DNA of 38,672 nucleotides from a virus: IMG/VR virus record IMGVR_UViG_3300035160_000028, positions 1 to 38,672 of that record. One strand, written 5' to 3'. Below are positions 1 to 38,672 of the stretch, piece after piece. Positions within the stretch are counted from its first letter, which is position 1. Every line of letters begins with the position of its first letter. The notes beneath the pieces are model-generated. The model was not told where the DNA came from. It did no database searches and saw only the letters and a program-made list of their open reading frames with translations. The position numbers were made by a program, and so were the translations under genes.

Positions 1-141
1 GGCAAACACCCGATCCATGGGGATTTTTTTGATTATTTGGTCTGCCATCAAAACGAAATGGATCGGCACCTGGCCGATGGTTGGTTTCTGACTACCGCAG
101 AAGCCAAGGAATCCGTGAAAAATGGATCTGATTCAGCAGCC
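1..141. repeat. Left copy of 141-bp terminal direct repeat (circular closure)
   Basis: Bases 1-141 are identical to 38532-38672. An exact overlap of this size at contig ends is what a de Bruijn assembler leaves when it walks around a circle, so the real unit is 38,531 bp. The repeat lies inside a gene whose frame is continuous across the join (start at 38499, stop at 303). That argues for an assembly overlap rather than biological terminal repeats, although short physical direct terminal repeats cannot be excluded from sequence alone. Confidence 0.93.
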
Positions 142-303
142 TCAAATGATGTTGAGGAACAGGAAAAAGAAAAGCTTTCTTTCAATGATTTCAGCGACTT
201 AGAAAAAGAGAACATTATGAACGATCCACGGGCAATGATGACTCTCGCCGACGTGCATAACACCACATATCATACGATCCGCAAAATCAAGGGGCGGATA
301 TGA
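1..303 (+). CDS. Small conserved-type phage protein, 3' part (gene begins at 38499)
   Basis: This is the 3' part of a 111-aa gene that starts at 38499 on the other side of the circle junction, so its true N-terminus is MRDSIMLYKYPGKH. A TTG at 37 is only an apparent start caused by linearisation. The N-terminal pattern (YPGKHxxHGxxFDY, then LxDGWF) resembles small proteins often encoded between coat and gp4-like genes of P22-like phages. The middle is acidic and charged, and the C-terminal 35 residues (DPRAMMTLADVHNTTYHTIRKIKG) look like a short helix-turn-helix. The role is unknown; position suggests a minor virion or assembly protein. The stop overlaps the gp4-like start by 4 nt. Confidence 0.85.
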   Translation, partial: GKHPIHGDFFDYLVCHQNEMDRHLADGWFLTTAEAKESVKNGSDSAASNDVEEQEKEKLSFNDFSDLEKENIMNDPRAMMTLADVHNTTYHTIRKIKGRI

Positions 304-764
304 GCTACACGAAAAGACAATTTGTCAACGCGGCATTTACGCAGATTGGATTGGCAAACTACACGTTTGATTTGCAAAGCGAGCAATTGCAATCCGGCTT
401 GCGGTTGCTGGACGCAATGATGGCGATGTGGAACGGTAAAGGGTTAAGACTGAGTTACCCAATCCCGACGACTCCCGAAAACAGCGACCTTGACGAAGAA
501 ACCAATGTGCCGGATCGGGCCAATGAAGCGATTGTCTTTAACCTTGCCCAGCGGATCGCGGCCGCCTTCGGCCGCCAGGTCATGCCGGAATTAAAACAGG
601 TGGCGTATCAAGCCTATCAGCAATTGCTTGCCATATCGGCCATGCCGGATGAAATGAGTTTGCCGTCAACATTGCCCAGGGGCGCGGGCAATAAACCCCA
701 TCGTTGGGAAGACCCATTTATCACTGGAAAAGCGGACCCGTATCCGCCGTGGAATGAGGATTAA
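300..764 (+). CDS. P22 gp4-like tail accessory factor / head-tail connector
   Basis: A 154-aa protein of the P22 gp4 (tail accessory factor) family. In P22 twelve copies bind under the portal, close the head after packaging and form the platform for gp10. Family traits seen here are an N-terminal TKRQFVNAAFTQIGLA helix, a central LLDAMMAMWNGKGLRL segment, a helical core with FNLAQRIAAAFGR, and the C-terminal PSTLPRGAGN motif that parallels PSRMPTGSGN in P22. The length is close to the 166 aa of P22 gp4. It overlaps the preceding gene by 4 nt (ATGA), and the next gene begins just before its stop. Position after the coat region and before gp10 supports the call. Confidence 0.88.
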   Translation: MSYTKRQFVNAAFTQIGLANYTFDLQSEQLQSGLRLLDAMMAMWNGKGLRLSYPIPTTPENSDLDEETNVPDRANEAIVFNLAQRIAAAFGRQVMPELKQVAYQAYQQLLAISAMPDEMSLPSTLPRGAGNKPHRWEDPFITGKADPYPPWNED

Positions 765-765
765 C

Positions 766-1236
766 ATGCCATACATTAAAAATTTAACCGCACTGGATAT
801 ACTGGCCGCAGGGGATAACCTGGCCATCGGGTCAAGCACAAATGGGGATGATAGGCGGGCATCACTGTCAACGTTGTTGGCATACCTGCAAAGCAACCTA
901 ACGATTACGGATACATCGGCCTTTGCGGAGTACCTGACGCAGTATGCCGCCCCGTCCGCCACGGGGCAGAACATACAGGTCACGGATGCCGACGACAACA
1001 TCCATTTGATCATCACGCCGGTGGCCGGATATGCCGCGATGACCATCACCCTGCCGGCTTCCACGAACTGCATTGATAAGCAGGATATTTTAGTTAACTG
1101 CACCCAGGCCGTCACGACGTTGACCGTTGCCGGAAACGGCGCCACGGTAACCGGCGCGCCGACGACATTGGCGGCAAACGCCTATTTCCGATTAAAATAT
1201 GACCTGGCCGGGTCCACCTGGTACCGGGTCGGATAG
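766..1236 (+). CDS. Probable minor virion protein, unknown function
   Basis: A 156-aa protein. I chose ATG 766 over the upstream ATG at 754 because AGGA (757-760) lies at good distance from 766. The N-terminal 45 residues (IKNLTALDILAAGDNLAIGSS, then RRASLSTLLAYLQ) match a common short motif at the start of phage fibre or decoration proteins, where a value list is followed by a statement that the item is tested or looped. The rest alternates Thr/Ala-rich beta strands (TLTVAGNGATVTG) typical of small trimeric virion beta-domains. It sits between gp4-like and gp10-like genes, so it is probably a head or tail decoration protein. No enzyme motif is visible. Confidence 0.75.
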   Translation: MPYIKNLTALDILAAGDNLAIGSSTNGDDRRASLSTLLAYLQSNLTITDTSAFAEYLTQYAAPSATGQNIQVTDADDNIHLIITPVAGYAAMTITLPASTNCIDKQDILVNCTQAVTTLTVAGNGATVTGAPTTLAANAYFRLKYDLAGSTWYRVG

Positions 1237-1251
1237 AGGAGACAAAAAGAG

Positions 1252-1911
1252 ATGACTCAAGTAATAATTTATCCGTACGGTACAAAGGAAGTAAACGTTC
1301 CGGTTGGGCAATACATCAAAATCGCATCCCTGGAGGGCAAAGCCAAAATCTATCTGGGCATCGACGACCCGAACATGCCGTTGACCTACAGCTACAGCCA
1401 GACATTGAATCAAACTCAGGTGACATTAGGCACATATTCCACCGACAAAATGGTTAGGATCGATGCCGGGGCCGGGCAGGTGATTTACGATGTGGGGGCA
1501 ACCCCGTCCATCACGCAGACGGTGGGCACGCTAACACCGACATCGGACGGTGACGCGACGACTACCGATCTAATCACGGCTGCCGGATTATTCGCGCTAA
1601 ACACCGCCCAGGTTATTGATATGGCCGATGCCGCAGTGCAATTGACTTTGGATACCGGGGCATTGGCAGGGACTCTGCTGACATCGAATATCCTGCGGAT
1701 TGATCCGAATTCAGCGGGCGCGGGGGAGGATCTGGAATTGCCTCCGGAAGCGGCCGCCGCAGGGCTTGTACTGTGGATTTTCAACACCGGTGGGGAGAAT
1801 ATCGTGGTTAAAGACGACTCCGGGGTGACGACAGTTGACACCATCGCAACTACCGAATTCGGATTTTTCTTTTGTGACGGCACCTCCTGGCACGGCATGA
1901 ATGCAGCATAA
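1252..1911 (+). CDS. Probable virion beta-rich protein, unknown function
   Basis: A 219-aa protein preceded by a good ribosome site (GAGGAG about 10 nt upstream). It is Gly/Thr/Ala/Asp-rich, lacks membrane segments, and has a C-terminal domain (LWIFNTGGENIVVKDDSG, then EFGFFFCDGTSWHGM) of the kind that recurs in phage decoration and fibre-associated proteins, where the last strands read FxCxGxxW. The N-terminal 45 residues (QVIIYPYGTKEVNVPVGQYIKI) look like a separate beta domain. The middle (TPTSDGDATTTDLITAAGLFAL) resembles repeat linkers of structural proteins. The stop overlaps the ATG of the gp10-like gene. A structural role is inferred from composition and position only. Confidence 0.72.
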   Translation: MTQVIIYPYGTKEVNVPVGQYIKIASLEGKAKIYLGIDDPNMPLTYSYSQTLNQTQVTLGTYSTDKMVRIDAGAGQVIYDVGATPSITQTVGTLTPTSDGDATTTDLITAAGLFALNTAQVIDMADAAVQLTLDTGALAGTLLTSNILRIDPNSAGAGEDLELPPEAAAAGLVLWIFNTGGENIVVKDDSGVTTVDTIATTEFGFFFCDGTSWHGMNAA

Positions 1912-3320
1912 TGCAGATATCAATCATCCCCGGCATTTACGCCGATGAAAATGCGGATTTTAGAAAAGCATATCCGCGCAATATGATCCCGGTGGCGTTC
2001 GACTCCGGGATCAGCCGGGCATATCTGCGGCCTGCCGAAGGGATTACTTCTTTCGGCACATATGGGCCGGGTTGCGATAGGGGGGCGATAAACTGGAAAG
2101 GCACATGCTATCGGGTAATGGGTAGCAAACTTGTAACCGTGTCTAATAGCGGCGTGGTAAATACTATCGGGGATGTGGGCGGCACCGACAGCCAGGTGAA
2201 AATGGATTATTCCTTCGACCATCTGGCCATTGTCTCAGACGGTAATTTATACCTCTATGACGGCTCAACGTTCGGCCAGAATACCGATCCCGATCTTGGC
2301 AATGTTATCGACGTAATCTATGTGGACGGTTATTTCATGCTCACCGACGGGGACTATTTAATCGTCACCGATATCGGCGCACCATATTCAGTCAACCCGC
2401 TAAAATACGGCAGTAGTGAAGTTGACCCGGACCCCATTGTGGGGCTTTTAAAAATACGTAATGAGACATATGCGATTAACCGCAACACGATCGAAGTGTT
2501 CCAGGATATCGGGGGGGCATCCACGCAATTTCCTTTTCAACGGGTCGAGGGCACCAGGATTGACAGGGGCGCCATCGGCACCTTTGCTAAGTGCTGGTTT
2601 TTGGGTACCGTGGCATTTTTAGGCGGCGCCCGCAACGAAAGCCCCGGCGTCTGGTTGGGGCTCAATGCCGACAGTAATAAAATATCCACCCGCGAAATCG
2701 ATCAGATATTGCAGGAATACACCGAAGCGCAGCTTTCCGAAGTCGTTTTCGATTGCCGGGTCGATAAAAACTATCGCCACCTTATGATCCGCCTGCCGGA
2801 TCAAACGGTAGTTTACGACCACGCAGCGAGCCAGAGCGCTGAGAAACCCATCTGGCACATACTCACCACCTCAATTGTCGGCAAGGGCAAGTATAGCGGT
2901 CTAAATCCGTGCTGGTGCTACGATAGATGGATAGTAGCAAGCTGTCAGGGCGAAATCGGATATCTGGATGACTCCATATCAACCCATTGGGGCCAAACCA
3001 ACGGCTGGGAATTTTTTACGCAGATGATTTACAACGAAGGCAAAAGCGCCATTGTAAATCAGCTCGAACTTGTAAGCCTGCCGGGCCGGGTGGCATTGGG
3101 GGCCGATCCGGTGGTCTGGTCCTCATGGTCAACGGATGGCGAAACATGGTCTCAGGAAAGGGCGATTTCGGCCGGCAAACAGGGCGAGCGGAATAAACGG
3201 CTTGTGTGGTTCCAGCAGGGGCATTTTCGAAACTACCGGATACAGAAATTTAGGGGCACTTCCGACGCTCATATCTCCGTTGCGCGTCTTGAGGCGCAAA
3301 TAGAAGGGACGGCTTATTAA
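1911..3320 (+). CDS. P22 gp10-like packaged DNA stabilisation protein (tail hub)
   Basis: A 469-aa protein of the P22 gp10 family (472 aa in P22). Six copies form the tail tube below gp4 and carry the tailspikes. The family signature is seen throughout: the N-terminal YADENADFRKAYPRNMIPVA segment with LRPAEGITSFG, blade-like repeats with KGTCYRVMGSKLVTV and DGNLYLYDG, the central GLLKIRNETYAINRNTIEVF stretch, and the GTRIDRGAIG and WHILTT segments that characterise the family. The full-length frame has no interruption. It overlaps both neighbours by 1 nt, indicating tight translational coupling. Identity is clear from the extended collinear pattern as well as from gene order. Confidence 0.92.
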   Translation: MQISIIPGIYADENADFRKAYPRNMIPVAFDSGISRAYLRPAEGITSFGTYGPGCDRGAINWKGTCYRVMGSKLVTVSNSGVVNTIGDVGGTDSQVKMDYSFDHLAIVSDGNLYLYDGSTFGQNTDPDLGNVIDVIYVDGYFMLTDGDYLIVTDIGAPYSVNPLKYGSSEVDPDPIVGLLKIRNETYAINRNTIEVFQDIGGASTQFPFQRVEGTRIDRGAIGTFAKCWFLGTVAFLGGARNESPGVWLGLNADSNKISTREIDQILQEYTEAQLSEVVFDCRVDKNYRHLMIRLPDQTVVYDHAASQSAEKPIWHILTTSIVGKGKYSGLNPCWCYDRWIVASCQGEIGYLDDSISTHWGQTNGWEFFTQMIYNEGKSAIVNQLELVSLPGRVALGADPVVWSSWSTDGETWSQERAISAGKQGERNKRLVWFQQGHFRNYRIQKFRGTSDAHISVARLEAQIEGTAY

Positions 3321-3508
3321 TGTCGTATCCATCGGCATTGAGGCGCGATCAGTTGGCGCGATTCATACCGGATAATGAAACTATCCTGCGGTTTCAGCAG
3401 TTGTTCCAGGTGGTCGGCGGAACAGGTGAAACCAGTCCCGGTATGAGCGCACTCGATGTGCTCAAAGAAGAACTTGAATTTTACATCATGACCAGGGGCG
3501 TTGACTGA
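3320..3508 (+). CDS. Small phage protein, unknown function
   Basis: A 62-aa protein starting on the last base of the gp10-like stop region and ending on the first base of the next ATG. It is mostly helical (DQLARFIPDNETILRFQQLFQVV, then ALDVLKEELEFYIMTRG) with no Cys or membrane segment. Small helical proteins at this place are frequent in P22-like phages of environmental origin. A virion or assembly role is possible but not shown by sequence. The 1-nt overlaps on both sides argue that the frame is translated. Confidence 0.7.
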   Translation: MSYPSALRRDQLARFIPDNETILRFQQLFQVVGGTGETSPGMSALDVLKEELEFYIMTRGVD

Positions 3509-3837
3509 TGGCGGTTGATTATACACAACTTTCTCAAAATCGCGTGGCAAATACAAGCCCGTTGAGTATCTACCAAAGCGGTGTGTCGGAGACGGTTCAA
3601 ATATTCGTTAAAATCTGCAATGTCTCCAGCGGATCGGCATTTGTGAGAGTTTTCCACGACCAGAACGGTTCGACCTATGATCAATCCACGGCGATTATCT
3701 ATGATCTGAAATTGAGCGCCGGAGAATTGTTGGAACTTGATCATATCTTCGTAAATAATCCATCCGGCAATGTCGCTTATAGATCATCGGTTGCAAACGC
3801 CTTGACGGCAACGGTCTACGGAGTTGTGCGTACATGA
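3508..3837 (+). CDS. Small beta-rich virion-type protein
   Basis: A 109-aa protein of predicted all-beta character (TVQIFVKICNVSSGSAFVRVFHDQNG, split here as TVQIFVKICN and SAFVRVFHDQNG). The pattern of a two-sheet domain ending in AVANALTATVYGVVRT-like strands resembles small proteins co-encoded with phage tail fibres. No signal peptide or catalytic motif. It overlaps the following 721-aa protein by 4 nt, and that protein begins with a similar beta domain, so the two may assemble together. Function is unassigned. Confidence 0.68.
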   Translation: MAVDYTQLSQNRVANTSPLSIYQSGVSETVQIFVKICNVSSGSAFVRVFHDQNGSTYDQSTAIIYDLKLSAGELLELDHIFVNNPSGNVAYRSSVANALTATVYGVVRT

Positions 3838-5999
3838 GTAGAGTAATACCGACACATTCACACGGTGAAATCGATACCAATAACAGTACTGCCACACCGT
3901 TGGGCGCCGGTGCAACGTTTACGGGGCAATGGGTGGACATTACCGACTATGGGATTGTTTATATCAATACCTATAGCGATGTGGCATCGGCAAACGATGG
4001 TTTGGAAGTCCAGCAAAGCAGTGACGGCATAAACGCCGATCATAACGACATTTACAGCATTGATGCCAATTCGGCAAAAAATTTTTCCATCAATCCGCAT
4101 TCTCAATATCTGCGGGTTCTATATACCAACGGCGGCAGCAACCAAAGTGCTTTTCGGTTGCAGACGAAATTTAATACTAATGGTCTATCCACATCGCATA
4201 GAGTCAAAGACGATTTGACTACCGATGATGATGCCCGTTTAGTCAAATCCATTTTGATGACTCGTGCAAACGATTTAGACGAATATAAAAACGTTGGCAT
4301 CCACTATCCCGTGCCCGTTGGTGGAGACCAGCTTTATCCGGCTGACGTGAATTTGACTTACAGCAACGGATATACGTTTACCGGCGATATCACATCATTA
4401 CTTGATAATCGATGGTCTCCGATAGTCGATTCAACCGCGACAAATCCAAAACAGTTGCTTTATGAATTTGAACGTCCCATGCAGACCTCCATCATGGGGT
4501 TGGTAACGGAAACCGGCAGTTTTTCAAATACGGTGATTAAATATGCGGTATCCACATCTGCATGGATTACTCTTGTTGATGAAAGCGCCGACGCCACGGC
4601 AAAAGATTTTCTTCTAACTCCATCGGTACCAATTACATTCAACCGGCTATTGTTCGAATTTCATACAGCTAACACGATAACTTTGACCGGCTTTAACCTT
4701 GGAAAATCAAAACAGGTTATCTCTCAAATTCAAGGATTAAATGATGCCGGCGAACTAGTCAATGTAGGGGCAACCACGGGCGGCAATCTTCGGGTGTCAT
4801 TACAAGAATATGGCGATACAGCCGCGATTGACGCCTTTGCACGCCTTCGAACGTCCCAGCCGTTTACCATTTTCGACAGCAAACAATTACACGATAAACA
4901 GCCCCTGTTCTGGGACGAAATTCTTGGCGGCAGCGCGACATCAGTGCATAGCTCCGTCAATTCCGCTACCGTGATGACCGTCACCGCAAGCGCATCGGAT
5001 TATGTCATCCGGCAGACAAAGCAGAGGTTTAACTACCAGCCCGGCAAAAGTACTGTAATCTGTTTTACCATGCACGCCCCGCAGCAAACCGGAGTTACCA
5101 TGCGTATCGGGGCTTTCGACGGCACCGGGGGAACATATGAAACTCCATTGAACGGTATTTTTTTGGAAGTTACCGACAGTAGTATTTCATGGAATATTGC
5201 TAAAAACGGCACTACTACAGAAACCGCAACCCAGGCTAATTGGAATTATGACCCATTCGACGGCACCGGCCCAAGCGGAATTACGCTGGACCTTGATGCC
5301 GTAATCATCGGGTTTTTCGATATCGAGTGGCTGGGCGTCGGCCGGGTGCGGACAGGCTTTTATGTTTCCGGCATCCCGCGATATGCCCATTATTTTACCC
5401 ATAGCAACAACCCCTCTTTCACCTCAGTTTACATGAGCACGCCGAACTTGCCACTCAGATACTATATTACTTCGGATGGTACCGGCGGCGGCACGTTGGA
5501 TCATATCTGCTCGACTGTCATGAGCGAGGGTGGGATTCAGCAGACGGGAATACTGAGAAGTGTAAATAACGTCACAACTCACATTGACGCTAATACTGCG
5601 AATCAGAAATATGCGATTTTGGGGATAAGACTTCAAAGCACATATTACGATATCACGGTTCTGCCTGAATACTTTTCCATGATCAGTTTAACCAACGATG
5701 ATTATTTGTGGGATCTTCAATTAAATCCTACGGTTGCAGGAACTTTCACTTATAACACTTTGGCTAGTAGCTCGATAGAATATGCCGTAGGCGCGACGGC
5801 AAATACGATTACTACCGATGGCATCGTCGTTGATAGCGGGTATTCAAAAAGCGCTTCTTCCATTGACAGAAAATTTATAACGGCGCTGACACTCGGCAGC
5901 ACAATAGCCGGGACTCAGGATCAGCTTGTTTTATGTGTTACTCCGCTTAGTGCCAATGCCGACTACTTAAGCAGCCTTACGTTCCGAGAATTGCTATGA
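3834..5999 (+). CDS. Large virion protein, probable fibre/adhesin-type
   Basis: A 721-aa protein of beta-rich composition (Thr, Ser, Asn, Gly). Residues about 325-350 contain DAFARLRTSQPFTIFDSKQL followed by PLFWDE, a motif common in large structural proteins of many unrelated tailed phages, where it precedes a jelly-roll-like domain. The N-terminal 110 residues form a sandwich-like domain (WVDITDYGIVYINTYSD, QYLRVLYTN). The C-terminal 200 residues carry further sandwich strands. No enzymatic motif is visible. It lies between gp10-like and ejection-protein genes, so it is probably an accessory head or tail fibre. Exact location in the particle is not determinable. Confidence 0.78.
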   Translation: MSRVIPTHSHGEIDTNNSTATPLGAGATFTGQWVDITDYGIVYINTYSDVASANDGLEVQQSSDGINADHNDIYSIDANSAKNFSINPHSQYLRVLYTNGGSNQSAFRLQTKFNTNGLSTSHRVKDDLTTDDDARLVKSILMTRANDLDEYKNVGIHYPVPVGGDQLYPADVNLTYSNGYTFTGDITSLLDNRWSPIVDSTATNPKQLLYEFERPMQTSIMGLVTETGSFSNTVIKYAVSTSAWITLVDESADATAKDFLLTPSVPITFNRLLFEFHTANTITLTGFNLGKSKQVISQIQGLNDAGELVNVGATTGGNLRVSLQEYGDTAAIDAFARLRTSQPFTIFDSKQLHDKQPLFWDEILGGSATSVHSSVNSATVMTVTASASDYVIRQTKQRFNYQPGKSTVICFTMHAPQQTGVTMRIGAFDGTGGTYETPLNGIFLEVTDSSISWNIAKNGTTTETATQANWNYDPFDGTGPSGITLDLDAVIIGFFDIEWLGVGRVRTGFYVSGIPRYAHYFTHSNNPSFTSVYMSTPNLPLRYYITSDGTGGGTLDHICSTVMSEGGIQQTGILRSVNNVTTHIDANTANQKYAILGIRLQSTYYDITVLPEYFSMISLTNDDYLWDLQLNPTVAGTFTYNTLASSSIEYAVGATANTITTDGIVVDSGYSKSASSIDRKFITALTLGSTIAGTQDQLVLCVTPLSANADYLSSLTFRELL

Positions 6000-6865
6000 C
6001 CGAAATAATCAAAAAAAATAAAGACGATTTGATAAATAATGCCGCCATCGATGAGCTTACCCGGCACATATTAAAAATGCCCCAGGCCTATTGCCCGGTA
6101 GCGCATTACTTCGGTCCCGGCACATACATCCGACAGGTAACAATGCCCTCCGGAATATTTGCCATCGGTCACCGCCAACGATTTGAGCAGATGAATATAT
6201 TCCTACAGGGGCGCCTGGCGATGCTGCAGCCGGACGGGAGCACAAAAGAAATAGCGGCGCCGATGATATTTACCGGCCCCCCCGGCCAGAAGATGGGCAT
6301 TATCCTTGAAACCGTCACGTGGCTGAATATCTATCCGAACCCCGATGACGAACGGGATATAGATATTCTCGAAAACCGTTTTCTGGATAAAGACGGCCCA
6401 TGGACGGAGAGAGAGCAAGCCGAAAAAGAAAAACGCCGCAATGACCGTCGCAGCGACCGCGACGATTATAAAAGATTTTTAGAAGAAGTCGAACTGACCG
6501 AAGAAGAAATCCGCCGTGAAAGTGAATACGACGGTGATCTGACAGACATGCCGGAAGGGTTTTCGTCCGTGATAACGGTCCGCGACAGCGACATTGAAGG
6601 CAAGGGCGTTTTTGCCAGCTGGCCTTTTGAGATTGGGCAGATCATCGGCCTTGCCCGCATCGGCCTGAAACGGACTCAAATCGGCAGGTATCTTAATCAC
6701 AGCGGAGATCCGAATGCCGAATTCAAATTGATGAATAACGGGGATATATTATTGATAGCGACAAGATACATTCCCGGCTGCCGGGGCGGCGACAAAGGCA
6801 CTGAACTCACCGTGGATTACCGAAAATCATATCAATTGAGGATAAAACAATGTCAGGAGTCGTGA
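5996..6865 (+). CDS. Cupin-like domain fused to a SET-domain-like C-terminus
   Basis: A 289-aa protein. Residues about 35-115 look like a cupin-type beta-barrel (GPGTYIRQVTMPSG, FEQMNIFLQGRLAML, then TWLNIYPNPDD), a domain seen in other phage structural operons. Residues about 135-180 are highly charged and coiled. Residues about 191-278 resemble a SET lysine methyltransferase core: SDIEGKGVFA matches the first SET motif, RYLNHSGDPNAEF (231-243) matches the RxxNHSCxPNA motif, and GTELTVDYR (268-276) matches the GEELxxDY motif with the tyrosine (275) that helps form the pseudoknot active site. The Cys normally in NHSC is Gly here. Enzyme activity is an inference. It overlaps both neighbours, within the virion operon. 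Confidence 0.75.
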   Translation: MTEIIKKNKDDLINNAAIDELTRHILKMPQAYCPVAHYFGPGTYIRQVTMPSGIFAIGHRQRFEQMNIFLQGRLAMLQPDGSTKEIAAPMIFTGPPGQKMGIILETVTWLNIYPNPDDERDIDILENRFLDKDGPWTEREQAEKEKRRNDRRSDRDDYKRFLEEVELTEEEIRRESEYDGDLTDMPEGFSSVITVRDSDIEGKGVFASWPFEIGQIIGLARIGLKRTQIGRYLNHSGDPNAEFKLMNNGDILLIATRYIPGCRGGDKGTELTVDYRKSYQLRIKQCQES

Positions 6866-8094
6866 CAGCCATAGGCGCAGGCGCGGTAACCAACCTGATC
6901 ATCAGCAATCAGCAATCCAAGGCGGCGGAAGGCGCGGCAAATGCGCAGCAACAAAGCATAGACGCCGCAACGGATGTCGAGCGCGAACGTTTGCAGATGG
7001 AGGCCCAGCAATATCAGGAACAGATGGCCGAATACAGGCGCAAGCAGGCCATGCTTGAAAAGCAGCAGGCGCAGACCATTACCAACCTTGCCCCCTATAT
7101 TCAGGGCGGCCAGGGCGCGCTATATGAGATGCTTGCGTTAAACGGTATCGCCGCTCCTGCCGGGGCGACATCCACGGCAACGACCACTTCGCCGCTTTTA
7201 ACCGCGCCGGCGGCGGCATCCGTGCCGACACAAACCGCCGGCAGGGGGATATTGAGCAACAGCCTTTTTCCCGGCATCGCATCCGCCACGCCGACGGCAA
7301 CGGGCGCCGGAATAACAAGCCCCGCAGCGGCGGAGTTTTCCAAAGGCGGGCGGTCATTATCTTCGTCGGCATGGCAAAACATATCCGCCGATGCAAGCCC
7401 ACGGGCCGCAGCAGCCCAAATGCTAGCCCAGGTAAAAAGCGAAATGCCCGGCGCAAGTGAGGCCGATCAGCAAGCCGAAGCCATCGCCCGCTTGAATGCT
7501 CAATACTCAGGATTACAGCAACAGCAGGGATTGCAGGCCGCCGCCGATACTGTGCCGACAATTGCACCCGCCGAAAATCAATATGCCGGGATGACCGGAG
7601 AGCAGGCCCAGGCGGCAGCAATCGAGCGGGTGGCGCAAAGCCCGCTCCTGCAGGAATTAATGGCCCAGGGTGAAACCGGTATCCTGCAAAACGTCGCCGC
7701 CACCGGAGGTTTACGGGGTGGTAATGTGCAGGGCGTGCTATCTCAATACAGACCCCAAATGCTCCAAACCGAAATCGATAAACTCTATTCCCGGTTATCG
7801 GGGATAAGTGGCCTGGGGCAGCAAAGCACGCTTGCCAGCCCGACCACCACGGTTGGATCGGTGCCGACCTATAGCGCGGATACAAGCACGCTCTCCAATC
7901 TTTATACCCAGGCCGGTGCGTCCCAGGCAGGCAATATTCTCAGCCAGGCCCAAAACCAGGCCAATCTTTTCAGCAATCTTGGGCAGATCGCCGGATGGGG
8001 GATAGAAAAGTATGCCGGTGGGAATACCGGCACGGGATTTGGATTCGGCGGGTCAACGCCGTCGAGTATCGGCAACTATGCCCTAAACTGGTAA
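6850..8094 (+). CDS. P22 gp7-like DNA ejection protein
   Basis: A 414-aa Ala/Gln/Gly-rich protein in the position of P22 gene 7, first of three ejection proteins. The N-terminus has a small-residue hydrophobic stretch (VVTAIGAGAVTNLIIS) followed by a Gln-rich helix with heptad character (ERERLQMEAQQYQEQMAEYR). Then come LYEMLALNGI and long Ala/Thr/Pro-rich low-complexity segments, and a C-terminal NLFSNLGQIAGWGI helix. P22 gp7 is packaged in the head and released into the periplasm and membrane during ejection. Sequence similarity is limited, so the call rests on composition, domain style and gene order before gp20- and gp16-like genes. Confidence 0.75.
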   Translation: MSGVVTAIGAGAVTNLIISNQQSKAAEGAANAQQQSIDAATDVERERLQMEAQQYQEQMAEYRRKQAMLEKQQAQTITNLAPYIQGGQGALYEMLALNGIAAPAGATSTATTTSPLLTAPAAASVPTQTAGRGILSNSLFPGIASATPTATGAGITSPAAAEFSKGGRSLSSSAWQNISADASPRAAAAQMLAQVKSEMPGASEADQQAEAIARLNAQYSGLQQQQGLQAAADTVPTIAPAENQYAGMTGEQAQAAAIERVAQSPLLQELMAQGETGILQNVAATGGLRGGNVQGVLSQYRPQMLQTEIDKLYSRLSGISGLGQQSTLASPTTTVGSVPTYSADTSTLSNLYTQAGASQAGNILSQAQNQANLFSNLGQIAGWGIEKYAGGNTGTGFGFGGSTPSSIGNYALNW

Positions 8095-8104
8095 AGGATT
8101 AATT

Positions 8105-9397
8105 ATGCCTGCGCCATACGATTACACGATTAATGTACAAGATCCGTTTACGGCCGGCCTCAAAGGCTATCAGATGGCCCAGCAGCAACGCACCCAGGCC
8201 ATGGCCATTGAACAGCAAAGACAGCAGATGGCCGCCGAAGAACAGAAGCGCATCCGGCAGGCCGAATATCAGCAGGCCCAGGCCGAACTGGCGCAGAACC
8301 CCAACGCCACGGCTCAGGATTATATCCGGCTCCAGGGCATGTATCCCGAAAAAGCCCAGGCCATCAAAGATATGAACTCCCAGAGATCCGAGGCGCAACT
8401 ACAGGGTGACCTTAACATCATGCAAAAGGTCAATACGGCCATGGCCGCCGGTAAAAATGATGTCGCTATCGACTATTTGAATATCTATTCCACGGCTCTT
8501 AAAAACAGCGGGCGCGAAGACCAGGCGCAGAGCATAAACAATATAATAGAGATGGCCAAAGAGCACCCGGAGGCGGTTAAAAGCGAGCTTTACCAGCAGT
8601 TATTGGCCAATTGGGGCCCTGAAAAATTTTCGCAGTATTACGACCAGCAGCAACGATTAACTGTAGGCGGCAAAGCGCAGCCGGTAGGCGGCGGGATTAT
8701 CATTGAAGATCCCGATACCGGAGAAAAAAAATTAGTGACCGGATCTTTTCGAAACGGAGAGTTGACACTTGCCGGAACGGAATTGCCCGGTACTATATTA
8801 AGCCGGTTCGGGGAAAGCCCCGAAGAGCAACAAAAGCGGGAAGTTAAAACGACCCAGGAAAAAACCCAGGCGACAAGCGCCGAAAAGACGCGCCAGGAAT
8901 TTTTCGGCCAATATGAAAAAATACAGAATAATATTAGAACCCTTGATGAAGGCATCGCATTAATTGAAAAAGGCATGGCCGAAGGAAAAGATCTGGGTGT
9001 CGGGCCGATCAGAAGATATTTTCCGACCTGGGGCAGCACAGCAAACCAGCTTAAAAACGTGGCAAACAGAATGGGGCTCAATGTCGTTTCATCCGTCACA
9101 TTTGGGGCTTTAAGTGAATCCGAATTGAAAATGGCCATGCAAACGGCCATGCCGACGACATTAAGAGGACAAGCGCTTTTAGATTGGATGAAATCAAGAA
9201 AAGCGGCCCAGGAAAAGCTTGCCGATTATCTTAGCCAGGCGGCCAGTTTCATCGGCAGCGAAAAAGAAAGCGGGGGCGTCAATACGCCCTCGGATTGGAT
9301 GCAAGTTGTTCAAAGCCGAAAAAAACAGCCCGTTGAAACCAGGCCGTTGAAATCATTATCGCCGGAAGAACGTATCAGAATGCTTCAGGGGCAATAA
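8105..9397 (+). CDS. P22 gp20-like DNA ejection protein
   Basis: A 430-aa protein with a good ribosome site (AAAGGA 7 nt upstream). The N-terminus (YTINVQDPFTAGLKGYQMAQ) followed by a long Gln/Ala/Glu helix (residues 25-60) is typical of ejection proteins in P22-like and related phages, often reading as NPFxAAxxGYxxG. Residues 60-170 form a helical repeat region. The rest is Gln/Glu/Lys-rich and helical, with a conserved-looking segment GPIRRYFPTWGS near residue 300. No transmembrane segment is evident. Position as second of three large genes between tail and tailspike matches P22 gene 20. Confidence 0.72.
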   Translation: MPAPYDYTINVQDPFTAGLKGYQMAQQQRTQAMAIEQQRQQMAAEEQKRIRQAEYQQAQAELAQNPNATAQDYIRLQGMYPEKAQAIKDMNSQRSEAQLQGDLNIMQKVNTAMAAGKNDVAIDYLNIYSTALKNSGREDQAQSINNIIEMAKEHPEAVKSELYQQLLANWGPEKFSQYYDQQQRLTVGGKAQPVGGGIIIEDPDTGEKKLVTGSFRNGELTLAGTELPGTILSRFGESPEEQQKREVKTTQEKTQATSAEKTRQEFFGQYEKIQNNIRTLDEGIALIEKGMAEGKDLGVGPIRRYFPTWGSTANQLKNVANRMGLNVVSSVTFGALSESELKMAMQTAMPTTLRGQALLDWMKSRKAAQEKLADYLSQAASFIGSEKESGGVNTPSDWMQVVQSRKKQPVETRPLKSLSPEERIRMLQGQ

Positions 9398-9398
9398 C

Positions 9399-11999
9399 AT
9401 GGCCGAATATTCCAAAGTTGAAATCCTGAGATCGCTCTACGAAGACAACGCCTTGCCGCAGGATAAAATGGCGCTGATTAAAAGCCTGGCGGACGAGGGC
9501 AAACTTGAAGACGCGCTGCAGGCGCTGTCACAAAATCAGAAATTTGTAAATTCATTATCCGCGCCAAGTCGCATGTCGGAGTTATCCGGCAAAGTACCAC
9601 TTGAACGGAAAGAGCCGGAATACTACCGTCAAAGAGCCGAACAATTCAGGGGGGAGGCGCCACGGGTTGAAACCGTGCCGCAGTATCTATCCAAAGCCGC
9701 ACGGCCGTATCTCGAAGCCGGCGGCGCCACCACGGGGGCGATCGTCGGCGCCGGGAGCGGGCTGCTGACGGGACCGGGGGCAGTGGCGGCGTCACCGGCC
9801 GGGGCGGTCGTGGGCGGCGGCCTTGGCTATGCGATAGGGGCCGAAGTCGCGGACTTGCTCGAACAATGGGCGGGATCTAAGGAGGCCAAACCCCTTATTG
9901 CGGATTTAACCGAAGCAGGTAAGAACATCGCCATCGGTAGCGCAATGGAAATGACCGGACAGGCCATCGGCCCGGCCTTGAGCGCCGCCGGTAGAGCCGC
10001 GATGAAAGCGCCGGCCATAGAATACGGTGTCATGGCGACCAAAGAGGCGCTCGGCAAAGCCCCGGCGATGACACAAAGAGGCGTTGAAAAGCTTGCCGGG
10101 AAATTTCTTCACGCAAATACATCCAAAGGGCCGTTGATTGCTAAAAATATCGAAACGGCCCAGGCCATAGAAGAACAAATCCCAGGGCTGAAATTCACCT
10201 ACGGCGAAATGACCGGTGATCCCGGTATTGTCAAGCTGGAACGCTCTACAATGCGCGAGCCGGGGCAATTCGCCCAGGATTTTATCGAACGGCAGAAATC
10301 GAATGACGAAGCCATCCAGAATTTTATCCAAAGTCAACGTCCCGAAGGCGAAATCGGCAATGTGATTGAAGCGTTCCAGGGGCAGGAAGCAAAACTTGCG
10401 GCAGGCGAAAGGACCGCTAAAACAGCGCTTGAAAAAGAAACCGAAGCACTGGGCATGGGTGCCGGGCAGCTTGAAGCCGGTCAAACGATAAGGGGTGAAG
10501 CCGCCGCCGGAAAAGAAGCCGCGAAGAAAACAGGTAAAGAGCTTTATGGACAGGTGCCTGAATTCCAGATCGACGCCTCATCATTGATAGATGATATTGA
10601 TGCCCTGGCGCAACCGATGAACAAATTAGAAGACATCGAAGCCAACGTCCCATGGAAGCAAATAAATAAATTAAGAGAAGTACTTTCCGAAACAGATAAT
10701 ATTGTCACCCCCCGCGATCTTGATGGTTTTCAAAGCGAACTAAAAGCTGATATCAGACGATTAAAAAGCCCGCAAGCAACCGGCGGCGAAGTCAATGAAC
10801 GCAAATTGAGCCGTCTTGTCCAACTCAATCAAAAAATAGACCAGCTCTTACAGAAAGCATCAACCGCTGAAACCCCCGCCGCCGGGCAGCTCAAAAAAGC
10901 CCGCACCTTCTGGAGACAGGAAATCATCGGCAAATTTAAAAAAGGCGACATCGGCGAAATTCTGGCCAATAAAGGCGGCGGTGAATATAAAGTCAGTGAT
11001 GCCCAGATAGCATCTAAATTTTTCAAGCCGGGACCGGCTGGACAGCAATCCGCAAGACAGTTTAAAAATGCAATCGGCGGCAGCACGAAAGCCATGCAGG
11101 CGATAGAAGATGCCGCCAAGCAGGATTTACTTTCGAAATTTCCCGGCGAAGAAATAACCGAATCAGGACTGAGAAGATGGCTCAATAGAAACAAAGCCGC
11201 CCTTGAAGAGTATGGATTAACAGACAGATTCGACTCGGTAAAAAAAGCCAGAGAACAGTTATCCGATGCCGTCACATTTCGAAAAGATTTCGAGAAAAGC
11301 GAAGCGGCGAAACTTATCGGGTCAGACCCCGACATTGCCATTAAAAAAGCTTTAGGCGCTGTTAATGTTGGTAAATCAGCAGCGAATCTAATGGCAGCTA
11401 CCAAAGGTAATAAACTCGCCCAGGCCGGCCTCAGAAATTCGCTTGAAGATTTTATCCTCGATCAATCCAGAAACCTTGAAACCGGCATGATAACAAAGAT
11501 TGATACCATGGATAAGCTTGCCAAAAAATACCGGCCGGCAATGAACGTTTTCTATCATGAAAACAAAACTGCGATGAATGCGTGGGATACTGCAAGGCAG
11601 GCGTTTCGGATCGCGCAGAAGAGTCGTAAAAGCCCGATGGGCGCCGGAAGTGATACGGCTGAAAATATGCTCACATCGCTTTATAAAGCCCTTGGCGTTT
11701 CATCGGGTAGAATCGGTACTCTTGTAAGAGCATTTTTAAAACCGCTTAAAGATACCGAAGCAACAAAGGTTAAAGCTTTAGTGAACCGGGCACTTTTAGA
11801 CCCTGACTTTGCCTATACATTGATGCTTTCAGCCGATACCGTAAAACCAGGCATCATTAAAGGCGCCTTGCCGAAATATCATATCTCGAACAGGAATCAG
11901 GTGATTAAAACCGGAGAACTGCCGGTATATTTACAGCGTAGGATATCACAGCACTTAGCAACGATAACCGGCACAGCCATTGCCAAGGAGGAGCCTTAA
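9399..11999 (+). CDS. P22 gp16-like DNA ejection protein
   Basis: An 866-aa protein, longer than P22 gp16 (609 aa). Residues 108-149 form a Gly/Ala-rich hydrophobic segment (GATTGAIVGAGSGLLTGPG, then VVGGGLGYAIGAEV) of the kind that can insert in membranes. The rest is largely helical, with long Lys/Glu/Ala helices. No lysozyme or transglycosylase motif is visible, so it does not appear to carry the muralytic activity found in some phage ejection proteins. P22 gp16 enters the cell and is needed for DNA transfer across the inner membrane. Only two bases separate it from the gp20-like gene. Confidence 0.72.
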   Translation: MAEYSKVEILRSLYEDNALPQDKMALIKSLADEGKLEDALQALSQNQKFVNSLSAPSRMSELSGKVPLERKEPEYYRQRAEQFRGEAPRVETVPQYLSKAARPYLEAGGATTGAIVGAGSGLLTGPGAVAASPAGAVVGGGLGYAIGAEVADLLEQWAGSKEAKPLIADLTEAGKNIAIGSAMEMTGQAIGPALSAAGRAAMKAPAIEYGVMATKEALGKAPAMTQRGVEKLAGKFLHANTSKGPLIAKNIETAQAIEEQIPGLKFTYGEMTGDPGIVKLERSTMREPGQFAQDFIERQKSNDEAIQNFIQSQRPEGEIGNVIEAFQGQEAKLAAGERTAKTALEKETEALGMGAGQLEAGQTIRGEAAAGKEAAKKTGKELYGQVPEFQIDASSLIDDIDALAQPMNKLEDIEANVPWKQINKLREVLSETDNIVTPRDLDGFQSELKADIRRLKSPQATGGEVNERKLSRLVQLNQKIDQLLQKASTAETPAAGQLKKARTFWRQEIIGKFKKGDIGEILANKGGGEYKVSDAQIASKFFKPGPAGQQSARQFKNAIGGSTKAMQAIEDAAKQDLLSKFPGEEITESGLRRWLNRNKAALEEYGLTDRFDSVKKAREQLSDAVTFRKDFEKSEAAKLIGSDPDIAIKKALGAVNVGKSAANLMAATKGNKLAQAGLRNSLEDFILDQSRNLETGMITKIDTMDKLAKKYRPAMNVFYHENKTAMNAWDTARQAFRIAQKSRKSPMGAGSDTAENMLTSLYKALGVSSGRIGTLVRAFLKPLKDTEATKVKALVNRALLDPDFAYTLMLSADTVKPGIIKGALPKYHISNRNQVIKTGELPVYLQRRISQHLATITGTAIAKEEP

Positions 12000-12002
12000 G
12001 CA

Positions 12003-14075
12003 ATGACATACTATCCCGTATCAACGCCATATCCCATATTTACCGACGATGACGGCACTCCTCTTGAAGATGGCTACATCTACATAGGCGAAGCATACCA
12101 AAACCCCATTACAAATCCGATCACAATTTCATGGGATACAGCCGGCCTTTATCCTGTAGCGCAACCTAGCCGCACAATTGGCGGTTATCCAGACCGCAAT
12201 GGAAGCCCAGGGATTATATATGTCAATGCCGGTGCTTTCGAAGATTATTCGATTCTTGTCCAAGATAAACACGGCGATCAAATTTTCTTTGAGCAGTCCG
12301 CAAGGTCAGCTTTCGGCGGTTTTGGCAGCAATAGCCTTGATGTAATAGATGATTTAAGATCTATAAGTGGATTTGATCAGCCGATATATGTCCGTGGACA
12401 TACGACTATCGCAGATGGCGGCCATGGCACGTTTGAATGGGTCGATGGCGCAGCACCAGGGACTTATACCGACGATGACGGGTTTACTATCGTGCCCACC
12501 GGTGGCGACGGTAGCGGCGCATGGGTCAGACAGATTGATGATTTTGTAACGGTCGAGATGGGGGGGGCTATAAATAATGGCGACGCAGATGATTCTGCGG
12601 CTATAAATGTCGTTTTGGAAACATGGAAAAATACAGGAAAAACCGTATTGGCTTTAGGGAAATATCTTGTTGCGAATACTGTTATATTTAATGGAGAAGG
12701 CCACAGTTTTTCGATGGGGGGTAATAGAGATTTAGATAGCAATCCCGCGCATGGATTTATTTGGGGCGGAAGTATCAATGATTCTATTGTAGAATTTCAA
12801 ACTATGCGGCGCTCCAATATACAAAGCATTCAGGTTTCAAATACTCCTAGTCTAACCGCAGGGATAACAGGCATTATGATCCGCAATGAAGATAGCAGCG
12901 TAACAGGCGCGAATCAAAATGTTATTGGAACAGTTGGCATCTATGGTTGCGATGTTGGAATGAGAGTCGGTGATTATACAAATGACGGTTATGATTCTAA
13001 TTTTGATGATAACGTAATTGAAAATATCCATTTTTATAATGTAGCTAATCCTCTAATATTAGATTCTGAAAACCAAGATAATTTATTGATCAAGCGGTTT
13101 CATAACGGCGGCCCGACACCGGTTACATCAGGTACGCGAACTCATATCATCTATGCGAAAAGATGGGGTAATGGTTTTAATATCTTAGACGGATTTTCAA
13201 GAGTAGAAGATATCCCGATAGATGGCATTGCAATCAATATTGAAAACGGATCTTTTGGATGTAATTATTTTAGCCTCGAAGGAAGCAATACTTGCCAGGC
13301 GTTAAGCCTTAATGGGCAAATAGCACGGGATCAATGCGTTATCGGGCAAATGGTTGTCAATGGAGCAAAAGACAGCAGCGACATAAGCATGTATTTAGGC
13401 GGCAAAAGCGGGACAGTATTAAGTGGTTGCAGTGTTCCGGGGAATATCGAAGTCGCAAGGACGGTAACGGCAGTTAATACCGTATTTATTAGCGGATATG
13501 ATTTTGTTGAAACCGGTAGTGGCAACGTTCAGCATATTGGGACAAGATATCGAACCGATACTGCAACGGAAATAATCGTTGGAAGTGAAACCGGTATATT
13601 GAACCTAACAGAAGAGACTGTAGAATTAAATTATATTACGATTTATTCCGGTCAAACCGGGCATTTTCTTGCGACACTGACACATAGCGTTGCGACTAAA
13701 ATATTGGATGCTGACCTATCGGATGGCAATAGTATAACAATTATTATCGATTACAATGTCTTTCGAACTCACAGTAGTATCAGAAACATGAATGCATGCG
13801 GAACATTTTATTGTTGCGCCCATGCAGATAATTCCGGGAATATTGAATTTAGCACTCCTACGGCGGTTGGTCAGACAACTGCTCTCGGAGCTGAATATAG
13901 CGCATTTTCAATTTCAGCCAGTATGACAGAAGATGAAGTCAATAATACTGTTAGCATCTATTTCACCCAAACCAACGATCAGTCGGACAATTTAAAATGT
14001 AGCTTATATATTAAAGTATTGGGAAATATTAGCTCTACATATAGCGCTCCGCTCGCAAATATTACTTTAGCATAA
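12003..14075 (+). CDS. Tailspike with P22-type head-binding domain and beta-helix
   Basis: A 690-aa protein preceded by GGAGG. Residues 1-105 match the P22 tailspike head-binding domain (YPVSTPYPIFTDDDGTPLEDG, split: STPYPIFTDDDG and LEDGYIYIGE; then DYSILVQDKHGDQI). Residues 113-178 form a small adaptor (IDDLRSISGF, then GAWVRQ) common in tailspikes. From residue 183 the pattern VTVEMGGAINNGDADDSAAI is the entry motif of pectate-lyase-like right-handed beta-helices, running to about residue 545. The C-terminal 140 residues form a separate beta domain, probably for trimerisation or binding. Such proteins bind and often cleave surface polysaccharide; the catalytic residues cannot be assigned by reading. 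It ends the late operon. Confidence 0.88.
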   Translation: MTYYPVSTPYPIFTDDDGTPLEDGYIYIGEAYQNPITNPITISWDTAGLYPVAQPSRTIGGYPDRNGSPGIIYVNAGAFEDYSILVQDKHGDQIFFEQSARSAFGGFGSNSLDVIDDLRSISGFDQPIYVRGHTTIADGGHGTFEWVDGAAPGTYTDDDGFTIVPTGGDGSGAWVRQIDDFVTVEMGGAINNGDADDSAAINVVLETWKNTGKTVLALGKYLVANTVIFNGEGHSFSMGGNRDLDSNPAHGFIWGGSINDSIVEFQTMRRSNIQSIQVSNTPSLTAGITGIMIRNEDSSVTGANQNVIGTVGIYGCDVGMRVGDYTNDGYDSNFDDNVIENIHFYNVANPLILDSENQDNLLIKRFHNGGPTPVTSGTRTHIIYAKRWGNGFNILDGFSRVEDIPIDGIAINIENGSFGCNYFSLEGSNTCQALSLNGQIARDQCVIGQMVVNGAKDSSDISMYLGGKSGTVLSGCSVPGNIEVARTVTAVNTVFISGYDFVETGSGNVQHIGTRYRTDTATEIIVGSETGILNLTEETVELNYITIYSGQTGHFLATLTHSVATKILDADLSDGNSITIIIDYNVFRTHSSIRNMNACGTFYCCAHADNSGNIEFSTPTAVGQTTALGAEYSAFSISASMTEDEVNNTVSIYFTQTNDQSDNLKCSLYIKVLGNISSTYSAPLANITLA

Positions 14076-14090
14076 AAAGAGGTATCAAAA

Positions 14091-14208
14091 TGGCAATTAA
14101 AACAACAACCCGTCTGTAGGTAATGGTAAAACGATAAATGGAACGTTTACGACTGCTGATGCAAAGACGGTGACATATACTGATGGTATTATTACTGGGG
14201 TGACATAA
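14091..14208 (+). pseudogene. Frameshifted small tail-associated gene
   Basis: An ATG at 14091 with AGAGG upstream opens MAIKTTTRL and then stops (TAG 14118-14120). In the -1 frame the downstream sequence reads NPSVGNGKTINGTF, then TTADAKTVTYTDGIITGVT and a stop at 14206-14208, typical of small beta proteins (xxGTxxTADGKTVTVxxGIIT) often encoded beside phage fibres. The two parts would give about 40 aa if joined near the ACAACAACAA tract. No canonical slippery heptamer is seen at the switch, so a small indel (real or sequencing) is the simpler explanation. The end overlaps the convergent MBL-fold gene. Confidence 0.55.
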
Positions 14209-14887
14209 TCGGCGTTCCCGTAAGATTTTTTATGGTTTCCACAAATTTTTTTGCGTCGGAATTATGATCTGATAGATGAATCAAATAAATCTCTTCGGTT
14301 GCGCTAAGATCCTGCGCCGCGAAAAACTCCTTCACATTGCCTATTTCGAAATGACTGGCCCGGATGCGGTCCTTTACCGCGTCGGTCAACTCCGTGTTTT
14401 CCACAAGTATCTCTTCGGAGTAATTACACTCCACCATCCAGTGTGTCACGCCTGAAAACTTAAATCTAATATAGCACGTGTCCGTTGCAAACAGTATTTT
14501 TTTACCGGACGGCGACAGGATCAGAAAGCCCAGCGGCTCGGCGGCGTCGTGCTCAATTTCAAACGGCATCACCTGCCACCCGTCACGCGCGAACGGCATC
14601 TGCGAGCTGATGTACAGGGCCGCGCTGTCCAGGATTCCCATTGAATCGCGTGTCCCCTGGCTCATGTAACAGTTTTTACCCATGCGCAGGAGGTCAACGA
14701 TTGACCGGCTGTGGTCCCGGTGTTCGTGTGAAAGAAGAAAGAAATCGTATTTGGACAGTGTAAAGTTCGTGGCTTTCTGCAGTAATTTAAACCGTATGCC
14801 GGGGTCGATCATTATTTGGCGGTCTCCGTCGATGATGGAATAGGCGTTGCCTTTGGACCCCGTGGCGTGGATCTGGATTTTAAACAT
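14192..14887 (-). CDS. MBL-fold metallo-hydrolase
   Basis: A 231-aa protein starting at ATG 14887 (overlapping the upstream stop by 8 nt); longer in-frame readings are unlikely. The metal-binding motif HEHRDH (54-59 in SHEHRDHS) is the HxHxDH signature of metallo-beta-lactamase-fold hydrolases; FATDTCYIRF (around 130) supplies the bridging Asp, and SHFEIGN and LIHLSDHN provide later His positions. The overall look is YycJ/WalJ-like, lacking the CPSF/RNase J extension. In several phages an MBL-fold gene sits next to recT-type annealases, and here RecT is encoded 4 kb away with no RecE/YqaJ exonuclease. A nuclease role in recombination is inferred, not shown. Confidence 0.85.
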   Translation of the reverse strand: MFKIQIHATGSKGNAYSIIDGDRQIMIDPGIRFKLLQKATNFTLSKYDFFLLSHEHRDHSRSIVDLLRMGKNCYMSQGTRDSMGILDSAALYISSQMPFARDGWQVMPFEIEHDAAEPLGFLILSPSGKKILFATDTCYIRFKFSGVTHWMVECNYSEEILVENTELTDAVKDRIRASHFEIGNVKEFFAAQDLSATEEIYLIHLSDHNSDAKKFVETIKNLTGTPIMSPQ

Positions 14888-15281
14888 AGTCTTCTGACTC
14901 AACCTCTTTCCCCTCAATCTTCACCACCACATTAACCGCCTCGACATCTTCTTCCGGATAGATATAGTGGTCTTTAAAATTTTCAATCCCGAATTCTTGC
15001 GCAATCATGTCCACCGCTTCGATACTTGGCCAATGTCCTTTGCCCGGCACTGATACCGATAGATGTTTGTGCCACCCTCCGGGGTGCTGCTCTATCGTAA
15101 ACACCACACGAAATCCCACCGGCAACGTTATCAGGAAATTAGGGTTGTCACCAGGCGGCGCCAAAAGGCGGTCCATAATCATGCGCATTCGTTTGAGATT
15201 GATTTTATTGTTTTCCGCGTAAAACATCAAATTTTTAATCGCGGCCTTCTCTTCCTTACCTATTATAAGGGGTCGGGGCAT
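14880..15281 (-). CDS. Hypothetical phage protein
   Basis: A 133-aa protein, not recognised. It begins with a charged helical region (PLIIGKEEKAAIKNLMFYAEN) with a Met/Arg-rich second helix, then a beta-rich segment (FLITLPVGFRVVFTIEQHPGGW, read as FLITLPVGFRVVFTIEQ and HPGGW) and the HLSVSVPGKGHWPS motif. The C-terminus is acidic. No Cys cluster, signal or membrane segment is present. It overlaps the MBL-fold gene start by 8 nt in the same operon, so the two may act together. Confidence 0.7.
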   Translation of the reverse strand: MPRPLIIGKEEKAAIKNLMFYAENNKINLKRMRMIMDRLLAPPGDNPNFLITLPVGFRVVFTIEQHPGGWHKHLSVSVPGKGHWPSIEAVDMIAQEFGIENFKDHYIYPEEDVEAVNVVVKIEGKEVESEDYV

Positions 15282-15293
15282 TATGGGTTCCTT

Positions 15294-15656
15294 TTACTTT
15301 TTCCACCACGTACTAAAAGGCATATTTCCGGCGATTATATTCATTACCGGCATCGGGAAAATAATTCCATCTTCTATTTCGATTCTAAAGCGTTTGTTTT
15401 CAACGTCTTTTCCCGTTCCTGTCCCAATAACTATTATTCCGATATCAACATTCATTTTTTCAATCTTTGATTTTATTTTGTCTAATTTTTTTTCAAAATT
15501 TTTATTAGCCGGCTTGAAATCATAAATTTCATAGTCGGAAACATAAACTTTAAAGCCTAAATCCGTGGCTTGTTTTTCGATAAAATGAGCCCATGGGCTT
15601 TTGCCGCTAGATACCACCCCATAAATGTAAATGAAGCATGTAGGTTTTTCAGTCAA
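15294..15656 (-). CDS. Small P-loop-type protein
   Basis: A 120-aa protein if started at TTG 15656, which has a near-perfect ribosome site (GGAGG, five bases upstream). A longer GTG start at 15683 would overlap the upstream stop as GTGA. Residues 4-20 (PTCFIYIYGVVSSGKSPW) form a strand followed by GVVSSGKS, a Walker A type GxxxxGKS loop. A second strand (IGIIVIGTGTGK) occurs around residue 75. No clear Walker B or base-specific motif is seen. It may be a small NTPase or kinase-like protein, and the short length suggests a minimal or truncated fold. Part of the leftward operon. Confidence 0.65.
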   Translation of the reverse strand: MTEKPTCFIYIYGVVSSGKSPWAHFIEKQATDLGFKVYVSDYEIYDFKPANKNFEKKLDKIKSKIEKMNVDIGIIVIGTGTGKDVENKRFRIEIEDGIIFPMPVMNIIAGNMPFSTWWKK

Positions 15657-15679
15657 TTTTTCCTCCGGTGATTTTTGGT

Positions 15680-15835
15680 TCACCTATTTCTGAAAAATAA
15701 AAAAGCAAAATTAATAAAAAGCGAAACAGCCAAAACAACCTTATATGGATTGCCCAAATAAATCCACTTTGCCGCTACGACTCCGCTTAAAAATATCAAT
15801 ACTACCGTTATGATGTTATATGGCGTCGGCTTCAC
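15680..15835 (-). CDS. Small two-transmembrane protein
   Basis: A 51-aa reading frame starting at GTG 15835. It encodes MKPTPYNIITVVLIFLSGV (helix 1 to about residue 25), a short polar loop (YLGNPYK) and a second hydrophobic helix (VVLAVSLFINFAFLFF) ending FRNR. Two predicted membrane helices with a basic C-terminus in a phage genome with no other holin suggest holin-like topology, but nothing proves it. The stop overlaps the next possible start by GTGA, supporting translation. An AAAGGG sequence 12-17 nt upstream is within the IS607-end relic. Confidence 0.5.
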   Translation of the reverse strand: MKPTPYNIITVVLIFLSGVVAAKWIYLGNPYKVVLAVSLFINFAFLFFRNR

Positions 15836-15840
15836 CGATA

Positions 15841-15880
15841 CCGATACCCTTTCTGCTGTAGAAGGCTACAGCTTACGCAC
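15841..15880 (-). repeat. Solo relic of the IS607 right end (40 bp)
   Basis: Read on the minus strand this 40-bp block differs at only two positions from 24479-24518, the end of the intact IS607-family element (its tnpB stop codon plus terminal hairpin). It has the hairpin GCTGTAG-CCTT-CTACAGC and then AGAAAGGGTATCGG. It supplies the stop codon (15873-15875) of the neighbouring winged-helix gene, just as the intact copy supplies the tnpB stop. No other part of the element is seen here, so it is a relic left by deletion or recombination, or a shared terminator-like module. Confidence 0.8.
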
Positions 15881-16571
15881 GCGCAGCGTAGTTGATTGTT
15901 TTGATTTTCCGCATTTCGTCAATGGACATGGGCATGTCGTCCGGTATACCCATGCGTTGCCGGTTCTTTTCGTCCTGTTCGCGGGCGATGTCGTAAGATG
16001 TTTTTACCGGCTTTGTAACAGCCGGATTGATACCTTTGCAATCGTTATCCAAAATTCGGTCAAGGTATTTCACCGGGTTCGAGGTCGCGTTTTGTTTAGT
16101 GTACTCAATCGCAAGGATTTGGGTTTCAACATCGAATCGGTTTAATTTTTCAATCTGGACCGGGCCGATATCAAACCCATATTTTTCAAGCAAAACTACT
16201 ACTACTTTATTTAATAAAGGTGGGGCCGGAAAAGGTAAATCACCATTAACCTTTTCTGAAATTTGGTTAATCACCATTAACCTTTTTCCGGTTTTATGAT
16301 CCAAAAGGTTAATGGTCCTTAACCCGTCTATTTTTTCCGGCCTGATGAATCCATTCTTTTTCATTTGGGACATCAAAACCTTAATACTATTTGGTTTAAT
16401 ACCTGTTTTAATAGATAATTCTTTATTTTTAGCCAACACGTTTCCATTTTCAGCGGCTTGGATAGCGATTTCAACGAGAATTTTGAATTTCGCAGGGCTT
16501 AGAATATCGGATGAAAGCTTATTGATTTCGCGGATATATTCGAAAGCTGATAGTGATTTTTCGCCGGACAT
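15873..16571 (-). CDS. Winged-helix replication-initiator-like protein
   Basis: A 232-aa protein. Residues about 20-100 form a winged helix-turn-helix (LSPAKFKILVEIAIQAAENG, LSIKTGIKPNSIKVLMSQMK, then GFIRPEKIDGLRTINLL). A linker is followed by a C-terminal helical region (LNRFDVETQILAIEYTKQ, then NPVKYLDRILDND) like that of phage replication proteins that use a host loader. The C-terminus (TINYAARA) ends in the IS607-end relic, so the natural end may have been trimmed. It is the first gene of the leftward operon, divergent from a rightward promoter at 16597. Transcriptional regulation is an alternative role. Confidence 0.68.
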   Translation of the reverse strand: MSGEKSLSAFEYIREINKLSSDILSPAKFKILVEIAIQAAENGNVLAKNKELSIKTGIKPNSIKVLMSQMKKNGFIRPEKIDGLRTINLLDHKTGKRLMVINQISEKVNGDLPFPAPPLLNKVVVVLLEKYGFDIGPVQIEKLNRFDVETQILAIEYTKQNATSNPVKYLDRILDNDCKGINPAVTKPVKTSYDIAREQDEKNRQRMGIPDDMPMSIDEMRKIKTINYAARA

Positions 16572-16596
16572 TTTTGCCTTTCCGGCTCATAGTGGC

Positions 16597-16624
16597 TTGA
16601 CAATTCAGCAGGGAATGATATCTT
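16597..16624 (+). promoter_or_regulatory. Sigma70-type promoter for the 16.6-18.3 kb operon
   Basis: TTGACA (16597-16602) is followed after 16 bases by TATCTT (16619-16624). The -35 is a consensus match, the -10 is weaker. It lies between the divergent winged-helix gene and the 46-aa gene whose AAAGGAGG site begins about 10 bases downstream of the predicted start of transcription. Confidence 0.55.
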
Positions 16625-16647
16625 GCAGGGACAAAAGGAGGTTCACT

Positions 16648-16788
16648 ATGAACCTTGATTTTAAGAGAGCCTCGGCACACTTTGGACGGTTAGCCGGGGC
16701 TTTCGCTATTTTGAGTAAGAACGACCCGCACATCATATCATCAATTACGCATCAATTAAATCCCAAAAAACCACACCCCCCCCTTTAA
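16648..16788 (+). CDS. Small protein, unknown function
   Basis: A 46-aa protein starting at ATG 16648 behind a strong ribosome site (AAAGGAGG at about 16634-16641). The sequence NLDFKRASAHFGRLAGAFAIL is an amphipathic helix followed by a Lys/Pro-rich tail ending KPHPPL. The tail is encoded by a C-run and may be a relaxed end. It is the first gene behind the promoter at 16597. No function can be assigned. Confidence 0.6.
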   Translation: MNLDFKRASAHFGRLAGAFAILSKNDPHIISSITHQLNPKKPHPPL

Positions 16789-16845
16789 AATTGCAATTAT
16801 AACATATTGATGATATTGTATTTTCGAAGAGAAAGGGGGTCTCAC

Positions 16846-17124
16846 ATGGCACGTCTTCTCAATCACCAGCTCAGAATAATCATGGATGATTTCGTATACG
16901 TCGAAGAAGGCCGAACCGGCCTGCCCGTCGCTGAAAATATCGATGCCGTGGTACGCGCATTGCAACGCAACTGGCATTTGGGCGAGCGCAGAATTTTCTA
17001 CCGAGACACTTACGGCGACATCGATGAAATCATCCTATGTAACGGCGCGTTTGAGCGATACCAACGCGCCGATGATATAATTATTAAAAAAATCAACAAC
17101 TTAATGAAGCGGGTAAAAAAATGA
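16846..17124 (+). CDS. Hypothetical protein
   Basis: A 92-aa protein. I chose ATG 16846, which has AAAGGGGG about 7 nt upstream, over an upstream in-frame ATG at 16807. It is a compact alpha/beta protein (RIIMDDFVYVEEG, DAVVRALQRNWHLGERRIFYR, then DEIILCNGAFERY) with a basic C-terminal helix (IIKKINNLMKRVKK). Nothing in it identifies a family. It overlaps the Fn3 gene by 4 nt (ATGA), so the two are translationally coupled. Confidence 0.65.
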   Translation: MARLLNHQLRIIMDDFVYVEEGRTGLPVAENIDAVVRALQRNWHLGERRIFYRDTYGDIDEIILCNGAFERYQRADDIIIKKINNLMKRVKK

Positions 17125-17858
17125 AATTGAAAACATTCATGAAATTGATTTTTATCGGCCTAATAATCTGCATCGTCCTGCTATGGCACATGATCGCCGG
17201 GGCCGAACAAATCACCCTCCAATGGGACCCGGTTGACGGCGTGGACGGGTACCATATCTATCAAGCGATCCGGGCCGCCAATCCGGATACCGGAGAAGTC
17301 GAGCACTCGTTTGATTACGCCGCGCCGGTCGGAACCGTGGCGCAGGATGTCACATCGTTGGCGGTGGAGCTCCCCGGCGAGCAGGGCGCGGACACAAAAT
17401 ATGTGTTTGTCGCTCGCTCGTATCGCGGCGACGATACGAGCGTGGACTCAAACACCGTGGCTTATGTCGTCTGTCTGGTCCCCCCTTTGGCGGCCACGGA
17501 TCTGGCCGGCGCCTATGACGTGGAAAACGGCGTGATCAATCTGAGCTGGTCCCAGGCGCCCGACGCGCAGGCATGGCGCACGATAAGCCATTGGCTTGTG
17601 TATTACCGTATTGCGGGCGGTGATTGGGTCCCCATTGGGCGGGTAGACTATGGGGCGGACCCGCAGTTAACCGCAGAATTTGATGCCGTGGCGCCGGGAG
17701 AAGCCGCAGACGTGGAGTTTACGGTTGTCACATACCGAAGGTCGGGGGTATACTCCGAAAATAGCTCTATCGTTGCGATAGCTATCGACCGGAGCACATC
17801 CGGCCCGGTGCCCCCGGTTGAAAACTTGAGGGTTGAGATTGAGATTCCCGTGATTTGA
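17121..17858 (+). CDS. Secreted or membrane-anchored fibronectin type III protein
   Basis: A 245-aa protein. Residues 1-28 form a typical Sec signal or anchor: basic start MKLKTFMK, hydrophobic core LIFIGLIICIVLLWHMI, and AGA before the mature end. Two Fn3-like domains follow, the first with ITLQWDPVDGVDGYHIYQ (31-48) and TKYVFVARSYRGDD, the second with GVINLSWSQAPDAQAW and AADVEFTVVTYRRSGVYSENS. The pattern of W/Y core positions is characteristic. The role in the phage is unknown. Options include a superinfection-modifying cell-surface protein or a lysis accessory. It lies in a short operon flanked by oppositely directed genes, as expected of a moron-like block. Confidence 0.75.
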   Translation: MKLKTFMKLIFIGLIICIVLLWHMIAGAEQITLQWDPVDGVDGYHIYQAIRAANPDTGEVEHSFDYAAPVGTVAQDVTSLAVELPGEQGADTKYVFVARSYRGDDTSVDSNTVAYVVCLVPPLAATDLAGAYDVENGVINLSWSQAPDAQAWRTISHWLVYYRIAGGDWVPIGRVDYGADPQLTAEFDAVAPGEAADVEFTVVTYRRSGVYSENSSIVAIAIDRSTSGPVPPVENLRVEIEIPVI

Positions 17859-17913
17859 GCCACGACCCAAAGCTAATCCGGTTCCAGATCATTAACCCAA
17901 ACTGGAGAACGAC

Positions 17914-18132
17914 ATGGACAAAAAAGAAATTATTTCAATAGCCAAAGACCAGGGGCTAGACCTGGCCGAAGACACGGCTGCCGCCGCCGTTAAAACAGCA
18001 ATAAATCTGTTGCGCGTTATCGTCCCGAAATTATCCACCGGAGCAGGATTTATGGTAAATTCGTTTCTCGACATCTACGAGAAAAAAATATTTGAGCTGG
18101 TTGACAAAATCGACGGTAAAGTCGATGCCTGA
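17914..18132 (+). CDS. Small helical protein, unknown function
   Basis: A 72-aa protein starting behind CTGGAGAAC. It has an acidic N-terminal helix (KKEIISIAKDQGLDLAEDTA), an Ala/Leu-rich segment (AAAAVKTAINLLRVIVPKL), and a C-terminal helix ending FELVDKIDGKVDA. Small proteins of this type, beginning with a DKxxIIxxAKxxGLDLAE-like helix, occur in many phages near lysis genes, but no function is proven. The next gene starts within its last codons (8-nt overlap). Confidence 0.62.
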   Translation: MDKKEIISIAKDQGLDLAEDTAAAAVKTAINLLRVIVPKLSTGAGFMVNSFLDIYEKKIFELVDKIDGKVDA

Positions 18133-18316
18133 TCCCGATCTGGAGCTGGCCACGGCGCACGTGGATTGGTATATCGGATTGCTATCGGAGCAAATGCAGA
18201 TCTGGTTAGAAATGACCCGCAAACTTATGACCGAAAATTTTATCCACGGCATAAAGCACGGGAGAGAATTAGAGCGTGAAAAAATGCGTTGCGAACAGGA
18301 AGCCGACAGGCTATAA
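18125..18316 (+). CDS. Small charged helical protein
   Basis: A 63-aa protein beginning at ATG 18125, overlapping the upstream stop by 8 nt. The sequence is predicted to be one long amphipathic helix (LATAHVDWYIGLLSEQMQIW, then MTRKLMTENFIHGIKHGREL), ending in a charged tail (EREKMRCEQEADRL). It has no obvious membrane segment. An accessory lysis or structural role is possible from its place at the end of the operon, but this is a guess. It is followed immediately by a terminator-like hairpin. Confidence 0.6.
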   Translation: MPDPDLELATAHVDWYIGLLSEQMQIWLEMTRKLMTENFIHGIKHGRELEREKMRCEQEADRL

Positions 18317-18339
18317 ACACTGCGGGAGAAGATCGATTG

Positions 18340-18533
18340 CAGCAGGGGCCGACACTATCGGCCCCGCTACTTTTCGGGGCCGGGACCGGGGTTAAAAAAC
18401 CGGGGCCTAGGCCTCGACCACGCAAATTTAAAAACGTAATGATATCAGCGGGGTCCGCAGGGGCCGCCCTGGGGCCCGGACCGGGGCCGCCCCGGTGTAA
18501 AACGGGGCTTGCCCTGGGGCCGCGAATTGAATT
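18340..18533. repeat. GGGGCC-rich hairpin/G-run island between convergent operons
   Basis: About 190 bases carry roughly eight GGGGCC or GGCCCC cores (for instance around 18345, 18361, 18377, 18402, 18464, 18475, 18486, 18513), in a genome that is otherwise AT-balanced. Cores on the plus strand predominate, so the G-runs could support G-quadruplexes as well as alternative hairpins. No gene is credible here; short frames are Gly/Pro-rich by composition. The position between the ends of a rightward and a leftward operon suits a transcription barrier. Confidence 0.6.
18345..18375 (+). terminator. Rho-independent-like terminator of the 16.6-18.3 kb operon
   Basis: GGGGCCGA (18345-18352) pairs with TCGGCCCC (18358-18365) around a five-base loop, followed by GCTACTTTT. 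An eight-base GC stem with a short T tract 29 bases after the last stop (18316) fits an intrinsic terminator for rightward transcription. Confidence 0.6.
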
Positions 18534-18573
18534 ATATTAGTATGCATATCACGTCAAATTATTGTATCTGCGG

Positions 18574-18592
18574 CGGGCGCATAGGGCGCCCG
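18574..18592 (-). terminator. Hairpin downstream of recT
   Basis: CGGGCGC (18574-18580) pairs with GCGCCCG (18586-18592) around ATAGG, five bases beyond the recT stop read leftward. No T-run follows on the minus strand (CCGCAGATACAATAATTTG), so this is a weak or factor-assisted terminator or an RNA-protecting stem. Confidence 0.4.
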
Positions 18593-18596
18593 TTCG

Positions 18597-19589
18597 TTAT
18601 TTCCACGGTGGTTCGTCGCCGTCTTCTGGTTCGGGATTATGATTTGTTTCAAGTCGCAAAATATATTTTTGCGCTTCCAATTGTGTTATCTCTCGTATTT
18701 TTTTTACCGGTCGTCCGACAAAAACCGATAACCCATCAAAAACATCTGCCGTTGTCATCCCTTGTTGTTTGCCGAGGTCCAAAATTCTTTCGGCTTGCTC
18801 GCGGTTCGCCGGCGGTTCCGGCGCCGGTTCCGAATCCGGAACTGGGGCAAAGTCGAGCGTTTTTATCTCTGGTTCCGGCCCCAGTTCCGCTTCTACATAT
18901 TCGTCGTCAAGATCAGCAACTTCGCTGATTTGTTCGTTGCCGGATGATTTTATGATGGATCTACAAAGGCGATGGACTACTGTTTTGGTAGTCATTTTTT
19001 CGGGATATTTGGCGTGGTTACTGCCGGGATGGAGTGAGCCGTCTTGTCTTACTACCGGCTCGCCTTTGTATTTTAATTGCGCGTTTTTCCAAGTCTTTTT
19101 AATATCTTCGTAGCTCATAATGTCGGCATCGATGATCTGGCCGTCATGCCCGACTGCTACGGCATAGGCCGCGATGATTGCGCCATTTAGACTCTTTACT
19201 GTCGGTTTGTGGCGCGGAAAACGATATGATCCGTTGACAATATCCATGTCGAATTCGTCGCCTTCTCGCACGACTTTTGAGTTGATGGCGGCAATGCGTT
19301 TATCCTCCCGTTTCGCCACCATTATGCTGCCGGAATAGTCCCTAAGTAGCTGGAGTTGATTGCCATATGGGACGAATGAGCATTGCCCTTTTAATGGATT
19401 GAGCCCTTGGCACACCATCGATAAAACGGCTTTATACTTCGATTCAGGCGTGCATTTTTGAAAACCTCCATTTTCGGAAAAAATGATCGCCACGGCTTGC
19501 ATTGCCGTGTCGATGGTGTAGGCGTCGTGATAGTCCGAAATATTGATTTCGGCTTTTAATCTTTGCGTAAAATGTTGAATCTCGTTCAT
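18597..19589 (-). CDS. recT: RecT-family single-strand annealing protein
   Basis: A 330-aa protein; ATG 19589 overlaps the upstream TGA (ATGA). The RecT family core is seen in residues about 55-215: YKAVLSMVCQGLNPLKGQCS, then SFVPYGNQLQLLRDYSGSIM (the YGNxLQLxxSYxG-type motif), VAKREDKRIAAINSKVVREGD, and later DIKKTWKNAQLKY with HAKYPEKMTTKTVVHRLCRS. The C-terminal 110 residues are acidic and Pro/Glu-rich, probably a partner-binding tail. RecT proteins anneal complementary single strands during phage recombination. No RecE- or YqaJ-type exonuclease is encoded nearby; the MBL-fold protein at 14192 and the SbcC-like ATPase at 20686 are possible partners. Confidence 0.9.
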   Translation of the reverse strand: MNEIQHFTQRLKAEINISDYHDAYTIDTAMQAVAIIFSENGGFQKCTPESKYKAVLSMVCQGLNPLKGQCSFVPYGNQLQLLRDYSGSIMVAKREDKRIAAINSKVVREGDEFDMDIVNGSYRFPRHKPTVKSLNGAIIAAYAVAVGHDGQIIDADIMSYEDIKKTWKNAQLKYKGEPVVRQDGSLHPGSNHAKYPEKMTTKTVVHRLCRSIIKSSGNEQISEVADLDDEYVEAELGPEPEIKTLDFAPVPDSEPAPEPPANREQAERILDLGKQQGMTTADVFDGLSVFVGRPVKKIREITQLEAQKYILRLETNHNPEPEDGDEPPWK

Positions 19590-19804
19590 CAATAAAAATC
19601 CTCCAATTCATCTGCTTTTTCAACCTTGCCGGTGATTATTCGGCGCACCTCGGCTTTAGCCAGATTTTCAAGATCCGCGACAACCTGCCGCGCATCGTCA
19701 CTATCACCTAAATCTGCTGAGAACTCAACATCAACGCGCATCGATTCGAAATTGCCTAAATTTTTAGTAAAACCAAATTTTACCGTTGTTTGTTTTATTT
19801 TCAA
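19589..19804 (-). CDS. Small recombination-operon protein (phage type)
   Basis: A 71-aa protein starting at TTG 19804, preceded by AAGGGGG and overlapping the upstream TGA as TTGA. The longer frame extending to 19897 has no ribosome site and is not preferred. The sequence KIKQTTVKFGFTKNLGNFES, MRVDVEFSADLGDSDDARQV, then VADLENLAKAEVRRI matches a common phage pattern: a beta-strand pair (NLGNFESxRVxVE) followed by an acidic Asp-rich linker and a helix. Such small genes usually sit next to annealases or single-strand binding genes. Function is not known. It overlaps recT by ATGA. Confidence 0.7.
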   Translation of the reverse strand: MKIKQTTVKFGFTKNLGNFESMRVDVEFSADLGDSDDARQVVADLENLAKAEVRRIITGKVEKADELEDFY

Positions 19805-19917
19805 AATGGTCCCCCTTGCGCCAGCGTAACCCACTGGCATGTAATGTCGTTCACCTGACTCCATCGCCGCCCCGGCTCCATTGTATCGAACTGCCACTCA
19901 ATCCAGCGCCACCACAT
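19801..19917 (-). CDS. 38-aa Trp-rich small protein
   Basis: A 38-aa reading frame from ATG 19917 with AGGCG upstream. The product is unusually rich in tryptophan (MWWRWIEWQFDTMEPGRRW, then SQVNDITCQWVTLAQGGPF). It ends in TGA that overlaps the TTG start of the next gene, giving translational coupling, and its last codons contain the AAGGGGG ribosome site of that gene. It could be a short leader peptide or a real small protein. Support comes from start, ribosome site and coupling only. Confidence 0.5.
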   Translation of the reverse strand: MWWRWIEWQFDTMEPGRRWSQVNDITCQWVTLAQGGPF

Positions 19918-19935
19918 AATTATTCGCCTTTCACC

Positions 19936-20082
19936 TTATTCCCGAATTGGTTTGAAATCGTCATTGATCTGCTTGGCGCACAGGTCGCAAAGCCCGTGCA
20001 CGGCAATTTCGGGGTCATCGGATAGGTAATTGTTTTTGCAGCATTCGCAAATCATTTGGTCTTCACCTGTTTGATAGTCCAT
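19936..20082 (-). CDS. Small zinc-ribbon-like protein
   Basis: A 48-aa protein from ATG 20082 to TAA 19936-19938. It has the pattern MICECCKNNYL followed by HGLCDLCAKQ, that is CxxC or CC and CxxC pairs 17 residues apart, as in tiny zinc ribbons that phages encode in early operons. The start overlaps or abuts the stop of the upstream 95-aa gene (20085). Probably binds zinc; the target is unknown. Confidence 0.6.
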   Translation of the reverse strand: MDYQTGEDQMICECCKNNYLSDDPEIAVHGLCDLCAKQINDDFKPIRE

Positions 20083-20084
20083 GC

Positions 20085-20372
20085 TTAAACCTCATATTTT
20101 CCCAATATTTCAGAAAGTTTTGCATCGTTTCCATCATAGCCGCCCCTCGATAGGATTTCGGCTATTTCCGCCTCATCTGCCGCGAACTGATATTTGTCGG
20201 TGCCGGTGTTGCTCCAAAGATTTACAACAAGTTTGTTTTTTGCAGTCGCAAGCAAAATTTTACCATAAACGTAGGGTGACCCATCTTTGAATGATGCGAT
20301 CTCCGTCGCTTTATCAAGATCAAACCAGCCATTAAACTGACCGTCTTTATCGAACACATTAATTCGTTTCAT
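20085..20372 (-). CDS. Hypothetical protein, first gene of recT operon
   Basis: A 95-aa protein with an excellent ribosome site (AAAGGAGG 7 nt upstream). The fold appears alpha/beta: KRINVFDKDGQFNGWFDLDKA, then ATEIASFKDGSPYVYGKILL (FDxxKA and a YGKILLATAKNKLVVNLWSN beta stretch), and a helical C-terminal part with DEAEIAEILSRGG. The FNGWFDLDKAT and YGKILLAT phrases resemble small proteins seen in phage early operons that begin with a 'change-of-state' beta unit. No function is assigned. It starts the leftward recT operon, divergent from the RHH gene. Confidence 0.65.
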   Translation of the reverse strand: MKRINVFDKDGQFNGWFDLDKATEIASFKDGSPYVYGKILLATAKNKLVVNLWSNTGTDKYQFAADEAEIAEILSRGGYDGNDAKLSEILGKYEV

Positions 20373-20433
20373 TTTTAAGCCTCCTTTGTTTTTATCCTTT
20401 CAGTTTTTGTGTCAGTTAAAGACACTATTGGCA

Positions 20434-20456
20434 TTTGTTAAACAAACTTTAACAAA
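20434..20456. promoter_or_regulatory. 9-5-9 inverted repeat, candidate operator
   Basis: TTTGTTAAA (20434-20442), CAAAC, TTTAACAAA (20448-20456) form a perfect 9-bp inverted repeat with a five-base centre. A further half-site GTTAAA occurs at 20415-20420. It lies in the 159-bp region between divergent operons, upstream of the rightward promoter (20481-20509). A control protein such as the RHH protein encoded at 20532 could bind it, which is inference. Confidence 0.55.
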
Positions 20457-20480
20457 AAAAGACTTAAAGATAAATAAAGT

Positions 20481-20509
20481 TTTACAAAAAAAGGACGATT
20501 TTGTATATT
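20481..20509 (+). promoter_or_regulatory. Sigma70-type promoter for the SbcC-like operon
   Basis: TTTACA (20481-20486), 17 bases, TATATT (20504-20509), then a transcription start expected near 20516 and the AAGGAGG site at about 20520. Each hexamer matches the consensus at five of six positions. Confidence 0.65.
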
Positions 20510-20531
20510 GAAATCAAAAAAAGGAGGTCAC

Positions 20532-20720
20532 ATGGGAAATTCTAATAAATTCAATATTGTGGCGTTTCGGATTAAACCGGAACATAAAAATGAAATCATG
20601 GAATATGCCGAAATTGAGGGGCTTGGAATGTCGGCATGGGTGCGGCGTATCGTCTTGAATGAAATCATGCGGAAACGGAGTGAGTATGCAAATCAAGCTA
20701 TTAAAATTACAAATAAATAA
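20532..20720 (+). CDS. Ribbon-helix-helix-like DNA-binding protein
   Basis: A 62-aa protein starting at ATG 20532 after AAGGAGG. The pattern FNIVAFRIKPEHKNEIMEYA followed by GLGMSAWVRRIVLNEIMRK is a beta strand, helix, turn, helix arrangement, as in ribbon-helix-helix (CopG/Arc-like) proteins and in short DNA-binding proteins of phage early operons. It is first in the rightward operon, next to a 9-5-9 operator-like repeat, which suggests autoregulation. It overlaps the SbcC-like gene by 35 nt. Confidence 0.68.
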   Translation: MGNSNKFNIVAFRIKPEHKNEIMEYAEIEGLGMSAWVRRIVLNEIMRKRSEYANQAIKITNK

Positions 20721-22551
20721 TTTCAAAGCCATCAAAAAATTCACTTTGGATGCCGATGGGCGCTCAATCATAATCCAGGGCAAAAACGGCATCGGCAAGA
20801 CAAGCCTGGCCGATGCCTGGTTTTGGACACTCACCGGCTCCAATGCTGATGGGCAGGCCAAATATAACATCATTGAGCTTGATGATGGCTCAATCCCAGT
20901 AAATCACCAGAATGCCGAGGTTGAAGCTATCATCGAGGCCGATGGTAAAAAGATCACGCTTCATAAAACCTACCGGCAAAAATGGACGAAAAAACGCGGC
21001 CAGGCCGATGCCGAGTTCAGCGGCCATACAACGGACCACCGATGGGATGGTGTTGACGTGAGCGCGAAAGAATACCAAAAGCGCCTCGATGAGCTATGCC
21101 CAGCGGCTGTGATTCGCAGCTTGACCGATGTGCATCATTTCTGCGGTCGGATGAAAGCCGATGACCGGCGCCAGGAATTGATTAGCATTGCCGGCGAAAT
21201 TAACATGCAATCCATCTGCGCTCAGTATTCGGAGTTGAATGAATTGCCGGAATTGATCGGTGATTATTCCCTCATAGATTTTGAAAAGATGCTGAAGAGC
21301 CAACGAAAACAGGCGCAGAAGTCGTTGCATGACATCCCTATTGAGATCAATTCTAAAAAAGAGGAAATGCCCGATATAGACGGCCTGGACGAAGAGGCGA
21401 TCCGCAGCAACGTTGCAGCGCTTGACGAACAGATATCCGGCGTTAAAAACGAGCTAGTTGCATTGTCAAATGGCCTGAAAGCCACCGAATTAAAAAAAGA
21501 AAAGATGGATTTGGAAGCAGGGCTCATTGATCTTGAAAATAGAGTAAGAATTAAAGCCAATGGATTAGAGTTAGAAAGCAGTGAGCTTTTTAAAAGAGCT
21601 AAAGAATATGAAATGCAGGTGTTAAAGCTAAATTTTGATATCCAAAAAATAGACGATTTAATAGCAAAAAATCGTCATGAGGATTCGGAGCTTGTCGCGG
21701 CATGGAAAGAAATAAATTCAGGCGGCCAGGTCTGCCGAACCTGCGGCCAGCAATTGCCACGGGAGCAGGTTAAAAAACATCTTGATGATATAGCGAAAAG
21801 AGGTAGCCAGCTTGCCGCCGAATTTGCGCAGCTTGAAAAAAAGATGGCTGAAAAGCAAGAGCAAATGAAACGGGCTCAATTCGGAGCTGCCGAAGCAACG
21901 CAGCAAGCCGAAGTTATCGCGGCAAAGTCCGAAAAAGCTATGCATAATCCCGAAATGAATTCAGTGGCCGCAAAAATAGCCGATCTGGAGCAAGAAATAA
22001 AAAAAGCCATATCCGACATCGAACCTGAAAAGAAGCATCTTGAAGCGGCTCTAAGCGACCTTGAAAAGCAAGTGGGCCGCGAGCGTGAAAAGTTGCTCTC
22101 CATCACCCAGGCCGTAAAAACTCAGGACCGCATCAGGCAAAAAGAAAAGGCGTTGAAACTGGCCGCCGCTGAGTTTGAGGACTGCGAACGGAAACTATAT
22201 CTATTGGAATTGTATGGCCGCAAACGATCAGAATACATTGAAGAAACCGTCAGCCAGAAATTTGAAATCACGTCGTGGAAACTATTTGAAGAGCAGATCA
22301 ATGCCGGAAGCCGGGAAATCTGCGAACCGGTTTACCAGGGCGTGCCATATAGCACGGATCTAAATACGGGAGCTAAAATCCAAGTCGGCCTGGACGTGAT
22401 CCGAACGCTATCAAAACATCATAGCGTTACGATGCCTGTATTTATCGATAATGCAGAATCCGTTACGAACTGGATGATTGATTTGGATAATCAGATGATT
22501 CGGCTGGCGGCGGCGCCTAACGTGGAAAAACTGGAGGTGATAGGTGGATGA
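20686..22551 (+). CDS. Rad50/SbcC-like ATPase with zinc hook
   Basis: A 621-aa protein; ATG 20686 has GGAG upstream and gives the natural N-terminus MQIKLLKLQINNFKAIKKF of RecF/SbcC-type ATPases. Walker A is GKNGIGKTS (32-40). Two coiled-coil arms (about 200-345 and 362-510) flank the zinc hook CRTCG (C350, C353). The C-terminal half domain carries MPVFIDNAESV as a degenerate Walker B (DNAE). Family members hold and process DNA ends, usually with a nuclease (SbcD/Mre11) that is not encoded here. The MBL-fold hydrolase and RecT of this phage may supply the partner functions. The stop overlaps the next start (22544). Confidence 0.87.
   Translation: MQIKLLKLQINNFKAIKKFTLDADGRSIIIQGKNGIGKTSLADAWFWTLTGSNADGQAKYNIIELDDGSIPVNHQNAEVEAIIEADGKKITLHKTYRQKWTKKRGQADAEFSGHTTDHRWDGVDVSAKEYQKRLDELCPAAVIRSLTDVHHFCGRMKADDRRQELISIAGEINMQSICAQYSELNELPELIGDYSLIDFEKMLKSQRKQAQKSLHDIPIEINSKKEEMPDIDGLDEEAIRSNVAALDEQISGVKNELVALSNGLKATELKKEKMDLEAGLIDLENRVRIKANGLELESSELFKRAKEYEMQVLKLNFDIQKIDDLIAKNRHEDSELVAAWKEINSGGQVCRTCGQQLPREQVKKHLDDIAKRGSQLAAEFAQLEKKMAEKQEQMKRAQFGAAEATQQAEVIAAKSEKAMHNPEMNSVAAKIADLEQEIKKAISDIEPEKKHLEAALSDLEKQVGREREKLLSITQAVKTQDRIRQKEKALKLAAAEFEDCERKLYLLELYGRKRSEYIEETVSQKFEITSWKLFEEQINAGSREICEPVYQGVPYSTDLNTGAKIQVGLDVIRTLSKHHSVTMPVFIDNAESVTNWMIDLDNQMIRLAAAPNVEKLEVIGG
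22519..22538 (+). repeat. 20-bp direct repeat, copy 1
   Basis: The sequence AACGTGGAAAAACTGGAGGT occurs here and again exactly at 22814-22833, 295 bp apart. It encodes NVEKLEV at the end of the SbcC-like protein and contains the ribosome site for the next gene. The copies bracket the 99-aa zinc-finger gene. Confidence 0.9.
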
Positions 22552-22843
22552 TAAAAAACCAAAATATTATTTGTCCAAAATAATCCCCAAACGGCGAAAA
22601 ACCGTTAAATTTTTGTGGTGCCAAAAAGACTGGATGGATTGGGCCAAACTCAATTTTTATAGAGATAAACAAAGATTGAGCACTTATGAAAAATGCCAAT
22701 GGTGCAATTATAAATTCGAATCTGGTGATAGCGTATCTTTGGCGGCACCGGATAGAGGTAAAAATATGGTGATATGTAAATGGTGCGCGGATGAAATGCT
22801 GTCGTCTGCCGCGAACGTGGAAAAACTGGAGGTTGAAATATAG
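22544..22843 (+). CDS. Small zinc-finger protein in a repeat-bounded cassette
   Basis: A 99-aa basic protein starting in the overlap with the SbcC-like gene and using the GGAGGT of the repeat as ribosome site. It has two Cys pairs, CQWCNYKF and CKWCADEM, 26 residues apart, which form a treble-clef-like zinc finger, and a Lys/Arg-rich N-terminal half (KIIPKRRKTVKFLW). The last residues ANVEKLEV copy the end of the SbcC-like protein, because a 20-bp repeat bounds this gene. Probably DNA- or RNA-binding; related functions are not recognised. The IS607 element begins at its 3' end. Confidence 0.68.
   Translation: MDDKKPKYYLSKIIPKRRKTVKFLWCQKDWMDWAKLNFYRDKQRLSTYEKCQWCNYKFESGDSVSLAAPDRGKNMVICKWCADEMLSSAANVEKLEVEI
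22814..22833 (+). repeat. 20-bp direct repeat, copy 2
   Basis: Exact copy of 22519-22538. In this copy the ribosome site GGAGGT now stands before the IS607 element rather than before a phage gene, which suggests that the next phage gene originally began here. Confidence 0.9.
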
Positions 22844-22863
22844 TGTATGATTTGCTATATAAT
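22833..22863 (+). promoter_or_regulatory. Promoter of IS607 tnpA
   Basis: TTGAAA (22833-22838), 17 bases, then TATATA overlapping TATAAT (22856-22863), with ATG of tnpA at 22869. A start of transcription near 22870 would make tnpA nearly leaderless. Confidence 0.55.
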
Positions 22864-22868
22864 TATAC

Positions 22869-23447
22869 ATGAAAGAAATATTACTTACACCGAATCAAGC
22901 GGCAAAGCGTTTCGGGGTGCATGTTCATACTCTGCGCGAGTGGGACCGTCAAGGCAAGATAAAAACGATCCGCACCGTTGGAGGGGACCGGCGTTATGTC
23001 ATCCCTGTTAACGATGAAATTGAAATCTGTTATTGCCGGGTATCGTCGGCAAAGCAAAAAGACGACCTGCAACGCCAGGTTGAATTCATGGTCGGAAAAT
23101 ATCCAAATGCTCAAATTGTCAAAGACATCGGAAGTGGACTCAACTACAAACGAAAAGGGCTTAAAGCCGTTTTGGAACGGGCAATCGGAGGTGATTGCAT
23201 CACACTTTACATTGCCCATAAAGACAGATTGTGCCGCTTCGGATTTGAACTTATTCAATGGATTATTGAACGATCCGGTGGAAGAATCGTGGTTTTCGAC
23301 GGAACTAAACTTTCACCCGAACAAGAACTTACCCAGGATCTACTCCACATCCTGCATGTCTTTTCCTGCCGAATGCACGGGCTTAGAAGCTATCGTCGCA
23401 AGATCCGTGAGGCTTTCTCCAACAAAGGAGCAAAAGAGAATATTTAG
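22869..23447 (+). CDS. tnpA: IS607-type serine recombinase (TnpA)
   Basis: A 192-aa protein. Residues 5-45 form a MerR-like winged helix (LTPNQAAKRFGVHVHTLREW, then GGDRRYVIP). The recombinase core follows: ICYCRVSSAKQKDDLQRQ with catalytic serine 59, DIGSGLNYKRKGL, then YIAHKDRLCRFGFELIQW. The DNA-binding-first arrangement, with the catalytic domain C-terminal, is specific to the IS607 lineage. It is expected to catalyse excision and insertion with no target specificity beyond a short core. The last 92 nt overlap tnpB in another frame. Confidence 0.93.
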   Translation: MKEILLTPNQAAKRFGVHVHTLREWDRQGKIKTIRTVGGDRRYVIPVNDEIEICYCRVSSAKQKDDLQRQVEFMVGKYPNAQIVKDIGSGLNYKRKGLKAVLERAIGGDCITLYIAHKDRLCRFGFELIQWIIERSGGRIVVFDGTKLSPEQELTQDLLHILHVFSCRMHGLRSYRRKIREAFSNKGAKENI

Positions 23448-24486
23448 ATTCTGGACCGACACGGCAAGGTGGATCTACAACTGGACGTTTGACTATATTC
23501 GGTCATGTGTCGGTTTCGCGCCGACGTGGTACGATATCAAAAAGGAAGCTACCCGCATACTTCCCGCCTGGACAAAGCCGGTCCCGTTTCAGATTAAAGG
23601 TGTTGCCATCAAAGATGCGCTCAAAGCATTTTGGGACGCAAAAGGAAGGCCGAAGTTCAAATCAAGGAAGAATCCGGTTCAATCGTGTTTCATCCCCTCA
23701 TCGGCCATCAAATCCGGTGGGATCTACCCCCGTGTGTCCGGTCCCGGATTGAAATACAACGAAGCGTTACCGGAAAACCCGAAAGACAGCCGCCTTGTCT
23801 GGCGGCATAATTTGTGGCATTTGTCCGTTCCCCGTTTAATGACGATATCCCGTAGCGAGAACCAAGCCGGTGGTATCGCCGCCATTGACCCAGGCGTTCG
23901 GACATTTGCCGCATTCTATAGCCCGTCTGTTTCCGGCAGGATCGGCCATGGCGCGTTTAACCGGATATTCAGATTGCTTTTACATCTGGACAACCTGATA
24001 TCCGACCGGGCAAAAGCCAACCGCCGCCGGTTTAAGTCACTCACAAAAGCAATCCGCAGACTTCAAAAAAGAATCAAATATCTGATTGACGAATTGCACT
24101 GGAAAACCGCCCGGTTTCTTTGCAGCCGGTTTGCCGTGATTCTTCTGCCGACCTATGAAACAAAGCAGATGGTTGACCGTCTTAAAAGAAAGATCCGGTC
24201 AAAAACCGTTCGAAGCATGCTGTCTTTCAGAAATTTTCAATTCAAACTCAGGTTGAAATGGATGGCGCAAAAACTCGGCGTCACCGTGATTGACGTGGAC
24301 GAAAGCTATACCAGTAAAACCCACCCGCAGACCGGCGAAATCAAGAATATCGGTTCCGCGAAGTGGATCAAGTTGTTGGATGGGTCAATGGCAGATCGTG
24401 ATTTGGTTGGAGCGCACAACATTCTGGTCAAGTGGTTGACCGAACGTTGTGCTTTGGGAGATACCCCCGCACAAAAATGTGCGTAA
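23356..24486 (+). CDS. tnpB: IS607-type TnpB nuclease lacking the zinc ribbon
   Basis: A 376-aa protein if started at ATG 23356 inside tnpA; a GTG at 23407 is an alternative. The N-terminal part (VRLSPTKEQKRIFRFWTDTA, ARWIYNWTFDY) is the usual TnpB wedge entry. The split RuvC-like site has D178 (AAIDPGVRTFA), E268 (LLPTYETKQM) and D347 (MADRDLVGAHNIL). Between residues 317 and 347, where TnpB proteins normally carry the CxxC...CxxC zinc ribbon, the sequence reads TSKTHPQTGEIKNIGSAKWI and has no cysteine. TnpB proteins are RNA-guided DNases; the guide RNA normally overlaps the right end. Activity without the ribbon is unproven. Confidence 0.88.
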   Translation: MSFPAECTGLEAIVARSVRLSPTKEQKRIFRFWTDTARWIYNWTFDYIRSCVGFAPTWYDIKKEATRILPAWTKPVPFQIKGVAIKDALKAFWDAKGRPKFKSRKNPVQSCFIPSSAIKSGGIYPRVSGPGLKYNEALPENPKDSRLVWRHNLWHLSVPRLMTISRSENQAGGIAAIDPGVRTFAAFYSPSVSGRIGHGAFNRIFRLLLHLDNLISDRAKANRRRFKSLTKAIRRLQKRIKYLIDELHWKTARFLCSRFAVILLPTYETKQMVDRLKRKIRSKTVRSMLSFRNFQFKLRLKWMAQKLGVTVIDVDESYTSKTHPQTGEIKNIGSAKWIKLLDGSMADRDLVGAHNILVKWLTERCALGDTPAQKCA

Positions 24487-24518
24487 GCTGTAGCTTTCTA
24501 CAGCAGAAAGTGTATCGG
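24479..24518 (+). repeat. IS607 right end, intact copy (40 bp)
   Basis: This block carries the tnpB stop, the hairpin GCTGTAG-CTTT-CTACAGC and AGAAAGTGTATCGG. It matches the inverted copy at 15841-15880 at 38 of 40 positions. In TnpB elements this end usually lies at the 3' end of the guide RNA scaffold. Confidence 0.85.
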
Positions 24519-24579
24519 CCCTAACTACTTCCGACCCAAGTTCGCCGATTTTTGAAATTTAGCTCAAGGTCCACGCGTC

Positions 24580-24849
24580 ATGCAACTGAAATTTTTCGAT
24601 GCCACGGTTTTAAAAGAGATCGAACTGCGGGCCGAAAACAGCCCGAAAAAAGCCTTCTGGCGCCTGCGCCTGGTCCACCGGCAGGGGCAATATATCATCG
24701 AAAAAGAGAGCGGGGGCGGGGGCAAGGTGCTGGACCGGCGGAGCTGGCCCCAGCGGGATTATGAGCGGGCGGTGGTGGTGTTCGGCAGGAAGGTTGCTGC
24801 AAAGCTAAAGCCCGGAAAGAAAAGGGAATATGTAATAAGTGGTAGGTAA
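24580..24849 (+). CDS. Small basic protein, possible WGR-like domain
   Basis: An 89-aa protein starting behind AAGG. It reads as a short beta domain (MQLKFFDATVLKEIELRAEN, KAFWRLRLVHRQGQYIIEKE) followed by a Gly-rich turn (SGGGGKVLDRRSW) and a helix (YERAVVVFGRKVAAKL) with a Lys-rich tail. The FWRxxxxRxGxxxxE pattern recalls WGR-type nucleic-acid-associated domains, but the W-G-R triad is not intact, so this is tentative. It lies between the IS607 right end and a terminator, at the end of the rightward operon. Confidence 0.58.
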   Translation: MQLKFFDATVLKEIELRAENSPKKAFWRLRLVHRQGQYIIEKESGGGGKVLDRRSWPQRDYERAVVVFGRKVAAKLKPGKKREYVISGR

Positions 24850-25014
24850 AACCTACAAATGTATAGGGAGCAAGACGATAGAAGTTTCACAAACTAAATC
24901 AGTACAGTTTCAAAAAACTGAAAAAAAAACTGAATCTGTACCGGTTTTTTCCCCTTTACAAAATATGTAACCCGGGATTAATCTAATTCCATCAAAGAAT
25001 GCTTACTCCGCAGG

Positions 25015-25047
25015 AAGGGCCGCACCAGCAACGGCCCTTTCTTGTTG
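25015..25047 (+). terminator. Rho-independent terminator after 24580-24849
   Basis: AAGGGCCG (25015-25022) pairs with CGGCCCTT (25032-25039) around CACCAGCAA, followed by TCTTGTT. The eight-base GC-rich stem with a T-rich tail fits an intrinsic terminator. It lies five bases before the CRISPR-like repeat. Confidence 0.7.
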
Positions 25048-25051
25048 GGGC

Positions 25052-25083
25052 GTCGCCACTTGAGAAATGGCGTGGATTGAAAC
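25052..25083 (+). CRISPR. Solitary type I-C-like CRISPR repeat unit, no array
   Basis: A single 32-base block begins GTCGCC and ends GTGGATTGAAAC, the start, end and length typical of type I-C repeats. The inner arms CGCCA (25054-25058) and TGGCG (25068-25072) can form the repeat stem. No second copy, no leader and no cas gene is present in the window, so it is not an array. Twenty-nine bases downstream a strong intrinsic terminator follows. Solitary repeat units of this design in phages are known to act as RNA anti-CRISPRs (Racr). The assignment to type I-C is from recalled consensus and has not been aligned by computer. Confidence 0.7.
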
Positions 25084-25112
25084 AAACAAACAAGCTAACG
25101 CTCTTTTAAATA

Positions 25113-25145
25113 ACAAAAGCCCGGTCATAGGGACCAGGCTTTTGT
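25113..25145 (+). terminator. Strong bidirectional terminator after CRISPR-like unit
   Basis: ACAAAAGCC (25113-25121) pairs with GGCTTTTGT (25137-25145), extended inward by GGTC/GACC after one mismatch. The A-rich and T-rich flanks of the stem make it work in either direction. It would end a short RNA that carries the CRISPR-like repeat. Confidence 0.75.
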
Positions 25146-25295
25146 CAATAATCATCTTCTAAAACCGAAGTGAAAGTCTTCCGCTCAAAGATTTCTTTCA
25201 CTTCAGGCAAAATCTTAGTTACCGCTGCTGCTGACCCTCTTAGACCGAACAGACGAACCGTAACTGACTCCTGAAATATCCCCACTGAGCTGATA

Positions 25296-26333
25296 ATGTC
25301 AAGTCAAGATTTTGCCGGAAAGGACACCTTGACAATATCAAAACTCGCAGAACCCAATAAAATCAATGAACTTTTAAAATCAAACAACATCCCTTCAGTC
25401 AGCAAAAAATCTTTATTCAATCCGGTATATAAGGGCACGAAAGGGGCTTTAGGACAAATTAACGGGTTTTTCGCCCGGAGGCACCGTCTATGCGGCGGAA
25501 CTATCATAACCGTTACACATGGAGAAATCGCCGAAGAAACCGGATATGCATCTCGGACAGCGCAACGGATAATTAAAAAGCTCGAAGCAATGGGGCGTTT
25601 GATAGTTTTACGGGGTTGGAAAAATTCGTATTTATATTTGCCTGAAAATATCGGAATCGAATCATGGCTTGAAAATTTCAAGTTAAAATTCGGCCTCGAT
25701 TTGAGGACTCAGATGTGGGTGGATACAGGACAAAATGTCGTGAACCCCGAACCTGAATCTATACGACATAATGTCGTTAACAATACGACAGAATGTCGTG
25801 AAGATGACCTATCTTATAAAGAGAGTTTCAAAGAGTCTAAGACCGACCTCCCTGAAAAACCCCCCGAAAACCCGCCGCCGGAAACCGACCTTGACCGGAT
25901 AAAAGACGCTGCCCCTAAAGTATGTTATAGGATCAAGAACCTTGATGAAAAAATCAAAGAATCAATCAAAAGAAATGGATTCGAATATACCCTTTGGGCG
26001 GCTAAAGAATCCCATGATGGGAATATAAAATATCGTCTTTTCGAGGACATGATGAAAAACGGCAAGGCTAAATACGATAAATTTGAAAAGCAGAGGACAC
26101 GCAAGGCTGAGGCTGAGGCGATTCAAGAAAGCCGGGAGCATCAAAAGGAGATCGAATTTATGGCAAAGGTTTTTAAGCCCTTTGCTTTTAAAGAGTGTGA
26201 AATTGATTTTCATGCTAAAAAATCTACATTTTTAAAGGCTTTATCATCAACTAAGGTCCTATTCGATAGATTTTCAAATATGACCGATACCCAGCTAAAA
26301 GCAACGAATGAGTTTAGGAATTTTAAAGCATGA
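25296..26333 (+). CDS. Winged-helix protein, probable replication initiator
   Basis: A 345-aa protein (ATG 25296; TTG 25329 with AAAGGA upstream is an alternative that gives 334 aa). Residues about 60-125 form a winged helix-turn-helix (GTIITVTHGEIAEETGYASR, TAQRIIKKLEAMGRLIVLRGW), a layout seen in phage replication proteins. A Pro/Glu-rich linker (135-205) follows and then a helical C-terminal domain rich in Lys and Glu. The DNA for residues 144-168 of the linker contains three palindromic repeats (25727-25799), as in lambda O, whose gene holds the origin. The product probably binds these repeats. The overlap with the next gene is 4 nt. Confidence 0.7.
   Translation: MSSQDFAGKDTLTISKLAEPNKINELLKSNNIPSVSKKSLFNPVYKGTKGALGQINGFFARRHRLCGGTIITVTHGEIAEETGYASRTAQRIIKKLEAMGRLIVLRGWKNSYLYLPENIGIESWLENFKLKFGLDLRTQMWVDTGQNVVNPEPESIRHNVVNNTTECREDDLSYKESFKESKTDLPEKPPENPPPETDLDRIKDAAPKVCYRIKNLDEKIKESIKRNGFEYTLWAAKESHDGNIKYRLFEDMMKNGKAKYDKFEKQRTRKAEAEAIQESREHQKEIEFMAKVFKPFAFKECEIDFHAKKSTFLKALSSTKVLFDRFSNMTDTQLKATNEFRNFKA
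25727..25799. repeat. Three iteron-like 15-bp palindromes in the initiator gene
   Basis: ACGACATAATGTCGT is a perfect 7-1-7 palindrome at 25763-25777. At 25785-25799 it recurs as ACGACAGAATGTCGT (one mismatch in symmetry), and at 25727-25741 as a degenerate copy ending ATGTCGT. The exact ATGTCGT half-site lies at 25735, 25771 and 25793. The spacing between the second and third is 22 bp and between the first and second 36 bp. It may be a replication origin or an autoregulatory operator. Confidence 0.68.
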
Positions 26334-26932
26334 AATATATTAATATTGCTGGTGATACTGATGGGTGGTCAACAGCATTAAACCCCCCTGATGAAGATGG
26401 CAAAATAAGTGTTGTTTCATCTACATGTGAAAATGAGTCTTTACCGACAAAGATGTTTTCATGTGATTTAGAAGAAATGATATTTGATTATTTTGAGTAT
26501 GTTTTTGTTTTTGGAGATGAGGCAGATACGCTATTAAAGCCCATGAAAAATATTTTAGATAGGGCGATTAAAAAATGTGAAGAACTATTAAAAAGAAAAT
26601 TAGGCTCACCTATTGAAAGTATGTTTTGGAACGTTGTTTCAGATGAGGAATCAGAAGGGTTTATATTCGGGTTAATTTATCAGCATAAAGTTGAAAATTA
26701 TATTATTGATTTCGCTTTCAAACATTATGATTTCAAACTTGCGATAGAATTAGATGGGCATGATTATCATAAGACTAAGAAACAGCGTACATATGATGCA
26801 AAAAGGGCAAGGAAATTATCTGAATTGGGATGGGAAGTGATAAGATTTACAGGATCAGAAATATTTAAAGACAGTTTAGGTTGTGCCTTAGAGGTAAAAA
26901 AAATAATCTATAATAAAACAGGGGAAGTATGA
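26330..26932 (+). CDS. DUF559-type PD-(D/E)XK endonuclease-like protein
   Basis: A 200-aa protein, clearly AT-rich relative to its neighbours. The C-terminal half (residues about 90-195) matches the Vsr/DUF559 endonuclease-like fold: SPIESMFWN supplies the first Glu, YIIDFAFKHYDFKLAIELDG supplies the Asp and the ELDG motif, HDYHKTKKQRTYDAKRARKL the basic helix, and LGWEVIRFTGSEIF the last strand. The N-terminal half is acidic and unassigned. Such proteins are often encoded by phages and mobile elements; a nicking or debranching role in phage DNA metabolism is plausible. The low GC content suggests recent acquisition. Starts overlap by 4 nt on both sides. Confidence 0.75.
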   Translation: MKYINIAGDTDGWSTALNPPDEDGKISVVSSTCENESLPTKMFSCDLEEMIFDYFEYVFVFGDEADTLLKPMKNILDRAIKKCEELLKRKLGSPIESMFWNVVSDEESEGFIFGLIYQHKVENYIIDFAFKHYDFKLAIELDGHDYHKTKKQRTYDAKRARKLSELGWEVIRFTGSEIFKDSLGCALEVKKIIYNKTGEV

Positions 26933-27135
26933 CCCCCACTGAAAAAAAATTCTACAAAATTCTTAAAATCCGCATCGCGCGCAACGCAGACACGCGCCAC
27001 CGCACCCTGGCCCGGATCGCCGGGTGTACGCCGGGCACCAGCTACCGCGTGGTAAAGCGCCTGGTCGCCATGGGTGCCGTGCAGGTGCGGCGCGTGGGGT
27101 GGGAAAACGAGTACTCGCTATGCAAACAGAATTAA
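26929..27135 (+). CDS. Small winged-helix protein
   Basis: A 68-aa protein with a helix-turn-helix (RHRTLARIAGCTPGTSYRVV) and a wing with recognition-type residues (KRLVAMGAVQVRRVGWENEY). The GTSYRVVKRLVAMG pattern parallels the winged-helix segment of the initiator protein encoded upstream. GC-rich, unlike the preceding gene. Possibly a regulator of the early operon. Confidence 0.65.
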   Translation: MTPTEKKFYKILKIRIARNADTRHRTLARIAGCTPGTSYRVVKRLVAMGAVQVRRVGWENEYSLCKQN

Positions 27136-27521
27136 ACACCCTTGCCGACAAATCCCCCCAGCAGATCCGCGCCGAAAAAGAGGCGCAAAAGCGGGCCGAA
27201 AGGGCCGAAGCCCTGCGGCGCCGTTTCCGGGCAGAAGCGAAGTTTCTGGCGCTGCCGGCCGATGTGAAATTGGAGGTCAAGCGGGATCTGCTTTACAGCC
27301 TTGGATTCTCAAAAGACAAGCCATTGCGGGAACAAAGCTTCCTAATTCGGCTGATTTATTATAAAAAGGGGGGAGAGCTGCACCGTAATAGCTATTTTAT
27401 GGACTACTTCGAAAGACACGCACATGAGTACCACCGAACAGACGATAGAAGACCAGATAGACGGGCAATGGTTCGCCATGACGCCGGAAGAGAAATCGCT
27501 GCACCGGACTTTGTTCATTGA
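27120..27521 (+). CDS. Hypothetical protein, probable early-operon protein
   Basis: A 133-aa protein starting at ATG 27120 inside the end of the previous gene. Residues 15-60 form a basic coiled-coil helix (QIRAEKEAQKRAERAEALRR, RFRAEAKFLALPADVKLEVK), followed by a compact core with DLLYSLGFSKDKPLREQSFL and IRLIYYKKGG. The last 30 residues, rich in Arg/Asp and overlapping the next gene in another frame, do not look like folded protein. An end near residue 100 may have been lost by frameshift. Function is unknown. Confidence 0.55.
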   Translation: MQTELNTLADKSPQQIRAEKEAQKRAERAEALRRRFRAEAKFLALPADVKLEVKRDLLYSLGFSKDKPLREQSFLIRLIYYKKGGELHRNSYFMDYFERHAHEYHRTDDRRPDRRAMVRHDAGREIAAPDFVH

Positions 27522-27654
27522 GCTATTAGGCATGGGCTACCACCGCCGGTATTTTTCCCGAATCCACATCAGTATGCTGATCGGCGAAATCTGGTTTCGC
27601 CAATATCTTAGGAGTATATTTTTCGATGACGCAAAAACAAAGCGCGCAGGCTGA
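27424..27654 (+). CDS. Small hypothetical protein
   Basis: A 76-aa protein starting at ATG 27424. It overlaps the previous frame by 98 nt, an unusually long out-of-frame overlap. Sequence: TIEDQIDGQWFAMTPEEKSL, HRTLFIELLGMGYHRRYFSR, ending IRQYLR-like with a basic tail. It is helical, without Cys or membrane segment. The sharper codon bias of this frame within the overlap suggests it is the real gene there. Not recognised. Confidence 0.58.
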   Translation: MSTTEQTIEDQIDGQWFAMTPEEKSLHRTLFIELLGMGYHRRYFSRIHISMLIGEIWFRQYLRSIFFDDAKTKRAG

Positions 27655-27853
27655 GAGACTGCAACAACGTATGCGCCGCATCGCCGACGCCGTGGACCGT
27701 CCCCCGGTTGACATTGAGCCCCTTAAAAAATGCCTGCACGGGCGGAGCTGCGTACACCTGGACGCGCCGGGGATGGTGTCGCCCATGTGCGAGCTGTCGG
27801 TATGCGGGATTTTCGAACTTAGGAAATGCCCTATCGGGCTGTGGTGGATATGA
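27626..27853 (+). CDS. Small Cys-containing protein
   Basis: A 75-aa protein starting at ATG 27626; AGGAG lies about 11 nt upstream. An N-terminal helix (AQAERLQQRMRRIADAVDRP) is followed by a short Cys-rich part (CLHGRSCVHLDA, then MCELSVCGIF and RKCPIG), with five Cys in 32 residues, perhaps a zinc-binding knuckle. The stop overlaps the ATG of the next gene as ATGATG. Function unknown. Confidence 0.58.
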   Translation: MTQKQSAQAERLQQRMRRIADAVDRPPVDIEPLKKCLHGRSCVHLDAPGMVSPMCELSVCGIFELRKCPIGLWWI

Positions 27854-28053
27854 TGGAAACTGACTTTTCGGATTGGCTCGATGACTTGGAAAAAAAATTA
27901 AACCCGCAATACATCATCAGCGGGGACGGGAAATCAATCAATTGCCTGACCTGCGGCATGGAATCATATCACCCCAATGACGTGAAGTATAAATACTGCG
28001 GGAACTGCAACAAATTTCACGAATACGTAAGCAAGTCAACAACCGCCAGCTAA
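27850..28053 (+). CDS. Zinc-ribbon phage protein, C-terminus altered by TnpB element
   Basis: A 67-aa protein starting at ATG 27850 (a second ATG at 27853). It has the family pattern CLTCGMESYHPNDVKYKYCG followed by NCNKFHEY, that is CxxC, HPxD, YCGNC and FH, seen in small zinc-ribbon proteins of many phages and proteobacterial genomes. The last residues (YVSKSTTAS) come from the end of the IS200/IS605-type element that begins at about 28040, so the natural C-terminus has been replaced by a few residues. Confidence 0.7.
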   Translation: MMETDFSDWLDDLEKKLNPQYIISGDGKSINCLTCGMESYHPNDVKYKYCGNCNKFHEYVSKSTTAS

Positions 28054-28076
28054 AGCAGGCGGCTTGCAGCTAGCAG

Positions 28077-29156
28077 CTATGCCGCCGCTGCGTGGGGCTG
28101 GTTGACGACAGCCCGGCGGCCAATATTGACCGCCGCCACATTGTCGGCGGGGGCAACGTAACCGCAGGCGCGACAACAAAAGATATCCCGGCTTTTCCGG
28201 TTGGCTTTTTCGGTATGGCCGCACTCACAGCATTCGCGGCTGGTGTTTCTTGGGTCGACCAGCACAACACAAACCCCGGCAAGCACGGCTTTATAGGAGA
28301 CAAATTGAAGCAATTGGTAAAAACTCCAAGCATTATGTTGCGCACGTTGAGACTTTCTAACCGTTGTCTTTTCACGGATTCCCTTAAGGTCTTCAAGGGC
28401 AATGCCGTATCCAAGTGCCTTAGCCTTCGCAACAATCTGTTTGGAAATTCTGTGGTTCTCATTTCTGGCGAAGCGTGCCTCTTTGCGCTTGCGCTTTTTA
28501 AGCAGGCGCTTTGCCGATTTAGTGCCTTTGCTTTGCAGTTTCTTGCGCAAGCGGCGATGTCTCGCACGCAGTCCGTTCATCTGGTCGCCGGAGTGGGTTT
28601 CACCGGCAGAATCGACGGCAATGTTTTTGATGCCCAGGTCAACGCCAAGAAAATCTTTCGGCGTTGTTTTCGGTGGTTCGGGAAAATCGATCACAAGAAG
28701 CAGGTAAAAAGATCCGTTTTTCAGAATCAAATCGGCTTGTCCCGCGACTCTGCGACCGGCAAGCACTCCCCGGTGGTATTCACTGATTATCATCGGGACC
28801 AGAATGCGACCGGAAAGTGTGAGCAAAGATACCCTGTCAACGCCTTTAAACGCCATGATGCGTTGATCATAAACCATTGCGCCGGTATCTTTGAAAGTGT
28901 GCAGGGTTTTTTTGGTCGCTTTGTAGCTTTCGCAAACCTTTCCGATGGCGCGAACCGTCATTTGGGAAGAAAGGCTAAAGTCTTTGCGGATATCGTAATA
29001 GCAAAGCTTGTGGACGTTGAACTTGGAAAATGTTTTGGATTCAAATGCAAGCTTACTGATGTAATTGCAAGCCTGATTGAATCTTGCCATTGTTTCCAAA
29101 AGCGCCTGGTGTTGTTGGGTATCAACAACAAGTTTTATTTTCGCGGTACAAAGCAT
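28077..29156 (-). CDS. tnpB: TnpB RNA-guided nuclease (IS200/IS605 type)
   Basis: A 359-aa protein starting at ATG 29156 (MLCTAKIKLVVDTQQHQALL); the ATG at 29171 is less usual for the family. RuvC-like residues are D173 (FLGVDLGIKNIAVDS), E255 (IALEDLKGIREK) and D338 (PADNVAAVNIG). The zinc ribbon is intact: CCECGH (C309, C312) and CCRACG (C328, C331). The arginine-rich bridge lies at 198-232. TnpB cuts DNA next to a target-adjacent motif under guidance of an RNA from the element's end and thereby keeps the element from being lost. It is not closely similar to the IS607 TnpB in the same genome. Confidence 0.93.
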   Translation of the reverse strand: MLCTAKIKLVVDTQQHQALLETMARFNQACNYISKLAFESKTFSKFNVHKLCYYDIRKDFSLSSQMTVRAIGKVCESYKATKKTLHTFKDTGAMVYDQRIMAFKGVDRVSLLTLSGRILVPMIISEYHRGVLAGRRVAGQADLILKNGSFYLLLVIDFPEPPKTTPKDFLGVDLGIKNIAVDSAGETHSGDQMNGLRARHRRLRKKLQSKGTKSAKRLLKKRKRKEARFARNENHRISKQIVAKAKALGYGIALEDLKGIREKTTVRKSQRAQHNAWSFYQLLQFVSYKAVLAGVCVVLVDPRNTSRECCECGHTEKANRKSRDIFCCRACGYVAPADNVAAVNIGRRAVVNQPHAAAA

Positions 29157-29228
29157 AATAGTTCGTATCACAAAACATTGACTAAAACAATCAATATATC
29201 AACAGGAACATTTAAACGAAAGGGGGTG

Positions 29229-29272
29229 GCGGCAATTCCTCTGTCGCTTGAAAGCGACAGTCTCCTTGCCGC
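29229..29272. repeat. Two-tier hairpin at the upstream end of the TnpB element
   Basis: Outer stem GCGGCAA (29229-29235) pairs with TTGCCGC (29266-29272); inner stem CTGTCGCTT (29241-29249) pairs with AAGCGACAG (29252-29260). Opposing five-base internal loops separate them. It is likely the structured left end of the element. Confidence 0.7.
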
Positions 29273-29281
29273 TAACTTGTG

Positions 29282-29458
29282 ATGAATGAATCCGAAAAAT
29301 ATATGGAACCTGAATATAAGTCTGAAATAATAGAAAATGATTATCGTTCGGATGAGGGCAATATAGCTGACTTTAAAATAATTTATTTTTATGAACGGAA
29401 CAATAAGGGTGAATGGATTCAAAAAATTAATTTAATCAAGATTCCCAATATCGAATGA
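29282..29458 (+). CDS. Small acidic protein, unknown function
   Basis: A 58-aa protein from ATG 29282 to TGA 29456-29458: MNESEKYMEPEYKSEIIEND, YRSDEGNIADFKIIYFYERN, ending KGEWIQKINLIKIPNIE. It is acidic and AT-rich and lies directly downstream of the TnpB element. The start sits in TGATGAATG, so its upstream region may have been displaced by the element. Function not recognised. Confidence 0.5.
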   Translation: MNESEKYMEPEYKSEIIENDYRSDEGNIADFKIIYFYERNNKGEWIQKINLIKIPNIE

Positions 29459-29526
29459 ACTATTACAATGATAACGACCCGTGTGCCGCAAGTCGCCGCA
29501 GAATTCATCAAAGCGTATCTAAGCAT

Positions 29527-29556
29527 TTGACAAAACAGCAAAAACATCTTTATACT
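29527..29556 (+). promoter_or_regulatory. Strong sigma70-type promoter for the rightward late region
   Basis: TTGACA (29527-29532) is a perfect -35, followed after 18 bases by TATACT (29551-29556). Transcription should start near 29563. The next gene with a good ribosome site is at 29637. No terminator is evident from there until the coat region, so this promoter may feed the methyltransferase, packaging and virion genes. Confidence 0.7.
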
Positions 29557-29636
29557 ACACCATGCGGCGGGGATCACATCAACCCCGCGCTGCCAAACAC
29601 TATCATCCCCCGCCGCTACATCAAAAAAGGACATAT

Positions 29637-30023
29637 ATGTCCCTTTCACCGACTCAGCGTACAATCAGGGAACTTAAAAATCAGGGTCGCACCTGCGGCA
29701 TTGTAGAGCGTTTTATTAGTAATACGCACTTGGGCCATGGTATACGCTCAGACTTATTCCATCTCTTCGATATCGTGGCCCTTGATAGCGCCAGGGGCAT
29801 AATCGGAGTGCAAACCTGCGGGGCAGACTTCGCGGCCCATTATCGCAAAATGACTGAGGAGTATGGGGGCAATGCAATTGAATGGTTGGAGTGCGGCGGT
29901 GTGATCGAGTTGTGGAGCTGGCGGAAAGTGAAAGCAAAGAGGGGCGGGAAATTAATGCTATGGAAACCACGCATTAAAGAGATTACTCTCAAGGACATAG
30001 CCGAATGTCGGAAAATTGCTTGA
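29637..30023 (+). CDS. Phage nuclease-like protein (PD-(D/E)XK-like pattern)
   Basis: A 128-aa protein starting at ATG 29637 behind AAGGA; longer frames lack a ribosome site. It matches a widespread small phage family: RTIRELKNQGRTCGIVERF, then GIRSDLFHLFDIVALDSARG, IIGVQTCGADFAAHYRKM, then AIEWLECGGVIELWSWRKV and a C-terminal KPRIKEITLKDI strand. The D-(x)-D and GVQ arrangement resembles a PD-(D/E)XK core in which the lysine strand reads VQ. Many members carry E-x-V or E-x-K here, so catalysis is uncertain. A Holliday-junction or debranching role is a possibility. Confidence 0.72.
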   Translation: MSLSPTQRTIRELKNQGRTCGIVERFISNTHLGHGIRSDLFHLFDIVALDSARGIIGVQTCGADFAAHYRKMTEEYGGNAIEWLECGGVIELWSWRKVKAKRGGKLMLWKPRIKEITLKDIAECRKIA

Positions 30024-30202
30024 ATTGTTATTACCGCTCATGGATCGGTCTTGAACACTGGTGCTGTCACCCGGCCATATGTCGGAAAATCAGAAAACCG
30101 CATAATAAATGCGCGGATCACATAAATATTTTTTACAAGGGCGGGATAGAAATCGAGAAAGAAATTCCGCTCAATGCTCTTAAAAAATCAGCCCCGGCAT
30201 AA
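30005..30202 (+). CDS. Cys-rich small protein
   Basis: A 65-aa protein starting at ATG 30005, overlapping the preceding stop by 19 nt. It has CLNCYYRSWIG, CCHPAIC and CADH, six Cys plus His in the first 40 residues, suggesting a zinc-binding fold. The C-terminal part (YKGGIEIEKEIPLNALKK) is basic-acidic mixed. Function unknown; the context is the early part of the late operon. Confidence 0.6.
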   Translation: MSENCLNCYYRSWIGLEHWCCHPAICRKIRKPHNKCADHINIFYKGGIEIEKEIPLNALKKSAPA

Positions 30203-30271
30203 CAATTGTATTACTGCCTATTCAGAGCAGACCCACCGAATGCAAAACACTCTGAAAAGGCAGGCAAACAA

Positions 30272-30613
30272 TTGGAATTACAGCCAAAAGACGTTGTTTA
30301 TGTGGTGGTTTATTTATTGTCGATGGGTGGCGCTTTCTTGACGTTTCGGACCCGGCTTGGAGAACTGGAAAGAAAGGTGGCATCCGATAGCTGCATCATT
30401 TACGGCGACCGGGGAACGCTTAATGTAATAGATCGAAATACTTGCGAAAAACACAGACTCATGTTAGATGAAAGAATACGGCTGGCGGAGAATTACAACC
30501 AAAGTATATCAAATGACATCAGGACATTGAACGGTAATGTGCAATTGATTATGTTCCATCTTAATATTACTCCTCCCAACATGGCCGCAATTCGGACGGA
30601 AAAAGAAATCTAA
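30272..30613 (+). CDS. Membrane-anchored coiled-coil protein
   Basis: A 113-aa protein. TTG 30272 with AAAGGCAGG upstream is the best start; a TTG at 30206 would add 22 residues without a ribosome site. One membrane helix (DVVYVVVYLLSMGGAFLTF) is followed by a charged helical tail (RTRLGELERKVASDSC, then KHRLMLDERIRLAENYNQSI), which suits an inner-membrane protein with a coiled coil in the cytoplasm or periplasm. It could be a spanin- or holin-associated protein but no lysis gene is nearby. Starts 3 nt before the ParB-like gene. Confidence 0.55.
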   Translation: MELQPKDVVYVVVYLLSMGGAFLTFRTRLGELERKVASDSCIIYGDRGTLNVIDRNTCEKHRLMLDERIRLAENYNQSISNDIRTLNGNVQLIMFHLNITPPNMAAIRTEKEI

Positions 30614-30616
30614 CTT

Positions 30617-31168
30617 ATGGTAAACGAAGATCGTAAGATAAAAATAACCTGCGATGCCGCGAACGCTATGCCCATAGATGACCTTGAGGCGTTCCAGGGC
30701 AAGCTGAAATCGATTTCCGAGGTTGAGTTTGAAAAGCTCAAATCAGCTATTTTGAAGTACGGCTTTTCGTTCCCGGTGTTCGTCTGGCGGAAAAACATCC
30801 TCGATGGCCACCAGCGGGTGCAAGCGGTAAAGCGCCTCATAGATGATGGATACGAACTTGAGGGCGGCATGCTGCCGGTGGTACTAATCGAGGCGAAAGA
30901 TCGCAAGGAGGCGGCTGAAAAGCTACTGCTGATCAATTCACGCTATGCTAAGATCGACCAGAGCGGATTTGACATATTCATCGAAGACTTTGATATCGAC
31001 GTTGCCGATATGGGGCATTTTCTGGATATACCGGAGATTGATTTTTCGTTTGGTGATGAAGAAAATGATCCCGAAACATTTGAAAATATCAATCCTGATG
31101 AAGTCGATCCGGATCAATATGATTTAAAGCATACTTGCCCGCGGTGCGGATTTGAATTCGATGAATAA
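30617..31168 (+). CDS. ParB/Srx-like N-terminal domain protein
   Basis: A 183-aa protein. Residues 20-110 match the ParB N-terminal-type domain: MPIDDLEAFQGKLKSIS, FEKLKSAILKYGFSFPVFVW, KNILDGHQRVQAVKRL (the DGHxRxxA motif), then LPVVLIEAKDRKEAAEKLLL with INSRYAKI. The C-terminus is acidic and ends with HTCPRCGFEFDE, a short zinc-ribbon-like tail. Such proteins in phages usually precede a methyltransferase or terminase and may be NTP-dependent switches or nucleases. The next gene overlaps by 8 nt. Confidence 0.8.
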   Translation: MVNEDRKIKITCDAANAMPIDDLEAFQGKLKSISEVEFEKLKSAILKYGFSFPVFVWRKNILDGHQRVQAVKRLIDDGYELEGGMLPVVLIEAKDRKEAAEKLLLINSRYAKIDQSGFDIFIEDFDIDVADMGHFLDIPEIDFSFGDEENDPETFENINPDEVDPDQYDLKHTCPRCGFEFDE

Positions 31169-32228
31169 ATATAGCTGGAACCTGTCAGATTTAAAGAATA
31201 TCAAACCGAACGGTTATAAGGTAATGTCAACCTTTGCCTGCGGTGGTGGATCAAGTATGGGCTATAAGCTGGCAGGTTATGAGGTTATTGCTGCAAATGA
31301 TATAGACCCTGAAATGGCATGGCATTATAAAAAGAATATTAATCCGAAATATTATTTTCTTTGCCCGATTAAAGATCTTTTAAAAGCCGATTTACCAAAG
31401 GAATTATTTGAACTTGATATTCTGGACGGATCGCCGCCATGCAGCACTTTTTCAATGGCCGGCAAGCGTGAGAAGAATTGGGGTAAAAATAAAAAATTCA
31501 GGGAAGGACAGGCAAGCCAAGTACTCTCTGATTTATTTTTTGATTTTATTGAAGTTGTCGCCTTTTTAAAACCTAAAGTTGTCGTTGCCGAAAATGTCAA
31601 AGGCATTATTCAAGGCAATGCTAAAGGATATGTCAAAGAAATTAAGAAGCGCTTTCAAGATGCCGGGTATAAAGTACAAATATTTTTATTAAATGCTAAA
31701 TACTGCGGAGTTGCGCAGAATAGGGAACGGGTATTTTTTTGTTGTTATCGGGATGGATTTGATTTCCCAAAATTAAGATTGAATTTATCTGGAAAGATTT
31801 TGACTGTTGGTCAAGTTTGTAATGATATTCAAAAATTAACCGATGAAGAAATAAAGACAACAAAAGCAAAACCATATGATTTAAAATATTGGCCAAAAAC
31901 TAAAAATGGTGAATCATATGAAAAAGCCGCCTGGCTATTAGATAAGAAAAAAAAACTATGGTCTTCAATCCGTCTAAATAAAAATAGATGCTCAAATACA
32001 TTAACAACAAATTCAGTTAATTTTATGCACTGGAATCAATGCCGATCATTAACATTTAGAGAGTATAAACGAATTGGATCCTTTCCTGATGATTATATTT
32101 CTAAAGATGAAAAATTAGGCAAATATCTTGTAGGCATGTCCGTTCCACCAAAAATGATAGAAGTTATTGCAAAGGCAGTCAAAGAGCAATGGTTGGATAA
32201 GTATCCGAAAAAGTGTGAAAAGTGTTAA
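31161..32228 (+). CDS. C5 cytosine-specific DNA methyltransferase
   Basis: A 355-aa protein starting at ATG 31161, overlapping the ParB-like gene. The ordered motifs of m5C methyltransferases are present: motif I FACGGGSSMGYKLAGYEV (25-42), motif IV DGSPPCSTFS (89-98) with catalytic Cys94, motif VI VVAENVKG (141-148), motif VIII YCGVAQNRERVFF (181-193), and a C-terminal motif X-like segment (YLVGMSVPPKMIEVIAKAV). The target recognition region (200-280) is short. The gene is noticeably AT-rich. It probably protects phage DNA from host restriction; no partner endonuclease is adjacent. Confidence 0.92.
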   Translation: MNKYSWNLSDLKNIKPNGYKVMSTFACGGGSSMGYKLAGYEVIAANDIDPEMAWHYKKNINPKYYFLCPIKDLLKADLPKELFELDILDGSPPCSTFSMAGKREKNWGKNKKFREGQASQVLSDLFFDFIEVVAFLKPKVVVAENVKGIIQGNAKGYVKEIKKRFQDAGYKVQIFLLNAKYCGVAQNRERVFFCCYRDGFDFPKLRLNLSGKILTVGQVCNDIQKLTDEEIKTTKAKPYDLKYWPKTKNGESYEKAAWLLDKKKKLWSSIRLNKNRCSNTLTTNSVNFMHWNQCRSLTFREYKRIGSFPDDYISKDEKLGKYLVGMSVPPKMIEVIAKAVKEQWLDKYPKKCEKC

Positions 32229-32237
32229 TATAAAAAA

Positions 32238-32603
32238 ATGGCAAAGAATAAAAGAGCGCCTTTAAAAATAGAAGAAATTGAAAAAGCCCTTATTGCAAGT
32301 AGAGGAATAATGACCGCTGCGAGCGAATCATTAGGTGTTAGCCGTAGCACTGTTTCTAATAGAGTTTATAAATCAGAACGACTTCAAAAGGTAATTGATG
32401 AACAACGAAAATCAGTAGGCGATTTTGCCGAATCAAAGCTTTTTAAGCACATCAAAGAAGGAAATCTTACAGCTATAATCTTCTATCTAAAAACCATTGG
32501 CCGGGATCGTGGCTATATTGAGCGCCATGAAAACGAGCTATCCGGCAACGTAGAAGCCCCACTCGTAATACGGAGAGTCATTGTCAAGAAAGAAGAAAGC
32601 TAA
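32238..32603 (+). CDS. Small terminase-like HTH protein
   Basis: A 121-aa protein beginning at ATG 32238. It has an N-terminal helix-turn-helix (IEEIEKALIASRGIMTAASE, then SLGVSRSTVSNRVYKSERLQ), a central helical part (DFAESKLFKHIKEGNLTAII) and a C-terminal KNIGR-like beta tail. Position just upstream of the large terminase and the fold are those of small terminase subunits, which recognise the packaging start. It may also be a regulator. It overlaps the large subunit start by 23 nt. Confidence 0.72.
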   Translation: MAKNKRAPLKIEEIEKALIASRGIMTAASESLGVSRSTVSNRVYKSERLQKVIDEQRKSVGDFAESKLFKHIKEGNLTAIIFYLKTIGRDRGYIERHENELSGNVEAPLVIRRVIVKKEES

Positions 32604-33825
32604 AGCCCTCGACATCGAAACGCCCGAATGGGCAGAATCCCTCTTATCCGAATACATCCGCTACCGTGGCGCATACGGCGGCAGGGCCAGCGGCAAAAGC
32701 TGGTTTTTCGCGGGGCTGATGATCGAAAGGCATTACCTCAAACAGCCTACGTTTTCGGTCTGTATCCGCGAGATTCAAAAAGACCTGAAGCACTCTGCCA
32801 AACGCCTGCTTGAAATCCAAATAGAAAAATTCGGCCTGGGCCCCTTCTTCGAAATCCAGCAATCCCAAATAAAAACCCCCGGCGGCGGCCTGATTATCTT
32901 CCAGGGCATGCAAAGCCACAACGCCGAGTCGATAAAATCCCTTGAGTCCTACGATATCGCCTGGATAGAAGAAGCGCAGACAATCAGCCAGCGGTCTTTA
33001 GACCTGCTCAGGCCGACGCTTAGAAAAGATACATCGGAGATATGGGCGACATGGAACCCGCGATATGAAACCGACCCCATAGACGTTTTTCTGAGGTCAT
33101 CGAATACCCCTCCCGATGCCGTGGTGGTTAGGTGTAACTACGATGATAATAATTGGCTGCCGGATATCATGCGCAAAGAAATGGAGTATGACAAGCGGCG
33201 CGACCCGGATAAATACGCGCATGTCTGGAAAGGTGAATACCTGCGTAACTCTGAAGCACGCGTTTTTAAAAACTGGACGATTGAAGAGTTCGAAACACCG
33301 GACGATGCCATCTTCCGGTTAGGCGCTGATTGGGGTTTCGCCAATGATCCAACCGTATTGATACGCTGTTATATTGTCGGCAGAAAAATCTATATCGACT
33401 ATGAAGCCTACAAAATCGGATGCGAAATAATGGACACGCCGGACCTATTCCGCACCGTACCGGAGTCCGACCGCTGGCCGATCATTGCGGACAACGCCAG
33501 GCCGGAGACAATCAGCCACATGAGAAAAAACGGCTTTCCGAAAATCTATCCTGCGATAAAAGGGAAAGATTCGGTTTATGAAGGTATAGAATGGCTGAAA
33601 ACATATGATATTGTGGTACATCCACGATGTAAGCACATGATAGACGAATTGACGATGTATAGCTATAAAGTGGATAAAGATACAGATAAAGTGCTACCGA
33701 TTTTAGAAGATAAAGACAATCATTGCACGGATTGTCTAAGGTATAGCCTTGAAGGCAACCGTCGCGCAGAAAAGCAAACCAAAGCCAAAACAGCCGTCCC
33801 GGTTCCTACCAAATCCTTTTTTTAA
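32581..33825 (+). CDS. Large terminase subunit
   Basis: A 414-aa protein starting at TTG 32581, preceded by GGAGAG. Walker A is GGRASGKS (33-40), Walker B IAWIEEA (126-132), and the coupling motif WATWNP (155-160). The C-terminal RuvC-like nuclease shows GADWGFANDPTV (first Asp), PIIADNARPETI (second) and DNHCTDCLRYSLEG (third). It fits the PBSX/T4-type family of headful-packaging terminases in length and motif spacing, and its partner would be the 121-aa HTH protein. It powers DNA translocation into the prohead and cuts the concatemer. Confidence 0.92.
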   Translation: MSRKKKAKALDIETPEWAESLLSEYIRYRGAYGGRASGKSWFFAGLMIERHYLKQPTFSVCIREIQKDLKHSAKRLLEIQIEKFGLGPFFEIQQSQIKTPGGGLIIFQGMQSHNAESIKSLESYDIAWIEEAQTISQRSLDLLRPTLRKDTSEIWATWNPRYETDPIDVFLRSSNTPPDAVVVRCNYDDNNWLPDIMRKEMEYDKRRDPDKYAHVWKGEYLRNSEARVFKNWTIEEFETPDDAIFRLGADWGFANDPTVLIRCYIVGRKIYIDYEAYKIGCEIMDTPDLFRTVPESDRWPIIADNARPETISHMRKNGFPKIYPAIKGKDSVYEGIEWLKTYDIVVHPRCKHMIDELTMYSYKVDKDTDKVLPILEDKDNHCTDCLRYSLEGNRRAEKQTKAKTAVPVPTKSFF

Positions 33826-33941
33826 TTGACTATCCATGCAATAATACATTATCGTGATATTTATCCTACTGGTTTGTAGAGGCCGGGCCACCGGCTTAAA
33901 AATATGGACATGCTCCTAATTTTTAAAAAAACGGTGGTGCA

Positions 33942-35999
33942 ATGCCGAGGCAAACCAAATCCCTCATTAAAATCCATTCCGACGCCCTTAATCAATTTGA
34001 CACCATCCAATCCGCAGTACAGGACGAACGCCGCCAGTGCCTTGAGGACCGCCGTTTCGCCACCATAGCAGGTGCGCAGTGGGAAGGCCGCCTTGGGGAC
34101 CAGTTCGAAAACAAGCCCAAATTCGAAGTCAACAAAATCGAACTAAGCGCCATGCGGATTTTCAACGAATATAGAAATAACCGTATTACCGTTGATTTTG
34201 TCCCCAAAGATGGCGGCGACGATGACCTGTCCGATACATGCGACGGCAGATACCGGGCCGATGAAGAAGACTCAGGGGCCCAAGAGGCCTATGACAATGC
34301 TTTCGATGAGGCGGTGCTGGGCGGATTCGGAGCCTACCGGCTGTCGGCCTGTTATGAGGACGAAGAAGACGATGAAAACGACTACCAGCGCATAAAGTTC
34401 GATCCCATCTATGACGCAGACTCATCCGTATTTTTTGACCTGGCCGCCCAAAGGCAGGACAAGGCCGATGCCAAGTTCTGCTTTGTGATCCGCGCAATTC
34501 CCCGTGATACCTACATCGATGAATATGACGACGACCCGTCCGACTGGCCCAAAGAGATATCAGACCGTGAATATGATTGGGCAACGCCGGACGTGGTTTA
34601 TGTCGCGGAATATTATCTCTGTGAAGAGGTGCCGCGCACCATCGAAATTTGGGAGGATTTGCAGGGCGAAGAAACCCGATATACGCCGGAAGATTTCGAA
34701 GAGGACGAACAACTATTTGAAATGCTGACCGCCACCGGCTCCAAAAAAGTGCGGGAAAAAACCGTCAAGAAAAAGCGGATCCACAAATATCTGCTTTCCG
34801 GCTCGAAGGTGATCGAGGACTGCGGGCAGATCGCCGGATCATGTATCCCGATAGTGCCGCAGTACGGCAAGCGATGGTACATCGACAACATAGAGCGGTG
34901 CAAGGGTCACGCAAGAAACGCCAAAGACCCGCAGCGGCTAAAAAACATGCAGCTTTCCAAGCTGGCTGAGATATCCGCGCTCAGCAGCGTTGAAAAGCCG
35001 ATCCTGCTGCCCGAACAGGTGGCCGGCCATGAATATATGTGGTCGGAGGATAACATCAAGGACTGGCCCTATCTGCTCGTAAACACCATTACCGATATGA
35101 ACGGCAATATCCAACCGGCCGGCCCGGTGGCATACACCAGACCGCCGCAAATCCCGCCGGCCATGGCCGCATTGCTACAGCTTACCGAATCCGACATGCA
35201 GGAAATTCTTGGCAACCAGCAGGCCGCTGAAGAAATAGTTCCGAACATCAGCGGTAAGGCGGTTGAGTTGATCCAGAACAAGCTCGACATGCAAAGCTAT
35301 ATCTATATGGACAATGCCGCCAAGGCTCGCAAAAGGGGCGGCGAAATATGGCTTTCCATGGCGAAAGAAATCTATGTCGAGGACGGGCGCAAGCTTAAGG
35401 TTTTGGACAAAGAAAAATCCTCCGAATCCATCGAACTCATGCAACCGGTCATCAACGAAGATACCGGTGCCATGGAGTACAAAAATGATTTTACCAAAGC
35501 AAAATATGATTTGGTGGTAAGCGTCGGGCCATCTACATCAACTAAACGCAGTGCCACGGTTCGGGCCCTTACCGCGATGTTGCAGATGACCGCCGATCCC
35601 CAGGATCAATCCATCATCAGCGCCATGGCCATGATGAATATGGAAGGCGAAGGTATCGCGGAAGTGCGGCAGTTTTACCGCAAAAAGTTGGTAACCATGG
35701 GCGTGCTGGAACCCACAGAGCAGGAACAGCAGGAAATGCAGGCCGCCGCCCAGGCCCGGCAACAGCCGGGGCCGGAGCAACAGTATTTGATGGCACTGGC
35801 GCAAGAATCATCCGCCAAGGCTCAGAAAGCCCAGGCCGATACGATGCTAACCGCCGCTAAAACCGAAGAGACCAAAGCAAACACCGCTGAAACACTATCA
35901 AAAATGACCCGTGAGGAACAACAGGCCACGGTCAACCAAATAAAAACGCTCACAGATATCCAGAACCAGAATCAGCCGGAAACCATGCCACCGGCTTAA
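33942..35999 (+). CDS. P22-like portal protein
   Basis: A 685-aa protein (P22 portal: 725 aa). The N-terminal part has the family pattern ALNQFDTIQSAVQDERRQCL, LEDRRFATIAGAQWEGRLGD, then RIFNEYRNNRITVDFVPKDG (RxNxIxxxVDF-like) and AYDNAFDEAVLGGFGAYRLS. The central part includes HARNAKDPQRLKNMQLSKLA and the C-terminal 120 residues are Gln/Ala/Glu-rich helices corresponding to the barrel. Twelve copies form the head's DNA gate. A 116-bp gap precedes it, with a TTGACT and weak -10-like sequences and a small GCCGG/CCGGC stem at about 33884-33897. Confidence 0.9.
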   Translation: MPRQTKSLIKIHSDALNQFDTIQSAVQDERRQCLEDRRFATIAGAQWEGRLGDQFENKPKFEVNKIELSAMRIFNEYRNNRITVDFVPKDGGDDDLSDTCDGRYRADEEDSGAQEAYDNAFDEAVLGGFGAYRLSACYEDEEDDENDYQRIKFDPIYDADSSVFFDLAAQRQDKADAKFCFVIRAIPRDTYIDEYDDDPSDWPKEISDREYDWATPDVVYVAEYYLCEEVPRTIEIWEDLQGEETRYTPEDFEEDEQLFEMLTATGSKKVREKTVKKKRIHKYLLSGSKVIEDCGQIAGSCIPIVPQYGKRWYIDNIERCKGHARNAKDPQRLKNMQLSKLAEISALSSVEKPILLPEQVAGHEYMWSEDNIKDWPYLLVNTITDMNGNIQPAGPVAYTRPPQIPPAMAALLQLTESDMQEILGNQQAAEEIVPNISGKAVELIQNKLDMQSYIYMDNAAKARKRGGEIWLSMAKEIYVEDGRKLKVLDKEKSSESIELMQPVINEDTGAMEYKNDFTKAKYDLVVSVGPSTSTKRSATVRALTAMLQMTADPQDQSIISAMAMMNMEGEGIAEVRQFYRKKLVTMGVLEPTEQEQQEMQAAAQARQQPGPEQQYLMALAQESSAKAQKAQADTMLTAAKTEETKANTAETLSKMTREEQQATVNQIKTLTDIQNQNQPETMPPA

Positions 36000-36018
36000 A
36001 AAAACATGAGGATATTTT

Positions 36019-36876
36019 ATGCCCACAGAGATCATAGAAGAAACACCGGTCACCGAAACACTGGACGAAATCGAAGGCAAGGCGCAAGAAGTCGAGGAAG
36101 AAACAACCGACGAAACGCCGGCAGAAGATGAATCCGCAGACGATGAAGATATCGTTACAATCGGTGATCCACCGGAAGAAACCGACGAAGAACAGCAGAC
36201 CGAAGAAGCGCCTCAATGGGTAAAGGAACTTAGAAAATCACATAAAAAGATCAAAGCCGAAAACCGGGAGTTAAAGCAGCAACTCGATAAATTTAAACCC
36301 AAAGCCGTTGACCCTGGGCCAAAGCCTACGCTTGAAAGCTGCGATTACGATTCGGACCAATATGAGAGCAAACTATCCTCATGGTACGAATCCAAACGCC
36401 AGGCAGACGAGCAACAGCGCAAGATACAGGATCATCAACAGCGACAGGAACAGGAATACCGGCAACGTCTGGAAAACTATCAGGAGAAGAAACGGTCCCT
36501 GAAAGTAAGAAATTACGACGATGCCGAATCCACGGTTGAAGAGATGTTTGACATCCAACAACAGAAAATTATCATCGATGCCGCGAACAATCCCGCATTG
36601 GTAGTATACGCCTTGGGTAATAATCCCAAGAGGGCGGCCGAAGTCGCCGCGATAAAAAACCCCGTACGGTTTGCGTACGAGCTGGCACGATTGGAGTCTG
36701 AATTGAAAATCAATAAAAGAAAACCGAAGACCGCACCGGAAAAGACCATCAAAGGCACCGGGTCAATATCCGGCACGGTTGATTCTAATCTTGACCGGCT
36801 CCGCGCAGAAGCCGAGCGCACCGGGGATTATTCCAAGGTGATGAAGTATAAGCGACAGAAGCGCAAGGCCGGATAA
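36019..36876 (+). CDS. Scaffolding protein (P22 gp8-like)
   Basis: A 285-aa protein with GAGGA upstream. The first 70 residues are very acidic (Glu/Asp-rich), the middle is a Gln/Lys/Arg-rich coiled coil (SSWYESKRQADEQQRKIQ, then QEYRQRLENYQEKK), and the C-terminus is basic (TGDYSKVMKYKRQKRKAG). Acidic head, helical middle and basic coat-binding end are the general plan of P22 scaffold, which templates procapsid assembly and exits before packaging. Position between portal and coat confirms the assignment. Confidence 0.85.
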   Translation: MPTEIIEETPVTETLDEIEGKAQEVEEETTDETPAEDESADDEDIVTIGDPPEETDEEQQTEEAPQWVKELRKSHKKIKAENRELKQQLDKFKPKAVDPGPKPTLESCDYDSDQYESKLSSWYESKRQADEQQRKIQDHQQRQEQEYRQRLENYQEKKRSLKVRNYDDAESTVEEMFDIQQQKIIIDAANNPALVVYALGNNPKRAAEVAAIKNPVRFAYELARLESELKINKRKPKTAPEKTIKGTGSISGTVDSNLDRLRAEAERTGDYSKVMKYKRQKRKAG

Positions 36877-36895
36877 CACATAAGTAGGTGATATC

Positions 36896-38149
36896 ATGGC
36901 TAATAGTTTTAGCAAAGAAGAGCGTGTTGCATTTGAAGATATCTGCCAGGGTTTCGAAGATGCCCTGGTTTTGAGCAGAAATATATCCGTCTACCGCACC
37001 GATGACCAGACCATGGAGCGGGCCAGCGATATCATGTGGCGGCCCATGCCGTACATTGCACAAAGCTTTGACGGCACCGACATGACTTCAAACTTTGTGG
37101 ACAGCACCCAGCTTAGTGTCCCCGCAACCTTGGGCTATAGCAAGTCTTCGCCCTGGAACATGGATACGAAGCAACTCCGTGATAAATTGCAAGAGGGACG
37201 CTTGGGGGATGCCGCTAAGCAAAAGCTGGCAAGTGATATTAATGTGGCAGTCAACAACGTGGCGGCACTTCAAGGCACACTGGTATTTAAAAAGACATCG
37301 GCTGCAGCAGGATTCGCGGATATCGCGGACTTTGAGGCACTAATGAACGACATCGGTGTCAACCAGTTCGACCGCTACGCCGCACTTTCCACCCGCGACT
37401 ATAATGATATGGCAGATAACTTGGCCGGCCGCGGAACGGTACAGGGGAAAGTGTTGACCGCTTATGAAAAAGCTCGTATCGGCATGCTTGCCAACTTCGA
37501 TACTTATAAGCTTGATTATGCCTATAATCTGCCAGCCGCTACCGCAACTAATGTTACCGTCAATGGCGCCAACCAGTATTATACACCTGTCGCTACTTCT
37601 ACAGCCTCAACCGGTGAGACATCGAACGTAGACAACCGCTATCAGACGCTTGCCATTACCGCTACCGGTACACTAGCCGCAGGCGATTGTTTCACCATAG
37701 CCGGTGTAAACAGCGTACATATGATCACAAAGCAGGATACCGGTCAGCTCAAAACCTTCCGGGTGATTACCGGCGGTGGTACCGGCAATGTGGTTATCTC
37801 TCCTCCCATCATCAGCGGCGACGGCGGCACAGATGCCGAACTGCAATACCAAAACGTTTCCGCGACCCCGGCGAACGGCGCCGCGATTACTTTCCTGAAT
37901 ACCGTGGCCAAACCCGCCAATATCTTCTGGCAGATGGACGGACTTGAATTACTTCCCGGTCGTTATGCCGTGCCTACGGATTCGGGGGCCGCCGTCATGC
38001 GGGCGACGACCGAACAGGGCATCGATCTGGTTTGGCAAAAATGGTACGACATTAAAACGATGAAAATACTCTACAGGTTGGATACGCTTTTTGGAGTGGT
38101 TTGTAAGAATCCTGAATTTGTGGGGATAGCACTTTTCAATCAAACTTGA
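36896..38149 (+). CDS. P22-like major coat protein
   Basis: A 417-aa protein (P22 gp5: 430 aa). The N-terminus reads ANSFSKEERVAFEDICQGFE with ALVLSRNISVYR, the coat N-arm pattern; TLGYSKSSPWNMDTKQLRDK and the helix DAAKQKLASDINVAVNNVAA follow the HK97-like E-loop and spine helix. An insertion domain in the region about 215-340 (Thr/Ala-rich beta, TLAITATGTLAAGDCFTIAG) parallels the P22 I-domain, and LVWQKWYDIKTMKILYRLDT forms the C-terminal core. It is the most abundant virion protein. A 10-bp stem follows the gene. Confidence 0.9.
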   Translation: MANSFSKEERVAFEDICQGFEDALVLSRNISVYRTDDQTMERASDIMWRPMPYIAQSFDGTDMTSNFVDSTQLSVPATLGYSKSSPWNMDTKQLRDKLQEGRLGDAAKQKLASDINVAVNNVAALQGTLVFKKTSAAAGFADIADFEALMNDIGVNQFDRYAALSTRDYNDMADNLAGRGTVQGKVLTAYEKARIGMLANFDTYKLDYAYNLPAATATNVTVNGANQYYTPVATSTASTGETSNVDNRYQTLAITATGTLAAGDCFTIAGVNSVHMITKQDTGQLKTFRVITGGGTGNVVISPPIISGDGGTDAELQYQNVSATPANGAAITFLNTVAKPANIFWQMDGLELLPGRYAVPTDSGAAVMRATTEQGIDLVWQKWYDIKTMKILYRLDTLFGVVCKNPEFVGIALFNQT

Positions 38150-38167
38150 GTAATATCAATAAGTTAT

Positions 38168-38197
38168 GGCTTGCCGCGGGGAGTATGGCGGCAAGCC
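38168..38197. other. Perfect 10-bp stem-loop after the coat gene
   Basis: GGCTTGCCGC (38168-38177) and GCGGCAAGCC (38188-38197) pair perfectly around a 10-base loop; no T-run follows, so it is not a classic terminator. It may cap the abundant coat mRNA or reduce downstream expression. Confidence 0.65.
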
Positions 38198-38214
38198 TGT
38201 GAGAGAGTAAACTC

Positions 38215-38367
38215 ATGCCGCTGAAAAAAGGGTATTCCAAAAAGAGCATTTCGACCAATATCAAAAATGAAATGAAGCGGGGCAAGCCGCAAAAACAGGC
38301 CGTCGCCATTGCTCTTGAAACCGCAAGGCGAGCTAAGAAAAAAGCCCGCAGAAAGAAAAAGAAATAA
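38215..38367 (+). CDS. DUF6496-like small basic protein
   Basis: A 50-aa basic protein from ATG 38215 to TAA 38365-38367. The sequence PLKKGYSKKSISTNIKNEMK, RGKPQKQAVAIALETARRAK is characteristic of a very common small phage protein family (PLKKGxSxKxIxxNIxxxMxxGKPQKQAVAIAL). Function is unknown; a nucleic-acid-related role is suggested by its Lys/Arg content. The next tiny frame starts inside its stop (TAATGG). Confidence 0.8.
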   Translation: MPLKKGYSKKSISTNIKNEMKRGKPQKQAVAIALETARRAKKKARRKKKK

Positions 38368-38420
38368 TGGCATGCAAAGGAAAAGGCAAAAAAGGAAAAG
38401 GCAAGGGCAAGGGGAAATAG
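38367..38420 (+). CDS. 17-aa Lys/Gly peptide frame
   Basis: ATG 38367 overlaps the preceding TAA (TAATG) and encodes MACKGKGKKGKGKGKGK, all Lys and Gly after one Cys. The DNA is a purine repeat (AAAGG/AAGG). It overlaps the 45-aa frame starting at 38372 for 49 bases. Translational re-initiation is possible but the frame could be a composition artefact. Confidence 0.3.
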   Translation: MACKGKGKKGKGKGKGK

Positions 38421-38509
38421 CTAAGGGGTTCAAGCCCATTAGAGATTACCCGACACCGCCCACCGTAAATAAAGCGATCCGCCGGAAAGGTTCTAAAAAT
38501 GCGCGATAG
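38372..38509 (+). CDS. 45-aa basic protein
   Basis: A 45-aa frame from ATG 38372, with an N-terminal Lys/Arg-rich stretch (QRKRQKRKRQGQG) and a C-terminal part GFKPIRDYPTPPTVNKAIRR with KGSKNAR that looks like a real conserved peptide (PPTVxKAIxRKGSK). It overlaps the start of the junction-spanning gene by 11 nt. No ribosome site is obvious; coupling to the upstream stop is likely. Function unknown. Confidence 0.5.
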   Translation: MQRKRQKRKRQGQGEIAKGFKPIRDYPTPPTVNKAIRRKGSKNAR

Positions 38510-38672
38510 TATCATGCTCTATAAGTATCCCGGCAAACACCCGATCCATGGGGATTTTTTTGATTATTTGGTCTGCCATCAAAACGAAATGGATCGGCAC
38601 CTGGCCGATGGTTGGTTTCTGACTACCGCAGAAGCCAAGGAATCCGTGAAAAATGGATCTGATTCAGCAGCC
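38499..38672 (+). CDS. Small conserved-type phage protein, 5' part (continues at base 1)
   Basis: This is the 5' part of the 111-aa gene that ends at 303. ATG 38499 follows AAAGG (38486-38490) at normal distance and gives MRDSIMLYKYPGKHPIHGDF. The frame is continuous over the join (38532 equals base 1), which supports circular closure. See the entry for bases 1-303 for the rest of the protein. Confidence 0.85.
   Translation, partial: MRDSIMLYKYPGKHPIHGDFFDYLVCHQNEMDRHLADGWFLTTAEAKESVKNGSDSAA
38532..38672. repeat. Right copy of 141-bp terminal direct repeat
   Basis: Identical to bases 1-141. A repeat of exactly 141 bp equals a commonly used maximum k-mer size of de Bruijn assembly, which favours a circularisation artefact of a circular or circularly permuted molecule. 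Confidence 0.9.

Follow-up and report, generated by a model that had tools for sequence, protein, structure and literature searches.

What would a phage do with one CRISPR repeat? The locus studied here raises this question with a 32-nt unit, GTCGCCACTTGAGAAATGGCGTGGATTGAAAC, on the + strand at positions 25052-25083 of the window, by which we mean the whole stretch of DNA analysed, an entire virus record of 38,672 bp. A sequence-only reading had described it as a solitary type I-C-like repeat and proposed it as a candidate RNA anti-CRISPR (Racr), with a sequence, coordinates and strand that we find to be exact. When up to 3 mismatches are allowed the whole record holds one copy, and the 3' end of the unit, GTGGATTGAAAC, has no further site at up to 1 mismatch, which rules out membership of an array or mini-array; a two-mismatch site at 17442 is within chance expectation. 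It fits the description of a solitary repeat unit (SRU), a complete repeat that has no similar one within 100 bp, and no matching direct repeat was found near it. It lies outside genes, inside a 446-bp gap (24850-25295) flanked by open reading frames at 24580-24849 and 25296-26333, and no cas genes were found among the proteins scanned, in agreement with the earlier description of a unit standing alone in non-coding DNA with neither a second repeat nor cas genes.

The frame of type I-C repeats, GTCGC...GCGTGGATTGAAAC, is complete in the unit, including the Cas5 cut site and the 11-nt handle. From the dinucleotide composition of the window, the joint occurrence of GTCGC and GCGTGGATTGAAAC at exactly this distance has an expectation of 5e-7 per window, so a chance match was ruled out. 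Besides this frame the unit has the length of about 32 nt and the stem closing at positions 3 and 21 that define a type I-C repeat, and it matches our I-C comparison set in its GTCGC start, C3-G21 closure, GCG stem base, TGGATTGAAAC handle and 32-nt length. The cleavage site of type I-C Cas5 is the 3' base of the stem, and the enzyme afterwards remains on the 11-nt handle. In the unit the handle TGGATTGAAAC occupies 25073-25083 (+), and the predicted Cas5 cut directly 5' of it presumably falls between 25072 and 25073.

The stem CGCCA/TGGCG pointed out in the sequence-only reading is present in all of its five pairs, from C3-G21 to A7-T17. It is followed by a C8.A16 mismatch and then by the pairs T9-A15 and T10-A14, and a single transition would yield a perfect 8-pair stem. 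The fold is weak, the isolated unit reaching only -6.0 kcal/mol (z -0.9), and for this reason it constitutes no evidence when taken alone; since it is unremarkable, it is the sequence and not the folding energy that supports the I-C identification. The minus strand of the unit folds better (-9.3 kcal/mol) only since the C.A mismatch becomes G.U, and it was given no weight because the + strand is the crRNA sense. An Rfam search gave no match.

The portal, coat, terminase, head-closure and adaptor proteins of the virus are P22-like. Its closest named portals are those of two circular spring-metagenome phages and of Pseudomonas phage PfAn1. Other phage genes encode RecT, an SbcC-like ATPase and a cytosine methylase; relatives of the portal occur in spring-metagenome and gammaproteobacterial phages, and those of the SbcC-like protein mostly in Bacillota phages. 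There is firm support for the description of the locus as a phage-borne, solitary type I-C-like repeat. An IS607-type element (TnpA at 22869-23447, TnpB ending at 24486) lies upstream of the 89-aa gene 24580-24849, and no close plasmid relative of its TnpB was found. A second, lone TnpB-like gene without an adjacent transposase is located at 28077-29171 on the minus strand. On the other side of the gap, a direct search with the protein encoded at 25296-26333, a replication-type gene, gave no relatives; it is adjoined by a DUF559/MTES_1575-type nuclease-like protein (26330-26932), a relative of which is encoded in one of the related phages described below (L202).

Three relatives with the same leader were found in IMG/VR, namely L010/L204 (terminase 88%), L043/L203 (terminase 80%) and L202 (SbcC-like 64%), none of which carries the IS607 element at that site. 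Each of them has, after a homologue of the 89-aa protein, first a promoter, then two terminator-like hairpins in succession and lastly a conserved block of about 130 bp that precedes the next gene, with small open reading frames between the 89-aa homologue and the promoter in L010 and L043. The promoter of the window, TTTACA-18-TAATCT (24955-24984, +), had been put forward as a weak candidate; near-identical boxes recur at the same position in the relatives (TTTACA-17-TAATCT in L010, TTTACA-17-TAACCT in L202 and TAGACA-17-TAATCT in L043), which makes it a conserved leader promoter. Transcription is predicted to start near 24991, about 60 nt upstream of the unit.

The two hairpins noted earlier on either side of the unit are real inverted repeats (25012-25042 and 25113-25145). 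Hairpin 1, terminator-like and directly upstream of the repeat, spans 25012-25047 (+), with arms at 25012-25022 and 25032-25042, and stands in the same place in L010, L202 and L043. Hairpin 2, also terminator-like, spans 25113-25145 (+) with 14-nt arms that are 93% complementary, and has an equivalent in all three relatives. As the promoter recurs in all four phages, the repeat lies within a conserved leader, between two terminator-like hairpins. The concern that the unit would need a promoter of its own is thus largely answered, and what remains of it is that read-through of hairpin 1 would still be required. The region 25073-25150 folds with a z of -3.75. Between the repeat and hairpin 2 runs an A-rich linker, AAACAAACAAGCTAACGCTCTTTTAAATA (25084-25112, +), a possible dummy spacer, so that the handle is separated from the arm of hairpin 2 by 29 nt and from its GC core at 25119 by 35 nt, a distance that is spacer-sized and mostly unstructured.

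Among the four phages with this leader, only the window carries the repeat between its two hairpins. Since the relatives share the leader without it, the repeat counts as accessory to a leader that is itself conserved; the idea that it is an old feature of this phage group is unsupported. The conserved non-coding block itself lies upstream of the replication-type gene (25165-25340 in the window, 9768-9940 in L202, 4090-4250 in L043 and 5317-5530 in L010), and a pattern built on it retrieved no further relatives. It contains two predicted stems in which 7 of the 31 predicted pairs change on both sides, in a comparison of four sequences only, and the overall covariation term is not favourable; a replication origin or a structured leader RNA are both conceivable functions of the block. 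A short way before the conserved promoter, repeated or inverted motifs are found, GTACAG in the window (24885-24950) and in L010 (5110-5175) and TTGCATTTTTTGCAACGTC in L202 (9555-9615), which are possibly operators.

An RNA anti-CRISPR is a small RNA that Cas proteins bind or process and that inhibits interference, and it calls for a host whose CRISPR-Cas system is of the matching subtype. The exact unit is absent from 84,980 species genomes, and no cognate repeat was found in them under the patterns used, by which repeats differing in their 3' end or stem would be missed. The stem pattern GTCGCCAN{8,10}TGGCGTGGATTGAAAC occurs in only three metagenome-assembled genomes (MAGs) among these 84,980, assigned to Anaerolineae, Lentisphaeria and Clostridiales, with a different loop in each; in these three MAGs and in 301 genomes of the phylum of the Anaerolineae MAG, there was no match to the unit at up to 3 mismatches. 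The 32-nt form of the stem pattern was found in no other IMG/VR contig. The best similarity of the unit to any I-C repeat compared was 25/32 (78%), in a comparison that lay outside the SRUFinder database.

Solitary I-C repeats are common in IMG/VR. A scan with the pattern GTCGCN{12,15}GCGTGGATTGAAAC gave at least 119 stretches and, among the matches listed, at least 85 non-redundant solitary I-C repeats, the unit of the window being excluded from this number (examples are found in L121 at 7415, L175 at 1303, L081 at 3851, L100 at 358 and L116 at 569). Among the matches listed, AAAC directly follows 11 of the 85 solitary units, against 0.47 expected from local composition, and none of 86 array repeats (Fisher p 3e-4), rates which are indicative, as the set was selected by its exact 3' end and the signature was counted in the same data in which it was first noticed. 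The unit of the window is followed by AAACAAACAAGC, and the same twelve bases are present in an unrelated phage (L121/L186). An (AAAC)5AAGC track occurs in L175 and L226/L230, and a AAACAAAC track in L100 and L116/L163. No such track was seen at any of the array ends compared, and derivation of the track from array ends was rejected on this ground. In L226 (1966-2000) and L230 (11025-11059), contigs of 129 and 279 kb, a repeat-like unit with the stem CACCAC/GTGGTG and the same GTGGATTGAAAC end was observed. From about position 1670 of L227, two I-C-like repeats lie about 70 nt apart with an AAAC track after each, possibly a phage mini-array with the same signature.

These observations bear on the possibility that the unit is an inert relic, either copied from a host array or left over from a phage mini-array, with no present function. 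Such an origin would fit the presence of the repeat in one of the four phages with the leader, its stem mismatch and the lack of a matching host repeat in the genomes searched, and the IS607 element that entered just upstream indicates that the region takes insertions. However, the whole I-C frame, the stem base and the handle are unmutated, the unit is placed in a conserved leader predicted to be transcribed, and the AAAC track is common to solitary units that are otherwise unrelated, while none of the array ends compared shows it. We consider a relic possible but unlikely.

Solitary I-C repeats (L081-L199) are often found just upstream of the ribosome-binding site and start codon of a phage gene. 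Among the matches listed, an RBS-like motif and a start codon lie within 60 nt of 29 of 85 solitary units, as compared to 13 of 88 array repeats, rates that are again indicative. This frequency, together with the position of the unit in a two-hairpin leader before 25296, could point to a Cas-responsive switch. Cleavage at the repeat by host Cas5 would then sever the leader of the downstream operon and alter expression, here that of the replication-type gene 25296-26333 or elsewhere that of the phage genes that follow the other units. Yet between the unit and the gene stand hairpin 2 and about 150 nt, and the relatives retain the leader without the unit, so that such a switch seems improbable at this locus. 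It is compatible with an anti-CRISPR function, the two not being mutually exclusive.

The order of handle, spacer-sized stretch and 3' hairpin is also that of a crRNA, and the 29-35 nt after the repeat might serve as a spacer that directs the type I-C machinery of the host at a rival element or lowers the expression of cas genes. Mini-arrays carried by viruses and aimed at other viruses have been described (PMC11656645), and Cas-dependent repression has been mentioned (PMC10651486). The stretch is, however, of low complexity and gave no significant match when compared with 50,697 phages (best E 0.1) and 72,556 plasmids (best E 1), which disfavours the linker as a guide, and an AAAC track common to unrelated phages is unexpected of one; we hold a one-repeat guide to be very improbable. 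The idea of an attachment or recombination site that looks like a host CRISPR repeat is hardly credible and was rejected: repeat-like sequences mediating viral integration into CRISPR arrays have been mentioned (PMC10651486), but no phage integrase was found among the proteins scanned, the sole recombinase being the IS607 transposase.

The reading that we prefer, with a probability of roughly 60%, is that this phage-borne solitary type I-C repeat works as an RNA anti-CRISPR. The part of the repeat read by Cas5 (stem base, cut site and handle) is intact, the unit is solitary with neither array nor cas genes, a conserved promoter stands upstream and a hairpin downstream, and the AAAC-rich 3' track is common to other solitary units, a class of repeat that viral contigs often contain. 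Against it stand the lack of a cognate repeat under the patterns used, with a best I-C similarity of 25/32; hairpin 1, which may halt transcription on its way from promoter to repeat; the C.A stem mismatch with its weak fold; and the three relatives without the repeat. Nor was an acr or aca gene recognised near the unit, in libraries that cover Acr proteins poorly; the vicinity of acr genes is frequent among RNA anti-CRISPRs but supports such an assignment without defining it. The earlier proposal of an RNA anti-CRISPR stands as the best explanation, the unit being a candidate only.

There is a precedent in RacrIC1 of a Bifidobacterium pseudocatenulatum prophage, a single I-C unit that restored the infectivity of a targeted phage (PMC10651486), and a single I-C unit can therefore block type I-C interference. 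Like the unit in the window, RacrIC1 is a single type I-C unit in a phage with no array, and the proposed target is in both cases the type I-C Cas proteins. It differs in lying 11 nt downstream of acrIC5, in one bicistronic RNA, and in having been tested (PMC10651486), whereas our unit, known here from its sequence, has no recognised acr gene beside it and is located in a leader between two hairpins. With RacrIF1 of a Thiocystis violascens prophage, a stand-alone small non-coding RNA, our unit shares the single repeat, the intergenic location and the predicted transcription from a promoter of its own; RacrIF1 is, however, of type I-F, in which Cas6f remains bound to the stem-loop upstream and the RNA on that side is coated by Cas7f (PMC10651486).

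SRUFinder lists 2,103 solitary repeat units on viral sequences (PMC10651486), which like ours are solitary, intergenic, viral and repeat-like. Its rule requires a unit to match a known CRISPR repeat with 90% identity or more across 90% of that repeat (PMC10651486), in contrast to the 25/32 that was the best found for our unit among the I-C repeats compared. Virus-borne CRISPR mini-arrays (PMC11656645) likewise consist of virus-borne repeats that rely on host Cas proteins, but they are defined by at least two repeats and a targeting spacer, neither of which was found in the window. Solitary I-C repeats are common in IMG/VR and RacrIC1 is published; the unit is a good candidate for a further member of the known solitary-repeat or Racr kind and not for a new kind, with RacrIC1 as its nearest tested relative.

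For an RNA anti-CRISPR at this locus, the following course may be envisaged. During infection the leader promoter would drive synthesis of a short non-coding RNA, about 155-160 nt long and terminated at hairpin 2, provided that RNA polymerase passes hairpin 1. Type I-C repeats are processed by Cas5 (PMC10651486), and the host enzyme would bind the leader RNA and cut it after 25072. The product would consist of the handle, a largely unstructured 29-35-nt dummy spacer and, at the 3' end, a hairpin; its layout would be that of a complete I-C crRNA, for which no target was found. Cas5, and then Cas7 and Cas8, would most likely be drawn off real crRNAs by titration. The spacer-sized distance of 29-35 nt from handle to hairpin is what suggests such a mimic of a whole crRNA with a dummy spacer. 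As Cas5 cuts and then stays on the handle, the decoy part would be downstream of the repeat, as opposed to the upstream position in RacrIF1.

More tentatively, and as an idea that we regard as unlikely, phage I-C mimics may share an architecture of their own, in which a repeat hairpin with intact Cas5 site and handle leads into an unstructured (AAAC)n(AAGC) track. The track would be followed in the stand-alone form, as in the window, by a terminator hairpin placed at spacer distance, and in the leader form by the start of a phage gene. Cas5 would then process a transcript, or a phage mRNA, to a dummy crRNA of full length, by which Cascade as a whole would be occupied and not the processing enzyme alone. 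Of the leads obtained, the AAAC track and the spacer-sized gap before the hairpin are the most original, and the signature might separate functional mimics from array remnants.

The locus thus provides a well-anchored candidate for an RNA anti-CRISPR that acts on type I-C, located in the leader of an environmental phage of the P22-like type. Its absence from three relatives with the same leader permits natural comparisons, and the comparison set points to a testable difference between I-C mimics and the I-F model.
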